Assembly (NCBI RefSeq): GCF_014132355.1 | Contig: NZ_BLZO01000042.1 | Coordinates: 1-64,000 of the forward strand | Origin: Okeania sp. KiyG1 | GTDB taxonomy: Bacteria > Cyanobacteriota > Cyanobacteriia > Cyanobacteriales > Microcoleaceae | Reading direction: 5' to 3' | DNA: 64,000 bases | In this document: positions 1 through 64,000 of the stretch, piece after piece | Layout: each line of letters opens with the position of its first letter | Numbering within the stretch: the first letter of the stretch is position 1 | Made by a program: the position numbers and the translations under genes | The notes under the pieces: generated by a model | Told to the model about the DNA's origin: nothing | Database searches by the model: none | What the model saw: the letters and a program-made list of their open reading frames with translations, nothing else

Positions 1-3000
1 ACTTCATAAACATTAATTGGTTCATCTCTACCTTTAACAGATGCTCGGTCTAAAAACCTAATTTGATATTTTTCTGGATTTTTTAAACCCTGAAAAGCTG
101 ATTCAGAAATTAACAAAGAAACTCCATAATATTTAGTTAAGCCTTCCAAACGAGCTGTCAAATTGACATTATCAGAAAGTGCGTCTCCCGACATCCGAGT
201 TTTCTCTCCCACTATACCCACCATCATGTGACCCCAATGAATACCTACCCCAATTTTAATGGGAAATAAACCTTGATCTTGTAGAGTTTGATTATATTTA
301 TGTAATTTATGAAGCTGAGAAATAGTTGATTGTAGAGCATCATCAACACCATTCGGAAATACTGCCATAATGCCATCTCCCATAAACTTAATAATCAAAC
401 CATTGCGATCGCGAATTTCTGGGGCAACTTGTTGTAAATAACCGTTAACAAAAGCAAAAGTTTCTTGAGCTGTCATCTTCTCAGATAGGGTAGTAAAAGA
501 ACGAATATCAGAAAAGAAAATTGCCATTTCTTTACAAACTCGATCGCCTAAATTAACATCAATAATATTTTCTTTAGAAAGTAATTTTACATATTCGTGG
601 GGGACAAAACGTCCGTAAGCATTAGTAATTTTTGATAATTGAAGATGAGTTTTAAGTCTAGTTAATAATTCATCTTTGGCAAAAGGTTTAGTCAAATAAT
701 CATTGGCACCAAATTGAAAACCCATGACTAAATCAGCTACTTGATTTTTAGCTGTTAACATTAAAATTGGCAAAGTTTGGGCAGGATATTTTTCCCGAAT
801 TTTAGCGCAAACTTCATAACCAGACATATTAGGCATCATTACATCTAGCAAAATTAAGTCTATATTTTCTTCTTTATCTAAAGCAGCTAAAGCACTTTTT
901 CCATTTAATGCTTGGGTAACTTTGTAGTTATTTGCTGTTAAGTGATTTTTGAGAACTTGAATATTTATTGGTTCATCATCAACAATTAAAATGTGGAAAT
1001 TACCATTAGCAAGCTCGGTTTTAACAGAAGTAATTTCTTGAGGTGTTTCTACTAGCTCTACAAGATGAGGAGTAATTTCTTGAGGTGTTTCTACTGGATC
1101 TTCTACAAAATAACGAATACTATTGATGGTGGCAGTAGTGGAGGTCTCTGCTACAGATTCTTCTGAAATTGGTAAGGTAAAGTAAAATTTGGAACCAACA
1201 CCAACTTCAGACTCCACCCAGATATGACCGCCGTGGAGTTCGACTAATTGTTTTGTGACTGCTAACCCTAAACCTGTACCGCCATATTTTCTACCTGTGG
1301 AACCTTCTGCTTGTTCAAAAGAGTTAAAGATGCGGTTTAGTTTATCAGCGGGAATACCGATACCACTATCTGAGACGACGATCCTGACTTCTTGAGATTC
1401 CTCTATATTTTGATTGGAGTATTCTCGGGCCTGAATTTGCTGATGGGGGTTTATAGAATTTTTGCTAATTACTTCTGCCAAAATTTCGACCTTACCAGAC
1501 TCAGTAAATTTAATAGCATTGCCAATTAAGTTATAGAGAATTTGTTGTAAACGGTTTTCATCGGCATAGACGGGGGGTAAGTCTTTGGGAATATTATTTA
1601 CTAACTGTAGATATTTATTTTTGCTGACCAAAAATTTATTTAAGCTAACTACTGTCTCTACTACTCCATAAACATTAATAGCCCTAGTTTGTAATTCTAG
1701 TGTCTGGTGTCTGATTTTAGAGAAGTCAAGAATGTCGTTAACAAGATTAGATAGACGACGAGCACTAGAAACTATCATGCTTAAGTTAGATTGAATGAGT
1801 GAATTTAGTTGTGCTTTATCTCCTTCCAAAAGAAATTCGCCAATACCAATAATGCCATTGAGGGGGGTTCGGAGTTCGTGGGAGGTGTTAGCTAAAAATT
1901 CGTCTTTGAGGCGGTCTAGTTGTTTGAGTTGTTCATTTTTTGCTTCTAAGCTTTCAAAGGAATTTTTGAGTTGGTTTGCCATAAGGTCGAAAGAGTTGGC
2001 AAGTTCGCCTACTTCATCGTGACGGTGAATATTGAGAGGGTTTTCCCATTGGCCTGCAGCAATTTCTTTCGCAGCAGTATTAAGTTGTAAAATTGGTTGA
2101 GTAACCCAGTGAGTAGTGGCTATTCCTACCAATATAGATATCATCAAAGCGCTAAAACTTAATAAAATAGTGGTCTTGGTATTGGCGTTTATTTGTCCCA
2201 TGAAGTCATTTTCAGGAACGACTACAACTATTAACCAATCAAGACCTTTACCATCTTTAACTGGCATAACTCTGGTATAATACCAAGATCCATCAATTAG
2301 AAATTTAAGCTTGCGATCGCTATGAATATTTTTAAAATCACCAAAATGTTCTTTTAACTTTTCGACAGTAGCGCTGAGTGTAGGGTCATTACTTTCAATG
2401 GCAGGTAGACGTTCGATCTTCCGCTTTTTGCCCTCTTCCGTAATGATAAATGGTGTCTTAATTTGAGAACTGACGACTAAATCTCCCGATCGCTCCATAA
2501 TAAAACTCTGTCCGTTAGCACTAATATATAAGTTACTCAGGAAACTTGTGACTTGCACCAGGGTTGTTTTATTTGAGAGGACTCCCACAAACTGCCCACT
2601 TGAGTTGAAAATAGGTCTGACTGCTGATATGTCTAAGGAAGTATTTTCACGGGAAAAGGAAGCAAAAATTGGACTCCAGGTTGGTTCGCCTAGCTCCTTT
2701 GCTGCTTTATACCATGGGCGATCGCGAGGATCGTAAGCTTTTCCTTTTAAATATTCGCTGATATTACCTTGATTATTAAGTAAGTAAGTTTCCCGAATAG
2801 GTTGAGTCGCAAAGTTACGAATTTTAAAAAGAATATCTCCATTTTCTAAACGTTCAACCCCGATAAATTCTCCTTCTTCATTGCCAAAGAAGAGATAATC
2901 TTCTAAATCTTGTTCTTTTACAACTTGCCAAAAGTAAAGTCTCAGAGCAGCAAAATCATCAACATCTAAATTTTCACTTTCTATGGCATCATTAGTTACT

Positions 3001-3206
3001 CTTAAAACTTGATGGGATTTGTTTAGATATCCTAAAACGTGCTGTTCAATACCACTGCTAATTTTGTGGGTTAACTGGTTAGCAAGGTTATCAACAGTTT
3101 GTCGCCCATTGATCAAAGAAAAATATCCCACTAATCCCACAGCACCAAAGATTTGTAGAACAAAAGGGACAATGAGGACAGTTTTCAGGGGAAGTTTGCT
3201 AAACAT
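1..3206 (-). CDS. Cache-HAMP hybrid histidine kinase / response regulator / class III adenylate cyclase (3' end cut by window)
   Basis: A membrane sensor that should join phosphorelay to cAMP synthesis. Start is the ATG at 3206; 1068 codons are visible and the frame runs off the window. Domains in order: first membrane helix (about residues 7-29), an extracytoplasmic double-Cache-like sensor, second helix (about 340-360), HAMP, HisKA with the H-box TSHELRTPLNG (His near 439), HATPase with N-box NLIGNAIKFTE and G-box GGTGLGL, a receiver with phospho-acceptor Asp in LLDVMMP, then a class III cyclase. The cyclase keeps both metal aspartates (FFSDIRSF and KFMGDGIMAVF), the purine-specifying Lys (IIKFMGDG) and the transition-state Asn/Arg (DNVNLTARLE). 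It therefore looks active and ATP-specific. The octapeptide VETPQEIT occurs twice in the linker before the receiver. Cyanobacterial CyaC proteins have a similar kinase-REC-cyclase tail. Ligand unknown. No neighbour suggests an operon. Confidence 0.9.
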   Translation of the reverse strand, partial: MFSKLPLKTVLIVPFVLQIFGAVGLVGYFSLINGRQTVDNLANQLTHKISSGIEQHVLGYLNKSHQVLRVTNDAIESENLDVDDFAALRLYFWQVVKEQDLEDYLFFGNEEGEFIGVERLENGDILFKIRNFATQPIRETYLLNNQGNISEYLKGKAYDPRDRPWYKAAKELGEPTWSPIFASFSRENTSLDISAVRPIFNSSGQFVGVLSNKTTLVQVTSFLSNLYISANGQSFIMERSGDLVVSSQIKTPFIITEEGKKRKIERLPAIESNDPTLSATVEKLKEHFGDFKNIHSDRKLKFLIDGSWYYTRVMPVKDGKGLDWLIVVVVPENDFMGQINANTKTTILLSFSALMISILVGIATTHWVTQPILQLNTAAKEIAAGQWENPLNIHRHDEVGELANSFDLMANQLKNSFESLEAKNEQLKQLDRLKDEFLANTSHELRTPLNGIIGIGEFLLEGDKAQLNSLIQSNLSMIVSSARRLSNLVNDILDFSKIRHQTLELQTRAINVYGVVETVVSLNKFLVSKNKYLQLVNNIPKDLPPVYADENRLQQILYNLIGNAIKFTESGKVEILAEVISKNSINPHQQIQAREYSNQNIEESQEVRIVVSDSGIGIPADKLNRIFNSFEQAEGSTGRKYGGTGLGLAVTKQLVELHGGHIWVESEVGVGSKFYFTLPISEESVAETSTTATINSIRYFVEDPVETPQEITPHLVELVETPQEITSVKTELANGNFHILIVDDEPINIQVLKNHLTANNYKVTQALNGKSALAALDKEENIDLILLDVMMPNMSGYEVCAKIREKYPAQTLPILMLTAKNQVADLVMGFQFGANDYLTKPFAKDELLTRLKTHLQLSKITNAYGRFVPHEYVKLLSKENIIDVNLGDRVCKEMAIFFSDIRSFTTLSEKMTAQETFAFVNGYLQQVAPEIRDRNGLIIKFMGDGIMAVFPNGVDDALQSTISQLHKLHKYNQTLQDQGLFPIKIGVGIHWGHMMVGIVGEKTRMSGDALSDNVNLTARLEGLTKYYGVSLLISESAFQGLKNPEKYQIRFLDRASVKGRDEPINVYE

Positions 3207-4138
3207 TTTGCCCAGGTTAAAGGATAAAGTTTTAAATATAAAAAAGTTTTGGAATATTCTATAAACTTTTATATAAAGTTAAACAGTTAAAAAGTTAAAA
3301 GTAATACAAAATTCAAGCCAAGGTAGTTACATCTTAATTTGTGATTTATTCCTACCATAAAAAATCTATATTTCATAAAATCTAAAAATTCAACCTTTTT
3401 TGTTATGTTTTTATTTTCCTGTTCCCAGTTAAGTTTTCCCTGTATCGTGACTGTAGCAATATTTTATGAAATTTGTCTAACATGGTTAATTTTGGATTAA
3501 ACACTAGCCTTTAAGGTGAGAATATCTTCAGCAATTATACTGAAAAAAATTTAAAACTTCCACTTTGTATAGACCACCAATTAGGGTTTGCTGAATAAAT
3601 TGGTTGGTGGGAGTAGGACACGGAGACGCACCAGACGCGGGGACACGGAGACGGCGGAACAGGCAATGGTTTCGCCATTTTATGTGAAGAAATTTTCTTG
3701 AATTTCAGCAGAAAATTTCAGCATTTTGAGGTAAATAAGAGCCAATAACTCAGGAGATAAATTGAATATAAAAAGCTCCATTACCTTAACTAAGCTGACT
3801 TTTAGCTTTATTCAGCAAACCCTAATTACAGTCTTGAATAAGAAAATAGTGCCGCTACCCAGAAGTTAAAAGTCATGCATTTAAAAGCGAGTGCTAATTT
3901 GCGAGGTTTCCTAAAGTGTGAATATTCATCAAAAAGGAAGAAGGAAGAAGGAAAAAGCGATTTAGCTAAACCGCCGTTGAGCCTCACACCATAATTTTAA
4001 AGAGGAGTATGAGATGAATCAGCGGCCAATTGAATAGGTTCGATGCCCATTCAATTTGCACGCTATCCCAGCAGAAGCTTTCGCCCTAGTTGAAAAACTT
4101 GTATGATTATATTGCAATAACCCCGGAAATTTTCCACC
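3207..4138. other. Gene-free spacer with one inverted-repeat element
   Basis: No credible gene. Around 3302-3360 lies a copy of a dispersed repeat that recurs near 20041; here it is uninterrupted, there a family C element sits inside it (TA at 3335-3336 is the empty site). A family J element lies at 3581-3825. The rest is AT-rich sequence with purine-rich GGAAGAAGG runs. Confidence 0.6.
3581..3825. repeat. Miniature inverted-repeat element, family J
   Basis: Perfect 19-bp terminal inverted repeats: TTAGGGTTTGCTGAATAAA at the left and its exact complement at the right end, 245 bp apart. The interior has no open frame. A second, diverged copy with the same ends lies at 5222-5497. Probably a non-autonomous remnant of an insertion sequence; the parent is not in this window. 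Confidence 0.7.
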
Positions 4139-4856
4139 ATGGGGACTGCCTACCAATATAAATTAAGGCCCAATAAAAAACAGTTAGCCACAATAGAAAT
4201 GTGGTTGGAATTGTTGCGTCGGCAGTACAACTATCGGTTAGGTGAAAGATTCTCATGGTGGTCAGAAAATCGCTGTCCAGTTAATGCTTGCCCCAAGGTA
4301 GATGCCAATTCCTCAACTAAGAGACCATCCAGATTATTACTCTCAAAAAAAAGATTTAGTCAATACCAAAGACAAATTTCCAGAATATAAGCTAATTCAT
4401 TCTCAGGTATGCCACGACTGCATAAAACGGGTAAAACTTGCCTTTGATAGATGGTTGAAAGCAGACAAAAATGGACATAAATTAGGGAAACCAAGGTTTA
4501 AGGGAAAAGGTCGTTATCGTAGTTTTACTTATCCTCAAATCAAGCAAGACTGCATTCAAGAAAACAAGATCAACTTGCCAAAAATAGGCAATATAAAGTT
4601 AATTCAACATCGGCCGTTACCTGATGGTTTTCACTCTTAAACTGTGACGATTAGTCGTAAAGCTGATGGTTATTATATTACTTTATCCCTAGAAGATAAA
4701 TCAGTTCCAGCTTTAACAACTAAAGTTGAACCTACATTAAAAAATACTCTCTTGATTGATATGGGGCTTCATGAATTCTTAGTAACAAGGGTCGGAGAAT
4801 CTGTCCCTATACCTCAATACTATCGCTCTTCTCAGAAGCGATTAAAGACCCTTTAG
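4139..4856 (+). pseudogene. tnpB: IS200/IS605-type TnpB, 5' part, broken
   Basis: Remnant of the RNA-guided nuclease carried by IS200/IS605-like elements. Translated pieces read in order as one TnpB N-terminal half: YQYKLRPNKKQ at the start, then RVKLAFDRWLKADKNGHKLGKPRFKGKG, then TVTISRKADGYYITLSLEDK and the first RuvC aspartate in LLIDMGLHEF. A frameshift lies between about 4302 and 4390 and a stop at about 4638. Homology ends abruptly after YYRSSQKRLKTL, where family B repeat sequence begins, so RuvC-II, RuvC-III and any zinc finger are missing. The segment cannot encode an active protein. Confidence 0.8.
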
Positions 4857-4991
4857 ATAGTTATTTATATTGTTTTTCCCTTTTTTTCAATATTTATCCC
4901 TTCTTCCTTCTTTCCTCTTCCTTCTTTCATACGGACGCCCTTATGCAACGTCCCTACCATTTGTAACAAACATTTATCACGCTTGGTATTA
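4857..4991. repeat. Truncated family B MITE fused to the TnpB relic
   Basis: Reverse-orientation half of the ~200-bp element found intact at 34986-35185 and 35655-35855. Its end, TCACGCTTGGTAT, is complete on the right (about 4979-4991). On the left it stops at the central TAGATAGTTAT, directly joined to the truncated transposase gene. A deletion or rearrangement with one breakpoint inside the element would explain both truncations. Confidence 0.75.
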
Positions 4992-5972
4992 GAAACTTGA
5001 TGGGTAAAGATAAAATTTGTTATGGCAGAAGGAAGGACTGAAAGACCAAAAAATCTTGTGTTGTCTGAGTTTTAAGTTTTCGATCTGTCCTCACCTTTCC
5101 TTTGACTACCAGATCATTTTTTGACTTTTATTGAATAAAGTGTTATTTATAGTATTTCCAAAATTTCACCCTCAAGCTGATAAGCTTTTGACTTTAAAAT
5201 TTTGACTTTTGACCGGAATATTTAGGGCTTGCTGATTAAATCTCAAAGTACTGGTAAATAAAGGTATTGGCCTTTTGATCGTAGAAAAAACTGTGCCTGT
5301 TTCAATTCACTTACCCTCAAAAAGTGAGTATGCGTGGGGTGAGTATGGCAGGAAAATCTCCCGAACAATTATTCCTTCTACTTTCGAGCGTCTTCCCACC
5401 CTTACCACACGAACCAACTCCCCACATTCCCCTCCACCGGAGGGGTTAGGGGTGGGTCCCCACCCACCCACGCTTCGCTTTTTTCAGCAAACCCTATTTA
5501 TGGGATTTCCAAAATTTCACCCTCAAGCTGATAAAATTTTAACTTTATAACTTTTGACTTTTGACTTTTGACTTTTGACTTTCATCCCTGCATAACCATT
5601 AAAAAAATTGATCTTTAGTTTTGATCCCAAGAAAGTCTGTGTAAGAATTCCCTAGAAGGTTTGTTCCAGCTCTTGGCCCGACATTGTTGGTCGCTAGTCA
5701 TTTACGCGATCGCGAAAGCAACTCAATGGCCTTGCAATATTGAAGGACCTTATCGATGGCCAATGGAATTGTTCACCTGGGGTAGCGATCGCTGATTCAA
5801 CGTTAGTCTGTAAAAAAGTCAAACTCAGTAACTTAAAGATTAAATCTGGATATTTATGAAGGTTAGCGCGGTAAAAAATTAACAGTAACTGTTAATAATC
5901 AAATAGAACGAATTTAACATTAAATTATTAACAGACAAAAAATATCTCAGCGGAGTAAAATCTATAGTCTTT
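4992..5972. other. Gene-free repetitive spacer
   Basis: No supported gene. It holds a dispersed motif around 5030-5100 that recurs near 37690 and 44810, a family J copy at 5222-5497 flanked by two copies of a ~50-bp direct repeat (about 5150-5200 and 5495-5546), and ACTTTTG heptamers at about 5553-5582. The stretch 5583-5972 shows HIP1 sites only. Confidence 0.55.
5222..5497. repeat. Family J inverted-repeat element, diverged copy
   Basis: Ends match the 3581-3825 element (TTAGGGCTTGCTGAT on the left, TTCAGCAAACCCTA on the right) but the interior differs. The short open frame crossing it (5275-5550) runs through repeat sequence and is not a gene. Confidence 0.55.
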
Positions 5973-6296
5973 CTAGTTGCTATAGTTGGAATTATTTCTT
6001 TTCCTTGACTTGTGACTAATTGCTTCCAAGGTTAGCCTTGTTTTTTCTTTTATCTGATAAATAATTCCTTGATAATAAGCGGCTATTTTAGATTTATCGG
6101 CATCAGATGAAAAAACTTCACTGGTATTCTCGCTAGACTCACATATTATTTGAATTGACTTTAATTCTTCTGTGCAACATTGCAGCTTTTCTTCTATTTT
6201 TTCGTAGTGGTCGATTTTCTTTCTGAGGTTAGAAACCCTATTCTCGCTCTGCTTAAATATCAGAGGAACAGCCACAAAAGATAAATTAGCTAACAA
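5973..6296 (-). CDS. Small hypothetical protein, membrane anchor plus coiled coil (operon gene 6)
   Basis: Not recognised. About 107 residues. The N-terminus is hydrophobic (LLANLSFVAVPLIF), followed by a charged, heptad-like stretch (NLRKKIDHYEKIEEKL) that should form a coiled coil. It is the last of six consecutive minus-strand genes. The most upstream start is TTG at 6296, overlapping the previous gene's stop by 11 bp. The C-terminus is basic. A frameshift joining it to the upstream gene, whose own end is also hydrophobic, is an alternative. Function unknown. Confidence 0.45.
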   Translation of the reverse strand: MLANLSFVAVPLIFKQSENRVSNLRKKIDHYEKIEEKLQCCTEELKSIQIICESSENTSEVFSSDADKSKIAAYYQGIIYQIKEKTRLTLEAISHKSRKRNNSNYSN

Positions 6297-6888
6297 GCTG
6301 AGAGATAAAGCTGCAAGTCGTAAAAAGTTGGATTGACTGAATTAACTGACTGTCACTACCCGAAAAAACCACAGAACTTTCAGGTTTTGCCGTACCTTCA
6401 GGAAAATATTCAATAGTCCGGAGTTTTTTATTTTGCTTCGGGTGTTCCCATTCGTTGTATTCCGGCCTTGATTTCTTCTCTTCTCTCCAACCTTTACGGT
6501 CTTGAGTAGACACGATAGGATAGTTAGTTTTGAGCTTAGAATTACTGCCTTTCCGGTTAATCAACGACGGATAACCTGTTTGCCATTCCTCAAACCATTC
6601 ATCAAAGGTGACAGCATATCCTAACCTTAAAGACAGTTCATCATGCAGCGCTTTGATAGCTGAAGCTTGCACTGCCACAAGTGGAGCTGTGCCTGACAAA
6701 TACCTAGGATGATTTCCATAAGGCTCGTCGAGGCGAGCGCTACTGCTGTATCTCCAAACCTCAAAATTAGGCAGTTCTTCAGGATTATCATTGCTTAACA
6801 ATCCTTGCTGTAATTTCAATTTAGCCATGCTCTCCTCCATCTTCTCAATTGTGGAGCGAGTATAACTCTTAGGGATTCCTGTAGCCAT
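6286..6888 (-). CDS. Hypothetical protein, about 200 aa (operon gene 5)
   Basis: Not recognised. The start chosen is ATG at 6888 (MATGIPKSYTRS), because a good ribosome binding site (AAGAGG) lies five bases upstream; an in-frame TTG at 6918 is less likely. The protein is hydrophilic, with basic and acidic stretches, the Trp-rich patch FDEWFEEWQTGYP near the middle, and a short hydrophobic end. No signal peptide and no enzyme motif seen. The stop of the gene before it lies ten bases upstream of this start. Largest member of the cluster and the best query for a homology search. Confidence 0.55.
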   Translation of the reverse strand: MATGIPKSYTRSTIEKMEESMAKLKLQQGLLSNDNPEELPNFEVWRYSSSARLDEPYGNHPRYLSGTAPLVAVQASAIKALHDELSLRLGYAVTFDEWFEEWQTGYPSLINRKGSNSKLKTNYPIVSTQDRKGWREEKKSRPEYNEWEHPKQNKKLRTIEYFPEGTAKPESSVVFSGSDSQLIQSIQLFTTCSFISQLVS

Positions 6889-6898
6889 TTGCGACCTC

Positions 6899-7147
6899 TT
6901 AGTAATAAACGTATTCAACAGATTGACGGAACTGTTCCCAAAACCCTGACAGTAATCCTTCTACCAAGTCTTGCAATTTTTGATCATTAAGCTCCTCAAT
7001 CCGTTTTTCTACCACACCTTGAATAGACCAAGGTTTGCTTCCCTTAGCTCCCCAGTTAGTGATTGCATTATCCAACTGAGGAAACTTCCCCTTAACCTCC
7101 TTCGGTAAACCTTGCCAAAAATTCTTAATTCCTTGCCTCCCCTTCAT
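6899..7147 (-). CDS. Small hypothetical protein, 82 aa (operon gene 4)
   Basis: Not recognised. Start chosen as ATG at 7147 because it overlaps the stop of the gene before it as ATGA (4 bp), a signature of translational coupling. A longer frame back to 7276 would run through that gene in another frame and is rejected. The protein begins MKGRQGIKNFWQGLPKEVKG and is mostly predicted helix with mixed charge, including EKRIEELNDQKLQDLVEGL. It ends in VEYVYY. No known domain seen. Confidence 0.5.
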   Translation of the reverse strand: MKGRQGIKNFWQGLPKEVKGKFPQLDNAITNWGAKGSKPWSIQGVVEKRIEELNDQKLQDLVEGLLSGFWEQFRQSVEYVYY

Positions 7148-7329
7148 AAAAGCTTGCTTAATAGCAATAGTCCGAAAATCTGATAATAAGGAAAATCTGG
7201 ATTTCCGGGGAAACTCATCCATGCACCGACTTTTAGTGTAAACTGCTCTATCCTTTTCCTTATATCCGGACCCCAACCTATTAATACTATTGGAGGTCTA
7301 AGACCTTGCGCCCCTGTCGGCATGGTCAT
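7144..7329 (-). CDS. Small hypothetical protein, 61 aa (operon gene 3)
   Basis: Not recognised. Start chosen as ATG at 7329, which overlaps the stop of gene 2 as ATGA; a TTG start at 7344 is possible. It reads MTMPTGAQGLRPPIVLIGWG and ends in the hydrophobic FGLLLLSKLL, so it may associate with membrane or pack against a partner. Its own stop again overlaps the next start by 4 bp. Confidence 0.5.
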   Translation of the reverse strand: MTMPTGAQGLRPPIVLIGWGPDIRKRIEQFTLKVGAWMSFPGNPDFPYYQIFGLLLLSKLL

Positions 7330-7526
7330 AATCGTTGTCGCCAACTCAATTCCGACTCCAGGGATACTTGGGCGTCGATAAACTGATTCGTACCGACTTT
7401 GGGGCCTGTAGTCGTGAACTTCATCTGTTCCAGGAGCGTAGTGCCCCGATGCATTGGCAGTGCGCCCTGTGCTAAATGTACTGGAATGCGAGGGAATAGT
7501 TTTAGCGCCTTAGAGAAATTACTCAA
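7326..7526 (-). CDS. Small hypothetical protein, 66 aa (operon gene 2)
   Basis: Not recognised. The likely start is TTG at 7526, overlapping the stop of gene 1 as TTGA. The next ATG (in LPMHRG) would leave only about 42 residues. The body reads FPRIPVHLAQGALPMHRG followed by TTTGPKVGTNQFIDAQVSLE, which looks like a compact beta-rich protein. No motif recognised. The uninterrupted frame and coupling at both ends argue that it is real. Confidence 0.45.
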   Translation of the reverse strand: MSNFSKALKLFPRIPVHLAQGALPMHRGTTLLEQMKFTTTGPKVGTNQFIDAQVSLESELSWRQRL

Positions 7527-7717
7527 AACATGGTGGGATATGCCAAAAGCGGTGGATGGATTGCCAACCTTCCTCCGACAGTCTGGATGGTCAGCTCTCC
7601 GGTGGTAACGTTGGTGCGCTCTACCTCAAATTTTTGGCCTTTGAGTTTGACCTTGTGGGAGTCGTACTTATTTGTAGTTACTTCGATCCATTCCCCGGCC
7701 CTGACTGGTGTGGCCAT
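7523..7717 (-). CDS. Small SH3/KOW-like hypothetical protein, 64 aa (operon gene 1)
   Basis: First gene of the unknown operon. ATG at 7717 is preceded by a very strong ribosome binding site (GAGGAGG, about 7725-7731). The sequence MATPVRAGEWIEVTTNKYDS, then VKLKGQKFEVERTNVTTGEL, has the alternating hydrophobic/charged pattern of a small five-stranded barrel such as SH3 or KOW. That is inference from pattern only. It faces the plus-strand gene at 7997 across a 279-bp divergent spacer that should hold the operon promoter. Confidence 0.55.
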   Translation of the reverse strand: MATPVRAGEWIEVTTNKYDSHKVKLKGQKFEVERTNVTTGELTIQTVGGRLAIHPPLLAYPTMF

Positions 7718-7996
7718 CTACTCTTCCTCCTCGGTGTCGCGATCGCAATTCCACCGAACCAAATCAAGAGTTATGAAACAGGATTGTTTGAAGCGTCAAA
7801 TTATGAGGTTTAGCAGTTTGGGATTTATTCGGCCAAACCTCTAATTAATTCCAAAAGCTAACATGGCTAAAATCTCCTTGGCAGTTAAATTTAACGTTAA
7901 CTGACAAAAATCTGACATAGAGTATCCATCTAGAGCGCGTGGGGGTTTCTATTATGCTGTCCCCCCCGCTTCCTTAAAGATATTTGGAGGTAATTA

Positions 7997-8269
7997 ATGA
8001 CTGAAAATGACTCAGTGGAAAATTTTGTGACCATTGATAAAGATTCTATAGCTATTTCAGCTAGTTATCTGGCTAAACAATTAAGTCTTGTTGAGGGCAG
8101 TCGCAATCATAGAGCTTGGGATATTTATAAAGAGATTGTCGCAAATTCAGGAGTTCACCATAATTTCGATGGGTCAGTCGGACAACAAAAGGACTTGATA
8201 CAAATTGCCACCTTTGCTTTATCAGCAGTGGAGTGTTTTGAAGAAGCAGTAGAGGACTATGACAGTTGA
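7997..8269 (+). CDS. Hypothetical protein, 90 aa, divergent from the small-gene operon
   Basis: Not recognised. ATG at 7997 has a clear ribosome binding site (GGAGG at 7986-7990, six-base spacing). The protein is acidic and helical: MTENDSVENFVTIDKDSIAI near the start, an AFALSAVECFEEAVEDYDS-like end, and a central HHNFDG. After the TGA at 8267-8269 the same frame stays open to 8430 and encodes protein-like sequence (LQEDDVKDSPLLSQQYLRM), so the stop may be a mutation in a longer gene. Alternatively an overlapping frame at 8259-8480 follows. Likely part of the same locus as the divergent operon. Confidence 0.55.
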   Translation: MTENDSVENFVTIDKDSIAISASYLAKQLSLVEGSRNHRAWDIYKEIVANSGVHHNFDGSVGQQKDLIQIATFALSAVECFEEAVEDYDS

Positions 8270-8437
8270 TGGCGATCGGGAGGTTTTGGGACTCAAATTA
8301 TTTTGCACTCGAATAGACGTACCCGATTCTTTTCTCGATCTAGAAATATTGCTGAAGTCTCAAGATTACAGGAGGACGATGTCAAGGATAGTCCCTTATT
8401 GTCTCAACAATATTTACGGATGTGTAGTTGAACAGCG

Positions 8438-8608
8438 ATGGGAGAAAACGAAGAAAACATACCGCAAACAGAACCTTTGACACCACCGCAGGAAGACAAT
8501 ACACTTCCTGGCGATGGCAGACGGACAAAGTGGCGATCGCTACCACAGGAACACCTTTATTTAGCTCTTGTTGCTTCTGCTAGATTGCTGCAATTTTTCT
8601 GGTTCTAG
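8438..8608 (+). CDS. Small acidic ORF truncated by a transposase fragment
   Basis: ATG at 8438 opens MGENEENIPQTEPLTPPQED, a plausible acidic, Pro-rich N-terminus. Around 8561-8595 it runs into the ISAs1-type fragment, so the visible end (RLLQFFWF) is probably not native. It follows the 7997 gene on the same strand. Low confidence that it is expressed. Confidence 0.25.
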   Translation: MGENEENIPQTEPLTPPQEDNTLPGDGRRTKWRSLPQEHLYLALVASARLLQFFWF

Positions 8609-8857
8609 CCGTGCAAAAACTCGCGCAAATGTATCATGAGATGGAATGCCATTAGGGAGTTCTAAAAAACTTTTTAGCCATTCATATTTAGACTCACCAT
8701 AAGCTTCTATATCTACCCATGTATCCGCGCCACAAATTACAGCACAAATCGTAATTATCATAATCTCAATTAATTTATGACCTTTAGTTCTATCTACCCT
8801 TGGGTATTCTAGTTTATTAAAATACTCATAAATACTCTTTTTGGGCTGGAGTTTCAT
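8561..8857 (-). pseudogene. ISAs1-family transposase, N-terminal fragment
   Basis: Encodes the N-terminal part of an ISAs1-type (DDE_Tnp_1-associated) transposase: EYFNKLEYPRVDRTKGHKL, then ITICAVICGADTWVDIEAYG and the typical IPSHDTFARVFARL. A full protein is several times longer. Homology stops near EPEKLQQ (about 8590) and all catalytic residues are absent. The break abuts the small plus-strand ORF, so insertion followed by deletion is likely. Confidence 0.8.
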
Positions 8858-9297
8858 TGTGAAACTTTTCTATTATTACTAGAATAATTCTCCTCAATAA
8901 AACTCTAATATTCAGTTTTAATTAGTTTGTTTTCAGTATTAATTATGAAATTTATTTGATAGTTTTGACGGTTGAAAGTTTGGGTATTTTTTGATGGTGA
9001 TTTGAGAAGCGATAGACTGGAAGTCCGCTTTCCTACGGAATGCTACGCAAACGCGTTGGCGGAGCCTAGCGGCAGCTATATCGCATAGTCTCCATTTGAA
9101 ATTATCTCCTTGGTCATTTGTCAAAAAAATTAGATGCGTTTTCCGTGCTAACCCTTCCTGGGAGGGGAACTCAGGAGTAAACCCACCCCTAACCCAACCC
9201 ACCCCCACCCCTCCCAGGAGGGGATCTAGGAGGGAAGTCAGGAGGGAAGAAGAAGGAAGAGGATAAGAAATTTTTTCCTGAACGCTATTAAAAGGAT
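8858..9297. other. Gene-free spacer with small dispersed repeats
   Basis: No gene supported. About 9008-9090 holds a dense cluster of GCGGAGC-type palindromic small dispersed repeats (TTGGCGGAGCCTAGCGGCAG). About 9150-9250 holds the CCCACCCCTAACCC/CCTCCCAGGAGGGG repeat, followed by AGGAGGGAAG runs. Confidence 0.5.
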
Positions 9298-10373
9298 ATT
9301 AGACTTGTCGCTAAATAAAACCTGAAAAGTGGCGATCGCAAAATTGTCAAATCGTGGGTTGCACCCATCAATCTATGCTACCATCAAGTAGAAATTCCAG
9401 AGTCCTACAGCAGTTAACATGGTAGCGATCGTCTAAATCTTTGATCCGATTTCTGTAGATTGCTGTTGTTGCATTGTATCTTTTGACACCTGATATCGTG
9501 TGTTCACACTTGACACGAACTCTACTTTTTTCTCTGGGGGAATTGTTTCTGTTTGTCTGTTAATTCTTTCTTTCTCGGCTTTTTCGTGGGTCAGCTTGAT
9601 GTTAACAAATTCTTTCTGTAATCCCGCGATTGCCTGAATCAACATGAATTGTCACTTCCAAAACGCACAAATTCTACCAGTTTTTCTTCCAGAAAGTTGC
9701 CGAATGCCCATGCACCTTACCCTCTCGTGATGAGTGAAAGCACTAAGACTCTCTTATTCTCGTCTGTCATAATTAAATGTTGACTCGTATGACGCAAATT
9801 TTTACCTGAGTAATGATTTTTTTGCTTCTGTTGCTCTTTTGGACGTTGAATTGGCCGTTCTGTGCCATCAATCATTACTTATGCAGGCAGATGGAAATCT
9901 GGTAATGAATTCTCCGACGCTTTCCAATTTACGTTCTGGTAAGGCCATTTTTTTTACCAATGACTTCTCCAGTATTGGTTGTAGCCTTAACATCCAACGA
10001 TGTGCTCGACTGCGGTGTAAGTCAAACAATACTCCGGCCACATCAAAGGTAGGATAGCATTTAAAATAGAACAAAATAAAAAATAGCAATTTTATGAAGC
10101 TTGTAGCAATCTGGCTTTTCTACCTCCCCCTCAGGCTCGGAGTCGAGGCTTTTGGGTGGTGGCGTTCGCGGAGCGTGGCGTCAGCCGTATCGCTTCGCTG
10201 TTAAGTTGGACAGAAAAAGCTGGCAACAATTCATCAAATGCCTTACGGTTTAGTCCAGTTAATGCCCTTAACAGTCGGTCTTCTTTAAGCACTCGATTGA
10301 TGTCTAGCATTTTTCCATCTCATCTAGTAATACCAATTCTTACTTTACCTTATTAAGCGACAAGTCTATTATA
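9298..10373 (-). mobile_element. Degenerate IS5-family insertion sequence with terminal inverted repeats
   Basis: Ends are inverted repeats built on AGACTTGTCGCT (left, 9302-9313) and AGCGACAAGTCT (right, 10356-10367), about 1.08 kb apart. The minus strand between 10310 and about 9360 encodes pieces of one transposase in shifting frames: start MLDINRVLKEDRLLRALTGL; then TFDVAGVLFDLHRSRAHRWM; the first catalytic Asp in MIDGTERPIQRPKEQQ with HYSGKNLRHT; and finally EHTISGVKRYNA with YRNRIKDLDD. This is typical of IS5-type transposases. Several stops and frameshifts make it inactive. A GCGGAGC-type small dispersed repeat sits inside the coding part at about 10160-10196. Confidence 0.8.
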
Positions 10374-10825
10374 GAATACTATGTCCAGATGATTACAGCG
10401 CTTTTGCTCATTGATGAACCACATCTTCACACATCAAACGTTGTGGGGACGTTCCATGGAACGTCCCTACTCTGGTCTACCCAAATGAAAACCGCTGTAA
10501 GTATAGCAACCGCCTGGTTGGTGTTTGACAATTAGTGCGAGCATCTTGCTCGCGTCATAAATCATCATAATTACCCAATGTCCTAACTATAGAACCCCTA
10601 ACCGTATCTTTGCATGGGGTATGTACTTTTAGCTGCGGTCCTGAGTCTGAGCAAGCTGTGGAAATTCAGGAACGAGAATAGAGGAAAAAGCGGATGCGAC
10701 CCCGCGCCGCCCGATAGCTTCCCTTGCAGGTAGAAAATGCTCCCATCTCCCCATCCCCCCATCTCCCCATCCCCCATCTCTTTTTAAATAGATCTCAAAT
10801 GGGTTCTATAGTGGTGACTGCTATA
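10374..10825. other. Gene-free spacer with a family C element
   Basis: Holds a family C MITE (10396-10497) and CCCCATCTCC repeats at about 10740-10785. No gene or clear regulatory signal is visible in the remainder. Confidence 0.5.
10396..10497. repeat. Family C MITE (TTACAGC...GCTGTAA)
   Basis: Inverted ends TTACAGCG and CGCTGTAA, with TA dinucleotides flanking (10394-10395 and 10498-10499). The centre carries the palindrome GGGACGTTCCATGGAACGTC (from about 10455). Related copies lie at 20077, 24697 and 27899. Confidence 0.65.
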
Positions 10826-11013
10826 TATTGACATCCTCCCGATGCTGCTCTACGAGACAGCGCGGGATTCCCGCTCCATCACTGCTAGAGACTTTCTGTT
10901 TCTGCCGCACCCGCCTTCCGAGACTTACTCCCTTCTGGTCTAAAAGCGCGCTCCACAGACTGACACTGCTCCTCCCGCAGCCAAAATATTTACCGAAGCG
11001 TTTATATCCATCT
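10826..11013 (-). pseudogene. TnpB C-terminal fragment
   Basis: On the minus strand it reads DINASVNILAAGGAVSVCGA, the typical RuvC-III segment (catalytic Asp in DINAS) and tail of cyanobacterial IS200/IS605 TnpB proteins. This is followed by an in-frame stop and a shifted frame. Nothing upstream matches the rest of the protein, so only the last ~60 codons remain. It is not the missing part of the 4139 relic, which lies on the other strand. Confidence 0.65.
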
Positions 11014-11148
11014 AAGAACCGCTATTAAACGGAGATGATATAACGCACTATCTATTAATGTGTGACAGCTCAATTAATGATGCCGTCACACAACCCTACT
11101 ATAAATAGAGTAAAAGAGAAAAATTAAACGTTGGAATATTCAGGAAAT

Positions 11149-11586
11149 TTAAGAATTAGAACTACATCGTTTCATATATTCCCATCCACGTTGGGGAGAA
11201 ACGCGATCGCGTCCAATAGTTTTCGCAATCCATTCTGCCACTTTTGGTCCAGTCCAGGTTTCTTGGTCTCTGGGTGGATTTTTAAGTGCTATGCGTAATT
11301 GTTCTTGTTGTTCTAGAGTCAGTAAAGCATGAGAAGGATAAAATTTTCGGGTTTTCCGTCGATTTAAAATGGCATTTGGTCCTTGTTGATTGTAATTTTT
11401 TACTATATCTTTAGCGTAATCATAGTTAAAACCCAAAGCTTTAGCTGCTTCTTTTATCGTCCAATTTTGAGACACTAACCACAAAAGGTGCCAGCGTCGA
11501 GATTCGACTCTATCTCTAGTTTGGAGATAACGTGTTTTGATTTCTATTTCGCTCAGATGAGATTTGAGATAGGCTTTTTTAGGCAT
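11149..11586 (-). CDS. IS630-type transposase, N-terminal helix-turn-helix ORF
   Basis: Encodes 145 residues with a winged-helix/HTH DNA-binding fold as in the N-terminal half of IS630-family transposases: RVESRRWHLLWLVSQNWTIK, then EAAKALGFNYDYAKDIVKNY, LNRRKTRKF, and a second helical domain ending near RVSPQRGWEYMKR. In the family the next segment would carry the DDE catalytic domain, often in a second frame. Here nothing matching follows, and the end CSSNS is probably not native. It may bind DNA but cannot transpose alone. IS630 elements and their MITEs target TA, the target of the family B and C elements here, but no direct match of ends was found. Confidence 0.7.
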   Translation of the reverse strand: MPKKAYLKSHLSEIEIKTRYLQTRDRVESRRWHLLWLVSQNWTIKEAAKALGFNYDYAKDIVKNYNQQGPNAILNRRKTRKFYPSHALLTLEQQEQLRIALKNPPRDQETWTGPKVAEWIAKTIGRDRVSPQRGWEYMKRCSSNS

Positions 11587-12181
11587 CTTTTTCTACTTTA
11601 TCAGGGAGTAATAAATATTAGTAGCTCGACTCTGGGAAGCAGTAGAACTCTGTTCTGCTCAACGCAATGGCTATCCCAGAAATAGATGACCCTGTAAAGT
11701 TTAAATTCACCGTTACAACTGGAGATTATTTCTTTGTTAAGGTAGTAAACCTTTTTGAGCAGTTTAACCGTAATTTTTAATTTACGGACTAACACTTAAT
11801 CTGAGAAATATCTATTAGTTTTATTAACTTTGCAGTTGTATTATTTACGGTTTAGTTATTTATCTATATATACTATATCATTTTATAATATATGTGTAAA
11901 TACATAAAAGACTTTATTCAGATAAATTTTTCACTTCACAAAATCTTTACTTTTTTGATGAAAATCTTTATAAAATCTTTATAATGTTCAAATCTGGAAA
12001 AGAGGGATTAGGTAGGGACGTTGCATGCAACGTCCCTACAGAGTAGGGGGAAATAATTGATGATTTATGGGCGATAATTGATTGAATTTTTGAAGATCGC
12101 GCCTATGTCTAATAGGAATAGCCTTATTTTGAGGAATTGGTAAACTCCTAACTCCTGTAAGTCGTAAATTAAACTTCTCCC

Positions 12182-12279
12182 TTACCGAATAATTAAGGTA
12201 AAAATCCTCTCACTCGCCATGGAGAAACAAGAAAATATTTTCCTTTTATTCAATCCTATCCGTTTTAGGGAGAGGTAAT
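12182..12279. repeat. Family D element, reverse orientation
   Basis: Begins TTACCGAATAATT and ends GAGAGGTAATT, the mirror of the 12545, 37479, 39973 and 60717 copies. It shares the interior ATTCAATCCTATCCGTTTTA with the 37479 copy. Confidence 0.6.
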
Positions 12280-12544
12280 TATCAATTATCCATTATCAAT
12301 TATCAATTATTGAACTGACTTTACTCATCATACAATAAATAATTATCCAGATTTTATATGAGTAGATTAACCTATCCCACTATTTTTAATAGGTTTATTT
12401 GTTTAAGCAAAATGTGCTTAAAAAGCTGAATTTTTCGTTTTTAACTCTCAAAATATTTAGGGTTTTTAGCAAAAATCTGATTATATCAAGCCCGGTAGCA
12501 TCAGTATTTTCAAGAATTTAGAATTTAGAATGCGCGAATTTAGA

Positions 12545-12642
12545 ATTACCTCTCCTTGAAAAGAAGAGGATTGACTAATCATGAAAATTTTTATTTATTA
12601 TCCCCTTAAAAGGGGAGGCTTTAAAGCACAATATTTCGGTAA
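12545..12642. repeat. Family D element
   Basis: ATTACCTCTCC start, TTCGGTAA end, internal stem CCCCTTAAAAGGGG. Lacks the hairpin block carried by the 37479 and 60717 copies. Confidence 0.6.
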
Positions 12643-12706
12643 AGGTTCTGGACTGCGACGCAAACCCTGTGGGTCGCTTCGGACGAAAATACGTTTTACT
12701 GCGTAA

Positions 12707-12897
12707 TATCATGTCCGGATAATTAGTGATCAAAAAACTTTTTCTTTCTTCCTCTTTCTTCCTCTTTCTTCCCTCCTGACTTCCCCTCCTGGATCCCCTC
12801 CTGGGAGGGGTGGGGGTGGGTTGGGTTAGGGGTGGGTTGACTCCTGACTCCTGACTCCTTCATCATCTATTTATAACTGTTCAACCGGACATGATAT
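12707..12897. repeat. Family E MITE (TATCATGTCCGGATAA)
   Basis: Inverted ends ATATCATGTCCGGAT and ACCGGACATGATAT. The interior has TTCCTCTTTC and CTGACTC heptamer repeats. A shorter copy with the same ends lies at 63124-63240; truncated copies are at about 58084 and 63415. Confidence 0.7.
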
Positions 12898-13031
12898 AAG
12901 TCCTAATTAATATTGATAAAAACACTATTCGATTATCATTATATTTTCCCTTTTTCTTTACTCTTTCTTACTTTTTCAAGTTTAAAATATCATCATTATA
13001 TTTTTTTGGAGATATCTAATACATTCTTAAC

Positions 13032-15692
13032 ATGAATAGTTCAACACAAAAATCCTATTATCAAGTCGGTGGTTGTCTCCCCAAAAATTCACCCAACTAC
13101 GTCAAGCGACAAGCAGATGAAGACTTATATAAAAATCTCAAAATAAGTGAGTTTTGTTATGTTCTAAATTCTCGTCAAATGGGAAAATCTAGCTTGCAGG
13201 TTAGAACGATTAAAAGATTACAGCAAGAAGGTATTTCTTGTGTGGCAATAGATATTTCAGAAATAGGTAATAGGGGGGTTACTCCTGAGCAGTGGTATGC
13301 AGGTATTCTCCGCATTTTGGAAAATAATTTTAACCTCTCAGAATATGTGAATATTCGTACCTGGTGGCGAGAACGAAATTATTTAGCACCCGTACAACGA
13401 TTAAGTGAATTTATTGAAACGATATTACTGACAAAAATCCAGAATAATATTGCGATTTTTATTGATGAAATTGATAGTATTCTAGCTCTGGATTTTCCGG
13501 TAGATGATTTTTTTGGATTTATTCGGTCTTGTTATAATAAACGTGCCAATAATCAAGAATATAATCGCTTAACTTTTGCTTTGTTAGGAGTTAGTACGCC
13601 TCAAGATTTATGTCAAGACCAAAATAGTACGCCTTTTAATATTGGTAGAGCTATTGAGTTAAGTGGTTTTAAATTTGATGAAGCCTTATCTTTGGTGGAT
13701 GGATTAGTCGAAATTTGTCAGCAACCAGAGGAAGTTTTAAAAGAGATTTTATCCTGGACGAATGGACAACCGTTTTTAACTCAAAAAGTGTGTAAAATTA
13801 TCATTGAAAATGGAACTGTAATTGTTAATCCCAAAATCGAATTAGAGGAGATAATTAAATCTCAAATTATTCATCATTGGGAGACAAAAGATATACCAGA
13901 ACATTTGAAAACTATTCGCGATCGCCTTTTCAGAAAGGATGAAAGAATAGTCAGAAGATTAGGGTTATATCAGCAAGTTTTACAGAATGATTGGGCTGGA
14001 ATAGTTGCCGATGATAGTCCTGAACAAATGGAACTGAGGTTATCTGGATTGGTAGTTAGACGAGATAGTAAATTAACTGTGGCTAATCCTATATATGCTG
14101 CAGTTTTTCACGAAGAAATGATTAATGAAGAGTTAGAAAAACTACCTCCTTATTCTACAAAAATTAAAGCATGGCTTCATTCAAACTGTGAAGATAAATC
14201 TTATTTATTGCAAGGGGAAGATTTACAATCTGCTTTAGTTTGGGCAGCGGGAAAAAGTTTAAGAAATCAAGATTTTCAGTTTTTGACTACTAGCCAAAGA
14301 TTAGTTTTAGATGCTCAAATAGAAGCTTTAGAATTAACAAAAATAGAAACTAAAAAAGCTCAGGCAGAAGTTGTCAAAGCACAACAAAAAGCTAAACGTT
14401 GGATTTCCATAGGTTCTGCTATCCTTGGCACATCTTTAGTTTTATCAATAGGTTTTTCGCTATTAGCTTATCAAAGATTTCGATTAGCACAATCTAGTCG
14501 AGAAATTGAACAAACTGGCACTGATGCTTTGTTATTAGCAATGTTCAAAAAGTCAACAACAAATCAAGCATTGTTGGAAGCTTTACCCAAGGCGATATCT
14601 GCGGGACAAAGGTTAAAAGATTTAGTTAATAACAATATTCCTCTAGCAGAATATCCTGCGACTCGACCGATATTAGCATTACAAATGATTCTGGATAAAC
14701 TTGACGAACAAAAACAATTTGAAGATAGTTTTCTTCAAAAAAGAAAGATTATTCTGCAAGGTCATGAAGGTGCTGTTACCAGTGTTAAATTTAGACCGAA
14801 TCGAGATATTTTAGCTTCAGCAGGAGTAGATGGAAAAGTAATTATTTGGAATTTTGAGGGCGAAAAAATTGCAGAATGGCAAACGGAGCAAAAATCAGTT
14901 AATAGTTTAATTTTTCATCCGAATGGTCAATATTTAGCAACTGCTGGTAGTGATGGTACTGTGAAAATCTGGAATTTATTAGGGGAAAATTTATATGTAT
15001 TAGAGATATCTCAAACTGAGGTTAATAGTATTAGTTTTAGTGCTGATGGTAAGTATTTAGCAACTTCTGGCATAGATATTCCTATTCAAATTTGGAATGT
15101 ATCATCGTCTCCTATGACTATATTATCTGATTCAATTTTGAATGATAATGGTTTGATTAGAGCGGTTAGTTTTAGTCCTAATGGAAATTTTCTAGCAACA
15201 TTAGATGGAAAGTCTACAATAAGATTATGGAGTATATCTGAAAATCAATTCAAAACTCTAGATGTGCAAGCTATTAGTATGAATTTTAGCGTTTCTCAAC
15301 CCCAGCTTTTACTAACAGCAACATCAAATGGAGTAGTAGAATTGTGGCAGCTTTCTACAGGAAAGTTAATGAACAATTTTCAAAGTTTACATCTGGATAC
15401 TAAGTTAGTTAGTTTTAGTCCTGATGGAGAGTTAATAGCTACTGTTGGAATTGATAGTATTGTGCGACTTTGGAATTTATCAGGACGGCAAATTAGTCAA
15501 TTTGAATTTATGGAGAATGTAATTAGTATTAGTTTTAGTTCAGATAGTAAAAAAATTGCTGTTGCTGGTAGTAATGGTAAGGTTTGGCTCAGGTCTGTGG
15601 AAGATTTAGATGAACTTTTGAGTAAAGGTTGTCGTTTTTTAGTAGGAAAACCTAACTATTTTATGAGAGTAATTGAATTTTGTCAGAACTAA
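13032..15692 (+). CDS. AAA-like (AAA_35) ATPase with membrane segment and WD40 repeats (STAND-like)
   Basis: Large cyanobacterial signalling ATPase, 886 aa. The N-terminus (about 1-340) matches the AAA-like family: a Walker A of the form NSRQMGKSSL (about 46-55) and a Walker B IAIFIDEIDS (about 141-150), followed by a winged-helix-like region. A helical region and one membrane helix (about 457-480, ISIGSAILGTSLVLSIGFSL) precede about seven WD40-type blades (from about 570: ILQGHEGAVTSVKFRP...DGKVIIWNF, and repeats of VSFSPNGNFLATLDG type). Proteins of this plan act as STAND switches in which the propeller senses a ligand. The effector here is not evident, since no nuclease or protease domain is fused. 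Single gene, with no operon partner within 1 kb. A role in conflict or stress signalling is inference. Confidence 0.85.
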   Translation: MNSSTQKSYYQVGGCLPKNSPNYVKRQADEDLYKNLKISEFCYVLNSRQMGKSSLQVRTIKRLQQEGISCVAIDISEIGNRGVTPEQWYAGILRILENNFNLSEYVNIRTWWRERNYLAPVQRLSEFIETILLTKIQNNIAIFIDEIDSILALDFPVDDFFGFIRSCYNKRANNQEYNRLTFALLGVSTPQDLCQDQNSTPFNIGRAIELSGFKFDEALSLVDGLVEICQQPEEVLKEILSWTNGQPFLTQKVCKIIIENGTVIVNPKIELEEIIKSQIIHHWETKDIPEHLKTIRDRLFRKDERIVRRLGLYQQVLQNDWAGIVADDSPEQMELRLSGLVVRRDSKLTVANPIYAAVFHEEMINEELEKLPPYSTKIKAWLHSNCEDKSYLLQGEDLQSALVWAAGKSLRNQDFQFLTTSQRLVLDAQIEALELTKIETKKAQAEVVKAQQKAKRWISIGSAILGTSLVLSIGFSLLAYQRFRLAQSSREIEQTGTDALLLAMFKKSTTNQALLEALPKAISAGQRLKDLVNNNIPLAEYPATRPILALQMILDKLDEQKQFEDSFLQKRKIILQGHEGAVTSVKFRPNRDILASAGVDGKVIIWNFEGEKIAEWQTEQKSVNSLIFHPNGQYLATAGSDGTVKIWNLLGENLYVLEISQTEVNSISFSADGKYLATSGIDIPIQIWNVSSSPMTILSDSILNDNGLIRAVSFSPNGNFLATLDGKSTIRLWSISENQFKTLDVQAISMNFSVSQPQLLLTATSNGVVELWQLSTGKLMNNFQSLHLDTKLVSFSPDGELIATVGIDSIVRLWNLSGRQISQFEFMENVISISFSSDSKKIAVAGSNGKVWLRSVEDLDELLSKGCRFLVGKPNYFMRVIEFCQN

Positions 15693-15700
15693 AATAAAAG

Positions 15701-15832
15701 GGTGCATCTCAATTTTGAATAAAGCCAAAAATTTATTGCTTTAGGGAACAGGGAACAGGGAACAGGGAACAGGGAACAGGGAACAGGGAATATATAGGAA
15801 AAAAGTATTTTTGCAAATATGAGATGTACCCA
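15701..15832. repeat. Inverted-repeat unit enclosing GGGAACA heptamers
   Basis: Ends GGGTGCATCTCAA and ATGAGATGTACCC form an imperfect inverted repeat. Inside are seven copies of GGGAACA (15744-15790). It lies just after the AAA-WD40 stop codon and could fold as a long hairpin in the transcript. Confidence 0.5.
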
Positions 15833-15845
15833 AATAAAAGGTGTT

Positions 15846-16193
15846 ATACCAATTCTCATGCATTAATGCTATTAGGACTTACGCAAATTAACTTTAAAAA
15901 CGCCATATGTAGGAGCGTTAGCGGCAGCTCTGCGTTAGCAAATGGCAAAACGCCCTCACTATATTTAGTTTCCATGCGTAAGTCCTGGCTATATTTAGGC
16001 AGCACTTCAGTTATTAAGTAATTAACACAGCTTGAATCACCTTTTTACTAATTTGAGCAAATTTAATGTTAATTATTCTTATGTTTACTTCTCCCCCACT
16101 CCCCTACTCCCCTACTCCCCTACTCCCCCACTCCCCTACTCCCCTACTCCCCTACTCAAGATACGGGTTGAAAAATTTTTGAGAAATGGTATT
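15846..16193. repeat. Family F element interrupted by a family A element
   Basis: Starts ATACCAATTCTCATGCATTA and ends TTTTGAGAAATGGTATT like the 16449 copy, but is split at 15873-15987 by a family A element flanked by GCTAT on both sides. The interior carries CTACTCCC octamers (about 16090-16155). Further family F copies: 37798 and 38051 (the latter in reverse). Confidence 0.7.
15873..15987. repeat. Family A MITE, 115 bp, 5-bp target duplication
   Basis: Ends TAGGACTTACGCA and TGCGTAAGTCCTG, flanked by the 5-bp direct repeat GCTAT (15868-15872 and 15988-15992). Compared with the 55544 copy it carries an extra ~25 bp of GCGGCAGC-type sequence near 15915-15940. Confidence 0.75.
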
Positions 16194-16448
16194 AGGTGTT
16201 GGATGTTATACAAATCTTATGTGAGGTGGTACAGAATTATAAAAATTACTAAACACTATTATAGATATCTCCAATAATAAAATATAAAATCAATTATCGC
16301 AGTCTTATTTATCAATTCTTTCTCCCTACTCCCTCTTTCCTGGAGATGTCTAATTATGTAAAATCAACCGAGCTTGAGATGAGATATAATTGAACCAATA
16401 TCGAAAATATAAAATACCTACAATTTTCTTTCTTCCTTCTTCCTTCTT

Positions 16449-16667
16449 ATACCAATTCCCATGCATTATTGCTATACTTGGGCAATACTTCAGTTGTCAA
16501 TTAGTCAGCACAAGCAAAATCACTTTGCATACTAATTTCAGCTAAGTTAATGTTAATTATTCTTATGTTTGCTTCCCCTCCTGGCAGGGGTTAGGGGTGG
16601 GTTCACTCCCCCACTCCCCTACTCCCCTGCTAAACAAAATGTAGAAAAATTTTTGAGAAATGGTATT
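16449..16667. repeat. Family F element, uninterrupted copy
   Basis: ATACCAATTCCCATGCATTA at the left, TTTTGAGAAATGGTATT at the right. About 219 bp, with a CCTCCTGGCAGGGG stem inside. Serves as the empty-site control for the interrupted copy 600 bp upstream. Confidence 0.7.
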
Positions 16668-17031
16668 ACTTCTTCCCTCTTCCTTCTGCTGAAAAAATCA
16701 TTCAAAAATAAGCCGAATGGCGGATGTAAAATTGGTAGAGAATGTGCTGAGAAACAAAGAGTTTGAGTCAATATTGAGTTAGTTATTACATGGAGTAATG
16801 ATAAATTGAATACAAAAACCTTTTTACCACTGTTGAGTGTTTCTTGCTACAAATAAATCAAAAAAAATCCGAGAAAACCCCGATATCTCAGTACAATTAT
16901 TAAAAAACTCAGTATAAAAAGCGATGACATCATGAAGGAAATATGAAATAATAAAAACCATGTGTATATAGTACTACTCTACTGCTTAATACTGCAAAAT
17001 TAAATATTATTATTTGAAAGGTTTAATAATT

Positions 17032-18240
17032 ATGTCAGCACCCACTATTGGTTATATTAAGCTAGCAAATACCCTGAGTATAGTCAGTCAAAAGCAAGTT
17101 ACTGGAAAGTTGAGCGTAGCTCATGGCAATCAAGAATGGCAACTTTATTTCCTATTTGGTCATCTTTTATATGCAAGTGGTGGACTACACCCTACCAGAC
17201 GTTGGTATAGAGCTGTTAAGAAACATTGTCCTAACTTGAAATTTGAAGTTAATCAGTTCACAAATGTTCAACTATGGGAATATAAATTGTTGCAAACAGC
17301 TATTAGTAATAATCAGATAACTTTAAGTCAAGCTAAGACAATTTTGCGCACTATTACTGAAGAAGTTTTCTTTGCTATTATTAGTCAACCAGGTTTAACA
17401 AGAAGGTGGCATCCACAGAAACATTCAACTTCTCAAACAACTTTAAATTTACTTTTATCAAGGCGAGAAATTAAAGAAGTTCTTGCTTCAGCAAAAATAC
17501 TTTCACAATCTTTACAAGATGAAGGTTTATCCCATATTAATCCCGATTTGGTTCCAGTTATCAAAAATAGAGATAAGTTATTAAATCAAGAACACTCAGA
17601 GTCTGTTTTGAAGATTGATAAGTTACTCAATGGTAAACTAACAATTTGGGATATTAGATTAGAAATGAAAATGTCATTACAGGTAGTTACTCGTAGTTTA
17701 TATAGCTTTGAAAAACTCGGCTTAATTTATTTTATGAATGTAGAAGATTTGCTTCCACCTTCGGAAAAAAATCACTTGCCAGCGAGAGAAAAGAGTGTTA
17801 AACAAGCAAAAATTGCTTGTATTGATGATAGTTATAGTACTGGTTTTTTATTGGGTAAAATTCTCAAACCACTGGGATATGAAATTTTGCAAATTCAAGA
17901 TCCAATTAAAGGATTAGTTCTTTTGGAAGAATGTAAACCCGATCTAATTTTTTTGGATTTAATTATGCCTAAAGTTAGTGGTTATACAATATGTGAATTT
18001 TTACGAAAAACTACTACATTTCAAGGTATACCAATTGTCTTTTTATCAACTCAAGATAGTATTATCGACCGGACTAGAGCTAGAATTGTAGGTGCTAATG
18101 ATTACCTGTGTAAATCTTCTTGTCCAGAAAAAATTGTAGAAGTTGTAGAAAAGTATGTCAATCCTAAACATTCTATAAATGAGTCAAAAAGCAGTTTAGA
18201 ACCAACATATAATTTGACTTTGATGGCTGTAGGAAGCTAA
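17032..18240 (+). CDS. PATAN-REC response regulator (PatA/PixG type), copy 1
   Basis: Response regulator of the cyanobacterial phototaxis/chemotaxis type, about 402 aa. Start chosen at ATG 17032 with GAAAGG ten bases upstream; an in-frame TTG at 17014 is unlikely. The N-terminal PATAN (DUF4388-like) domain reads TGKLSVAHGNQEWQLYFLFG with SGGLHPTRRWYRAV. The C-terminal receiver (about 260-380) has the acid pair in IACIDDS, phospho-Asp in LIFLDLIMP and a Lys in DYLCKSS, so it should accept phosphate. Relatives such as PatA and PixG act in heterocyst patterning, phototaxis or type IV pilus control, usually beside CheW, MCP and hybrid CheA genes. None of those is here, so its kinase is encoded elsewhere. 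A paralogue follows 486 bp downstream. Confidence 0.9.
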   Translation: MSAPTIGYIKLANTLSIVSQKQVTGKLSVAHGNQEWQLYFLFGHLLYASGGLHPTRRWYRAVKKHCPNLKFEVNQFTNVQLWEYKLLQTAISNNQITLSQAKTILRTITEEVFFAIISQPGLTRRWHPQKHSTSQTTLNLLLSRREIKEVLASAKILSQSLQDEGLSHINPDLVPVIKNRDKLLNQEHSESVLKIDKLLNGKLTIWDIRLEMKMSLQVVTRSLYSFEKLGLIYFMNVEDLLPPSEKNHLPAREKSVKQAKIACIDDSYSTGFLLGKILKPLGYEILQIQDPIKGLVLLEECKPDLIFLDLIMPKVSGYTICEFLRKTTTFQGIPIVFLSTQDSIIDRTRARIVGANDYLCKSSCPEKIVEVVEKYVNPKHSINESKSSLEPTYNLTLMAVGS

Positions 18241-18726
18241 AACTAAATTGCGATAAATTATCAGTTGATTATCCATTAATGGTGATTTCGATCCAAGATT
18301 TTGCGGTTGTAAAATCTAGTGTCTCTATATAAACTAGAACGCAACTATCTACCTAATAATAACATTTTCAACAAATATTGCTACATAGGCTATTCAAGGT
18401 ATTAGGTGGCACAGTGGTAGGTATAAGAAATAAAAAGTGAAGATTTTTCAATTCCGTTAAGCATCTATATTTTACTGTAACAATTTTTCTGGAATTTAGT
18501 ATAATTTTGCTATATATCGTAAAAATCTTAAAAATTTAATAGCAATAAAGTCATTAAATCAACATTATTAACCTCGATTTTTCTAGTAAAATTTTCAGAT
18601 ACATTAATTTTTTAATAATACATGGCGAATGAAATAGTCTGTAGAGGGTTAAACCCTATAGAAAAAGTTTTATTTTATGATTAAAATAGAAATCAAATTA
18701 TATAGTAAATATAAAATCTAATAAAT
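18241..18726. other. AT-rich spacer between the two PATAN genes
   Basis: No gene or mobile element seen. A small palindrome, AGGGTTAAACCCT, lies at about 18647-18659. The length suggests that the second regulator has its own promoter. Confidence 0.5.
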
Positions 18727-19926
18727 ATGTTAATAACTGATATAGGATGTAACAAAGTATGGAATGCTTTAGCTGCACTTAGTTACAAGCAAGCAACAGG
18801 TAAACTAATATTAGATAATGGCGAACAAAAATGGCAGATTTACTTTTGTCGAGGACAAATGTTGTATGCCACAGGAGGATTACATCAAACTAGGCGTTGG
18901 TACAGAACAATTAGTCAACATTGTCAGCATCTAAAATTTAACGCTAGTTTACTATCTACTGAAGAATTATGGGAATATAAGCTTCTTCAACAAGGTCTTA
19001 CTGAAGAACAAATAACTTTAAAACAAGCTAAAACAATTATCCGTAGTAGCAGCTATGAAATTTTCTTTGCTTTAGCAAGTCAGTCAATTTTAAACCTCGA
19101 CTGGCAATTAGACCGGGAATTAACATCAGAACTTTGTCCCAATTTAGTATTATCTCCATTAGAATTAAAGGAAGTTATAGAGGCAGCACAAAAACTTTGG
19201 GAACGTTGGCAAAAAATAGGTGTTAATGATATTGTTCCAGAACAAGCTCCGGTAGTTAAAAAATCTATAAAATTACAAAGTCGTCTTAGTGAAGAATCTA
19301 TAGAGGTTCTTACTAATAAATTTAATGGTGAAAATACCCTGTGGGATATTACAACTAAAAAAAGGCAATGTCTAGCCTTAACAACCCGTACTATGTATCA
19401 CTTTTTTAAACAAGGTTTAATAGAAGTTCGAGCTGTACCAGATTTACCTTCTCCATTGGAACAATTACGCCTAGCTTATTGTTCAACAAATCGTTATAGA
19501 CCTCTCATAGCTTGTATAGATTCTACACCAACAACAGGTAAATTTTTAGAGCAAATTTTGATGCCTAAAGGTTATAAAATTGAGAAAATTACTGACCCAA
19601 TGCAAGGAGTAGGATTAATGGCTAAAAAAAATCCAGAATTAATATTTATGGATTTATTTATGCCCGAAGTTGATGGTTATGCACTCTGTAATTTTTTACG
19701 GAAAGCTTCAATGTATAAACAAACTCCTATTATTATTTATACTGGACAGGATAATTATATAAATCGGGCTAGGGGATTATTAGTAGGAGCTACAGATTTT
19801 TTAAGAAAACCAGCAACCGCAACAAAAATCTTAGAAACAGTAGAAAAGTATTTAAAGTTAAAAAAACAGGAATATCAAAATAAAAATAACCTTTCGCAAT
19901 CTTTAGCTTTGGCACCTGAATTCTGA
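18727..19926 (+). CDS. PATAN-REC response regulator (PatA/PixG type), copy 2
   Basis: Paralogue of the gene at 17032, 399 aa. PATAN domain: TGKLILDNGEQKWQIYFCRG with TGGLHQTRRWYRTI. The middle region again has the LWDI-type segment. The receiver has phospho-Asp in LIFMDLFMPEVDGY and a Lys in DFLRKPA, but the acidic pocket reads IACIDSTPTT, with one Asp where copy 1 has two. Metal binding and phosphorylation may therefore be weaker. The two genes are clearly a local duplication that has diverged, with moderate identity spread over the whole length. The likely role is output regulation in a Che-like motility or pilus pathway (family knowledge, not shown here). Confidence 0.9.
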   Translation: MLITDIGCNKVWNALAALSYKQATGKLILDNGEQKWQIYFCRGQMLYATGGLHQTRRWYRTISQHCQHLKFNASLLSTEELWEYKLLQQGLTEEQITLKQAKTIIRSSSYEIFFALASQSILNLDWQLDRELTSELCPNLVLSPLELKEVIEAAQKLWERWQKIGVNDIVPEQAPVVKKSIKLQSRLSEESIEVLTNKFNGENTLWDITTKKRQCLALTTRTMYHFFKQGLIEVRAVPDLPSPLEQLRLAYCSTNRYRPLIACIDSTPTTGKFLEQILMPKGYKIEKITDPMQGVGLMAKKNPELIFMDLFMPEVDGYALCNFLRKASMYKQTPIIIYTGQDNYINRARGLLVGATDFLRKPATATKILETVEKYLKLKKQEYQNKNNLSQSLALAPEF

Positions 19927-20076
19927 AGATACTAATGCCGCTACGGAGAAATTAAAAGTCAAAAGTTAAAAGTTAAAAGTTAAAAGTATTGATTTGTAAT
20001 TGTTTTAGGATTTTGTAACCAGTTATTTCCGCCATCCTGTACTAATACCAAATTCAAAAAAGTTCGTTACATCTTA

Positions 20077-20185
20077 CAGCAGTTTCCGAAGCTATGAGGT
20101 ACAGTTGTTTTTATTCTTTTATGTTCCCTGTTCCCTGTTCCCTCAAACCTAAAATTTTGTACCTCATAACAACAGGAAACGCTGT
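20077..20185. repeat. Family C MITE inserted at TA
   Basis: Ends CAGCAGTTTCC and GGAAACGCTG, flanked by TA (20075-20076 and 20186-20187). The surrounding sequence is a dispersed repeat that exists without the insertion at about 3302-3360 (TTACATCTTAATTTGTGATT), giving a direct empty-site comparison. Contains TGTTCCC heptamers. Confidence 0.75.
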
Positions 20186-20212
20186 AATTTGTGATTTATT
20201 TGAAATAATTTT

Positions 20213-20419
20213 TTGAGCGTTGCTGAATTGAAGTATGAATGCGCCATTGTTTGGTTCTGGTCAATCCCCCTAAATCCCCCATTTAACAAAAAGCGCAGCA
20301 TCCTCTGGATTCCCCCTTTCTAAGGGGGACGGGAGGGGGATAAAACGGGGGACTTTTAGAGTTTGATTCCCCCCAAAATTGGGGGGCAAAATAATACTCA
20401 GAATTAGCAACGCCATTTT
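20213..20419. repeat. Inverted-repeat unit with CCCCCTAAATCCCC core
   Basis: Ends share GCGTTGCTGAATT (left) and GAATTAGCAACGCC (right). The interior contains AATCCCCC/GGGGGAT stems of the kind scattered throughout the window. Non-coding. Confidence 0.5.
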
Positions 20420-20563
20420 TTGAAATTACTGTAGCGTCAAAGTTTTGAGCCTGTAAAATATTACTTTTGACTTTTGACTTTTGACTTTTGACTTCTAATA
20501 ACTTTTGACTTCCGTGAAACGTTATAGGTAAATAGAAGGATACACCAGATCATAAAAATACTA

Positions 20564-21973
20564 ATGATAGAATTAATGTCGTCAAAAATGCGCATTGAAA
20601 GCGATAGTATGGGAAAAATAGAAGTACCAACAAATCGTTATTGGGGCGCTCAAACTCAGCGATCGCTCATCTACTTCTCTATTGGGCAAGACTACATCCC
20701 ACCAGAAGTCATCAAAGCATTCGCTATTCTCAAAAAGGCAGTTGCCCAAACCAACCATGAACTAGGCAAACTTCCTGAAGACAAAACAAAATTAATTGTT
20801 CAAGCAGCAGAAGAAATAATTGCTGGAAAACTAGATGGTAACTTTCCCCTGCGAGTCTGGATGACAGGAAGCGGCACCCAGTGCAATATGAATGTCAACG
20901 AAGTCATCTCCAACCGGGCGATCGAAATTGCTGGTGGAGAAATGGGAAGCAAAATACCAATACATCCCAACGACCACGTTAATATGTCGCAGTCATCTAA
21001 CGATACTTTTCCCACTGCTATGCACATCGCCTCAGCAATAGCATTACAGGAAAAGTTGTTGCCGAAAGTCAAGAAAATGCGCGATGCACTCCAGGAAAAA
21101 TCAGAAGTATTTTCCGACATTGTTAAAATAGGGCGTACTCATTTGCAAGATGCAGTACCGTTAACATTGGGGCAGGAATTTTCTGGATATGTGGCACAAC
21201 TGGATGCAAATATGCAACACATCACTAATGTCTTGCCAAGTTTGTATGAATTAGCTCTAGGTGGTACTGCAGTGGGAACTGGGTTAAATACAGTTAGTGG
21301 TTTTGCCGAACTTGCTGCAAAATATATTAGTGAAATAACTGGGTTGCCTTTTGTGTCCGCACCTAATAAATTTGCTGCGTTAGCTGCTCACGATCCAATA
21401 GTTATGGCGAGTGGCATTCTGAAGACTTTAGCTTGTTCGTTGCTGAAAATTGCTAATGATATTCGGTGGTTGGGAAGTGGACCCAGGTGTGGGTTTGGGG
21501 AGTTGATTTTACCTGCAAATGAACCAGGGTCTTCAATTATGCCAGGAAAAGTTAATCCCACTCAGTGTGAGGCGATGACGATGGTGGCAACTCAAGTAAT
21601 GGGGTATGATGCAGCGATCGCTTTTGCTGGCGCTCAGGGAAGTTTTGAGTTAAATACTTATAAACCGATGATGATATTTAATTTAATTCAGTCGATTAAT
21701 TTGATTGCTGATAGTTGCAATAATTTTACTGATTTTCTATTAGTTGACTTGCAGGCAAATCAGAAAAAAATTGAGTTTTATTTGGAACAGTCTTTGATGT
21801 TAGTGACAGCTTTGAGTCCGAAAATTGGGTATGATAATGCGGCGAAAGTTGCTAAAGTTGCCCATGAGAAAGAGTTGACTTTGAAGGAAGCTTGTTTGGA
21901 ATTGGGTTATGTTTCTGCGGAAGAATTTGACGAGATTGTTATTCCTAAAAATATGACTCATCCTGGGAGTTAG
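20564..21973 (+). CDS. fumC: Fumarate hydratase, class II
   Basis: Reversible hydration of fumarate to L-malate, a cytosolic TCA-cycle enzyme active as a homotetramer. About 469 aa, the usual length of class II fumarases. Conserved features: [10 protein letters not shown] near the start, [32 protein letters not shown], the catalytic-site His in [10 protein letters not shown] (about residue 190), and the superfamily signature [15 protein letters not shown] (about 324), which includes the catalytic Ser. Iron-sulphur cysteines of class I enzymes are absent. The first ATG is at 20564; in-frame ATGs at 20579 and 20588 (MRIESDSMG) are equally plausible starts and agree better with family N-termini. 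Monocistronic, with repeat elements on both sides. Confidence 0.97.
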
Positions 21974-21982
21974 GAAGATTTG

Positions 21983-22096
21983 TAGGTTGGGTAGAACGGA
22001 GTGTTAGCGGAGCTTATCCGTTAGGATAAACCCAACACATATTTTATTAATAGATATAGATTTTTGTTGGGTTGCGCTGCCGCTTAACCCAACCTA
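21983..22096. repeat. Family G MITE (TAGGTTGGGT...ACCCAACCTA)
   Basis: Inverted ends TAGGTTGGGT and ACCCAACCTA with a second internal pair (AACCCAACA/TGTTGGGTT), so the whole unit can fold into a cruciform. A near-identical copy lies at 22655-22770. A partial copy is at about 28611. This repeat is familiar from many cyanobacterial genomes. Confidence 0.75.
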
Positions 22097-22103
22097 CCAA
22101 ATT

Positions 22104-22216
22104 ACTGAGAAGTCCTATTTGCTAAATCCAAGCCCCCTAAATCCCCCAAAATTGGGGGACTTAAAGATAGCAAATTGACTCTTGTTCCCCCCAAAGTTGG
22201 GGGGCTAGGGGGGCAT
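22104..22216. repeat. Family H element (TGAGAAGTCC; CCCCCCAAAGTTGG core)
   Basis: Shares the core CTTGTTCCCCCCAAAGTTGG and the left end TGAGAAGTCC with the complete copy at 51764-51917. The right end here is eroded. Confidence 0.6.
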
Positions 22217-22358
22217 TCAGTTAGCCGTAACTGAGCGAAAATTAACCGATATAGATGGTGCGTTACATTTCATTAACTACCCTACTGGACTATACTTTAG
22301 ACCAGAATTTCTCGGTAATTGGTGTTTCCATACACCATTTAATTCAAAAATAAATAAT

Positions 22359-22568
22359 ATGACACTTAATGAACTACTCCCTGTTGTTCGGATGCTTTCT
22401 TCTAGGGATAAACTCAAGCGAATTCGGATTTTAGCTGAAGAGCTAGAAGCATCTGAAAATATTGCACCTTTAGAACCTTTCAAAACTTATAACTTGCCTA
22501 CTCCATACAATTCTTTTGGTGTTGGTGAAACTCTCATGGAAGCACTTACTGAAGATAATATAGATTGA
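22359..22568 (+). CDS. Small conserved cyanobacterial-type ORF, 69 aa
   Basis: MTLNELLPVVRMLSSRDKLK followed by IRILAEELEAS and a TYNLPTPYNSFGVGETLMEA tail. This resembles short cyanobacterial proteins (helical head plus a Tyr/Pro tail) that usually sit directly before a small partner gene, often annotated as an aspartyl-protease-like or toxin-antitoxin-like protein. Here only a 23-codon frame starting MRFKYSTTDPSQ follows (about 22573-22644), and it ends where the family G element at 22655 begins, so the partner looks truncated. The function of such pairs is not established. Confidence 0.5.
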   Translation: MTLNELLPVVRMLSSRDKLKRIRILAEELEASENIAPLEPFKTYNLPTPYNSFGVGETLMEALTEDNID

Positions 22569-22654
22569 AAAATATGCGATTCAAATACTCAACTACTGAC
22601 CCATCTCAGATGGTAAGTTACATAAGTTCTAATAATAAAAAATAACCATTTCAC

Positions 22655-22770
22655 AGGTTGGGTAGAACGGAGTGTTAGCGGAGCTTATCCGTTAGGATAA
22701 ACCCAACATATATCTTTATGTTAACAGATACAGGTTTTTGTTGGGTTGCGCTGTCGCTTAACCCAACCTA
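22655..22770. repeat. Family G MITE, second copy
   Basis: Near-identical to 21983-22096. Lies directly after the truncated partner frame of the 69-aa gene, and may have caused that truncation. Confidence 0.75.
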
Positions 22771-22806
22771 CTAGACTGAAATATTAATGACTGAAACACT
22801 GATATT

Positions 22807-24225
22807 TTATAGTCCACAAGTATCTACATAAGAGAAGAATAGGCCATTAATCGCAGGATACCCAATATCGTAAGGTAAGTGCCCTCTGTAATGCGTGCCC
22901 AAATCAAAAGTTAATTCGTTGTAGGTCAACTTTTCATCTCCTTTTCTCCATCCTACTTTCTTGTCAAACTCTTCCACTATCTTTGGATTATACTCTTCTG
23001 TTCCATCCAAACTCTGATAAATTTCCTTCTGCACAGAAAAGCCAAATTTACCATCACTATGTTCTACCCAAAGCTGGTCAATTGCGCGGAGAACTGGACA
23101 CGGAATATTTTTAATTGACTGTTCATCGAGCCAATCTTCATCTTTTCTACTACCAGCTTTTACCATAATTTCGCGAGTTTCCTTATCAGCTTCTTTCCAT
23201 TTCTTTTGCTTTAGTAGATTTTCTAGGGTAGAGTACCTTAAATTTTGCTGTTTTTCTGGTGGTAGTTTTAGACTTGGTAAAAAAGGGGACAAAATAGTTA
23301 GCAAAACTACTATACCTAGTATTAAATAACCTACCTGGATTTTAGATAGGGGATTAAACGACTTTGGACTTTCCTGTTTAGGTATTTTGTCTTTATTAGG
23401 TGACTCTGATAAATCTATTTTGCCATCATCATTTATAGGCACTGTTTCTTGTCCTCCTCCACGATACTTCAACTTTGGCGAACGCGCTAACAAAATTGGC
23501 TCTCCCTCCATAATTGCAAAAAATTGAGGAGTCATTGTCGGAGATTCTAGCGATACATTTTGACTCGCATATTGATGCAATTCACTAACTGAAATTTTAC
23601 CGTCACCATCGATATCTGCTTCCCCAGTTTTAATCCCTTTGACTATATATTTTGTATAAATAGATAATTCCGAACTTTCCGACTCAAAAGAACTTTGAGT
23701 AGAACTAGAAGACATTAAAATCGCCCTACCTTCACCTCCTAATTCTGCTTTAATATCTATTATATTTTTATCCCCTTTAGAAGTCATTCCATTAGTAAAT
23801 GCGCCACTATTACAACAATCCAGAATAACAACAATACGTTGAGAGTAACTATCACTCATTTCATCTTGTAAGAAATTAGCCGCAACAGCAGTCCGTTTAC
23901 TAAATTCGCTCTGTTTTTTGGCAGTGTCAGGAGTCGCTAAATATAGATGGCCTTTTTTACTTAAAACTCCGTGACCAGAAAAATAAAATAGTAAAATATC
24001 ATCCTTATTACGGTCATCAAATAATTTTTCTATTGCCTCTTCTATATTATTACGATTTATATTATCACCATTGGAGTCGTTCAACACCATAATTTCATCA
24101 AAATATCCCATTTTGGGATTACCTAAAACTTCCTTCATTGCCTCAACATCTTTCAGGGTACTAGGCAAATCTGTAAAGTCTGAGGAGTATTTACTAACTC
24201 CAACTAATAGAGCTATTTTTGCCAT
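22807..24225 (-). CDS. Caspase-family (orthocaspase) protease with EF-hand-like loop, membrane segment and GUN4 domain
   Basis: 472 aa. Residues 1-240 form a caspase/metacaspase (C14) domain with catalytic His85 in FYFSGHG and Cys138 in ILDCCNSG. Bacterial members cleave after Arg/Lys and many act in stress or conflict responses. Residues 204-215 (DIDGDGKISVSE) match a canonical EF-hand calcium loop. A linker leads to one membrane helix (about 298-318, VGYLILGIVVLLTILSPFL). Residues 330-470 form a GUN4 domain (LLKQKKWKEADKETREIM, then WVEHSDGKFGFSVQKEIYQS), the porphyrin-binding fold known from Mg-chelatase regulation. The gene follows the EACC1-like gene by 12 bp, so the two are co-transcribed. 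Inference: tetrapyrrole or light state could gate the protease at the membrane. Both catalytic residues are intact. Confidence 0.9.
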   Translation of the reverse strand: MAKIALLVGVSKYSSDFTDLPSTLKDVEAMKEVLGNPKMGYFDEIMVLNDSNGDNINRNNIEEAIEKLFDDRNKDDILLFYFSGHGVLSKKGHLYLATPDTAKKQSEFSKRTAVAANFLQDEMSDSYSQRIVVILDCCNSGAFTNGMTSKGDKNIIDIKAELGGEGRAILMSSSSTQSSFESESSELSIYTKYIVKGIKTGEADIDGDGKISVSELHQYASQNVSLESPTMTPQFFAIMEGEPILLARSPKLKYRGGGQETVPINDDGKIDLSESPNKDKIPKQESPKSFNPLSKIQVGYLILGIVVLLTILSPFLPSLKLPPEKQQNLRYSTLENLLKQKKWKEADKETREIMVKAGSRKDEDWLDEQSIKNIPCPVLRAIDQLWVEHSDGKFGFSVQKEIYQSLDGTEEYNPKIVEEFDKKVGWRKGDEKLTYNELTFDLGTHYRGHLPYDIGYPAINGLFFSYVDTCGL

Positions 24226-24237
24226 GAAAAAATCTCC

Positions 24238-24636
24238 TTAAGCATTAAAAATTTTTTCTATTGTTGGTTTGACTTTCTCATACTCCTTATCTAATTCTTC
24301 AGCATTACGACCTTCGATGTTCAATTTTATCTCTTTACCGTTTTCTTTAATTTTAATTTCAATATTAATTGTCTTACCATAGAGGCGGTTACTCAAATAT
24401 CCAACCAAAGCTTTGAGATTTTTAGCATTAATTTGTGCGGTAAGAATGCCTAGTAAAAAACCGCCAAGACTTTTAGCCCCAGGTTCAGCGGTTTCTATTG
24501 GTATTAAATCTGGATTTTGTACTCCATTAAACTTTTTTATCTCTGACAAAATATTCCGGGTATCTGTTTGGAGTCTTTCTGGTGTTAATTTTGGATCGGA
24601 TAGAGTAATTGTTAGTTGAATATTTTCTAATGACAT
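24238..24636 (-). CDS. EACC1-like effector-associated protein, 132 aa
   Basis: Starts MSLENIQLTITLSDPKLTPE and shows a beta-strand-rich head, a Gly-rich helical middle (GAKSLGGFLLGILTAQINAK followed by ALVGYLSNRL) and a strand-rich end (INIEIKIKENGKEIKLNIEG). This plan resembles the effector-associated constant component EACC1, described next to caspase- or trypsin-like proteases in bacterial conflict systems. The assignment is by pattern and is not certain. It is the first gene of a two-gene unit with the caspase-GUN4 gene, separated by 12 bp. Likely role: a partner or activator of the downstream protease. No signal peptide. Confidence 0.6.
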   Translation of the reverse strand: MSLENIQLTITLSDPKLTPERLQTDTRNILSEIKKFNGVQNPDLIPIETAEPGAKSLGGFLLGILTAQINAKNLKALVGYLSNRLYGKTINIEIKIKENGKEIKLNIEGRNAEELDKEYEKVKPTIEKIFNA

Positions 24637-24922
24637 AATGTTTAATTGTTAGTTCTCAGGAATAAAATTACTAATTCAAAGGAGAAATAAACTAGGACAG
24701 CAGTTTTCAGGTCTATGAACCACATTACAAAAATGATAATCCAGGACGTTGTCTGCAACCTCCTTACTGTGGTCTACCCAAAATGAAAACCGCTGTAAAC
24801 AGATAATTAGGATGATTATAACCTTAAATTAGTTCTTTAAGCAAAAATCGTAAATTTTAGGGGTTCTCCAAACCGCCACGATAAAATATTACAACCTAAT
24901 TTAGGATTACTATATTCTCTGA
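24637..24922. repeat. Spacer with a family C element (about 24697-24796)
   Basis: ACAGCAGTTTTCAGG at the left and GAAAACCGCTGTAA at the right enclose a 100-bp unit related to 10396-10497 (shared TGAACCACAT and GTGGTCTACCCAA). The promoter for the EACC1/caspase unit should lie between it and 24636. Confidence 0.6.
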
Positions 24923-25567
24923 TTAAGATTCTTGAAATTGAGACAATAGGGAGGCAATAACTTGATTTTGATTGATACTTCGACTCTGTTGTAAAGCCTC
25001 TTTTAAAACATCTATTACTAATCCTGGTAAAACTATAGATTCTGTAATCCTTTTACTACCACCATCAACCATAGTAAAAGCAATAAGATCTACATTTTTT
25101 ACATCAACTATCCAATATTCTTTGACTTTTAAATCTTCATAAATTAGCCTTTTTTCACCTTTATCATCAGACAGTGAAGTATTGGCTATTTCTATGACTA
25201 AATCTGGGGGTGGATATGTATCTAAATCTACAATAGAAGTTCCCCAGGGAATAATATTGGCATTGTCACCTATATGGTAGGAAATATCTGGTTGTACTTC
25301 TTGAAATCCGATTTTTCTATAACTACAATTAGTTAGACCTTTATTGTCAATATTTTTGAGACTACAGAAAATACCAATAGCTATAGAAATAAGTGTATTA
25401 TCGCTGGCATGGTCGTGACTTACTGGTGACATTTCTATTCTGAATTTTCCTTGAAAATAATAAGATTTTGCTTTAGAGTAAATGGGATTTTCAATAGTTT
25501 GAAGATATTCATCCCAAGTAGCTGAAACCCATGTATCTGTTGGAGTTTTTACTTGTAAATTTGTCAT
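24923..25567 (-). CDS. Uma2-family (DUF820) PD-(D/E)xK-like protein
   Basis: 214 aa. Uma2 proteins are very numerous in filamentous cyanobacteria and have a restriction-endonuclease-like fold. Visible motifs: MSPVSHDHASDNTLIS (the conserved SP..H region), QPDISYHIG, the core PPPDLVIEIANTS and LKVKEYWIVD. The PD...E-x-x segment is intact. Many family members have no proven substrate; nuclease activity is inferred from fold only. Transcribed on the same strand as its neighbours but separated from them by more than 200 bp. Confidence 0.85.
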   Translation of the reverse strand: MTNLQVKTPTDTWVSATWDEYLQTIENPIYSKAKSYYFQGKFRIEMSPVSHDHASDNTLISIAIGIFCSLKNIDNKGLTNCSYRKIGFQEVQPDISYHIGDNANIIPWGTSIVDLDTYPPPDLVIEIANTSLSDDKGEKRLIYEDLKVKEYWIVDVKNVDLIAFTMVDGGSKRITESIVLPGLVIDVLKEALQQSRSINQNQVIASLLSQFQES

Positions 25568-25802
25568 TTCAGTTATCAGTTATTAGTTATCAGTACCTCC
25601 TACTAAAGTAGGAAACTTCAAATACTGAATTTTATTTTCTCTTGGTCATATCAATTCCATTTTAAATTAGGTTTGAAGACCAAACCTCTACTATAAAATT
25701 TTATAACATACTTTTCCTTCCCTATTTAACGTAAGCATTTTCTGCGGAATGCTGCGCAGACAGGTATTAGCTGATGGCTGATGGCTGACGGCTGAATGCT
25801 TA

Positions 25803-26402
25803 CTATTTCACAGCTTGCCATAATACACCCAAAATTTGCTCGACATCCCGAATATAAAAATTACTTAAATCAATCTTTAATTCATTTCCTTCTAACAACA
25901 AGAACTTCCAAATATCCCCAGTTGTCACCGCACCATAAATTCTATTAATTGCTTGATTTTCCTGTTGATTAAATAATTGTGCTGCTAACATTGTGGCTGC
26001 ACATTGACCTAAACCGCCCTTAATATCTTCATTTTTAGCCTCAACAATAATTGCTACAGGAGCATTAATTATTAACTGTTCTGGAGAACGACTAATTAGA
26101 AAATCACAATACCCATTTAAACTCCGGTCAAAGTCAATATTAAATTCAATTCCTGAGAATAAACTAACTGAATAATTTGCCTGCCTTCTGATTTCTAATA
26201 ACAAGGGAGTAATAATCATTTCGGAACGAGCTTTTTCAGTATTAATTGCTAAAGCAAGTTCTACAGTTTCTGCCAAAGTTTGAGTGAGAAAATCACTAGA
26301 TTTGAGGGATTCTACTTGAGCAAATAAATTTACTTGCTCGTGAATATGTAAATCAAATTCTTTTTGGAATTTACTTAAGGTTTTAAAATCACTATATGCC
26401 AT
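25803..26402 (-). CDS. PD-(D/E)xK nuclease-like hypothetical protein, 199 aa
   Basis: Start chosen at ATG 26402 (MAYSDFKTLSKFQKEFDLHI), since the 26 codons upstream are GGAAGAAGG repeat sequence and the repeat-coded FFPLPSSFF is not protein-like. It contains GYCDFLISRSPEQL, then VAIIVEAKNEDIKGGLGQC, matching the D...(D/E)xK arrangement of restriction-like nucleases, with AAQLFNQQEN after it. Proteins of this type are common hypothetical genes in cyanobacteria; activity and target are unknown. Confidence 0.7.
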   Translation of the reverse strand: MAYSDFKTLSKFQKEFDLHIHEQVNLFAQVESLKSSDFLTQTLAETVELALAINTEKARSEMIITPLLLEIRRQANYSVSLFSGIEFNIDFDRSLNGYCDFLISRSPEQLIINAPVAIIVEAKNEDIKGGLGQCAATMLAAQLFNQQENQAINRIYGAVTTGDIWKFLLLEGNELKIDLSNFYIRDVEQILGVLWQAVK

Positions 26403-26452
26403 TTTTTTAAGGAAGAAGGAGGAAGGAAGAGGGAAGAAGGAAGAGGCAAATA

Positions 26453-26509
26453 ATGGTTTGCAATTTTCATCCAGAAGCACAAAGAGAAATGCAAGAATTA
26501 GTGAGATAT
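26453..26509 (+). pseudogene. Possible ParE/RelE-toxin N-terminal remnant
   Basis: Reads MVCNFHPEAQREMQELVRY, similar to the first helix region of ParE/RelE-type toxins, and then breaks into a CGCGGGCAAGATGCCCGCAC palindrome repeat. Only about 19 codons, with no antitoxin gene nearby. Weak call. Confidence 0.25.
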
Positions 26510-26637
26510 ACCCATCGCGGGCAAGATGCCCGCACTACAAGCATTTTATTGTTAATCTCTGTACTTCATATACAACCGAATCTGCTGTATTTACCTCCAA
26601 TAACTAACTTCTCAAATCTGCCAAAGATGCAGACAAA

Positions 26638-26779
26638 TATAGCATTTATCATAAAGATAAACTACATTTACAATCCCCCTAAATACCTCTTAAAAAGGGG
26701 GACTTTCAAAGTTCCCCCCTTATTAAGGGGGGTTAGGGGGGATCTAAAGCTGTACCTCATAAATTAGAGAAGTGCTATA
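26638..26779. repeat. Family I MITE abutting a stop codon
   Basis: Ends TATAGCATTTATCATAAAG and AGAGAAGTGCTATA with internal CCCCCTTATTAAGGGGGG stems. Its right end touches the stop codon (26780-26782) of the methyltransferase gene. A second copy lies at 59009-59187. Confidence 0.65.
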
Positions 26780-27766
26780 TTACATTTTAACTACTTCAGC
26801 TTCAGTCTTCTCTGTTGATGATAATATTGAACTAACCTTAACCGCGCGGAACATTCCGAAACGACAAAGACCACTCCCGAATGCCAAACGCATCAATAAC
26901 AAGGTAGGTACTTCTCGTATAGACTTAATTATCCCTGATAAACCAAAACGAATCATTCCTTGAGGTCTAATTACACCTTGCCAAATAGAATCCAACCAAG
27001 AAGGAATAGTCTCCTGCGTCCAATCTGCTGTTACTACCTCCCCTTCCACTAATCCAGTTTCTGCTATCAGTTCCGAAAAACCCTCAATACTAGAAAAAGC
27101 AGGATGAGACCACTGCTCTAATAACTGTCGCATTACAGGTTTTTCCCAGAAATTGAGTGGTTTTTGGCGATCGTCTCGCTGATTCCAGTCAGCTACAACC
27201 AATATTCCACCAGGTTTTAATACCCGCATCATTTCTTCAGCATATTTAGCTTTATCTGGCATATGAGGTCCTGCTTCAATAGACCAAACTACATCAAAAC
27301 TATTATCTGGAAAAGAAAGTGCTAGAGCGTCATCTACCTGAAATTTAGCATCAACTCCTTCCGGGGTTAATTCCTGAGCGCGTTGTACTTGTTTAGGACT
27401 AATAGTAATCCCTGTAACGTCAAACCCATAATCTTTTGCTAAAATACGGGTGCTTCCACCAATGCCACAACCTACATCTAAAACAGTAGTACTGCGAAAT
27501 AGTTTATCCAACCCTCCCCATTTCACCATTTCATGGACAAAGTCAGACTTGGCAGTCAAAAAATCTTTCTTCTGTGGTGGCGAACCATAATGACCTAAGT
27601 GAATGTGTTCGCCCCAGTAAAATTCTAGGATACCGTCTTGAGTCCATTCATCGTAGGAATTAGCTACCGTCTCAGACGACTCATAACTGCGAGGGGTGAG
27701 AAAATAAAGCGCAATACCTACCACCAAAAGTAAAAGTAGAAATCCCAGAAGGTAATATAAGTACAT
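26780..27766 (-). CDS. 2-methyl-6-phytyl/solanesyl-benzoquinol (MPBQ/MSBQ) methyltransferase
   Basis: SAM-dependent C-methylation of the aromatic ring in tocopherol and plastoquinone synthesis. It closely matches, from memory, the Synechocystis MPBQ/MSBQ methyltransferase (sll0418). 328 aa with an N-terminal membrane helix (LLGFLLLLLVVGIALYFL), then SYDEWTQDGILEFYWGEHIH, SAM motif I VLDVGCGIGGSTRILAKDYG, post-I FPDNSFDVVWSIEAGPHMPD, VLKPGGILVVADWNQRDDRQ and the C-terminal LLMRLAFGSGLCRFGMFRAV. The full length is intact. The membrane helix fits a thylakoid or envelope location where prenylquinone substrates reside. Monocistronic. A family I element abuts its stop codon. Confidence 0.93.
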   Translation of the reverse strand: MYLYYLLGFLLLLLVVGIALYFLTPRSYESSETVANSYDEWTQDGILEFYWGEHIHLGHYGSPPQKKDFLTAKSDFVHEMVKWGGLDKLFRSTTVLDVGCGIGGSTRILAKDYGFDVTGITISPKQVQRAQELTPEGVDAKFQVDDALALSFPDNSFDVVWSIEAGPHMPDKAKYAEEMMRVLKPGGILVVADWNQRDDRQKPLNFWEKPVMRQLLEQWSHPAFSSIEGFSELIAETGLVEGEVVTADWTQETIPSWLDSIWQGVIRPQGMIRFGLSGIIKSIREVPTLLLMRLAFGSGLCRFGMFRAVKVSSILSSTEKTEAEVVKM

Positions 27767-27898
27767 TGAGACCTTTGTATTTGTTTACGATTTTATTTGA
27801 TTTACTGACTAGCTATTTTAGCAGCTCATCTGAACTCAAGGCAATACGATCGCGACACTTAGTAGAGCAAGAAAAATATCACCTTCTTCAAAATCTTA

Positions 27899-28021
27899 CA
27901 GCAGTTTTCTAGTTGATGAGGTACAAAGTTTTATTGCTCTAGGGAACAGGGAACAGGGAACAGGGAATAGGAAATATAAGAATAGTTCTATAAGTGTACC
28001 TCACTATCCTCAAAAGTGCTG
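27899..28021. repeat. Family C MITE inserted at TA
   Basis: Ends CAGCAGTTTTC and AAAAGTGCTG flanked by TA on both sides (27897-27898 and 28022-28023). Contains GGGAACA heptamers and the GATGAGGTAC/GTGTACCTCA inner pair. Confidence 0.65.
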
Positions 28022-28037
28022 TAATCAACAAATTAGC

Positions 28038-28523
28038 TTAATCTTCGTCTTCATCTGGCGGTCTAGTAATAACATCAAACAATATTTTTGCTAAATCATT
28101 TTTATTATCAATCTCTTGAACTTCCTCACTTATGGCTTTAGCTTTTTCCAAATCTCCCATCTTGGCAATAATCAATCCCGAAGCAGCATAAGCAGTAATC
28201 AAAAGATTAATTTGTTGCTCTTTTTTGCGACTAGCTAATATAGTTTTTACCTCCTGCCAATCATCCGGTAAATTTTCCCGTTTTTTCACTTCAGCAATTA
28301 CCTTATGTGCTAATTGAAGCGACATTTTCATATTATTTTTATAGAAAAAATAACGATAAGCACCTATCAAAATATCCAGATTTCCATCAGTCTTAGCCAA
28401 AGCTTGATTAATATAATTTTCTGATGTCTCAGTATCCTCCCAATTTTCCACCGCCAACATCAATAAACTTTTGACATCTTCAGGCACATCATACCAGGAA
28501 AACTTATTTTCTTGAGCTTGCAT
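28038..28523 (-). CDS. TPR-like hypothetical protein, 161 aa
   Basis: All-helical, acidic protein: MQAQENKFSWYDVPEDVKSL, then AVENWEDTETSENYINQALA and AKMGDLEKAKAISEEVQEID, which look like two or three tetratricopeptide-type helix pairs. Ends in a very acidic tail, RPPDEDED. I believe it belongs to a conserved family of short cyanobacterial proteins, but cannot name it. No signal peptide. Stands alone with about 270-410 bp spacers on each side. Confidence 0.65.
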   Translation of the reverse strand: MQAQENKFSWYDVPEDVKSLLMLAVENWEDTETSENYINQALAKTDGNLDILIGAYRYFFYKNNMKMSLQLAHKVIAEVKKRENLPDDWQEVKTILASRKKEQQINLLITAYAASGLIIAKMGDLEKAKAISEEVQEIDNKNDLAKILFDVITRPPDEDED

Positions 28524-28936
28524 TTGTTGAACCTAATCACATTAATAATAATTACCTTAAACTAGGAAAAATTGAAAATCTGCTAATCTTAATAACATTT
28601 TTACTTCTGTAGGTTGGGTTGAGCTTGCGCCATTCAGAGCTTATCCGGAGGATAAACCCAACAGATATAGTTCAGATAGTAAGGGAGCAAGATGCTCCCA
28701 CTGTTCTCTTGACCAAAATAATTACAATAGAACGCCATTAAAATGCACCACCACTCAAAAATCATCCTATGAACAATTGCGCTTTATGGGAGCAAGATAT
28801 GGGAGCAAGATGCTCCCACTGTTCCCTTGACCAAAATAATTACAATAGACCGCCATTAAAATGCACCACCAGCCAAAAGTCCAGCTATACTGAAGATGTT
28901 TCCACATTAATCACAACTCTAAAATCTAAAATTACT
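28524..28936. other. Spacer with partial family G repeat and a direct duplication
   Basis: A partial family G element lies at about 28611-28663, followed by two 78-bp direct repeats (28683-28760 and 28801-28878). The promoter of the hydrolase gene must lie in or after the repeats. Confidence 0.6.
28683..28878. repeat. 78-bp direct repeat, two copies 118 bp apart
   Basis: Copies at 28683-28760 and 28801-28878 differ at only a few positions. Each starts GGGAGCAAGATGCTCCCAC, a palindrome. The open frame upstream of 28937 (from 28769) is repeat sequence and not part of the hydrolase. Confidence 0.75.
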
Positions 28937-29854
28937 ATGTTTATCCCAGTAGGTTTTGAACAACAGTCGGTCGTCACCTCCCAAGGTAGAATGGTTTACT
29001 ATACCAACGAAAAAGCACCCTGGAAAACTGACACTGACAACACTGACGACTTGCCAACCCTAGTATTCTTTCACGGTTTCGGCGGTGGGTCATCTGCCTA
29101 CGAATGGTCAAAAGTTTACCCCGCCTTCGCCTCAGAATACCGTATTCTAGCTCCCGACTTAATCGGATGGGGGCGATCGGAACATCAGGCGCTAGATTAC
29201 AAAGTAGACGACTATATCGCAACAATTATCGAATTTTTAGAACAAACCTGTCAACCTCCCACCAGAATTATTGCCTCTTCCTTGACTGCAGCAATGATGG
29301 TGAGAGTAGCGATCGCTCGTCCGGAATTATTCAAGTCTCTAATATTGACAACTCCCGCAGGTTTATCTGACTTCGGCGACAACTACACCCGTAGTTTTTT
29401 TGCTCAACTGGTAAGTACGCCAATACTAGATCGTTTTATTTATAGTGGTGGTGTTGCTACCCCAGGAGGAATTAGAACTTTCTTGGAAAACAGACAATTT
29501 GCTAATCCCAGGTTAGTTTATGATGAAATTGTGGAGGCATATTTAGAGTCAGCAACTCAACCTAATGCTGAATACGCTGCTTTATCTTTTGTGCGGGGAG
29601 ATTTGTGTTTTGACCTATCTTTATATATGAGTCAATTAACAATTCCCACGGCAATTATTTGGGGTAAAAAATCAGAGTTTACAGGTCCAGAAATAGGTCA
29701 ACGTTTAGCAGATTTAAACCGTGAAGCTGTGAAGATTTTTCAAACATTAGAAAATGTGGGTTTAACGCCTCAATTAGAAGTTCCGGCAGTGACTATTGGG
29801 TTGATTAAAAAGTTCTTGAAACAGTTAGATGAAGTTCCGGTTGGTGTAGTTTAG
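28937..29854 (+). CDS. Alpha/beta hydrolase
   Basis: 305 aa from ATG 28937 (MFIPVGFEQQSVVTSQGRMV). The longer frame from 28769 runs through a duplicated non-coding repeat and is rejected. Fold markers: oxyanion-hole LVFFHGFGGGSSAYEW, LAPDLIGWGRSEH, the nucleophile elbow IIASSLTAAMM (Ser in a modified G-x-S-x-G) and the acid region AIIWGKKSEFTGPEIGQRLA. The usual catalytic His near the end is not obvious, because the C-terminus reads LENVGLTPQLEVPAVTIGLI. Similar cyanobacterial hydrolases share this tail, so activity or substrate may be unusual. Cytosolic, substrate unknown. Confidence 0.85.
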   Translation: MFIPVGFEQQSVVTSQGRMVYYTNEKAPWKTDTDNTDDLPTLVFFHGFGGGSSAYEWSKVYPAFASEYRILAPDLIGWGRSEHQALDYKVDDYIATIIEFLEQTCQPPTRIIASSLTAAMMVRVAIARPELFKSLILTTPAGLSDFGDNYTRSFFAQLVSTPILDRFIYSGGVATPGGIRTFLENRQFANPRLVYDEIVEAYLESATQPNAEYAALSFVRGDLCFDLSLYMSQLTIPTAIIWGKKSEFTGPEIGQRLADLNREAVKIFQTLENVGLTPQLEVPAVTIGLIKKFLKQLDEVPVGVV

Positions 29855-30117
29855 ATATTGGGAAAAACCGGGTTTCCAGTAGGGGCGAATGGCATTCGCC
29901 CTTATACCAATTTGAAAAAGAATGTTACAAATAGTTTCAAACTTTAGATGTCGAATAATTTGCTGAAATTACTGAATAATCAAGGTTTTGAGCTATAAAA
30001 TCTTACTTTTGACTTTTGACTTTTGACTTTTGAATTCTGTGCAAGTCCTGATAATTCTTCTTTAACTATATGATTCTTCATAATTATCAATTATCAATTA
30101 TCCATTATCAATTAAAT

Positions 30118-30669
30118 TCAAATTCCTGCTTGCTGAAAAACTTGTTCAACAGTTATTTCTAATTCTGGCAAAACTTCATCTGCTAAACCTTGTTGCCCAC
30201 GTTTAGTTTTTGGGGGAGAATCAGGATAAAAAATAGTAATGCTTTTTGCTTGTGAATCAACTATCCAAACCCTCAAAGTTCCTGCATTTAAATAATCAGT
30301 GGCTTTTTCACTAAGATAGCCAAAAGATTGACCAGGAGAGATAATTTCAATGGCTAATTCGGGAGGAAACGGACAGAGTTCATCCTCAAATCTTTCTTGG
30401 GGTAATTTCTCATAAGAAATATATAATAGATCGGGTACGGGAACCCAATCTTTTCCATTTTTTTGTAGGGAGATTCCCCATTTTATTCCTACTTCTCCTT
30501 TTGATTGACTCCAGTTAGTCAGAAGTAGATAAAGAGTACCTGTTAAACGAGAATGAAATCTTTTAGGAGACATTTTAGATTGTATTTTTCCGTCTATTAA
30601 TTCATAAGTCGTGTCTCTTTCTGGAAGAGCTAAAAACTGTTCTAAATTTATTTGTGTCTGTGTAATCAT
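30118..30669 (-). CDS. Uma2-family (DUF820) protein, second copy
   Basis: 183 aa. LEQFLALPERDTTYELIDGK start, then KMSPKRFHSRLTG, DWVPVPDLLYISYEKL, the core PPELAIEIISPGQSFGYLSE and WIVDSQAKSITIFYP. Different subfamily from the protein at 24923. PD-(D/E)xK-like fold expected. Single gene between repeat-filled spacers; function unknown. Confidence 0.85.
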   Translation of the reverse strand: MITQTQINLEQFLALPERDTTYELIDGKIQSKMSPKRFHSRLTGTLYLLLTNWSQSKGEVGIKWGISLQKNGKDWVPVPDLLYISYEKLPQERFEDELCPFPPELAIEIISPGQSFGYLSEKATDYLNAGTLRVWIVDSQAKSITIFYPDSPPKTKRGQQGLADEVLPELEITVEQVFQQAGI

Positions 30670-30821
30670 ACATTTTATACCAATTCTTAAAAGCGAGTTT
30701 GGTGAGATTTGTCATCCGCCAAAAAATTTATTTCTTGACTTACAGCAGAACCCATCAGTTATCTAAAGATGAATCTAGTTAGCTATTATGGCTAATTAAT
30801 TAGGATTTGCTAATTATTAAT

Positions 30822-30880
30822 TATCCATTATCCATTATCCATTATCCATTATCCATTATCCATTATCCATTATCCATTAT
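30822..30880. repeat. TTATCCA heptamer array
   Basis: About eight tandem TTATCCA units just downstream of the TPR gene's stop, a short tandemly repeated repetitive sequence of the type known in cyanobacteria. Confidence 0.85.
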
Positions 30881-30888
30881 TAATAATA

Positions 30889-31635
30889 TCATTGTAATTT
30901 TTTGAGTTGATCTAGAGACTTTTGATACCCCTCTTGATTTCCTTGTTGTTTGAATAAATCGGCAGCTTTTTTAAAGTCTGATCTGGCTTTTTCAATATTT
31001 TTGTTACGCTTGTGAATCAAACCCCTGTTATGGTAAGCTTTAGCATATTTGGGATTGAGTCGAATAGCTTGGTTAAAGTCAGCGAGCGCCTTTTCATTTT
31101 CTCCCTGCTTGCCGTAAACAAGACCCCTACCGTTGTAAGCTTTAGCATATTTGGGATTGAGTCGAATAGCTTGGTTAAAGTCAGCGAGCGCCTTTTGATT
31201 TTCTCCCTGTCTGCGGTAAACAATACCCCTGTTATTGTAAGCTTGAGCATATTTGGGATTGAGTCGAATAGCTTGGTTATAGTCAGCGAGCGCCTTTTCA
31301 TTTTTTTCTAGGAGAGTGTAAACAAGACCCCTACCGTTGTAAGCTTTAGCATATTTGGGATTGAGTCGAATAGCTTGGTTAAAGTCAGCGATCGCCTCTT
31401 CATATTTTCTTTCGCTATAGTGCTTAACAGCCTTTTCCAAGTAACTTTCAGCATCCTGATCGCTAGAATCTTTTTGACTAACGATCGCCTCTGAATTACC
31501 AGGAGTCAACCTATCGTCTCCAGTTGAAGAACTTGGAGTAACAATTTCTACTGTACTTATTTCTGCTTCAGATTTACTATAGCCAACTAGAGCTATTGTG
31601 ATTAATCCAATTATTAGTTTAGTAATATGTTTCAT
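30889..31635 (-). CDS. Exported TPR-repeat protein, 248 aa
   Basis: N-terminal signal sequence MKHITKLIIGLITIALVGYS followed by a Ser/Thr-rich stretch and five tetratricopeptide repeats (from about residue 60) of the form EEAIADFNQAIRLNPKYAKA / YNGRGLVYGKQGENEKAL. DNA units of 102 bp are almost identical, so the copies arose or were homogenised recently. Where a lipoprotein would have Cys in the lipobox (LVGC), this has Tyr (LVGYSKSE), so lipidation is probably lost or signal peptidase I acts instead. TPRs are protein-binding scaffolds; the partner is unknown. A related TPR gene lies directly upstream at 31811-32714. Confidence 0.85.
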   Translation of the reverse strand: MKHITKLIIGLITIALVGYSKSEAEISTVEIVTPSSSTGDDRLTPGNSEAIVSQKDSSDQDAESYLEKAVKHYSERKYEEAIADFNQAIRLNPKYAKAYNGRGLVYTLLEKNEKALADYNQAIRLNPKYAQAYNNRGIVYRRQGENQKALADFNQAIRLNPKYAKAYNGRGLVYGKQGENEKALADFNQAIRLNPKYAKAYHNRGLIHKRNKNIEKARSDFKKAADLFKQQGNQEGYQKSLDQLKKLQ

Positions 31636-31810
31636 TATGGTTATTTGGTTATTTGGTTATTTAAACATTTTGAGATAGCTTTGACGGAATGCTCCGCAAA
31701 GGTTTCTAGAGTTATACCAAATCCGCTTAGAAAAAGGTAGTTTATCCAAATCCTTCTAATCCTTTGGCTTTGAGTATTCAATAAATCTCCTATCTAAACC
31801 GGATTTAGTA

Positions 31811-32714
31811 TTATTGTAACTCTCTGAGTTGATCTAGAGAGTCTTGATAATCCTCTTGATTTCCTTGTTGTTTGTATAAGTCGGCAGCTTTTTTAAAGTC
31901 TGATCTGGCTTTTTCAATATTCCTTTTACGCTTGTGAATCAAACCCCTGTTATAGTAAGCATCAGCATTTTTGGGATTGAGTCGAATAGCTTGGTTATAG
32001 TCAGCAATCGCCTTTTCATATTCTCCTTGGTTATCGTAAACAATACCCCTGTTATTGTAAGCTTCAGCATTATTTGGGATTGAGTTGAATAGCTTGGTTA
32101 TAGTCAGCGATCGCCTTTTCATATTCTCTCTGGTTACGGTAAAGATTACCCCTGTTATTGTAAGTCAGCCAAAGTTCGGGATTGTTTAGTCTGATAGATT
32201 CGTTGTAATCAGCGATCGCCTGTTCATACTCTCCCTGTCTGCGGTAAACAATACCCCTGTTATTGTAAGCTTCAGCATTTTTGGGATTGAGTCGAATAGC
32301 TTGGTTATAGTCAGCGATCGCCTGTTCATATTCTCCTCTATCATAGTGATCAACACCCTGATTAAAGTAATTTTTAGCTTCCTGGATTTGAGAAGGAGTA
32401 GCATTACCAGAATTTCTAACAGTCCGATTTTCTCCCTGCCTTTGTCTTTCAACTTCTAGCTCTTGCGCTCGCCGTTCAGCCTCCTCACGCTTCCGTCGTT
32501 CTTCCTCCAGTTGTTGTCGTTGCCTTTGTAGTTCAACTTCCCGTTCTTGTTTTGCTCTCTGTTCTGCCGCTTGAAGTTGCTTTTGCCTATCAGCTTCTAG
32601 CTGTTGCGCTCGCCGTTCTGCCTCCTCACGCTTCCTTCGCTCCTCCTCCAATTGTTGCTGTAATTTAACTTCCTCTCCGTTTAATTCGGCACGTAAAAAA
32701 TGTTCCATCTTCAA
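31811..32714 (-). pseudogene. Coiled-coil/TPR protein split by a one-base frameshift
   Basis: Two frames together form one protein of about 300 aa. First frame (32714-32070): long charged coiled coil (KREEAERRAQQLE repeats, about 20-95), then TPRs such as YEQAIADYNQAIRLNPKNAE. It stops at AIQLNPK. The second frame continues in register with NAEAYNNRGIVYDNQGEYEK and ends DQLRELQ at 31811, the same ending as its neighbour. The break is one extra T: CCCAAATAATGC here against CCCAAAAATGC in sister repeats (about 32070). Either a recent mutation or a sequencing error. No signal peptide. The TPR part is paralogous to the gene at 30889. Confidence 0.75.
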
Positions 32715-33039
32715 CGATTACCAAATATTTCTCCCCTCCAGGGAGGGGTTAGGGGTGGGTCCCCATCCCCACATTCCCCTCCAGGGAGGGGTTAGGGTGG
32801 GTCCCCCTCCAGGGAGGGGTTAGGGGTGGGTCCCCTCCAGGGAGGGGTTAGGGTGGGTCCCCCATCCCCACATTCCCCTCCAGGGAGGGGTTAGGGGTGG
32901 GTCCCCCATCTCCCCATCTCCCCATCTAATTACACCGATGCTACCGGATTTGATATTATTTCCCCTCCACGGTCGGGGGAGGGGCGAGGGGTGGGTTCCC
33001 TATTCCCTATTCCGTCTTTTCTGGAGATGCCTATTTGGA
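32715..33039. repeat. CTCCAGGGAGGGGTTAGGG repeat spacer
   Basis: Five to six tandem copies of a ~35-bp unit (CCTCCAGGGAGGGGTTAGGG plus TGGGTCCCC) at about 32733-32915, each with a small hairpin. No gene. Confidence 0.7.
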
Positions 33040-34544
33040 CTATTTCATCTCATTTAAACGAAGATCTTGCTGAGGAACAGGAATCTCTATTCCTTCTTGA
33101 ACAAATCTTTCCTTAATCTGATGAAGAGCTTCATTATATACCCGCCAGTAATCTGAAGTTTTAGTCCATCCTCCTACATACAGATCGACGAAATATTCTT
33201 CAAATTTCCATGCAAATGTACTCGGTCCTGGTTGCTCTAATACTAAAGGATGAGATTTAAAAATATCCAAAAGTAATTGCTCAACCTTAGACAAATTCTC
33301 ACTATAACCAACCCGAATTTGCAAACTAACGCGACGAGTATCTCTGGCACTATGATTAATGACCACACTACCCAAAACTGAGTTATTGGGAATTGTAATA
33401 ATCTGACCAGTCCAACCTTTTACTTTTGTATGAGCGAGACTGATGGAATCAATGTAACCCCATGTTCCACATAATTCTACTTCATCACCCACATTAAATG
33501 GGTTATAGATCATAATCATTAAACCACTAGCCAAATTTCCAATATTGGTTTGCAAAGCAAATGCCAAGATGAAGCTAGTACCACCAACTAAAGCGAGAAT
33601 TGGACCAAGATTTATTTCCAAAGCAGTCAATGCCAATAAGACACCAACACCAACAGTTGTTTGCCACACAGTTCTGACCAATAATTGACGCAAAGGGTCG
33701 GAAACTCCCCCTACAACTCGCAGACTCCTATTAGTAACAAAGCCTAAAATCCCAGCAACAATTACAGAAGTAACCACAATTGCGGAAAAGATACCAATAT
33801 TTGTGCTCCAACGTAAACCACCTTCTTCTGATTTTATCCAACCAGCTATCCTTAACCACAAACCTTCAGTATCGCTCACATCAATCTCGACACCACTAAC
33901 AGATTGAATATATTGTCGGAAAGATTCAGCTTTGCCACCTTTACTCTCAAATTCATCCAAAACAGTATCAAAGCGATCGGCAAGAGCAGTTTGTTCCTGT
34001 TGAAGCTCAGTGACACCAACTACCAATTGAGTCTTGACTTCCGATGCTTCTTCACTAGAATCTTCGAGTTGCTCAGATAATGCTTCTAATTGTTTTTCTT
34101 TCTCTGCTAATTCCTGTTGACTATCGATATCACCTGTATTACTGACTTCATCTTCGATCGCTTCTGCTACTATTTCTAGATTTTGGGTAGCTTCTTCAGT
34201 TCCTTCACTTTGTTTTTTAACCTCAACAGCTTCCTCAATAGCTTCTTGAGCTTTGGCGAGTTCTTGTTGTGCCACTTCTAGATTGTTTTCAGCTTCTTCT
34301 GCTTCTGGAGAACTAGGAGATGCACTCTTTTTTCTTTCCTCTGCTGCCTCAAGAGATTTTTGAGCTTTTCTATAGCATCAACAGCTTCTTCAGATTTTCG
34401 GGTTTCTCTATTTTTGCGTTTGATTGCAATTTCAGCATCGCTAATTTCCTGAACTTTGGCTTTTAGCAAATTCTGCCAAGCTTTGGCTTCGACTTCTAAT
34501 TCCTCCTGAGTCAGAGGTTTGAGCAAAAGCTTCAGCTCATCCAC
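33040..34544 (-). pseudogene. MscS-family mechanosensitive channel with N-terminal coiled coil, frameshifted
   Basis: Small-conductance mechanosensitive channel. The main frame (34275-33040, 411 aa) has a Glu/Gln-rich coiled coil, membrane helices (IGIFSAIVVTSVIVAGILGF and VWQTTVGVGVLLALTALEIN), the pore-lining helix GGTSFILAFALQTNIGNLAS and the cytoplasmic MscS core NPFNVGDEVELCGTWGYIDS, IPNNSVLGSVVINHS. The frame just upstream (34544-34278, MDELKLLLKPLTQEEL) belongs to the same protein; they join if one A is restored in GAAAAGCTC near 34366. Further upstream, to about 34705, a signal-peptide-like segment ending in VSPASSQ is also out of frame. The intact protein would be about 560 aa. Either a decayed gene or sequence errors. 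The channel core is complete. Confidence 0.8.
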
Positions 34545-34705
34545 AGGAATTTCCGGTTCTTCAGTAGTAATTGCTGTTATTGTTGCTAAAGTTTCTGATT
34601 CTTGGGAACTAGCTGGAGAAACCCATAACGTTAGAGTGCAAGCAATTACTGTTAGGCAAAATACTTGCCATTGATGCCTAAAAATAGATTTTTCTTTTTC
34701 TTCAT

Positions 34706-34837
34706 TAATTAAAATTACGCTTTTTTGAAATATTTACTTTCTCATCAAGCAGCATTATTAGTATTATTCATAATAATTACGATATAACAGGAAAATCCAT
34801 ACTATATTATTTTTAATATTATCTTCCACTACTAGAT
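34706..34837. other. Spacer upstream of MscS
   Basis: AT-rich; probably holds the mscS promoter. No element seen before the repeat array begins at about 34838. Confidence 0.4.
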
Positions 34838-34985
34838 CTGTGCATTAGGTTTTAACTTGAAAATTCTTACTTTTGACTGTCTTGAGTGCGTCTTGCATTC
34901 TGAGAAACCTCAGAATTACGCACTCGATGAATGACTTTTGAATTGAATCTAAACTGACACAGCTAAAACTGTGCATTAGCTTTTC

Positions 34986-35185
34986 ATACCAAGCGTGATA
35001 AATGTTTGTTACAAATGGTAGGGACGTTGCATAAGGGTGTCCCTATGAAAGAAGGAAGAAGGGATAAATATTGAAAAAAGAGAAAAAAGATAGATATAAC
35101 TATCTAAAACGAACTGGAGCAGCTATTTTTAAGCATATCCGAGCAATATCTACCTTTTTGTAGCATTCTTTTTTCACGCTTGGTA
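34986..35185. repeat. Family B MITE, copy 1
   Basis: 200 bp with ends ATACCAAGCGTGA and TCACGCTTGGTA. Inserted in the tandem unit between GCTTTT and AACTTGAAAATTC, which are adjacent in the empty unit at about 35308. The interior carries GTAGGGACGTTGCATAAGGG and AAGGAAGAAGG. Confidence 0.8.
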
Positions 35186-35438
35186 TAACTTGAAAATTCT
35201 TACTTTTGACTGTCTTGAGTGCGTCTTGCATTCTGAGGAAACCTCAGAATTACGCACTCGATGAATGACTTTTGAATTGAATCTAAACTGACACAGCTAA
35301 AACTGTGCATTAGGTTTTAACTTGAAAATTCTTACTTTTGACTGTCTTGAGTGCGTCTTGCATTCTGAGGAAACCTCAGAATTACGCACTCGATGAATGA
35401 CTTTTGACTTTTGAATTGAATCTAAACTGACACAGCTA

Positions 35439-35632
35439 ATACCAAATTGATAAATGTTTGCTACAAATAGTTATGGCATTTTTTATAATTCATGATTTAG
35501 GTTTTAGAATGGATTATAGATATATTTAATACTATTTTTAATGTTTAAAATCATTTTTTTAGTGAAATATATTTTATTTAAAAGTCTTTTTATAGTGCTT
35601 ATTATTCGTAACATTATTTTTAAAAAATGGTA
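35439..35632. repeat. Family B-like MITE, diverged copy
   Basis: 194 bp, ends ATACCAAATTGATAAATG and AAAAAATGGTA, flanked by TA on both sides (35437-35438 and 35633-35634). It splits CAGCTA from AAACTGTGCATT, which are contiguous in the empty unit. The interior differs from copies 1 and 2. Confidence 0.7.
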
Positions 35633-35654
35633 TAAAATTGTGCATTAGCTTTTA

Positions 35655-35855
35655 ATACCAAGCGTGATAAATGTTTGTTACAAATGGTAGGGACGTTGCA
35701 TAAGGGCGTCCCTATGAAAGAAGGAAGAAGGGATAAATATTGAAAAAAAGGGAAAAAAGATAGATATAACTATCTAAAATGAACTGGAGCAGCTATTTTT
35801 AAGCATATCCGAGCAATATCTACCTTTTTGTAGCATTCTTTTTTCACGCTTGATA
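35655..35855. repeat. Family B MITE, copy 2
   Basis: 201 bp, almost identical to copy 1, flanked by TA (35653-35654 and 35856-35857), in the same position of the tandem unit as copy 1. Confidence 0.8.
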
Positions 35856-35869
35856 TAACTTGAAAATTC

Positions 35870-37255
35870 TTACTTTTGACTGTCTTGAGTGCGTCTTGCA
35901 TTCTGAGGTTTCCTCATAATTACGCACTCGCTTTTGACTTTTGAATTTTGAATTGAATCTATAGGTCGAAACGCTATTACTCCATAAGCATCAACAGACA
36001 AATATTTTGATGCCGCCTGTTGAATATCTGATGAGTCTAGTGCCTGAATATGTTGAGGATAATTTAGCGCTGGTGCTAAGTCTCCCACTATTGAGTGATA
36101 GTAACCATATAAATTAGCTCGATCGCTTGGTGTCTCATTGGCAAAAACAAACCTGTTGGCAACTAATGTCCGAATACGTTGAATTTCTGTTTCTGTCACT
36201 GACTCTTGTTGGATAGTATGTATGTGGTGAGCGATCGCTGCTTCTACTTCAGCTAAATTTTCTTCTGGAAGTCTAGCAGAAATATAGAAAACTCCTTGAT
36301 GACGATGACTCATATTACTCACACCAATAGAATAAACTAAACCTCGCTCTTCTCGTAAGTCACGCACCAGGCGAGATGTTTTCCCTCGACTCAAAATAGT
36401 CGCCAATACATCCAAGGTATAAGTTTCATGTAATTGAGTTAACCCAGGTACTCGCCAAAGCATGATTAACCGAGGTTGCTGAAGAGCTTCGTCAACGACT
36501 TCATGGCGGACTATTTTTGTAAAAGGTGGTTCTGGGGTTAAATTATTTCTGGGTGGTAGTGGAGGTATTTCTGGAATATTTTGTCTGTTTTCAGCTTCGG
36601 TAAATGAGTTGGCAACGATATCAATCAATTCTTCTACTGGTAAATTTCCGACTACAGTGGCAGTCATGGAAGTAGGTTGATACCAGGTATGGTGAAAGTC
36701 GCGCATTTGTTGGGGTTGCAGTTGAGAAACAACTTCAACAGGACCTAATACCGGACGACGATAGGGTAATTTTTCAAAGGCGGTTTCAATAGCTTTTCGG
36801 TAACAACGACGGTTAGGGTTATCATTTGAGCGCCGAATTTCTTCCAGTACAACAGACCGCTCTCTTTCAAAAGGGTCATCAGCAATACTAGCATTGAGGA
36901 GTACTTCCCACTGCAAAGGTGCTAATTTGGCAAAGTCTTTAGGAGCAGTGGTAATGTAAAAGTGGGTGTAGTCTTGGCTAGTGGCGGCGTTCATTACAGC
37001 ACCTTGTTGTTCCACTAAGCGTTCAAATTCACCACCAGGGAGTTTGGGAGTGCCTTTGAAAATTAGATGCTCGAGAAAATGGGCCATACCATTAATTGGT
37101 TCAGACTCAACTGCAGAGCCAACGTTTAACCAAATATTGAGATTAACTGCTTCAACTGGTAAGTGTTCGGCAATGATAGTAAGTCCATTGGGTAATTGGT
37201 GGATAGTAGGGGCGTTGAGAGATTCGAGGGTTGGTTGGACTAGGGTTGAGGTCAT
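35870..37255 (-). CDS. M16-family (insulinase-type) zinc metallopeptidase
   Basis: About 461 aa from ATG 37255 (MTSTLVQPTLESLNAPTIHQ). Upstream in-frame codons are GGGAACA repeat sequence (LFPVPCSLFPVP) and are rejected; MSNILKYIE at 37309 is another option. The inverted zinc motif HxxEH is present as HFLEHLIFKG (about residues 58-62), with the third ligand Glu in RSVVLEEIRR. The C-terminal inactive half has RLPEENLAEVEAAI. M16 peptidases degrade peptides and often come as gene pairs; only one is here. The last ~20 residues (VIMRKPQNARRTQDSQK) are encoded by the downstream tandem repeat, so the native C-terminus was probably shorter. Cytosolic; no signal peptide. Confidence 0.92.
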   Translation of the reverse strand: MTSTLVQPTLESLNAPTIHQLPNGLTIIAEHLPVEAVNLNIWLNVGSAVESEPINGMAHFLEHLIFKGTPKLPGGEFERLVEQQGAVMNAATSQDYTHFYITTAPKDFAKLAPLQWEVLLNASIADDPFERERSVVLEEIRRSNDNPNRRCYRKAIETAFEKLPYRRPVLGPVEVVSQLQPQQMRDFHHTWYQPTSMTATVVGNLPVEELIDIVANSFTEAENRQNIPEIPPLPPRNNLTPEPPFTKIVRHEVVDEALQQPRLIMLWRVPGLTQLHETYTLDVLATILSRGKTSRLVRDLREERGLVYSIGVSNMSHRHQGVFYISARLPEENLAEVEAAIAHHIHTIQQESVTETEIQRIRTLVANRFVFANETPSDRANLYGYYHSIVGDLAPALNYPQHIQALDSSDIQQAASKYLSVDAYGVIAFRPIDSIQNSKVKSECVIMRKPQNARRTQDSQK

Positions 37256-37413
37256 TCTTGATTTTTTCTGTGGTTTACTTTTCTCAATATATTTCAATAT
37301 ATTAGACATCTCTAGAAAAGAGGGAACAGGGAACAGGGAACAGGGAACAGGGAGAAATAATTCAGGACTCACGCATGAACGCTATTGGTAGGGTGTGTTA
37401 GCGGTAGCTTCAA

Positions 37414-37479
37414 GAATTTAGAATTTAGAATTTAGAATTTAGAATTTAGAATTTAGAATTTAGAATTTAGAATTTAGAA
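37414..37479. repeat. GAATTTA heptamer array
   Basis: About nine tandem heptamers running directly into the family D element at 37479. Confidence 0.85.
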
Positions 37480-37626
37480 TTACCTCTCCTTTAAAACGGA
37501 TAGGATTGAATAATCATGAAAATTTTTCTTCTCTTGGTCGATTGGATATGGTTAGGAAACCCATCCATCCCTCGACCGCTTTTTATCCTCTTAAAAGAGG
37601 AGGCTTTCAACCACAATTTTTCGGTA
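37479..37626. repeat. Family D element with internal hairpin block
   Basis: TTACCTCTCC start and TTCGGTAA end. Carries an extra ~57-bp block (about 37527-37583) with the stem GGTCGA/TCGACC that is shared only with the 60717 copy. Confidence 0.65.
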
Positions 37627-38050
37627 ACGCACAAAGGACTATATCTATTGTTAATGCCTAAGTCCTGGCAAATTTTTGGCGATTTTAGTTGATTTTTATA
37701 GCAGAAGGAAGAGGCAAGAAGGAAAAATATTGTTTTGTCTTAGTTTTAGACTTTTGATCTGTCCGCACCTTTTCCTTCGAATACTATCAATATAGTTATA
37801 CCGATTCCAAAAAATAATCCTATACTTCATTAGAACTTCAGTTATTAAGTAATTAACTTATATCGAATAACTTTTTTGCTACTTTAAGGCAAGTTAATGT
37901 TAATTCTTATTATTTTTAATCCCCCTCCTGGGAGGGGTTAGGAGTGAGTTTTATTCCTGTACGGGTAATAGCTTTATAAAAAAACCTTCTCCCTTTGAAC
38001 CAATATTCCCTTCTGACTTCTGCCCTCTGCCTTCTGCCTTCCTTCCATCA

Positions 38051-38279
38051 AGGTATAATAGCATTTATCAAAAACTTTTCTACATTTTTTTGAGCAGGGG
38101 ACCCACCCCTAACCCCTCCCAGGAGGGAGTAGGGGAGTGGGGGAGTAGGGGAGAAGTAAAAGTAAGAATAATTAACATTAATTGGGCTATTTTTAGCAAA
38201 AAGGTGATTTTACCTGTTTTGATTAATTAATAACTGAAGTTTGACCCAAGTATAGCGTTACTTTGAGGAATTAGTATAA
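38051..38279. repeat. Family F element, reverse orientation
   Basis: Reverse complement of the 16449 copy, including ACTTTTCTACATTTTTTTGA, GGGAGTAGGGGAGTGGGGGA and GTAAGAATAATTAACATTAA. The right end is eroded. Confidence 0.6.
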
Positions 38280-38299
38280 GTATTCAAGTGAACATGATA

Positions 38300-39808
38300 C
38301 TACAACCAAATATTAGGAAATATTGATTTCCCTATCTCTCTGAAAGACTTATTAATTTTCCTGGCAAATTGAATATGCTCTTCATCTTTTTCCACGGGAA
38401 TAATATTAGCTTTCTGTCCTACCTTAAACTTATCTACTACTAAATTAGCTGCTTCTAAACCCGTCACATAAGCTTTTTCTTGAGACCATGAACCGTGACG
38501 GTTAACAATCCAATCTCCACTCATAAATACATTGTCAAAACTTGTTTTAGCAGGGAGTAAATATTGATAACTTCCAGGAAAAAAGTGAGTGACTGCTTCT
38601 CTAACTCTAACCACACTTTGGTCAATAATTTCTGCTTCTATAAATTCTGGAATACAAGTTGCTAAATAAGTCTGTACCATTTTAATAATTTCCCCATCAC
38701 TCAAAGGTAAAAACTGATTAGCATGATAAAAATCTACCTCTACAACTGTTCCTGGTTCATGGCGAAATTCGTCATGTAAAGTATTCAAATCAAAAAATGT
38801 CCAACCTGTAGTTGTATCAAATCCAAAACAAGCATTAGAAGCACGAGGAATTGAAATTTTTCGGTCGAACCATAATCTGGTTCCTAATACATCAACTCCA
38901 CCTAAATTATTAATATTCCTAAATTCTTGACGACTTTGTAGAGCCTCACTCCCTGCCAGAATCTTTTTCATTCCACTAATACCAACAGCAAAAATTACCG
39001 CATCTGCCTCAAATATTTGGTCTTCACAAACAACCTTTGTCGCTTTGCCATTATCATCAACAATTAAGTCAGTAACTCGCTGTTTTGTCAGAACTTTTCC
39101 ACCTAGATTTTCGATATTTTCTACCCAAGGTTTAAATATCATTTCTCCTACAGTACCGCGACACCAAACTACATCAAAATCTGGTTGGTGAGCTAGGATA
39201 AAATAATATAACATTCCCAATGCAGCAGCAGCCGAACATTGTTCGCCCGGAGCAAATAAACCAACTAATAACATGGCATTAAAAGCATCATCATATAATC
39301 TTTTTGTCACGCCATATTGTTTGAATAATTCTCTTGCTGTTACTGAGTCATATCTTCGCCAAGCTTCATCCGAATTATCAAAATCTATTACAGAATAAAG
39401 CAGTGGAAGAGCAGAAAGGCGATCGCTCAAGGGCAATCGTTTAAATTGAGTATAAATAAAAGTACCAAGAGGTGTTGGTAAAAGTGGTAAGTCTTGAAAA
39501 ATAGGTGATTCTACCTCTAACCCAGCAGGAGAATATTGAGCTGAACGAGTCCAGGGAGTGAATGGATCGAGGTTTAATTTCTTGACAAGAGAAAATATGT
39601 TATGGTAGGGATACCAAAAACCATGTATGCCCACTTCTACAGAACGGCCTCCGGGAGTTTTCCAACCAGCGACTAAACCACCGGGATAAGGGCCAGCTTC
39701 TAGAAGTGTAACGTCATAGCCATTTTTGGCTAGGTGGTGAGTGGCTCCTAAACCAGCCCAACCAGCCCCAACTACTACTATTTTTGGAGTTTTAATTTCT
39801 GTTGTCAT
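38300..39808 (-). CDS. FAD-dependent oxidoreductase, carotenoid desaturase-like (CrtI/Pds superfamily)
   Basis: 502 aa. N-terminal dinucleotide motif IVVVGAGWAGLGATHHLAKN followed by VTLLEAGPYPGGLVAGW, the arrangement of phytoene-desaturase-like and amine-oxidase-like flavoproteins. C-terminal FAD-contact segment NVFMSGDWIVNRHGSWSQEK with AYVTGLEAAN. The central region has GTVGEMIFKPWVENIENLGG and VTDLIVDDNGKATKV. The substrate cannot be read from sequence; a carotenoid or other isoprenoid is likely by family. No membrane helix or signal peptide. Full length and undamaged. Monocistronic, with repeat spacers on both sides. Confidence 0.85.
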   Translation of the reverse strand: MTTEIKTPKIVVVGAGWAGLGATHHLAKNGYDVTLLEAGPYPGGLVAGWKTPGGRSVEVGIHGFWYPYHNIFSLVKKLNLDPFTPWTRSAQYSPAGLEVESPIFQDLPLLPTPLGTFIYTQFKRLPLSDRLSALPLLYSVIDFDNSDEAWRRYDSVTARELFKQYGVTKRLYDDAFNAMLLVGLFAPGEQCSAAAALGMLYYFILAHQPDFDVVWCRGTVGEMIFKPWVENIENLGGKVLTKQRVTDLIVDDNGKATKVVCEDQIFEADAVIFAVGISGMKKILAGSEALQSRQEFRNINNLGGVDVLGTRLWFDRKISIPRASNACFGFDTTTGWTFFDLNTLHDEFRHEPGTVVEVDFYHANQFLPLSDGEIIKMVQTYLATCIPEFIEAEIIDQSVVRVREAVTHFFPGSYQYLLPAKTSFDNVFMSGDWIVNRHGSWSQEKAYVTGLEAANLVVDKFKVGQKANIIPVEKDEEHIQFARKINKSFREIGKSIFPNIWL

Positions 39809-40293
39809 ACTACTTTTTTAAGTCAAAAATTACTGAATTTTTTAGATTTTCTAGAGCCAATTTTCAGCCTAGTTTTCCAATTTGCTTAATTTTATAGTAG
39901 TTGTCAAGGCTGTGCATAAATAACATTTTGAAAGAGAAAGGATATTTCAATAATTGATAATTAATAATTGATAATTACCTCTCTCTAAATTGAATAAGAT
40001 TGATGCGCTAGGAAAAATTTTTTATTGTTTTTCCTTTAAAAGAGAGGGTTGAAAGCTTAATTATTCGGTAAAAGTATTAGTTAAAAATATCTTAAAATTA
40101 ATCTCTAGAATAAAAAATTATTCTATGTCATTAAGATATTCAATTTTGTTTAAGTCAAAAATTAATTGTACTAATCTTCCTCTTGAAAACCCTCTATTGA
40201 ATGATTTCTAACCTCAAGCCTGCGAACTCTACTTCGAGAGATGTAGTTAAAATTAAAAGATAAAGTCTATTTTTTACCTAAATAACACGGGAG
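39809..40293. other. Spacer with family D element
   Basis: Family D element at 39973-40071 (ATTACCTCTCTC...ATTCGGTAA). The rest is AT-rich and unremarkable. Confidence 0.5.
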
Positions 40294-40430
40294 CATGAAA
40301 GCCATCGTCTTTTAAGCGATGGATGAAAGGCGAGGAGTCGGATTTTAAGGAGATGTGTTTTATTTGACCGAAAAGCCACGTTGAAAGCCCCCATGTTTTA
40401 ACCGGGGGATGAAAACAACCGAGTCGTTTA
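40294..40430. ncRNA. Two hairpin modules resembling IS200/IS605 ends or TnpB guide-RNA scaffolds
   Basis: Two related ~48-nt modules. First: GAAAGCCATCG, loop TCTTTTAAG, CGATGGATGAAAGG, then CGAGGAGTCGG (40297-40341). Second: GAAAGCCCCC, loop ATGTTTTAA, CCGGGGGATGAAAAC, then CCGAGTCG (40383-40425). Stems differ but compensate (CCATCG/CGATGG and CCCCC/GGGGG), while the surrounding GAAAGCC and GATGAAA are conserved, so structure is under selection or inherited. Such ends flank cyanobacterial TnpB elements. They lie upstream of the TnpB gene, so they may be right ends of other, lost copies. Confidence 0.5.
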
Positions 40431-40497
40431 GACTAGACAACTAAAGTAGTCCTGTGCTACAATTACTTAGGTGTAAGCCGTCTATACCTCCTTTCAA

Positions 40498-41795
40498 ATG
40501 TACTCTTGTCAGCAAGTTTTAGTAGGTAAAAATCCCGAATTAATTGCTATCTTAACATTCTTGTGTGAACAGTCTCACAAGCTCACTAACATGGGAATAT
40601 ATTATGGTCGGCAATTATTTTTTAAGTCTCACAAAACTCTGGGTAAGTATGACTTAGAAAAGGTCTACAAAAAGAACAATCACTATAAAATTTTATATTC
40701 TCAAGCAGCACAACAAATATTGAGAACTGTAGCTGAATCATTTCGCTCTTATTATGGTCTTATTATTGCCTATCGTGAAGGAAAAATCTCAGACAGACCA
40801 AAGATTCCTAACTACAGAAAAAAAGGGGGAATGGCTACAGTAAGTTACCCCAAGCAAGCACTAAAGCTTAAAGATAATCAAATTAGAATACCACTAGGAA
40901 ATACCTGTAAACGCTGGTTTGGAGTAGATAGCTTTTTAATTCCAATGCCTAGTAATCTAGAATTTTCATCTCTGAAAGAACTGAGAATATTACCGAGAAA
41001 TAGATGTTTTTATTGGGAATTTGTTTATGAAAAAGAAGTAATAGTTAAACCTCTATTAAATCAAGAAAATGTCTTAGGAATAGACCATGGTGTCAATAAT
41101 TGGCTGACCTGTGTATCCAATGTAAATACTAGCTTAATAGTAGATGGGAAACAGATTAAATCAATGAATCGTTGGTACAATAAACAAGTATCAACCATTA
41201 AAGAAAATCAGCCTCAAGGATTTTGGTCAAATAAACTAGCTGCCATTACTGAAATTCGTAACCGCCAAATGCGTGACGGTATTAATAAAGCAGCCAGGAT
41301 AGTCATTAATCATTGTTTAGAAAATTCTATTGGTACAATTGTTTTTGGTTGGAATAAAGGTCAGAAAAATCAAATAGAATTAGGAAAAAAAGTAATTCAG
41401 AATTTGTACCAATTCCTACAGCTAGACTCAAAGAAAGAATAGCTCAATTATGTGATGAGTATGGGATTATATTTATAGAAACTGAGGAAAGTTATACAAG
41501 TATTGCTTCATTTTTAGATGGTGACTATCTACCTAATTATGGTGAAAAACCCGATGATTGGAAACCGTCAGGAAAGAGAATAAAGCGTGGTTTGTATAGA
41601 AGTAGTAATAATTGGTTAATTAATGCAGACTGTAACGGGGCTGCAAATATAATCACAAAAGTAAGCAGAAAGCTAAGGTTAAACTTAAGCCGACTGTGTA
41701 GGGGCACTTTGACTTGTCCCCAGAGAGCGTATCTTTGGTCAGCTAAGAAAAAACGAAGCAACACGGATTTATCCTGTAGCGTAGTATCTGCTTAG
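40498..41795 (+). pseudogene. tnpB: IS200/IS605-type TnpB (RNA-guided nuclease), one frameshift
   Basis: About 432 codons in two frames: 40498-41442 and its continuation to 41795. The frames join if one T is restored in AATTTGTACC (about 41402), giving QNFVPIPTARLKERIAQLCD. Start ATG 40498, MYSCQQVLVGKNPEL. RuvC-I Asp in VLGIDHGVNNW and RuvC-III Asp in NADCNGAANI are present. At the usual RuvC-II site the protein reads TIVFGWNKGQKNQ, with Gly instead of Glu; a Glu-rich FIETEESYTSIASF follows, as in the TnpB subgroup with a relocated catalytic Glu. No zinc-finger CxxC pair is visible. No tnpA nearby. A 3' hairpin at 41799 marks the element end. Broken, or a read error. Confidence 0.8.
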
Positions 41796-41798
41796 AAT

Positions 41799-41827
41799 CC
41801 CCGTGACTTGAGTCCGGGGAGTAGTCA
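41799..41827 (+). ncRNA. Right-end hairpin of the TnpB element
   Basis: CCCCGTGACTTGAGTCCGGG G forms a stem (CCCCG/CGGGG) 4 bp after the TnpB stop, followed by AGTAGTCAA. In IS200/IS605 elements such a hairpin is the right end and the 3' part of the guide RNA. Confidence 0.6.
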
Positions 41828-41891
41828 ATCGTTAATTAAAAAAAATAGATAATATCATAAAACCTGTATAAAGTCAAGAAAATAAACATTA

Positions 41892-44603
41892 GTGTCATAC
41901 TCAACCCAGAACAGCCGAGAGCTGGATCTGAAGACCTTATTTCCATTTGAACTAGACAACTTCCAGAAAGAGGCGATCGTCGCCGTAAACGCTGGAAAAT
42001 CCGTAGTTGTTTGTACCCCTACTGGCTCAGGCAAAACCCTAATTGGAGAATACGCTATCTACCGTGCCCTAAGTCGCGGGCGACGAGTATTCTACACCAC
42101 ACCCCTCAAAGCTCTGTCAAACCAAAAATTGCGGGACTTCCGCGACAAATTTGGAGCAGACAAAGTAGGGTTAGTCACCGGAGATACCTCCGTTAACAGG
42201 GAAGCATCAGTCCTAGTAATGACTACAGAAGTATTCCGCAATATGCTCTATGGCACTCCCATAGGAGAAATAGGCACATCTCTAGAAAAAGTAGAAGCCG
42301 TAGTCCTGGACGAATGCCACTACATGAACGATCGCCAACGAGGCACAGTATGGGAAGAATTAATAATTTATTGTCCACCAGAAATTCAACTATTAGCTCT
42401 CTCGGCTACAGTGGCCAACAGCGACCAGCTTACAGATTGGATTAATAAAGTACATGGGCCAACTGAACTTATTTATTCTGACTTTCGGCCAGTACCTCTC
42501 CAATTTAATTTTTCTAATAGTAAAGGTCTATTTCCTCTACTGAGCAACAACCAAAAAAGAGTAAATCCTTTGCTCAAGCCTAAAAATCGACATATAGGTA
42601 GAGATAGAAGAGAAAAACAATTAGAGCCAATATTGCCGGCAGTATTATCTCAACTCAAAGAGCGGGATATGTTACCAGCTATCTACTTCATATTTAGTCG
42701 CCGAGGTTGCGATCGCGCAGTGGCAGAAATAGCACAAGTCAGCAATCTTACTTTGCTGGACGAAACAGAAACTATTCAACTGCAAAATTTAATTCAAAAA
42801 TTCCTCAATAGTAACCCAGACCTAACTCGCTCTAAAAAACTCGAACCCCTAAGTAAAGGTATAGCATCCCACCATGCTGGAATGTTACCAGTGTGGAAAG
42901 GATTAGTCGAGGAATTATTTCAGCTAGGTTTAATCAAAGTAGTATTTGCCACTGAAACCTTAGCTGCTGGAATAAATATGCCAGCTCGTACTACTGTAAT
43001 CTCTAGCCTCTCTAAACGCACGGATGAAGGTCACAGACTGCTAAAACCATCAGAATTTCTGCAAATGGCAGGTAGAGCTGGACGACGGGGGATGGATGTT
43101 CAAGGTTACGTTTTAACTGTCCAAACTAGGTTTGAGGGTGCGAAGGAGGCGTCTTATTTAGCAACTTCAGAAGCTGACCCCCTGGTTAGTCAGTTTACTC
43201 CTAGTTATGGTATGGTGCTGAATTTGCTACAAACCCATACTTTGGAGGAAGCAAAGGAGTTAGTCGAACGTAGTTTTGGTCAATATTTATCTACCCTTTC
43301 TTTGGAAGCAGAACGCATAGAGATTGAGCAAAAAGAGGCAGAGTTAACTTCTTTGCAAAATAAATTGGGGATTTATGAACAGAATGATTTGGTAAATTTA
43401 GAGCAGTTGCTGAGAGATTATGAGAAGATACGAGAAAGAGTAAAGGAAGAAAAACGACTGCTGAAAATTTTGCAAAGGCAAGCGGATGAAAATCGCATTA
43501 AGGAGATGTCTTTGTCTTTGTCTTTTGCTCTATCGGGAACTATTATGAGTTTGAAAGGAAAGCACGTTCCTACTGCGAAGAGGTCTGATGCTAAACCTAT
43601 TGCTGCTGCTTTAGTTACTAAAGTTCCTGGTTCTGGTCAGTCTTCTTATTATGTGTGTTTGGGTAAGGATAATCGATGGTATGTGGTGGCAGCTATGGAT
43701 GTTGTCGGTTTACACCCAGATGTACCCCGCTTAGTGGCAGTAGAACAGATGGAATTGCCTGCTGAGATAGATTTTAGGTTGGGGCAATGTCGAAAAGCAG
43801 ATGAAATTTATCTGAGTTTATCTGAACAAATTCCAGAGGTACCTCCACCAATAGATGCTCCTGAAGTTTTGGTACAAATGCAGAAAGTAGCAACGGTGGA
43901 AGCAAAGATTCAGGAACATCCGCTCAAGGAATGGGGAAGTCCTCGTATTTTGTTGAAGGGTTGGCGACGAATGGGTATATTGCAGATGGAAATAGGCGAT
44001 CGCCAAACTGAGTTGGAGGATAAGTTGGCTCGTCATTGGCAGGAGTTTCTCAATCTCATTGAAATTTTGCAATATTTTGCTTGTCTGCATGAAGTTGTCC
44101 CTACGGAAATTGGTCAAGCTTGTGCGGCGATCCGAGGTGATAATGAATTGTGGCTTGGTTTGGCGTTGATGTCTGGTGTTCTTGATGAACTGGACCCTCA
44201 TCATTTGGCTGCTGCTTGTGCTGCTCTGGTGACTGAGATTAGCAGACCTGATAGTTGGTCGCGTTATGATTTGTCTATGGAGGTGGACGATGCTTTGGGT
44301 GGTTTGCGTAGTTTACGACATCAGTTATTTCAGGTGCAGCGTCGCTATCGGGTAAGTTTACCTGTTTGGTTAGAGAGGGATTTGATTAGTTTGGTTGAAC
44401 AGTGGGCACTGGAGGTGGAATGGCAGGTGTTGGTGGACAATACGAGTCTGGATGAGGGTGATGTTGTCCGGATTTTACGTCGGACTCTGGATTTTCTTTC
44501 TCAGATTCCTCATGTGCCTCATTTACCTGATGTTTTGCGCCGGAATGCTTATCGGGCTATGCAGTTGATAGACCGTTTTCCTGTTAATGAGGAGGTTAAG
44601 TAA
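41892..44603 (+). CDS. Ski2/Mtr4-like superfamily II RNA helicase (DSHCT type)
   Basis: 903 aa ATP-dependent RNA helicase. Start GTG at 41892 (MSYSTQNSRELDLKTLFPFE) fits the cyanobacterial family. Motifs: Q-like FELDNFQKEAI, Walker A PTGSGKT, TTPLKALSNQKLRDF, DExH box VLDECHYMND, LSATVANSDQ, FIFSRRGCDRA, LAAGINMPARTTV and motif VI QMAGRAGRRGMD. The C-terminal half has a coiled-coil arch-like insert (EAELTSLQNKLGIYEQNDLV) and a DSHCT-type helical end (LVEQWALEVEWQVLVDNTSL, DVVRILRRTLDFLSQI). In other organisms such helicases feed RNA to degradation machines; the cyanobacterial role is less defined. Undamaged. Preceded by the TnpB element at 100 bp, which probably sits in its upstream region. 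Confidence 0.95.
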   Translation: MSYSTQNSRELDLKTLFPFELDNFQKEAIVAVNAGKSVVVCTPTGSGKTLIGEYAIYRALSRGRRVFYTTPLKALSNQKLRDFRDKFGADKVGLVTGDTSVNREASVLVMTTEVFRNMLYGTPIGEIGTSLEKVEAVVLDECHYMNDRQRGTVWEELIIYCPPEIQLLALSATVANSDQLTDWINKVHGPTELIYSDFRPVPLQFNFSNSKGLFPLLSNNQKRVNPLLKPKNRHIGRDRREKQLEPILPAVLSQLKERDMLPAIYFIFSRRGCDRAVAEIAQVSNLTLLDETETIQLQNLIQKFLNSNPDLTRSKKLEPLSKGIASHHAGMLPVWKGLVEELFQLGLIKVVFATETLAAGINMPARTTVISSLSKRTDEGHRLLKPSEFLQMAGRAGRRGMDVQGYVLTVQTRFEGAKEASYLATSEADPLVSQFTPSYGMVLNLLQTHTLEEAKELVERSFGQYLSTLSLEAERIEIEQKEAELTSLQNKLGIYEQNDLVNLEQLLRDYEKIRERVKEEKRLLKILQRQADENRIKEMSLSLSFALSGTIMSLKGKHVPTAKRSDAKPIAAALVTKVPGSGQSSYYVCLGKDNRWYVVAAMDVVGLHPDVPRLVAVEQMELPAEIDFRLGQCRKADEIYLSLSEQIPEVPPPIDAPEVLVQMQKVATVEAKIQEHPLKEWGSPRILLKGWRRMGILQMEIGDRQTELEDKLARHWQEFLNLIEILQYFACLHEVVPTEIGQACAAIRGDNELWLGLALMSGVLDELDPHHLAAACAALVTEISRPDSWSRYDLSMEVDDALGGLRSLRHQLFQVQRRYRVSLPVWLERDLISLVEQWALEVEWQVLVDNTSLDEGDVVRILRRTLDFLSQIPHVPHLPDVLRRNAYRAMQLIDRFPVNEEVK

Positions 44604-44904
44604 TTGTTGCAGTTTCTAGTGTCGCTACGCGGAAGTCAAAAGTCGTAGGGGCGTTAACGATAGTTATGCGAAGCAAATGCCATTGGCTAGCGCCAAGCTC
44701 CGAATGGCGCCCTCAAAAGTATTGATTGGTAAGGCTTTTAGGATTTTGTAACCAGTTATTTCCGTTATCCTGTACTAGGAGTTTAAATTACCTAGATTTT
44801 AAGAAGGAAGAGGCAAGAGAGAAGAATTTTGTGTTGTCTGAGTTTTCAGCTTTTGATATGTCTGTGCCTTTTCCTTCGACTGCTGTTTATATTTTTGTGT
44901 ATTG
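44604..44904. other. Spacer with small dispersed repeats
   Basis: At about 44640-44720 a mosaic of GCGTTAACGATAG, GCGAAGC and GGCTAGCGCC small repeats. At 44713-44777 a dispersed motif shared with 19984-20045. At about 44805-44880 the motif shared with 5030 and 37690. No gene. Confidence 0.5.
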
Positions 44905-47624
44905 GTTGAATAAAAAGTCATGCGTAGGGGCGAACAACTCCCAATGATTACATATTACCATGATTTTTTTCGGGATGCAAGGGGAAATACCTCGTCGTTT
45001 TTTTGGAGCTTCACAGAATGCAGATTCTATATTTTGATGAGCGATCGCGGAGCGTTTAGCGGAGCTATGCGTCAGCAAAACGTAGTTTTATCGCGACGGG
45101 GGAAGGGAGTTTTATCTCTTTATTTGCCTATGCTAGAAAATTTGGTGGTGGTGCATTTTCAGAGGAAATACCTTGCCGTTTTTTGAAGCTTAACAGAATG
45201 CAGATTAATCATCCGTGTATCCGTGACCAAATCCTTGTCTGGCTGATGGGGTGAAAATTTTGCCTGTTGTTATTTCTTTATTTTAATGCTTCACAAAATG
45301 AGATTTTTTCTGATGTTTTGATGGTGCGAGTATCTCTTCTATATATATTCAGTAACGATATGCTGTTTTGCCGTTGAATAAAAAGTCATGCGTAGGGGCG
45401 AACAGCCCCCAATAATTAAATCCTATCATAATTTTTTTGGGGATGCAAGAGAAATATCCTTGCCGATTTTTTTGAGCTTCACAAAATGAGAATTTTCTTT
45501 GTTTGTGAATATTGAATATAGCGTTGGCGGAGCAAGTGCGTTAGCTACATCGCTTCTACATGAGTAATATATTGATGTGTTGATGGGGTGAAAATTTGCT
45601 GGTGTCGCCACTTCTTTTCTTAGTAGTGCTTCACAGGATGATAAGTTTTCTGGTGCTTTGATTGTGCAAGTATCTCTTCTATATATATTCAGTGGCGATA
45701 TGCTGTTTTGCCGTTGAATAAAAAGTCATGCGTAGGGGCGAACGACTCCCAATAATTAAATCCTATCATAATTTTTTTGGGGATGCAAGAGAAATATCCT
45801 TGCCGATTTTTTTGAGCTTCACAAAATGATGATTTTTCTTTGTTTGTGAATATTGAATATAGCGATCGCTTTCGCTTATACATGAGTAAATATATTTATG
45901 TGTTGGTGGGGTGAAAAATTTTCCTGCTGTTACTTCTTTTTTTTTGAGTGCTTCACTAGATGAGATTTTCCTCTACTTTGATGGTGTGAGTTTCTCTTCT
46001 ATATATATTCAGTAGCGATATGCTGTTTTTGCGTTGAATAAAAAGTCATGCGTAGGGGCGAACGACTCCCAATGATTAAATCCTATCATAATTTTTTTGG
46101 GGATGCAAGAGAAATATCCTTGCCGATTTTTTTGAGCTTCACAAAATGATGATTCTCTTTGTTTGTGAATATTGAATATAGCGATCGCTTCTACATGAGT
46201 AAATAAAATATATTGGTGTGTTGATGGAGTAAAAGTTTTTCCACTTCTTTTTTTTAAAGCTTCACAGGATGATATTTTTCTGGTGCTTTGATGGTGTGAG
46301 TATCTCTTCTATATATTCAGTGGCGATATGCTGTTTTTGTGTTGAATAAAAAGTCATGCGTATGGGCGAACAACTCCCAATAATTAAATCCTATCATAAT
46401 TTTTTTGGGGATGCAAGAGAAATATCCTTGCCGATTTTTTTGAGCTTCACAAAATGATGATTCTCTTTGTTTGTGAATATTGAATATAGCGTTGGCGGAG
46501 CAAGTGCGTTAGCTACATCGCTTCTACATGAGTAATATATTGATGTGTTGATGAGGTGAAAATTTGCTGGTGTCGCCACTTCTTTTCTTAGTAGTGCTTC
46601 ACAGGATGATAAGTTTTCTGGTGCTTTGATGGTGTGAGTATCTCTTCTATATATATTCAGTGGCGATATGCTGTTTTTTTGTTGAATAAAAAGTCATGTA
46701 TAGGGGCGAGCGACTCCCAATGATTAAATCCTATCATAATTTTTTTGGGGATGCAAGGGGAATATCCTTGCCGATTTTTTTGTAGCTCCACAAAATGATG
46801 ATTTTCTTTGTTTGTGGATATTCAATACTAGCGTTGGCGGAGCAAGTGCGTTAGCTACATCGCTTCTACATGAGTAAATAAAATATATTGGTGTGTTGAT
46901 GGAGTAAAAGTTTTTCCACTTCTTTTTTTGAAAGCTTCACAGGATGAGATTTTTCTGATGTTTTGATAGTGTGAGTATCTCTTCTATATATGTTCAGTGG
47001 CGAAATGCTGTTTTTGCATTGAATAAAAAGTCATGCGTAGGGGCGAGTAACCACCAATGATTACATACTACTATGATTTTTTTGGGGATGCAACAGGAAA
47101 TTCCTTGCCGATTTTTTTGAGCTTCATAAAATGATGATTTTTATTTGTAAATATACAGCACTGGGTAAATAGGTTAGGGTAATTATCAAAACTCAAACTC
47201 ACTCAGGGATTACTTCTAATTTCGCGCCTTCTAACTTTTGACTTTTGACTTTTGACTTGAGGGTAGCGATCGCTTCTACATGAGTAAATAAAATATATTG
47301 ATGTGTTGATGGTAGAAAATTTGGTGGTGGTGCATTGTGATTATTTTTTACGAGGCGCGGCAGTAACAGTCGGAGCATCTTGCTCCCGTGCCAGATATTC
47401 TTTTTTCCTGTCGCTACTTCTTTTCTTAGTAGTGCTTCACAAGATGAGATTTTTTCTGATGTTTTGATGGTGTGAGTTTCTCTTCTATATATATTCAGTG
47501 GCGAAATGCTATTTTTGAGTTGAATAAAAAGTCATGCGCAGGGGCGAGTAACCCCCAATAATTACATACTACTATGATTTTTTTAGGAATGCAAGGGGAA
47601 ATTCCTTCCCGCCCGACTTAATTT
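44905..47624. repeat. Eight-unit tandem array of ~305-340-bp repeats
   Basis: Units begin (G)TTGAATAAAAAGTCATGCG at 44905, 45373, 45713, 46033, 46341, 46681, about 47018 and 47519. Common blocks in order: AGGGGCGAACGACTCCCAAT, ATCCTATCATAATTTTTTTG, GGGATGCAAGAGAAATATCC, TTGAGCTTCACAAAATGATG, TTTGTTTGTGAATATTGAAT, a HIP1 site, CTACATGAGTAA, GTGTTGATGGGGTGAAAA, GTGCTTCACAGGATGA, TGGTGTGAGTATCTCTTCTA and TATATTCAGTGGCGATATGC. First and last full units are longer through insertions (468 and about 501 bp). Short minus-strand frames of 61-64 codons recur but shift frame between units, so coding is unlikely. Confidence 0.85.
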
Positions 47625-47793
47625 TTAGAGCTTCACAGAATGCAGATTAATCATCCCTACATCTGTAGCAAAATCCTTGTCTGACAATAACTTCTCTCGG
47701 TCTGAAGAAAAATTTACCCGCTCTGCAGGAGGGAAAAGAGAAAAGAAAAAGAGGGAAAAGGGAAAAAGAGGAAAAGAACAAAGGGGAAGAATT

Positions 47794-49737
47794 CTAGGAA
47801 CCAGAGACAGGCAAGACAATCCGAAAACCCCCATTGCTGACGACTTTATCGGCATCGTGGTTGTAACGCACGGCACTCCGACAATCCCTAGAATTGTTGA
47901 CCCAGCTACCGCCACGGAGCAGTCTTCTATTACTATTACCTCCAGTTTCCCAAGCACTACCATCATTAGGTGCTCCATTATAATTATCGTGCCAAACATC
48001 CTGACACCATTTCAGGACATTGCCGTGCATATCATACAAACCAAAGGCATTGGGTGGAAAAATTCCTACATCTGTTGTTTCTCCACGATATATTCCTTTC
48101 GGTGCATCAGCATAAGGATGATTACCATTGTAGTTAACTAACTCAGACGTTATAGTTTCACCAAAATAAAATGGTGTAGTTGTTCCTGCACGGGCGCGCA
48201 TATTCCCACTGACTCTCACTGGGTAAACTATATTTTTTACCTGTCCTGTCTGAGAGTTTCTGACAAAATTCTGTCGCTTCGTACCAATTTACTTTTTCTA
48301 CAGGACGGTTTGTACCTTTCAACTTAGAAGGATTATTTCCCATGACTGCTTGCCATTGTGCTTGAGTGACTGGATACTTCCCCATGAAAAATTCTGGCAC
48401 ATCTACATCATGTTGCGGACCTTCTCTATCCCATCTCCCTGCTTCCGTCTCTGGAGACCCCATGAGAAATCTACCTGCAGGAATTTTTACCATTTCCAGG
48501 GAGACTCCATTGCCGACATTTTCTATCATTACTTCTGCTTGACCTTCACTACTACTTATTTCTTCTCCTCTGCTGTTAACTGTGACGGTGGTAAATTTCT
48601 GAATGGGAACTCTTGGTTGTGGTGGAGGAGAAGGTTCTGGTATTGGTTGAGGAGTAGAAATTATTTCTGGAGATGGTTTCTTCTCGACACCTCTACTTAA
48701 TATTGCTGCTACAAACCCACTTCCTGCTAAACCTCCTAATATTAATATTTGTCTTCTGTTTTTATGAGGTTGGGTTTGAGTTTTTGGTATAGATGAAGTT
48801 ATTGGTTGTGGTGTGAGTATGGATTTTGTTTTTGGTGGAGTTTGAATTGTTGGTGCTGGTTTTGGTTGTGGTGGAGTTTGAATTGTTGGTGCTGGTTTTG
48901 GTTGTGGTGGAGTTTGAATCTTTAATGCTTCTAATACTTTCGTAGCATTTTCATAACGCTGTGGAAAATATTCATGTACCATCCTATCTAATATATTTGC
49001 TAGATAGTTACTTACTTGTGCTTCGTTTCGCCAGATAACATTTCCTGTATTTGGGTCTTTTGGTAAATTTCCTGGGTTTTTACCAGTCAGTGCTTTTATT
49101 CCTACCATTCCTACTGCATATATATCGCTACTCAGTTTTGGTTTACCGATCGCCTGTTCGCTTGGCATATATTCAGGGGTTCCAACTGCTACGGTTAAGG
49201 TTGTTGTTCCTGGTTGGTTTGCTGTGGTTAATACGTTTATTTCTTTTACTGCTCCAAAGTCGATTAATACTATTTTTTGTCTGACTTACGACGCATCAAG
49301 TTTTCTGGTTTGATGTCTCGATGAATAATATTATTTTTATGAGCTTTTTATAATGCTGATAATATTCCTTTGAGTAGGGTAATGGTGTAAGATTCGCTTA
49401 ATTTTTTTCCTGGTGTTAGTTCTTTGCTTATATCGTGCCCTTCGATATATTCTTGTACTAGGTAAAATTCTGTTCTTTCTTGGAAGTGGGCAAATAGTTT
49501 TGGTATTTGGTCTGAGTCTTTGCCTAGTTTATATAAGGTTTCTGCTTCTGTTTCAAATAATTTTTGGGCAATAGCTAATGTTTCTGGGTCTGAGGTTTTG
49601 GGTGATAGATGTTTGACTACGCATTTTGGTTTGCCTGGTAAGTCTAAATCTTGAGCTAGGTAGGTATCTCCGAATCCTCCACTTCCTAGAGTGTCTATTA
49701 TTTTGTAGTGGTTTCTCAGGATTTTTCCAGACTGCAT
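47794..49737 (-). pseudogene. Ser/Thr protein kinase fused to a formylglycine-generating-enzyme (SUMF1) domain, multiply interrupted
   Basis: Start ATG 49737 (MQSGKILRNHYKIIDTLGSG). Kinase: GSGGFGDTYLAQD, VVKHL, then a TAA at 49348-49350 where LEKAHKNN is expected, followed by IIHRDIKPENL. A second break is one A missing before IVLIDFGAVKEI (about 49273). Then VGTPEYMPSEQA, a linker with the repeat PTIQTPPQPKPA, and one membrane helix (RQILILGGLAGSGFVAAIL). The C-terminus is an FGE-sulfatase domain: VEMVKIPAGRFLMGSPETEA, YPVTQAQWQAVMGNNPS, a third break near 48198 (EYARPCRN against RAGTTTPF), then NAFGLYDMHGNVLKWCQDVW and RLLRGGSWVNNSRDCRSAVR. Cyanobacterial kinases of this plan are common. 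Three lesions favour real decay, though two could be read errors. Confidence 0.8.
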
Positions 49738-49901
49738 TTTCAGTTATCAGTTATCAGTTATCAGTTATCAGCTTTTTTAGTTATTAGTTACCAGTTATTA
49801 GATTTCTTCTTATTCAGTTATCAGTTATCAGCTATTCTTCAACAATTAGCATTAAAGAATTAAACTCATTCATTACTAATTACTTTAGTGGGCAAGTATG
49901 G

Positions 49902-50441
49902 TTTTTTGGCCTAATTTTTTTGAGTCTATATGAGCGCACCTTTTCCATTCTATTTATAATATCATGTCAAGTTTTTTTGTCAATCCCCCTTTTTTCAGTT
50001 ATCAGTTATCAGTTATCAGTTATCAGTATCCAGTTAGTAGTATCCAGTTAGTAGTAGGAGTTGAGAAATCAAATAAATATTTCATGACTTACACAAAGGC
50101 ACTATTTATAGAGTCCTATAACTATTGGACAATAGTTATGAGCGCTATATATAGCGTATCTGCGTAAGTCCTATATTTAATGGGTTAAAACCCTACTACA
50201 AACAAAGGAGATTTCAGCAACGCCCAAAAATTAAATCAATTATTGTACACAAATCATCAATTATTTTCCCCTACTCTGTACGGACGTTGCATGCAATGTA
50301 CCTACTACTCTCTCTTTTGTGGAGATATCTAAATTGAAATACTTTTTTTGATGAGCGATCGCCTGTCGTTAAGATTTTGTACTAGAAATTGTTTTTCCCA
50401 ATCTGATTTTGTATTAGTTCCTACTCTGTTCCCTATTCTCT
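49902..50441. repeat. Direct duplication, copy 1 (contains family A element)
   Basis: Aligns along its whole length with 50495-50926: TTTTTTGGCCTAATTTTTTT, ATATCATGTCAAGTTTTTTT, AACAAAGGAGATTTCAG, TTGATGAGCGATCGCCT. The main difference is a 91-bp family A element plus its 5-bp target duplication at 50083-50178. Confidence 0.8.
50083..50173. repeat. Family A MITE with 5-bp TSD and local empty site
   Basis: Starts CATGACTTACACAAAGGC, ends TGCGTAAGTCCTA, flanked by TATTT on both sides (50078-50082 and 50174-50178). The empty site in copy 2 reads AATAAATATTTAATGGG (50644-50660), with a single TATTT. Confidence 0.85.
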
Positions 50442-50494
50442 AGAATTATCAATTCTGTTATCGGTTATTAGACTGCCTAGTAGAGGAATATAGC

Positions 50495-50926
50495 TTTTTT
50501 GGCCTAATTTTTTTGAGTATATATGAGCGCATCTTTCCCATTATATTTATGATATCATGTCAAGTTTTTTTGTCAATCCCCCTTTTTTCAGTTATCAGTT
50601 ATCAGTTATCAGTATCCAGTTAGTAGTAGGAGTTGAGAAATAGAATAAATATTTAATGGGCTAAAACCCTACTACAAACAAAGGAGATTTCAGTAACGCC
50701 CAAAAATTAAATCAATTATTGTACACAAATCATCAATTATTTCCCCCTGTTCTGTACGGACGTTGTATGCAACTACTACTCCCTCTTTTCTGGAGATATC
50801 TAAATAATCAGAATAATTAAAATGCTTTTTTTTGATGAGCGATCGCCTCTCATCAAGATTTTGCACTAGAAGTTGTTTTTCCCCACCTAGTTTTGTATTT
50901 GTTCCTACTCTCTTCCCTATTCCCTA
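50495..50926. repeat. Direct duplication, copy 2 (empty site)
   Basis: 432-bp partner of 49902-50441, lacking the family A element. Other differences are scattered substitutions and fewer CAGTTAT units. Confidence 0.8.
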
Positions 50927-51763
50927 AGCTCCTAAATTTTGTGCCTTATCCAAGTAAAAAAGGCGATCTATCTATAAAATTATTGATCGGCAATAATCTT
51001 TAATTTTTATTTTACAAACTAGCTAAAACTTATATCTGTAAAGCTATTTAGATTTATATATATATTTTTTGTACCTATCGATACTAAAAATAGTCATAGT
51101 AATTATCTATTAATTATCAACAGTAGTTTTGATTCTATAGGAGTTTACTTTGTCTCAGACTGTATCTTTAAACACTTGGAAAGTTTTAAGTTTTTTCTGA
51201 GTTCAGCCTTTCTTTAATTACAAGATATTTTCTGCATCATTCAAATCAAACTACTAAATTACTCACACAAAACTTTCATTTATTGCAATAGTTTAGTAAG
51301 TTATATCAAAATACTTAAGGAAAATTATGGAAAATTAAATATAATTTTCTCCTGAAAGTTAGTTGTATTTATTGATAAAGAATAAATAGACACTACTTAA
51401 TTTTCACCTGTAGATTGATTAAATAAATTATGAGACAATTTTGAAAATCTAGTAAGTACTTATATTATTTATATTCTGTGAATATTCTTGTTTGACATAA
51501 AAGCTTGAATATGTTAAAAAAATAATTGATCATTGCCACCATATTTTGAGGAAATGAGAATAGATTAAACTGGCCTCAAGTCAGCTAAATAAATTAGTTT
51601 TTAAGATTAAATCAAAATGCCTAATATTTATAAATATAAAATTTATGAAGTTAACTAAAGTAGAGAATTGCAATTAATTTTATAGATAAATATGAGTTTC
51701 TCAACCATTTTATGCGAATAAAACTTATCTGAACGAAATAACTTGTGAAATAAAATAACTATT

Positions 51764-51917
51764 AGAGGTTGTCTGAGAAGTCCCATGTGCTACATCTAAG
51801 CCCTCTAAATCCCCCAAAATTGGGGGAATTTTAGAAGCAAATTTACTCTTGTTCCCCCCAAAGTTGGGGGGCTAGGGGGGCAAAATTCAGTATCAAAAAA
51901 CTTTTCAGATATCCTCT
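51764..51917. repeat. Family H MITE, complete
   Basis: Ends AGAGGTTGTCTGAGAAGT and ACTTTTCAGATATCCTCT are inverted repeats. The core has AATCCCCCAAAATTGGGGG and CCCCCCAAAGTTGGGGGG stems. It lies directly upstream of the glycosidase gene and may supply or block its promoter. Confidence 0.7.
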
Positions 51918-51979
51918 TAATTCAAGCAATTATTAATGAATTTTATTTGAATACTTATTTAATTAAATCAAGAGGAGTA

Positions 51980-54900
51980 ATGAGTAAAAAAAAGCCTATA
52001 TATAAACAACTTTTACCACAACTAACAAGTGCCTTACTAAGTTTAATTGTACTGTTACCGACCCCAAGTAGAGCTGATGCTTTATTAGGAATAATTCGAG
52101 ATGATGGAAATACAGATGAATGGAATAACATCATTACACGAATACGCAATCTAGGTATCAGTTATGAACCTATTGATTTAAGACAAATTAATACAGTAGC
52201 TGACCTATCTGGGGTGAAAGTTATCTTTTTACCAAACATTGAAACCTTAACTGAAACTCAAGTAGACATTATAGAAGAGTGGGTAAAACAGGGAGGGAAA
52301 TTAATAGCTAGTGGCCAGGTAGGGAGAAAATCTAAACCAGGAGTAAGGCAAGAATTGCGATCGCTCCTTGGGTCTTATTGGGCGTTTCCTTTGAGTCAAC
52401 CTGCAATACCGGAGGCAAGATATCGTTGTTTAGATATTGCTTGCAAAAAGTCTACCAGTTGGGCACCGATGGGAAATGACCAAGATACTGTTGAGGGTGG
52501 AGTATTAATTCCGGCAGGGTTAAGCAGTACAACTGCAGCTATTTGGAAAGGAAGTTCGGGTTCTTCAGCGGTAGTAATTACTCCTCAAGCAACCTACTTC
52601 GGTTGGAACTGGGGTAGTAATACCTCTGCAACGTTAGATAGTGCTTGGTTGCAAGCTGTGTTAAATCGTTATCAGAGTCAGCCACAATTTACAGCTAGAA
52701 ATAATAATCCATTACCCACAGCGAATAGTAGACCGACTGCTCCCATTACTCCTAGCACTAACCCGGTTAAAATTAGACCCCGTATTTCCTCTGCACCAAC
52801 AACGACTGAAAATAGGAATCAAGTTAGAGTTCAACCTAGAACTGCACCAGTAAATTCAAATACAAGTCAACCACCGACTACAACTCAAAATTCGACTGAA
52901 AATACCAATCAAGTTAAAGTTCAACCTCAAACTGCACCAGTAAATTCAAATCAACCTCCGACGACAACTCAAAATTCGACTGAAAATACCAATCAAGTTA
53001 GAGTTCAACCTCAAACTGCACCAGTAAATTCAAATCAACCTCCGACGACAACTCAAAACTCGACTGAAAATACCAATCAAGTTAGAGTTCAACCTCAAAC
53101 TGCACCAGTAAATTCAAATATAAATCAACCTCCGACGACAACTCAAAATTCGACTACGGAGCAAGATAATATTTGGCTCAGAAGTCAGCAACAGAAGACA
53201 ACCACCGAACAAAAACCACCACAACAAAATCAACCACCAGGAACACTAGGTAGTCAAAATAATAATTTAACCTCACAGACAAATACAGCTCCCAAGAGTA
53301 ACAACATTTGGAACAGATATCGAGAACAGATAGACCGACAAAACCAGCAAGCTGAAAATATCAGTACTAAGGAAAGAGTCGTTAATTCACTAGAAAACTC
53401 TAGTTCAGAAACCGCAAATAATAGAGACAATATTTGGAACAGAGCTAGACAGCAAACTGAGCAACAAAATCAACCAACTGAAAATATCAGTACCAAGGAA
53501 ACCGATAACCCTACTCCAGAAACCGCAAATAATAGAGACAATATTTGGAATAGATCCAGACAACAAACAACGACACCATCCTCTCGCCGTAATCCCCTAG
53601 CTGCCATACTCCGACCTTTACCCCCACCAGAGGTACAAGTACCAAACTCCCAAACAGACCCTTCATCAGAATCAGCACCTGCGGGTTTGGAAGTCAGACA
53701 GGGAAACTATCCAATTAGTAGAGCAGAAGCTAATGCAATGTTGCAAGAGTTAAATAATCTCTTGGGTAGATTTGAAAGTGCTTTAGTTGCAGCAAAATCA
53801 GCAAATGTAGAAGTTAATTTGTCAGCAGATAAAGGTAGTTTGGTAGCTACCAATAGCGATCGTAGTACATTTATTGCTCAAAGAAATCGAGAAATAAGTA
53901 ATGCTCAACAAATAGTCGAACGAGCACGCTTGACAATTCAAAGATTCCCCCAACAAGTGGCATCCAAACAATATGCTACTGCTAGAAATCAATGGCTGCA
54001 AACAAGGCAAATGTTGTGGCAGAATTATCCCACTGATGGAGAAAGAGCAGGGGCTGAAATTAGAGCTGTGTGGTTAGACAGGGGTACAATTGTTAGGGCG
54101 CGGTCAGAACGTGGTTTGGCAATGGTTTTTGACCGACTTGCTGCTGCTGGTATTAATACTGTTTTCTTTGAAACTCTTAATGCTGGTTACACAATTTATC
54201 CCAGTAATGTTGCTCCCAGACAGAATCCTTTGACAATTTCCTGGGACCCACTTGAGTCTGCTGTTAAATTAGCTCGCGAGCGGAATATGGAGATACACGC
54301 TTGGATATGGACGTTTGCGACGGGGAATAAAGCTCATAATCGCGCTCTTGGTCAGCCAGATAGTTATTTAGGTCCGGTGATTTCGGCTCATCCTGATTGG
54401 GTGATGACTGATAAAAGGGGTCGGAAAAGACATCCTTCTGATGGGAAGGTATATATGGACCCTGCTAATCCTTATGTTCGGCAATATTTGCTGAGGATAA
54501 TAGATGAAATTGCTAGTCGTTATCAGGTTGATGGGATTCAACTTGACTATATTCGCTATCCTTTTCAAAATCCTGGTCGGAATTTTTCTTATGGTTACAG
54601 CACCATAGCTCGTCAACAGTTTCAGCGGTTGCATGGTGTAGACCCGATGAAGATTTCTTCACGCGATCGCCAAAATAGGTGGAAGTGGACTGAGTTTAAG
54701 ATTAATCAAGTTAATAGTTTTGTGGCGGATACTTCGAGATTTCTCAAACAGAAATATCCAAGGATAATTTTGTCGGCGGCGGTGTTTCCTTTTCCACGTC
54801 ATGAGCGGTTTGATAAAATTCAGCAAGATTGGGATACTTGGGTTCTCAGGGGTGATATTGATTTGTTGACTCCGATGACTTATGCTTTGGATACGAATCG

Positions 54901-55543
54901 TTTTCAGCAAATTACGCAACCGCTGACAAGTACGCGAGTATTAGGTAGTACTTTGATAACGCCTGCAGTTAAGCTTTTGAATATTCCTGAAATTGTTGCG
55001 GTTGACCAAATTCAAGCGGCGAGGGATTTGCCTACAGGGGGTTATATTATTTTTGCTGCGGAAAGAATTACTGGGGGGTTACATGGATTTTTGACTCGTA
55101 CTCAGGGAGGACCGGAAACAGGGAAGAATAGTAGAGCTTCATTGAATGCTTTTGCGAACCCTTCTCATGTTGTGGAGGGTCCTATTCCGTATCGACAACC
55201 GTTTGCAGCAGCAGCAGATCGTTTTCAAGCTTTGAAAAAGGAATGGAGTTTTTTGTTGGCAAATGAGCAACTTTCTATGAGGAAGTCTGAGCTTGAGAGT
55301 TGGCGGAATCAAGCTGAGGAGTTGGCAGCAGATTTGAATCAATTGGCTGAAAATCCGGATAATAGTAATTTGAATCAAGCTAGAAATAGTTTGAGAAGAT
55401 TTCAGTTACAGTTTAGGAGTTCTATGAGTGTTCATGGGAGGGAAAATGCTTATCAAGTTCAGACTTGGCAAAATCGTTTAGCTGCTTTGGAAATGTTGTT
55501 AAATTATGGGGAGCGGGTGCGGTTAAAAAGTGGGAGATTTTGA
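51980..55543 (+). CDS. Large secreted GHL10/DUF187-type glycoside hydrolase with N-terminal amidotransferase-like domain
   Basis: About 1187 aa. Start ATG 51980 (MSKKKPIYKQLLPQ) with GAGGAG just upstream, favoured over an in-frame TTG at 51947. Signal peptide to about ADA (TSALLSLIVLLPTPSRADA). N-terminal alpha/beta domain (LLGIIRDDGNTDEWNNIITR, VIFLPNIETLTETQVDIIEE, GGKLIASGQVG) resembles class I glutamine-amidotransferase-like sensor folds. A disordered linker has about four 29-residue repeats (NQVRVQPQTAPVNSN, PPTTTQNSTEN) and then DNIWNRxRQQ repeats. The catalytic-type domain (about 690-970) has EIRAVWLDRGTIVRARSERG, INTVFFETLNAGYTIYPSNV, AWIWTFATGN, VDGIQLDYIRYPFQNPGRNF and LLTPMTYALD, matching the GHL10 (PF02638) barrel. 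C-terminal coiled coil. Likely acts on envelope or sheath polysaccharide; substrate unknown. Confidence 0.9.
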   Translation: MSKKKPIYKQLLPQLTSALLSLIVLLPTPSRADALLGIIRDDGNTDEWNNIITRIRNLGISYEPIDLRQINTVADLSGVKVIFLPNIETLTETQVDIIEEWVKQGGKLIASGQVGRKSKPGVRQELRSLLGSYWAFPLSQPAIPEARYRCLDIACKKSTSWAPMGNDQDTVEGGVLIPAGLSSTTAAIWKGSSGSSAVVITPQATYFGWNWGSNTSATLDSAWLQAVLNRYQSQPQFTARNNNPLPTANSRPTAPITPSTNPVKIRPRISSAPTTTENRNQVRVQPRTAPVNSNTSQPPTTTQNSTENTNQVKVQPQTAPVNSNQPPTTTQNSTENTNQVRVQPQTAPVNSNQPPTTTQNSTENTNQVRVQPQTAPVNSNINQPPTTTQNSTTEQDNIWLRSQQQKTTTEQKPPQQNQPPGTLGSQNNNLTSQTNTAPKSNNIWNRYREQIDRQNQQAENISTKERVVNSLENSSSETANNRDNIWNRARQQTEQQNQPTENISTKETDNPTPETANNRDNIWNRSRQQTTTPSSRRNPLAAILRPLPPPEVQVPNSQTDPSSESAPAGLEVRQGNYPISRAEANAMLQELNNLLGRFESALVAAKSANVEVNLSADKGSLVATNSDRSTFIAQRNREISNAQQIVERARLTIQRFPQQVASKQYATARNQWLQTRQMLWQNYPTDGERAGAEIRAVWLDRGTIVRARSERGLAMVFDRLAAAGINTVFFETLNAGYTIYPSNVAPRQNPLTISWDPLESAVKLARERNMEIHAWIWTFATGNKAHNRALGQPDSYLGPVISAHPDWVMTDKRGRKRHPSDGKVYMDPANPYVRQYLLRIIDEIASRYQVDGIQLDYIRYPFQNPGRNFSYGYSTIARQQFQRLHGVDPMKISSRDRQNRWKWTEFKINQVNSFVADTSRFLKQKYPRIILSAAVFPFPRHERFDKIQQDWDTWVLRGDIDLLTPMTYALDTNRFQQITQPLTSTRVLGSTLITPAVKLLNIPEIVAVDQIQAARDLPTGGYIIFAAERITGGLHGFLTRTQGGPETGKNSRASLNAFANPSHVVEGPIPYRQPFAAAADRFQALKKEWSFLLANEQLSMRKSELESWRNQAEELAADLNQLAENPDNSNLNQARNSLRRFQLQFRSSMSVHGRENAYQVQTWQNRLAALEMLLNYGERVRLKSGRF

Positions 55544-55633
55544 CAGGAATTACGCAAATTAACTTTGAAAACGCTAATGTAGGGGCGAATGGCATTCGCC
55601 CTTAGTCTATTTAGTGTCCGTGCGTAAGTCCTG
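55544..55633. repeat. Family A MITE flush with the glycosidase stop codon
   Basis: Ends CAGGAATTACGCAAATT and TGCGTAAGTCCTG. Left flank TTTGA (55539-55543, which contains the TGA stop) and right flank TTTAA (55634-55638) form a 4-of-5 target duplication. The interior carries GGGGCGAATGGCATTCGCCC, a palindrome. Confidence 0.75.
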
Positions 55634-55755
55634 TTTAAGTTTGCTAGTTATGTTGGTAGTGATATTTGTTGGTATACTCTTTTAATTATTACAGTGGTGT
55701 TAGCTCAGTTGTAACTGAGCGTACAGGTAGAGTTTATGCCTAAATTTAATTACAA

Positions 55756-57804
55756 TTAATTATTCAGTTGATTTTTCTGTTCAGGAGTTAAGTAAAGGTC
55801 AATTAGTAGCTTGAGTTGCTTGAAATTTTGATTGCTACTCCCTAGTTTCTCTCGAAAAGATAACAAGTAAGGCTGTACAGATTTATTGTTTAACTCTAAA
55901 GACTTCTCAACTAATCTTTGAAAAACTGGTAAACGACTGTATGATAGAGAACTGTATGATTGATAAAGGCATGATTGATCGCTGTATGATTTATATATAT
56001 TGGGATTTTGTAAAAATGCTCTTAGAATATCCTTCCACTGCTCATTATTTAGTTCTTCAGCAACCATTATTAGAAGCTGTGTATTGTCAGAAGCTTCATT
56101 ATAATTACCAGTGTTGGCAAATTTGTTTATTATAGCTGAAATATCAGTTTTCAAAATAGATATAAGTAATTTTTCAGGAATTACTTTCCTATCATATACG
56201 CTATACGTTAGAACATCATTCAAGGATACCTCTTTAATTTTTTCTGCAATACAATTATCAAATATTTCAATAATTTCAGGCACTGAATCTTTTAAGAAAT
56301 TGTATTTGAATTTAGCTGAAACTAATTCATTAAAATTAACTATTTTGGGTACAAAATTTTGAAAACTTAGTATTAATTTTTCTTGATCAATTTCACACAA
56401 ATATCTTGAAGGTCTAGGAAAATTACCCAAATCAATCTCGAATACTCTCTGATTAATATAACTATTAAAAATTTCAATAATTTCAGGTTTTGACTTTCCT
56501 GATGAATTATATTTCGATTTAGCTGAAAGTAATTCTATAAAATCGGCATTGATAATTTTCTCTTCTAGTATATCCTTAATAAAATCTTGCCAAAATTCGT
56601 AATTATAATTTGACATAACATCAGCTAAATCATTCAAAGGTGAAGACTTCACTCTCTCATTGATACAAGATACAATAGTTTCATCAGATGCTAAGGAAGT
56701 CTTGGATATTATTAAAAATAAATCATTTAAATTTGCCTTTAAAGCAGATTTTTTCAGACTAGGTAAAATTATTTTTGTTTGGAACAAATTATCTCCACAA
56801 GTATCATTTAATGACAAAATATCTTGTACAGGAATGTTATCAAACTTCTTAATTACATAGTCTCTTAAAAAATCTATATGAGCTGCTTTAATTAGAGTTT
56901 TAACATCAGAAAAATTTTCATTCTCATACACTTCCAGCTTTTCAACAAAATTTTGAGCTTTTAATTGGCATGGTGGGCTTAAACTTTCCCAAACTGTAAT
57001 TTTTGCCAAGTAAATGATTACTTTATCCCAGTTATCATCATCTACTTTATTAATAATAATTCCAGACAACTTCTCATTTAATATTTTTCCTGTTTCTTGA
57101 ACATACATTTTTGATACAGCAGTTAAAGCCGAAAATTGTCGTTCTCTTTCTAGTTCCGGCAAATTTTCTATTAGCAGACTTGTAGTTAAACCAATCACAA
57201 TATCTTGAATTAAAGTAAACCTTGCACGAACTAATGGACTTGCTTGAAAATACTTAATAGCTTCTTCCGAGTCAACAGGAAAATATTCAGATTTAATATC
57301 TTGAAAAATCCTTTCCTTAGCAGCACGACCCTGAACAGGAGGACGTTGTAAAAGATGAGTTATTGCACTTCGCAAATGATAGCGAGCTAATTCTGCTGTA
57401 GCTTCAAAAGGTTCTTCTAAAGATGTCATTGAAGGGTGAGCACATCGACTTCTATCCTGAAATAACCTTTCAATATCTAACCTTTCTATAGGTGAAATTA
57501 ATTCAAACTCTTCATGTGCTTTTTCTGGAATATTTGACTCAAATTGCCAAAGGTCTTTGAAATTTTCGTCTGAACGTAATTTCTCAAATTCTTGCAATAA
57601 TTTCGGAGCTTTTTTATCTCCAAAAAGTTCTAGTTCCCTCAACTTATGGAGAAAATCAAATACTACTGCATTCCAGGTAGATACTATACATGAACGAAAT
57701 GCTCCAGCTCGATAACAAGCTACAGCTTCTTGTATGAATTTTTGAGATGATTTATCTCTACAAAGTAGAATTAATTCGTCTAGGTCAATAAATGTTTGGT
57801 GCAT
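55756..57804 (-). CDS. HEPN-like hypothetical protein, 682 aa
   Basis: Not assigned to a named family. The N-terminal ~170 residues look like a helical HEPN-type domain: EAVACYRAGAFRSCIVSTWN, then VVFDFLHKLRELELFG and IERLFQDRSRCAHPSMTSLE, which contains R-x4-H (RSRCAH), the RNase motif of HEPN proteins. This is followed by FEATAELARYHLRSAITHLL and PPVQGRAAKERIFQDIKSEY. The rest is helical with internal repeats (IIEIFNSYINQRVFEIDLGN / IIEIFDNCIAEKIKEVSLND; ELLSAKSKYN / ELVSAKFKYN), possibly a solenoid. No membrane segment. Start ATG 57804. Monocistronic. HEPN proteins are frequent effectors in toxin and antiphage systems, but no partner gene is adjacent here. Confidence 0.65.
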   Translation of the reverse strand: MHQTFIDLDELILLCRDKSSQKFIQEAVACYRAGAFRSCIVSTWNAVVFDFLHKLRELELFGDKKAPKLLQEFEKLRSDENFKDLWQFESNIPEKAHEEFELISPIERLDIERLFQDRSRCAHPSMTSLEEPFEATAELARYHLRSAITHLLQRPPVQGRAAKERIFQDIKSEYFPVDSEEAIKYFQASPLVRARFTLIQDIVIGLTTSLLIENLPELERERQFSALTAVSKMYVQETGKILNEKLSGIIINKVDDDNWDKVIIYLAKITVWESLSPPCQLKAQNFVEKLEVYENENFSDVKTLIKAAHIDFLRDYVIKKFDNIPVQDILSLNDTCGDNLFQTKIILPSLKKSALKANLNDLFLIISKTSLASDETIVSCINERVKSSPLNDLADVMSNYNYEFWQDFIKDILEEKIINADFIELLSAKSKYNSSGKSKPEIIEIFNSYINQRVFEIDLGNFPRPSRYLCEIDQEKLILSFQNFVPKIVNFNELVSAKFKYNFLKDSVPEIIEIFDNCIAEKIKEVSLNDVLTYSVYDRKVIPEKLLISILKTDISAIINKFANTGNYNEASDNTQLLIMVAEELNNEQWKDILRAFLQNPNIYKSYSDQSCLYQSYSSLSYSRLPVFQRLVEKSLELNNKSVQPYLLSFREKLGSSNQNFKQLKLLIDLYLTPEQKNQLNN

Positions 57805-58189
57805 AGAAAAAATAGATAATTTTGATTATTTTATAGAAATATTAGGTGCCAAAAAGCTGAGGATTTTTAACGAAGTCAGAAGTCAGAAGTCAGAAGTTAA
57901 CCCACCCCTAACCCCTCCCAACCCACCCCTAACCCCTCCCAACCCACCCCTAACCCCTCCCAGGAGGGGAGGTAGGGGATTTGAGCTTCGCTCCAAAAAT
58001 ATTTCGCCTTAAAAGGCGGGGTTTTAGACCCATATTATTTTGATAAAATAGTATTCTTCTGTGGCTGAATTTTAAGATATAACACCATGTCCGAATAATT
58101 AGTGATAAAAAAAACTTTCTCCTCTTTCTTATTTATTCTTATTTATTCTTTATTTCCTCCTGACTCCTGACTCCTTAATCATCTAAATA
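57805..58189. other. Spacer with repeats
   Basis: AAGTCAG heptamers (about 57875-57897), three tandem AACCCACCCCTAACCCCTCC units (about 57898-57962), a CGCCTTAAAAGGCG stem (about 58004), and a truncated family E element from about 58084 whose right inverted end is missing. No gene. Confidence 0.6.
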
Positions 58190-58966
58190 TCAGTTTTCAA
58201 AATAACTAGAAGTATGCAAATCTTCAGGATTCAAATTAGAATTAACAACTTTACCATCACTAAACCAAACAACACGCTTAGTTTGTTTTGCAACTTCTGG
58301 TTCGTGAGTCACCATTACCACTGTAATTCCACTAGCATTTAATTCTGTGAAAATATCTAACACTTCTTGAGTAGTTTTAGTATCTAAAGCACCCGTCGGT
58401 TCATCTGCTAATAATAATACTGGACGATTAACAATTGCACGAGCGATCGCTACCCTTTGTTGTTGTCCTCCTGATAGTTGATTGGGTTTATTATTCATCC
58501 GATTTTCTAACCCCACTAACTTTAAAGCTTCTGCTGCTCTTTCTTTTCTTTCCTTACTAGAAATTCCGGCATAAAGCATGGGTAAAATCACGTTATCAAG
58601 AGCTGTTATTTGTGGTAATAAATGAAATTGTTGGAAGACAAATCCAATTTTGAGATTGCGAATTTTAGCTAAGTCTTTTTCTAAGGTATTAGCTATATCT
58701 AAAGCGTCAAGATAATAATTACCAGATGTAGGGCGATCGAGACAACCAATAATGTTCATGCAGGTAGATTTACCAGAACCTGATGCTCCCATAATGGAAC
58801 AATATTCTCCTTCTTCTATAGTTAAAGTAACGCCATTTAAAGCACGAACTTCTACATCGCCCATTACATAAATTTTCGCGATATTTTCTAACCCGACAAT
58901 GACTGGTTTTTGGGTTTTATTTTCTGGGAGAATTAAGGAGTTATTTTCAGAATATTTGTATTGCAT
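58190..58966 (-). CDS. ABC transporter ATP-binding protein, MacB/LolD type
   Basis: ATPase subunit of a MacB-like export system. Start ATG 58966 ([17 protein letters not shown]). Motifs: [20 protein letters not shown], Walker [11 protein letters not shown]-loop [20 protein letters not shown], signature [16 protein letters not shown], Walker [14 protein letters not shown] and the His switch [10 protein letters not shown]. Full length at 258 aa. It lies downstream of the matching permease gene on the same strand, with 265 bp between them, most of it a family I element. No membrane-fusion (HlyD) gene is adjacent, although such systems often include one. Substrate unknown. Confidence 0.93.
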
Positions 58967-59008
58967 AGTAAATTTTAATAACAAGTTATTTTCAGCACAT
59001 TTGCTTTG

Positions 59009-59187
59009 TATAACGCTTCTCTAATTTATAAGATACAGTTTTAGATCCCCACCCTGCCCCCAGATCCCCCTAACCCCCTTAATAAGGGGGGAACTGCTTA
59101 AAAAAGGGAGAGTCTTCAAAGTCCCCCTTTTTAAGGGGGATTTAGGGGGATCGTAAATGTACCTCATCTTTATGAAAAATGCTATAT
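59009..59187. repeat. Family I MITE between permease and ATPase genes
   Basis: Left end TATAACGCTTCTCTAATTTA, right end TTTATGAAAAATGCTATA; core of CCCCCTTAATAAGGGGGG and CCCCCTTTTTAAGGGGG stems. It is the reverse orientation of the 26638 copy. Confidence 0.65.
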
Positions 59188-59231
59188 AGTAATTATTAAT
59201 TATTAATTATTAATTATTAATTATTAATTGC

Positions 59232-60449
59232 CTAAATGCTTCTCAAAGCCACAATAGGGTCTAATTGAGCAGCTTGTTTTGCAGGAACAACTCCAAAAAA
59301 CAAACCAATAGCACCAGAAACACCAAAAGCAATAGCGATCGCTGTTACTGGAATTCCTGTTTCTAAAGGAGTTAAAACACCTAAAATTAACACCCCACTC
59401 ACACCAATTCCAGTACCAATTAATCCACCCACAATAGACAAAATTACTGACTCAATTATAAACTGAAATAAAATATCTTTCTGAGAAGCACCAATAGCTT
59501 TTCTTAATCCTATTTCTCTAGTTCTTTCCGTCACCGAAACTAACATAATATTCATAATACCAATACCACCAACCACCAAAGAAACCGCCGCCGTAGCTGC
59601 TAATAATAAAGTCAAAGCTGCAGTAATACCACCTAAAGTTTGCAATAAATCTTTCTGACTTCTGACAGTAAAATCATCCTCATAAATAATTTTATGTCGC
59701 AGTCGTAACAGATTTTCTATTTGAAACTGGGCAGCTTTCATTCTATCTTCATCCTTCACTGATACAGAAATCAAACTTACTTGAGTGCCATAAGGAGAAG
59801 ACCTGCCAACAATTCTATTTGCCATAGTAGTAATCGGAATAAAAGCGCTCATATCCTCATTATTCCCGAGATTAGTACCTTTAGATGCCATTACTCCAAT
59901 GACTTGTAAGCTAGTATTTTTAATGCGCACTCGTTTACCAATTGGATCTTCATTACCAAATAATTGTGCTGCTAATTCTGAACCCAAAGCTACTATATTT
60001 TCTTGTTTTTGTAAATCTAAATCTGTCAAAAATCTACCTTTTGCGACATCAAAATTTCTTACAGTTAAAAATTCTGGAGTCGTACCAGTTAAGCTGGATG
60101 ATGCATTTTTATTTCGGTAGCTAACTAATTCGTTAGCATTAAGAATGGGAGCAACTTCTTTAACCGTTGGAACTTGAGAAGCGATCGCCTCTGCATCTGC
60201 CAATACTAATGTTTGAGGTCGAAGGACAGGTTGTCTTTGAGCACCAGCAATTCCTGGCACAATAAATAGAACATTTGGTCCGAGAGAAGTAATCTGATTG
60301 TTAACAAATTTTTGCGCTCCTTCGCCAATTCCAATCATGGCAATAACGGAAGCATTACCGATGATAATACCTAACATGGTTAAGCTACTGCGAACTTTAT
60401 TAGCTAGCAGTGTTGTTGTTGCCATTTTTATACTTTCTAAGATGTTCAT
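59232..60449 (-). CDS. ABC transporter permease, MacB/FtsX type
   Basis: 405 aa. N-terminal helix with the family start NILESIKMATTTLLANKVRSSLTMLGIIIG, then a MacB periplasmic core domain (GPNVLFIVPGIAGAQRQPVL, LGSELAAQLFGNEDPIGKRV) and three C-terminal helices of the FtsX domain (LLAATAAVSLVVGGIGIMNI, VSVTERTREIGLRKAIGASQ, FQFIIESVILSIVGGLIGTG, AIAIAFGVSGAIGLFFGVVP). MacB-type transporters are mechanotransmitters that drive efflux of peptides, toxins or lipoproteins across the envelope together with a fusion protein. ATG start at 60449. The downstream ATPase gene is its partner. Intact. Confidence 0.93.
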   Translation of the reverse strand: MNILESIKMATTTLLANKVRSSLTMLGIIIGNASVIAMIGIGEGAQKFVNNQITSLGPNVLFIVPGIAGAQRQPVLRPQTLVLADAEAIASQVPTVKEVAPILNANELVSYRNKNASSSLTGTTPEFLTVRNFDVAKGRFLTDLDLQKQENIVALGSELAAQLFGNEDPIGKRVRIKNTSLQVIGVMASKGTNLGNNEDMSAFIPITTMANRIVGRSSPYGTQVSLISVSVKDEDRMKAAQFQIENLLRLRHKIIYEDDFTVRSQKDLLQTLGGITAALTLLLAATAAVSLVVGGIGIMNIMLVSVTERTREIGLRKAIGASQKDILFQFIIESVILSIVGGLIGTGIGVSGVLILGVLTPLETGIPVTAIAIAFGVSGAIGLFFGVVPAKQAAQLDPIVALRSI

Positions 60450-61288
60450 AAATTGAAAAAAAACAACTAAAATTTGGGTACATCATTTCACTTATCACTT
60501 ATCAGTTATCAGTTATCAGTTGTCAACGGGGGTGCTTAAAATTGCTTAGGGTTTGTAGACACGGAGTTGCCTGTTGAAGACTATCCATAAGCAATTTTCC
60601 CTTCTACCTTCTACCTTCTTCAGCTATGCTTTATAAACATTTTTCTTAACATAAAACCCGGATATTAGTGAGAAGTTATGTTTCATTAATTGATAATTGA
60701 TAATGGATAATTGATAATTACCTCTGGTTAAAACCGTTACGGAATTGAATATAAGGAAATATTATTTCTTCTCTTGGTCGATTGGATATGCTTAGGAAAC
60801 CCATCCATCCCTCGACCGCTTTTTCCCCTTAAAAGGGGAGGCTTCAAGGCGCGAATTATTTAATTACTAATTATTAATAATTAATAATTCGGTAAGTCGT
60901 TTGAGAGGCTTTTTCCTCAGAAAAGTGTATTGAATTAGATGTTTTTTTGAATATTATTACGGACCACACTCCCCACACCTCCCCATCCTCCCCACCCTCC
61001 CATCAAGGTTTCAGGAGTTCCTTATCAGGGATAGCTTCTTCAGGGGAGTTGCACATTACGGAATGATACTGCAAAAAATTGGTTTAGATTTTGACTAAAA
61101 AAACCTAATATTAATTATTCTACCAATTCTCAAATCCAAAATCCTGTTCATCAAAAATCTCAAATCATTCGTCACTGTGCAACGCCCATTTTTCCGTTAA
61201 TGATGAGATAATTGATAAAAAGTGAGTAAAACCTATTAACAGTAATCGGAAGACAGGCTAAAAGGTTTTATTTCTATAATATTAAAAA
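60450..61288. other. Gene-free spacer with family D element
   Basis: CAGTTAT units at about 60499-60520 and a family D element at 60717-60895. After 60900 some CCCACAC/CCTCCCC-rich sequence and nothing recognisable before the tRNA. Confidence 0.55.
60717..60895. repeat. Family D element with hairpin block
   Basis: ATTACCTCTGG start and TTCGGTAA end. Includes the GGTCGA/TCGACC hairpin block (about 60765-60824) also found in the 37479 copy, and TAATTATTAA repeats near the right end. Confidence 0.65.
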
Positions 61289-61363
61289 GGGCGAACGATG
61301 GGACTCGAACCCACGAATGGTGGAACCACAAACCACTGCCTTAACCACTTGGCCACGCTCGCC
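61289..61363 (-). tRNA. trnH: tRNA-His (anticodon GUG)
   Basis: Minus-strand cloverleaf: acceptor stem GGCGAGC/GTTCGCC, D-arm GCCAAGTGGTTAAGGC, anticodon loop TTGTGGT giving GTG, T-arm GTGGGTTCGAGTCCCAT, and discriminator C. CCA is not encoded. The genomic base before G1 reads T, so the G-1 typical of tRNA-His is not encoded by this reading. Lies between repeat-rich spacer and the kinase gene. Confidence 0.95.
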
Positions 61364-61468
61364 ATGAATTTTTTCTTACAGTTTATTACTATAGCACTAC
61401 CAAATTATTTTTGTAAACCCCCTTTCCCAAAATATTCCCAAAAAATAAAATCTCAAACCCATACCTGA

Positions 61469-63010
61469 ATGAGTTATTGCGTTAATCCTCAATGTCCCAA
61501 TCCTGAAAATCCCGACACAGCAACCTATTGCCAGAATTGCCACTCCCCTTTAATTCTTCAGGGACGCTATCGTCTCCTGAAAAAAGTTGGTCAAGGAGGC
61601 TTTGGCAAAACATTTCTGGGCGTAGATGAACAACATCCTCTGAAGCTCCCATGTATTCTGAAGCAAATATCATTTTCCACCCTCGACCCCGAAAGCCATC
61701 ACACAACAACTAGACTATTTCGGCGGGAGGTAATGCGGTTAGGGCAGTTGGGACAACATCCACAAATTCCTCTGCTTTTAGCCCATTTTCAATATAATCA
61801 AAATTTGTATTTGGTACAGGAATATATTCAAGGTTTGACATTAAAGCAAGAATTACAACAAGGTCTCTTCAACGAAGAACAAATATGGCAACTTTTGCGA
61901 GAGTTACTACCAGTATTGAAGTTTATTCATCAACGTCAAATTATTCACCGAGATATTAAACCAGAAAATATTATTCGTCGTACTTCCCCACCTATTAATT
62001 ATCAAAAACCACCCTACTTACCAGGAGAAAATCAAGTAGTGGAAAAATCAGAAAAAATGGGAGAATTTGTATTAATTGATTTTGGGGTAGCGAAGTTGCT
62101 GACAGGTACAGCTTTAATTAGTACTGGTACCGTTATTGGCAGTCCCGAATATATGGCACCGGAGCAAACCAGAGGGAAAGCACTGCCAGCAAGTGACTTG
62201 TTTAGTTTGGGTGTAACTTGCATTCATTTACTGACAGATGTTGCGCCGTGGGATATGTTTGACGTTGTTAATGACTGTTGGAGATGGCGAGATTTTTTGC
62301 CGAGTGGGAGTAGTGTTAGTCAAGGTCTCGGCAATATATTAGATAAGTTGTTAGAAAATTCTGTGAGTCAACGCTATCAGACAGCGGAACAAGTTTTGGA
62401 GGTGTTGGAGTCTAGGTCAAGTATTGTTAGGCAACCTGTGGAAAGTATAGAGTCTTTGGCGTTGGTAAATCAAAAGTTGTCTGTGTTGCCATCGGTGCGG
62501 AGTTTGGTGGGGAGGTTTATTCCCCAAGTTTTGACACTGGATGAAAATGAGTTAATTTCGGCAGTGGGGGTAGAGTATGGAAAATTGCAGTATTTATTGG
62601 CAGTGCAAAAGTGGCGGGAAGCTGATATAGAAACATGGGCAGTTTTATGTGATGCTTTGGGGAAGAGGAGAAAAAGTTATTTGTTTCAGAATGATATAGA
62701 TAATTTGCCTTGTGAAGATTTGCTGACTATCGATCGCCTTTGGGTGAAGTACAGTCAGGGGAGGTTTGGGTTTAGGGTGCAAAAACAGATTTATGAAAGT
62801 GTGGATGAAGATTATGGAAAATTTTGTAGTCAGGTTGGTTGGTTAACTTATAATTTGCATTTTCGCGATCGCGGATATAAGTTTACCAGTTGGGCACCAG
62901 TTGGTCATTTACCTTCAAGAATTTGGGCAGGTGGTCAGCAGTGGTGGACTCATGCAGAAGTGATGGCGAAAAAGTTAGATAAGTGTGGTTTTTCAACAAT
63001 TAATAATTAA
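61469..63010 (+). CDS. Ser/Thr protein kinase with N-terminal zinc ribbon and C-terminal GUN4 domain
   Basis: 513 aa. Start ATG 61469. N-terminal four-Cys ribbon (CVNPQCPNP...CQNCHSPL, residues 4-27) typical of cyanobacterial Hanks kinases. Kinase (about 32-320): GQGGFGKTFLGVD, the ATP Lys in CILKQI (Lys65), HRDIKPEN (Asp162), IDFGVAKL (about 203-206) and GSPEYMAPEQ, so it is catalytically complete. C-terminal GUN4 domain (about 360-510): YLLAVQKWREADIETWAVLC, LLTIDRLWVKYSQGRFGFRV, then WTHAEVMAKKLDKCGF. GUN4 binds protoporphyrin-type tetrapyrroles; fused to a kinase it could link tetrapyrrole state to phosphorylation (inference). Cytosolic, monocistronic. Confidence 0.93.
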   Translation: MSYCVNPQCPNPENPDTATYCQNCHSPLILQGRYRLLKKVGQGGFGKTFLGVDEQHPLKLPCILKQISFSTLDPESHHTTTRLFRREVMRLGQLGQHPQIPLLLAHFQYNQNLYLVQEYIQGLTLKQELQQGLFNEEQIWQLLRELLPVLKFIHQRQIIHRDIKPENIIRRTSPPINYQKPPYLPGENQVVEKSEKMGEFVLIDFGVAKLLTGTALISTGTVIGSPEYMAPEQTRGKALPASDLFSLGVTCIHLLTDVAPWDMFDVVNDCWRWRDFLPSGSSVSQGLGNILDKLLENSVSQRYQTAEQVLEVLESRSSIVRQPVESIESLALVNQKLSVLPSVRSLVGRFIPQVLTLDENELISAVGVEYGKLQYLLAVQKWREADIETWAVLCDALGKRRKSYLFQNDIDNLPCEDLLTIDRLWVKYSQGRFGFRVQKQIYESVDEDYGKFCSQVGWLTYNLHFRDRGYKFTSWAPVGHLPSRIWAGGQQWWTHAEVMAKKLDKCGFSTINN

Positions 63011-63123
63011 TAGATGTCTCCGGAAAAGAGGGAACAGGGAACAGGGAACAGGGAAGAATAACTGAAGTGTTACCCAAGTATAGCTTCAGTAGACCACAGT
63101 AGGGGCGAATGGTATTCGCCCTT

Positions 63124-63240
63124 ATATCATGTCCGGATAATTAGTGATAAAAAAAAACTTCCTCTTTCTTCTTCTTTCTTTCCTCCTGAGTCCTGAGTCC
63201 TGAGTCGTTTATTTATAACTATTCAACCGGACATGATATT
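63124..63240. repeat. Family E MITE, short copy
   Basis: Ends ATATCATGTCCGGATAA and ACCGGACATGATAT, with the interior shortened to CCTCTTTC and TGAGTCC repeats compared with 12707-12897. Confidence 0.75.
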
Positions 63241-63323
63241 ACAGGGTTTTGGTTATGACGATGTGGTTTAGAGACCGGCAAAAGCGCTGTAGGATTTTTG
63301 AGATAATCAGGACTTAATATCAT

Positions 63324-63414
63324 CAGGACTTACGCAAAAAATGGAATTATACATCATATGTAAGGGCGAATGCCATTCGCCCCTACTAAATATAGTGGTT
63401 ATGCGTAATTCCTG
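63324..63414. repeat. Family A MITE inside a family E remnant
   Basis: Ends CAGGACTTACGCA and TGCGTAATTCCTG, flanked by ATCAT on both sides (63319-63323 and 63415-63419). Joining the flanks restores the family E left end ATATCATGTTCGGATAATCA. Confidence 0.8.
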
Positions 63415-63496
63415 ATCATGTTCGGATAATCAGTTATAAAAAACCTTCTGCCTTCTAACCTTGCTCTTTCCCTTCTGCCTTCTGCCTCTCAATCGC

Positions 63497-64000
<504 letters not shown>

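Follow-up and report, generated by a model that had tools for sequence, protein, structure and literature searches.

A bacterial two-gene conflict system in which a small EACC1 protein accompanies a caspase with swappable C-terminal domains was described as "System 4" by Kaur et al. in 2020 (PMC7159879). According to that account, the pair is prevalent in actinobacteria and sporadic in proteobacteria, EACC1 carries a single conserved membrane helix whose center is made of small residues, and up to 50 alternative C-terminal domains occur, which were read as effectors (PMC7159879). The same authors suggested that fused GUN4 senses tetrapyrroles; the available text of their paper mentions GUN4 in another context and not together with EACC1. 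Fusions of caspase and GUN4 were catalogued in 2010 by Jiang et al. (PMC2853523) and appear in a further account (PMC7475262), and 29 GUN4-bearing orthocaspases, with caspase p20 fused to GUN4, have been tabulated (PMC8283722). Orthocaspases generally cleave after basic residues (PMC6426788). In canonical Gun4, the magnesium chelatase cofactor, the sequence that follows the GHLP site is the LxNxLR bilin motif (PMC10156173).

The pair analyzed here lies in a 64,000-nucleotide stretch of DNA from Okeania sp. KiyG1 (the window, meaning the whole of that stretch), and we consider it a divergent cyanobacterial variant of the system of Kaur et al. rather than a new kind of system. As in the published system (PMC7159879), a 5' EACC1-family small gene appears to stand directly ahead of a caspase gene with variable C-terminal modules, part of the members are associated with the membrane, and the hosts are multicellular bacteria. 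The two differ in that the relatives of the present pair are cyanobacterial and widespread (an alignment of small-protein relatives, A1, matched in 138 of the 388 genomes of the class) instead of actinobacterial or proteobacterial, in that GUN4 serves as a module, and in that some relatives of the cyanobacterial small protein form fusions with TIR, CHAT or Roc-COR domains. The preliminary description of this locus knew of no account of its parts as a unit; that claim does not stand, since the EACC1-caspase pair and the caspase-GUN4 fusions are both in print (PMC7159879, PMC2853523). Among open-license full texts (main text as opposed to figures and supplements), we found none that places EACC1 and GUN4 in one locus, and the published treatments of the fusions (PMC2853523, PMC8283722), as far as their accessible text goes, speak neither of an upstream partner nor of the EACC1 type nor of LxNxLR loss. 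What would be new in detail is a putatively soluble, adaptor-like branch of EACC1 and a GUN4 module that lacks the known bilin motif.

Both open reading frames (ORFs) of the window pair are intact, and they lie on the same strand with the following features:

24238..24636, minus strand: small gene, first of the pair, 132 codons, encoding a putative divergent EACC1-family protein (ORF)
24226..24237, minus strand: 12-bp intergenic gap, TAAGGAGATTTTTTCATG (sequence)
22807..24225, minus strand: long gene, 472 codons, encoding caspase, EF-hand loop, predicted membrane helix and GUN4 (ORF, Pfam, NF047832)
23527..24219, minus strand: caspase (Peptidase_C14) domain, residues 3-233 (Pfam, NF047832)
23971-23973, minus strand: catalytic His85 (motif, alignment A4)
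23812-23814, minus strand: catalytic Cys138 (motif, alignment A4)
23581..23616, minus strand: EF-hand-type calcium loop, residues 204-215, DIDGDGKISVSE (sequence pattern)
23269..23334, minus strand: predicted membrane helix, about residues 298-319 (hydropathy)
22870..23253, minus strand: GUN4 module, non-canonical, residues 325-452 (PF05419)
22810..22872, minus strand: variable C-terminal tail after GHLP, residues 452-472, last letters YVDTCGL, replacing the canonical LxNxLR

This is the arrangement that had been proposed from first inspection, a 132-amino-acid gene 12 bp ahead of a caspase/EF-hand/helix/GUN4 fusion, and the ORFs, Pfam matches and hydropathy bear it out. A Shine-Dalgarno-like AAGGAG overlaps the stop codon of the small gene, which suggests coupled translation of the pair, and a gap of 12 is the most frequent length among relatives (13/109 pairs). 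The sequence inspected on either side of the pair showed no obvious defense island; judging from ORFs and Pfam, the neighbors are probably a fumarase-like gene, Uma2 and a methyltransferase. Elsewhere in the window, at positions 28038-28523 (minus strand), next to TPR-like matches, the Pfam model of a CdiA-type RNase A domain scores 22.3 bits (E 2.5e-4), short of its cut-off of 27; this weak match is probably due to chance.

The N-terminal part of the long protein matches Peptidase_C14 over residues 3-233 (E 4.1e-20). On the NCBI curated model NF047832, "caspase, EACC1-associated type", whose cut-off is 140 bits, it reaches 158.2 bits. Each of the 20 rows in alignment A4 (19 caspase-GUN4 relatives plus the window protein; 2 of the 21 GUN4 partners, L164 and L176, were left out) also matched this model at E<=0.001. 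His85 and Cys138, the dyad that had been reported as intact, are where they were said to be and are invariant across these 20 rows. A strict motif scan found SGHG and DxC in 85 of the 100 full-length partner caspases, and those that failed it mostly carry DCCH at the second site. In the genome to which the window belongs, 21 stretches match NF047832 and exactly 3 exceed its cut-off; these are the same 3 loci at which the small-gene search matched. Residues 204-215 follow the canonical EF-hand loop pattern and are matched by Pfam EF-hand models below their own cut-offs. The loop had been proposed as a calcium gate of this protein. It is indeed present, but it also occurs in 84/100 full-length partner caspase domains and hence is a trait of this caspase type rather than a gate special to the window protein. 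From these matches we assign the window caspase to the EACC1-associated type; its His/Cys dyad is intact, and it carries the family-wide EF-hand loop.

Recognition of the small protein depends on its family. It has an EACC1-like layout, and alone it gave no EACC1 match at E<=1 in a Pfam scan. Among its relatives, 5 of the 18 in A1 match PF19953 EACC1 (best E 1e-4), as do 19 of the 76 rows of a larger alignment, A2 (the window protein and 75 of 99 non-redundant sequences), at E<=0.01 (best E 1.4e-5), and EACC1 is the only Pfam family matched by more than one A2 member at that threshold; an NCBIfam scan of A2 found no EACC1 match. We also compared A2 by hhalign with A5, six proteins from Nonomuraea, Streptomyces and Caballeronia chosen by position, each encoded immediately ahead of an EACC1-type caspase (in one case the protein makes up the N-terminal portion of a fused ORF). 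This comparison gave 98.1% (E 8.3e-14, 121 columns), whereas a control alignment of A2 with the caspases reached 0.4%; when four of the A5 proteins were scanned with Pfam, one passed the EACC1 cut-off, two gave sub-cut-off matches and one gave none. The EACC1 likeness assigned to the small protein at the outset is therefore upheld at the level of the family (19/76 and 98.1%) but not as a direct match of the window protein itself, and membership in an unrelated family, which was to have counted against the whole proposal, is contradicted by the same family-level tests and was rejected. A profile search of solved structures returned only weak matches (YajQ, uS3, and tandem ubiquitin at E 3.5e-5, where no individual stretch passed), so that no solved relative was found by sequence.

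The helix described for EACC1 is another matter. The highest 19-residue hydropathy of the window small protein is 1.11, from which no membrane helix is predicted, although a glycine-bearing hydrophobic patch is retained in its sequence, and a value of 1.6 is reached by just 6/110 cyanobacterial small proteins versus 5/6 non-cyanobacterial ones. Compared with the published system (PMC7159879), the window pair thus shares the caspase type, the EACC1 family (at family level), the adjacency of paired genes and the variable C-terminal module, and differs in a divergent small protein without the conserved membrane helix, as judged by hydropathy. We interpret the small protein as a remote, divergent EACC1 homologue that is apparently soluble. 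In cyanobacteria, EACC1-like domains are also found fused to TIR (L144:1962-2891 and L147:5461-6459), to CHAT (L131:5383-6438 and L142:5347-6372) and to Roc-COR (L128:3-2360), and such fusions would agree with an adaptor role.

The pair is widespread but not obligatory. At 109 of 120 sampled places (about 100 of them taken in E-value order with gaps, among the matches listed for A1), the small gene is accompanied by a same-strand caspase ORF located -150 to +600 bases from its stop; the other 11 include the five fusions named above and one contig end. Conversely, among the best 80 of 474 relatives found with the caspase-GUN4 alignment, the small gene lies upstream in 56 loci and does not in 24, so the partner is not essential everywhere. 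The conservation in other genomes on which the original proposal depended is thus found in both directions, and its suggested survey of GUN4-caspase fusions for an upstream partner gives 13 of 17 GUN4-bearing caspase ORFs with a small gene, again among the best 80 of 474 relatives. Distances among small proteins correlate with those among their caspases (r = 0.65, n = 96, with 0 of 1,000 permutations as high) and do so also within 15 same-genome pairs (r = 0.52); shared species history alone could be the source of part of this correlation. In the same genus, where 6 of the 26 rows of the small-gene search (the window's own row plus five that were fragmentary or broken) were left out, several small-gene and caspase copies are split or carry in-frame stops (G001 and other loci, including L070 and L083), which suggests active gain and loss of pairs. 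In the genome to which the window belongs, contig C184 (about 77243-78688, minus strand) also carries a caspase-GUN4 ORF of 503 amino acids; its caspase scores 67.7 bits on NF047832, below the cut-off, and the small-protein search found no small gene near it.

The C-terminal part of these caspases varies. The 109 partners comprise 38 with an FGE-sulfatase/C-lectin module, 20 with GUN4, 1 with both, 4 with a periplasmic-binding domain (one of these assignments rests on a short match), 1 with EAL and 1 with CobW; 34 have no module assignment and 10 are too short. When GUN4 is mapped as a label on a quick tree of 101 caspase rows, 14 changes are required, at least 9 of them forced by starred branches, whereas shuffled labels give a mean of 19.5 and were as low as 14 in 2 of 500 shuffles. 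Modules have thus been exchanged, in a non-random way, while the caspase stayed constant. FGE-type lectin domains are targets of cyanobacterial diversity-generating retroelements (PMC7517822). A predicted membrane helix separates caspase and module in all 4 periplasmic-binding partners (L092, L101, L111 and L156, whose architecture is like that of a receptor-protease), in 1/39 FGE partners and in 2/21 other GUN4 partners.

In the window long protein, one stretch exceeds the usual membrane-helix threshold (Kyte-Doolittle mean of 2.45 over 19 residues from 298). It sits where most GUN4-bearing relatives carry a longer helical linker, most of which is gone from the window copy in A4. The protein had been described as membrane bound; the predicted helix of this copy agrees with that, but with only 2 of the 21 other GUN4-bearing partners sharing such a helix, the window belongs to the few GUN4 forms that have one. 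A topology from the flanking charges (K+R 5 and D+E 3 on the N side, K+R 7 and D+E 2 on the C side) was rejected as ambiguous and, if anything, goes against a simple cytoplasmic-N arrangement. If the helix crosses the membrane once, caspase and GUN4 would lie on opposite sides. Overall, the C-terminal part can be regarded as an interchangeable module, which here is a non-canonical GUN4 apparently tethered by one predicted helix.

The explanation that we favor, with about even confidence, is that the pair is a divergent cyanobacterial two-gene module of the EACC1-caspase type that works as an adaptor-controlled sensor-protease for suicide or defense. The C-terminal module would sense a trigger (an altered tetrapyrrole, a stress ligand or something made by an invader), and the caspase, possibly with calcium at the EF loop, would be released or clustered. 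It would then cut after basic residues, in its own linker, in cell proteins or in both. Acting like a death-domain adaptor, the small protein would hold, cluster or activate the caspase, and the infected or damaged filament cell would enter suicide or dormancy. Reading the modules as sensors is favored by the FGE/C-lectin (38), GUN4 (20) and periplasmic-binding (4) modules among the 109 partners, together with the helix in all four of the last; against it are the enzyme-like EAL and CobW modules (one each), and against the scheme as a whole stand the lack of a direct EACC1 match and the lack of the helix of Kaur et al. in the window small protein, together with the 24 of 80 close caspases that have no small gene upstream and the missing defense island near the pair. 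A phage-resistant Nostoc substrain has three mutations, one of them in a GUN4 and kinase protein (PMC10811720), which is at most a hint.

The reverse polarity, in which the small protein is the sensor or activator, the caspase the switch and GUN4 an effector released by autoproteolysis, is a possibility that we rate as unlikely, even though it follows the published EACC1 proposal with its C-terminal effectors (PMC7159879). Enzyme-like modules do exist in the cyanobacterial set, and the EAL, CobW and 34/109 unassigned modules fit an effector reading equally well. The commonest assigned cyanobacterial modules, on the other hand, are of ligand-binding types (FGE/C-lectin, GUN4 and periplasmic-binding), and the idea of a sensing small protein rests on a membrane segment that the cyanobacterial small protein has lost. 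GUN4 is not known to have catalytic activity, which also counts against an effector role.

That GUN4 binds a porphyrin or bilin, with the caspase killing or remodeling the cell when tetrapyrrole metabolism fails, was the gate envisaged in the preliminary description and, for fused GUN4 as a tetrapyrrole sensor, likewise by Kaur et al. (PMC7159879); we now regard it as improbable. The homology is strong (PF05419, residues 325-452, E 7.1e-36), and like canonical Gun4 (PDB 1y6i, 1z3x; phmmer E 1.5e-9, 2.2e-13) the module has the fold, as judged by sequence, up to GHLP. Beyond that point it differs in its tail, which lacks LxNxLR, and in its fusion to a protease. In the genome-wide search, the profile match of the window module stops at model position 124 of 141, and of the 27 GUN4 matches in that genome, one reaches the model end and looks canonical while the others stop at <=133. 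Across 30 genomes, canonical Gun4 scores 176-227 bits and extends to the model end, other GUN4 matches listed score <=153 bits, and no canonical Gun4 appears in two of the genomes (G072 and G085) among the matches listed. The remaining GUN4 matches of the window's genome fall within larger or other ORFs, the starts of which look, by sequence, like those of kinases, TIR proteins, trypsin-like proteins and zinc-ribbon proteins. The window also holds another GUN4 gene (61469-63010, plus strand), which encodes 513 amino acids with a protein kinase and a GUN4 whose tail is similarly non-canonical.

After GHLP, canonical Gun4 reads QxRG in 20/20 parsed sequences, and NQLRG in 19 (20 of 28 loci were parsed, with L188 of the window's genome among those left out). 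The window reads GHLP-YDIGYPAINGLFFSYVDTCGL, and QxRG or LxNxLR follows GHLP in 0/21 EACC1-type caspase GUN4 modules, the window included, one of which ends four residues past GHLP and is uninformative for the motif. QxRG is likewise found in 0/22 modules of the window's own genome (a GHLP-like site could be parsed in 22 of 25 loci); the window and C150 proteins belong to both sets. In place of the motif stands a tail of variable length, with a median identity of 22% versus 54% for the body (36 close-kin pairs; a comparison of 153 pairs drew on 18 proteins, with L168, L169 and L176 excluded). This tail ends in R/K-x-x-x-C in 13/21 caspase modules and 17/22 own-genome modules, versus 0/20 canonical sequences. 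Two possible sources or affiliations of the tail and module were considered and rejected. A search of the window's own genome (92% complete) with the last 204 bases returned the query itself and two matches, at 78% and 70%, and these lack the template-adenine excess of the kind expected if a retroelement had diversified the tail; no template repeat, nearly identical apart from adenines, was thus found there. Membership in PD-T4-6 (PADLOC) was dismissed as well, since the match is confined to positions 304-426 of the 450 in that model, where its GUN4 portion lies.

For GUN4 paralogues without LxNxLR, loss of bilin binding has been proposed (PMC10156173), so the window module resembles those paralogues; the main text of that paper does not contain the words "caspase," "kinase" or "multidomain," whereas here the motif is missing from EACC1-type caspase modules that have a variable tail. 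In Chlamydomonas, the N219G variant abolishes bilin binding and keeps porphyrin binding (PMC10156173), so that porphyrin binding may survive loss of the motif. Substitutions of Arabidopsis R211, which by our own mapping is the Arg of LxNxLR, weaken porphyrin binding three- to twelvefold (PMC8967248). The window GUN4 is probably not a bilin sensor, and it could be called a porphyrin sensor only with uncertainty. The tetrapyrrole gate is hence weakened, in that the GUN4 homology stands but the motif after GHLP is missing.

A housekeeping role unrelated to death, or a module that is losing parts, is very improbable, for although most of the relatives' helical linker has been lost from the window copy, in-frame stops occur in several same-genus small genes and 24/80 near relatives (best 80 of 474) stand alone, neither ORF of the window pair is broken, the caspase retains its dyad and EF loop, and a good ribosome-binding site is present in the gap.

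Building on the adaptor-controlled sensor-protease, we hypothesize, tentatively and with more doubt than confidence, that in cyanobacteria EACC1 has become a soluble, death-domain-like adaptor that serves caspase, CHAT protease, TIR and Roc-COR GTPase alike, and that GUN4, originally a chaperone of tetrapyrroles, has become a diversified module for recognition, in which the LxNxLR segment that contacts the ligand was replaced by a fast-changing tail with an R-x-x-x-C end. Such a module would be swapped with C-lectin and periplasmic-binding sensors on one caspase scaffold, and in the window protein a (possibly extracytoplasmic) GUN4 receptor would drive the caspase through the membrane helix. 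If this is right, many cyanobacterial orthocaspases, long studied as single genes, would have a co-encoded small partner that activity assays need; GUN4 within a multidomain protein could no longer be presumed to sense chlorophyll precursors; and one shared adaptor domain would link the caspase, CHAT and TIR executioners of bacteria.
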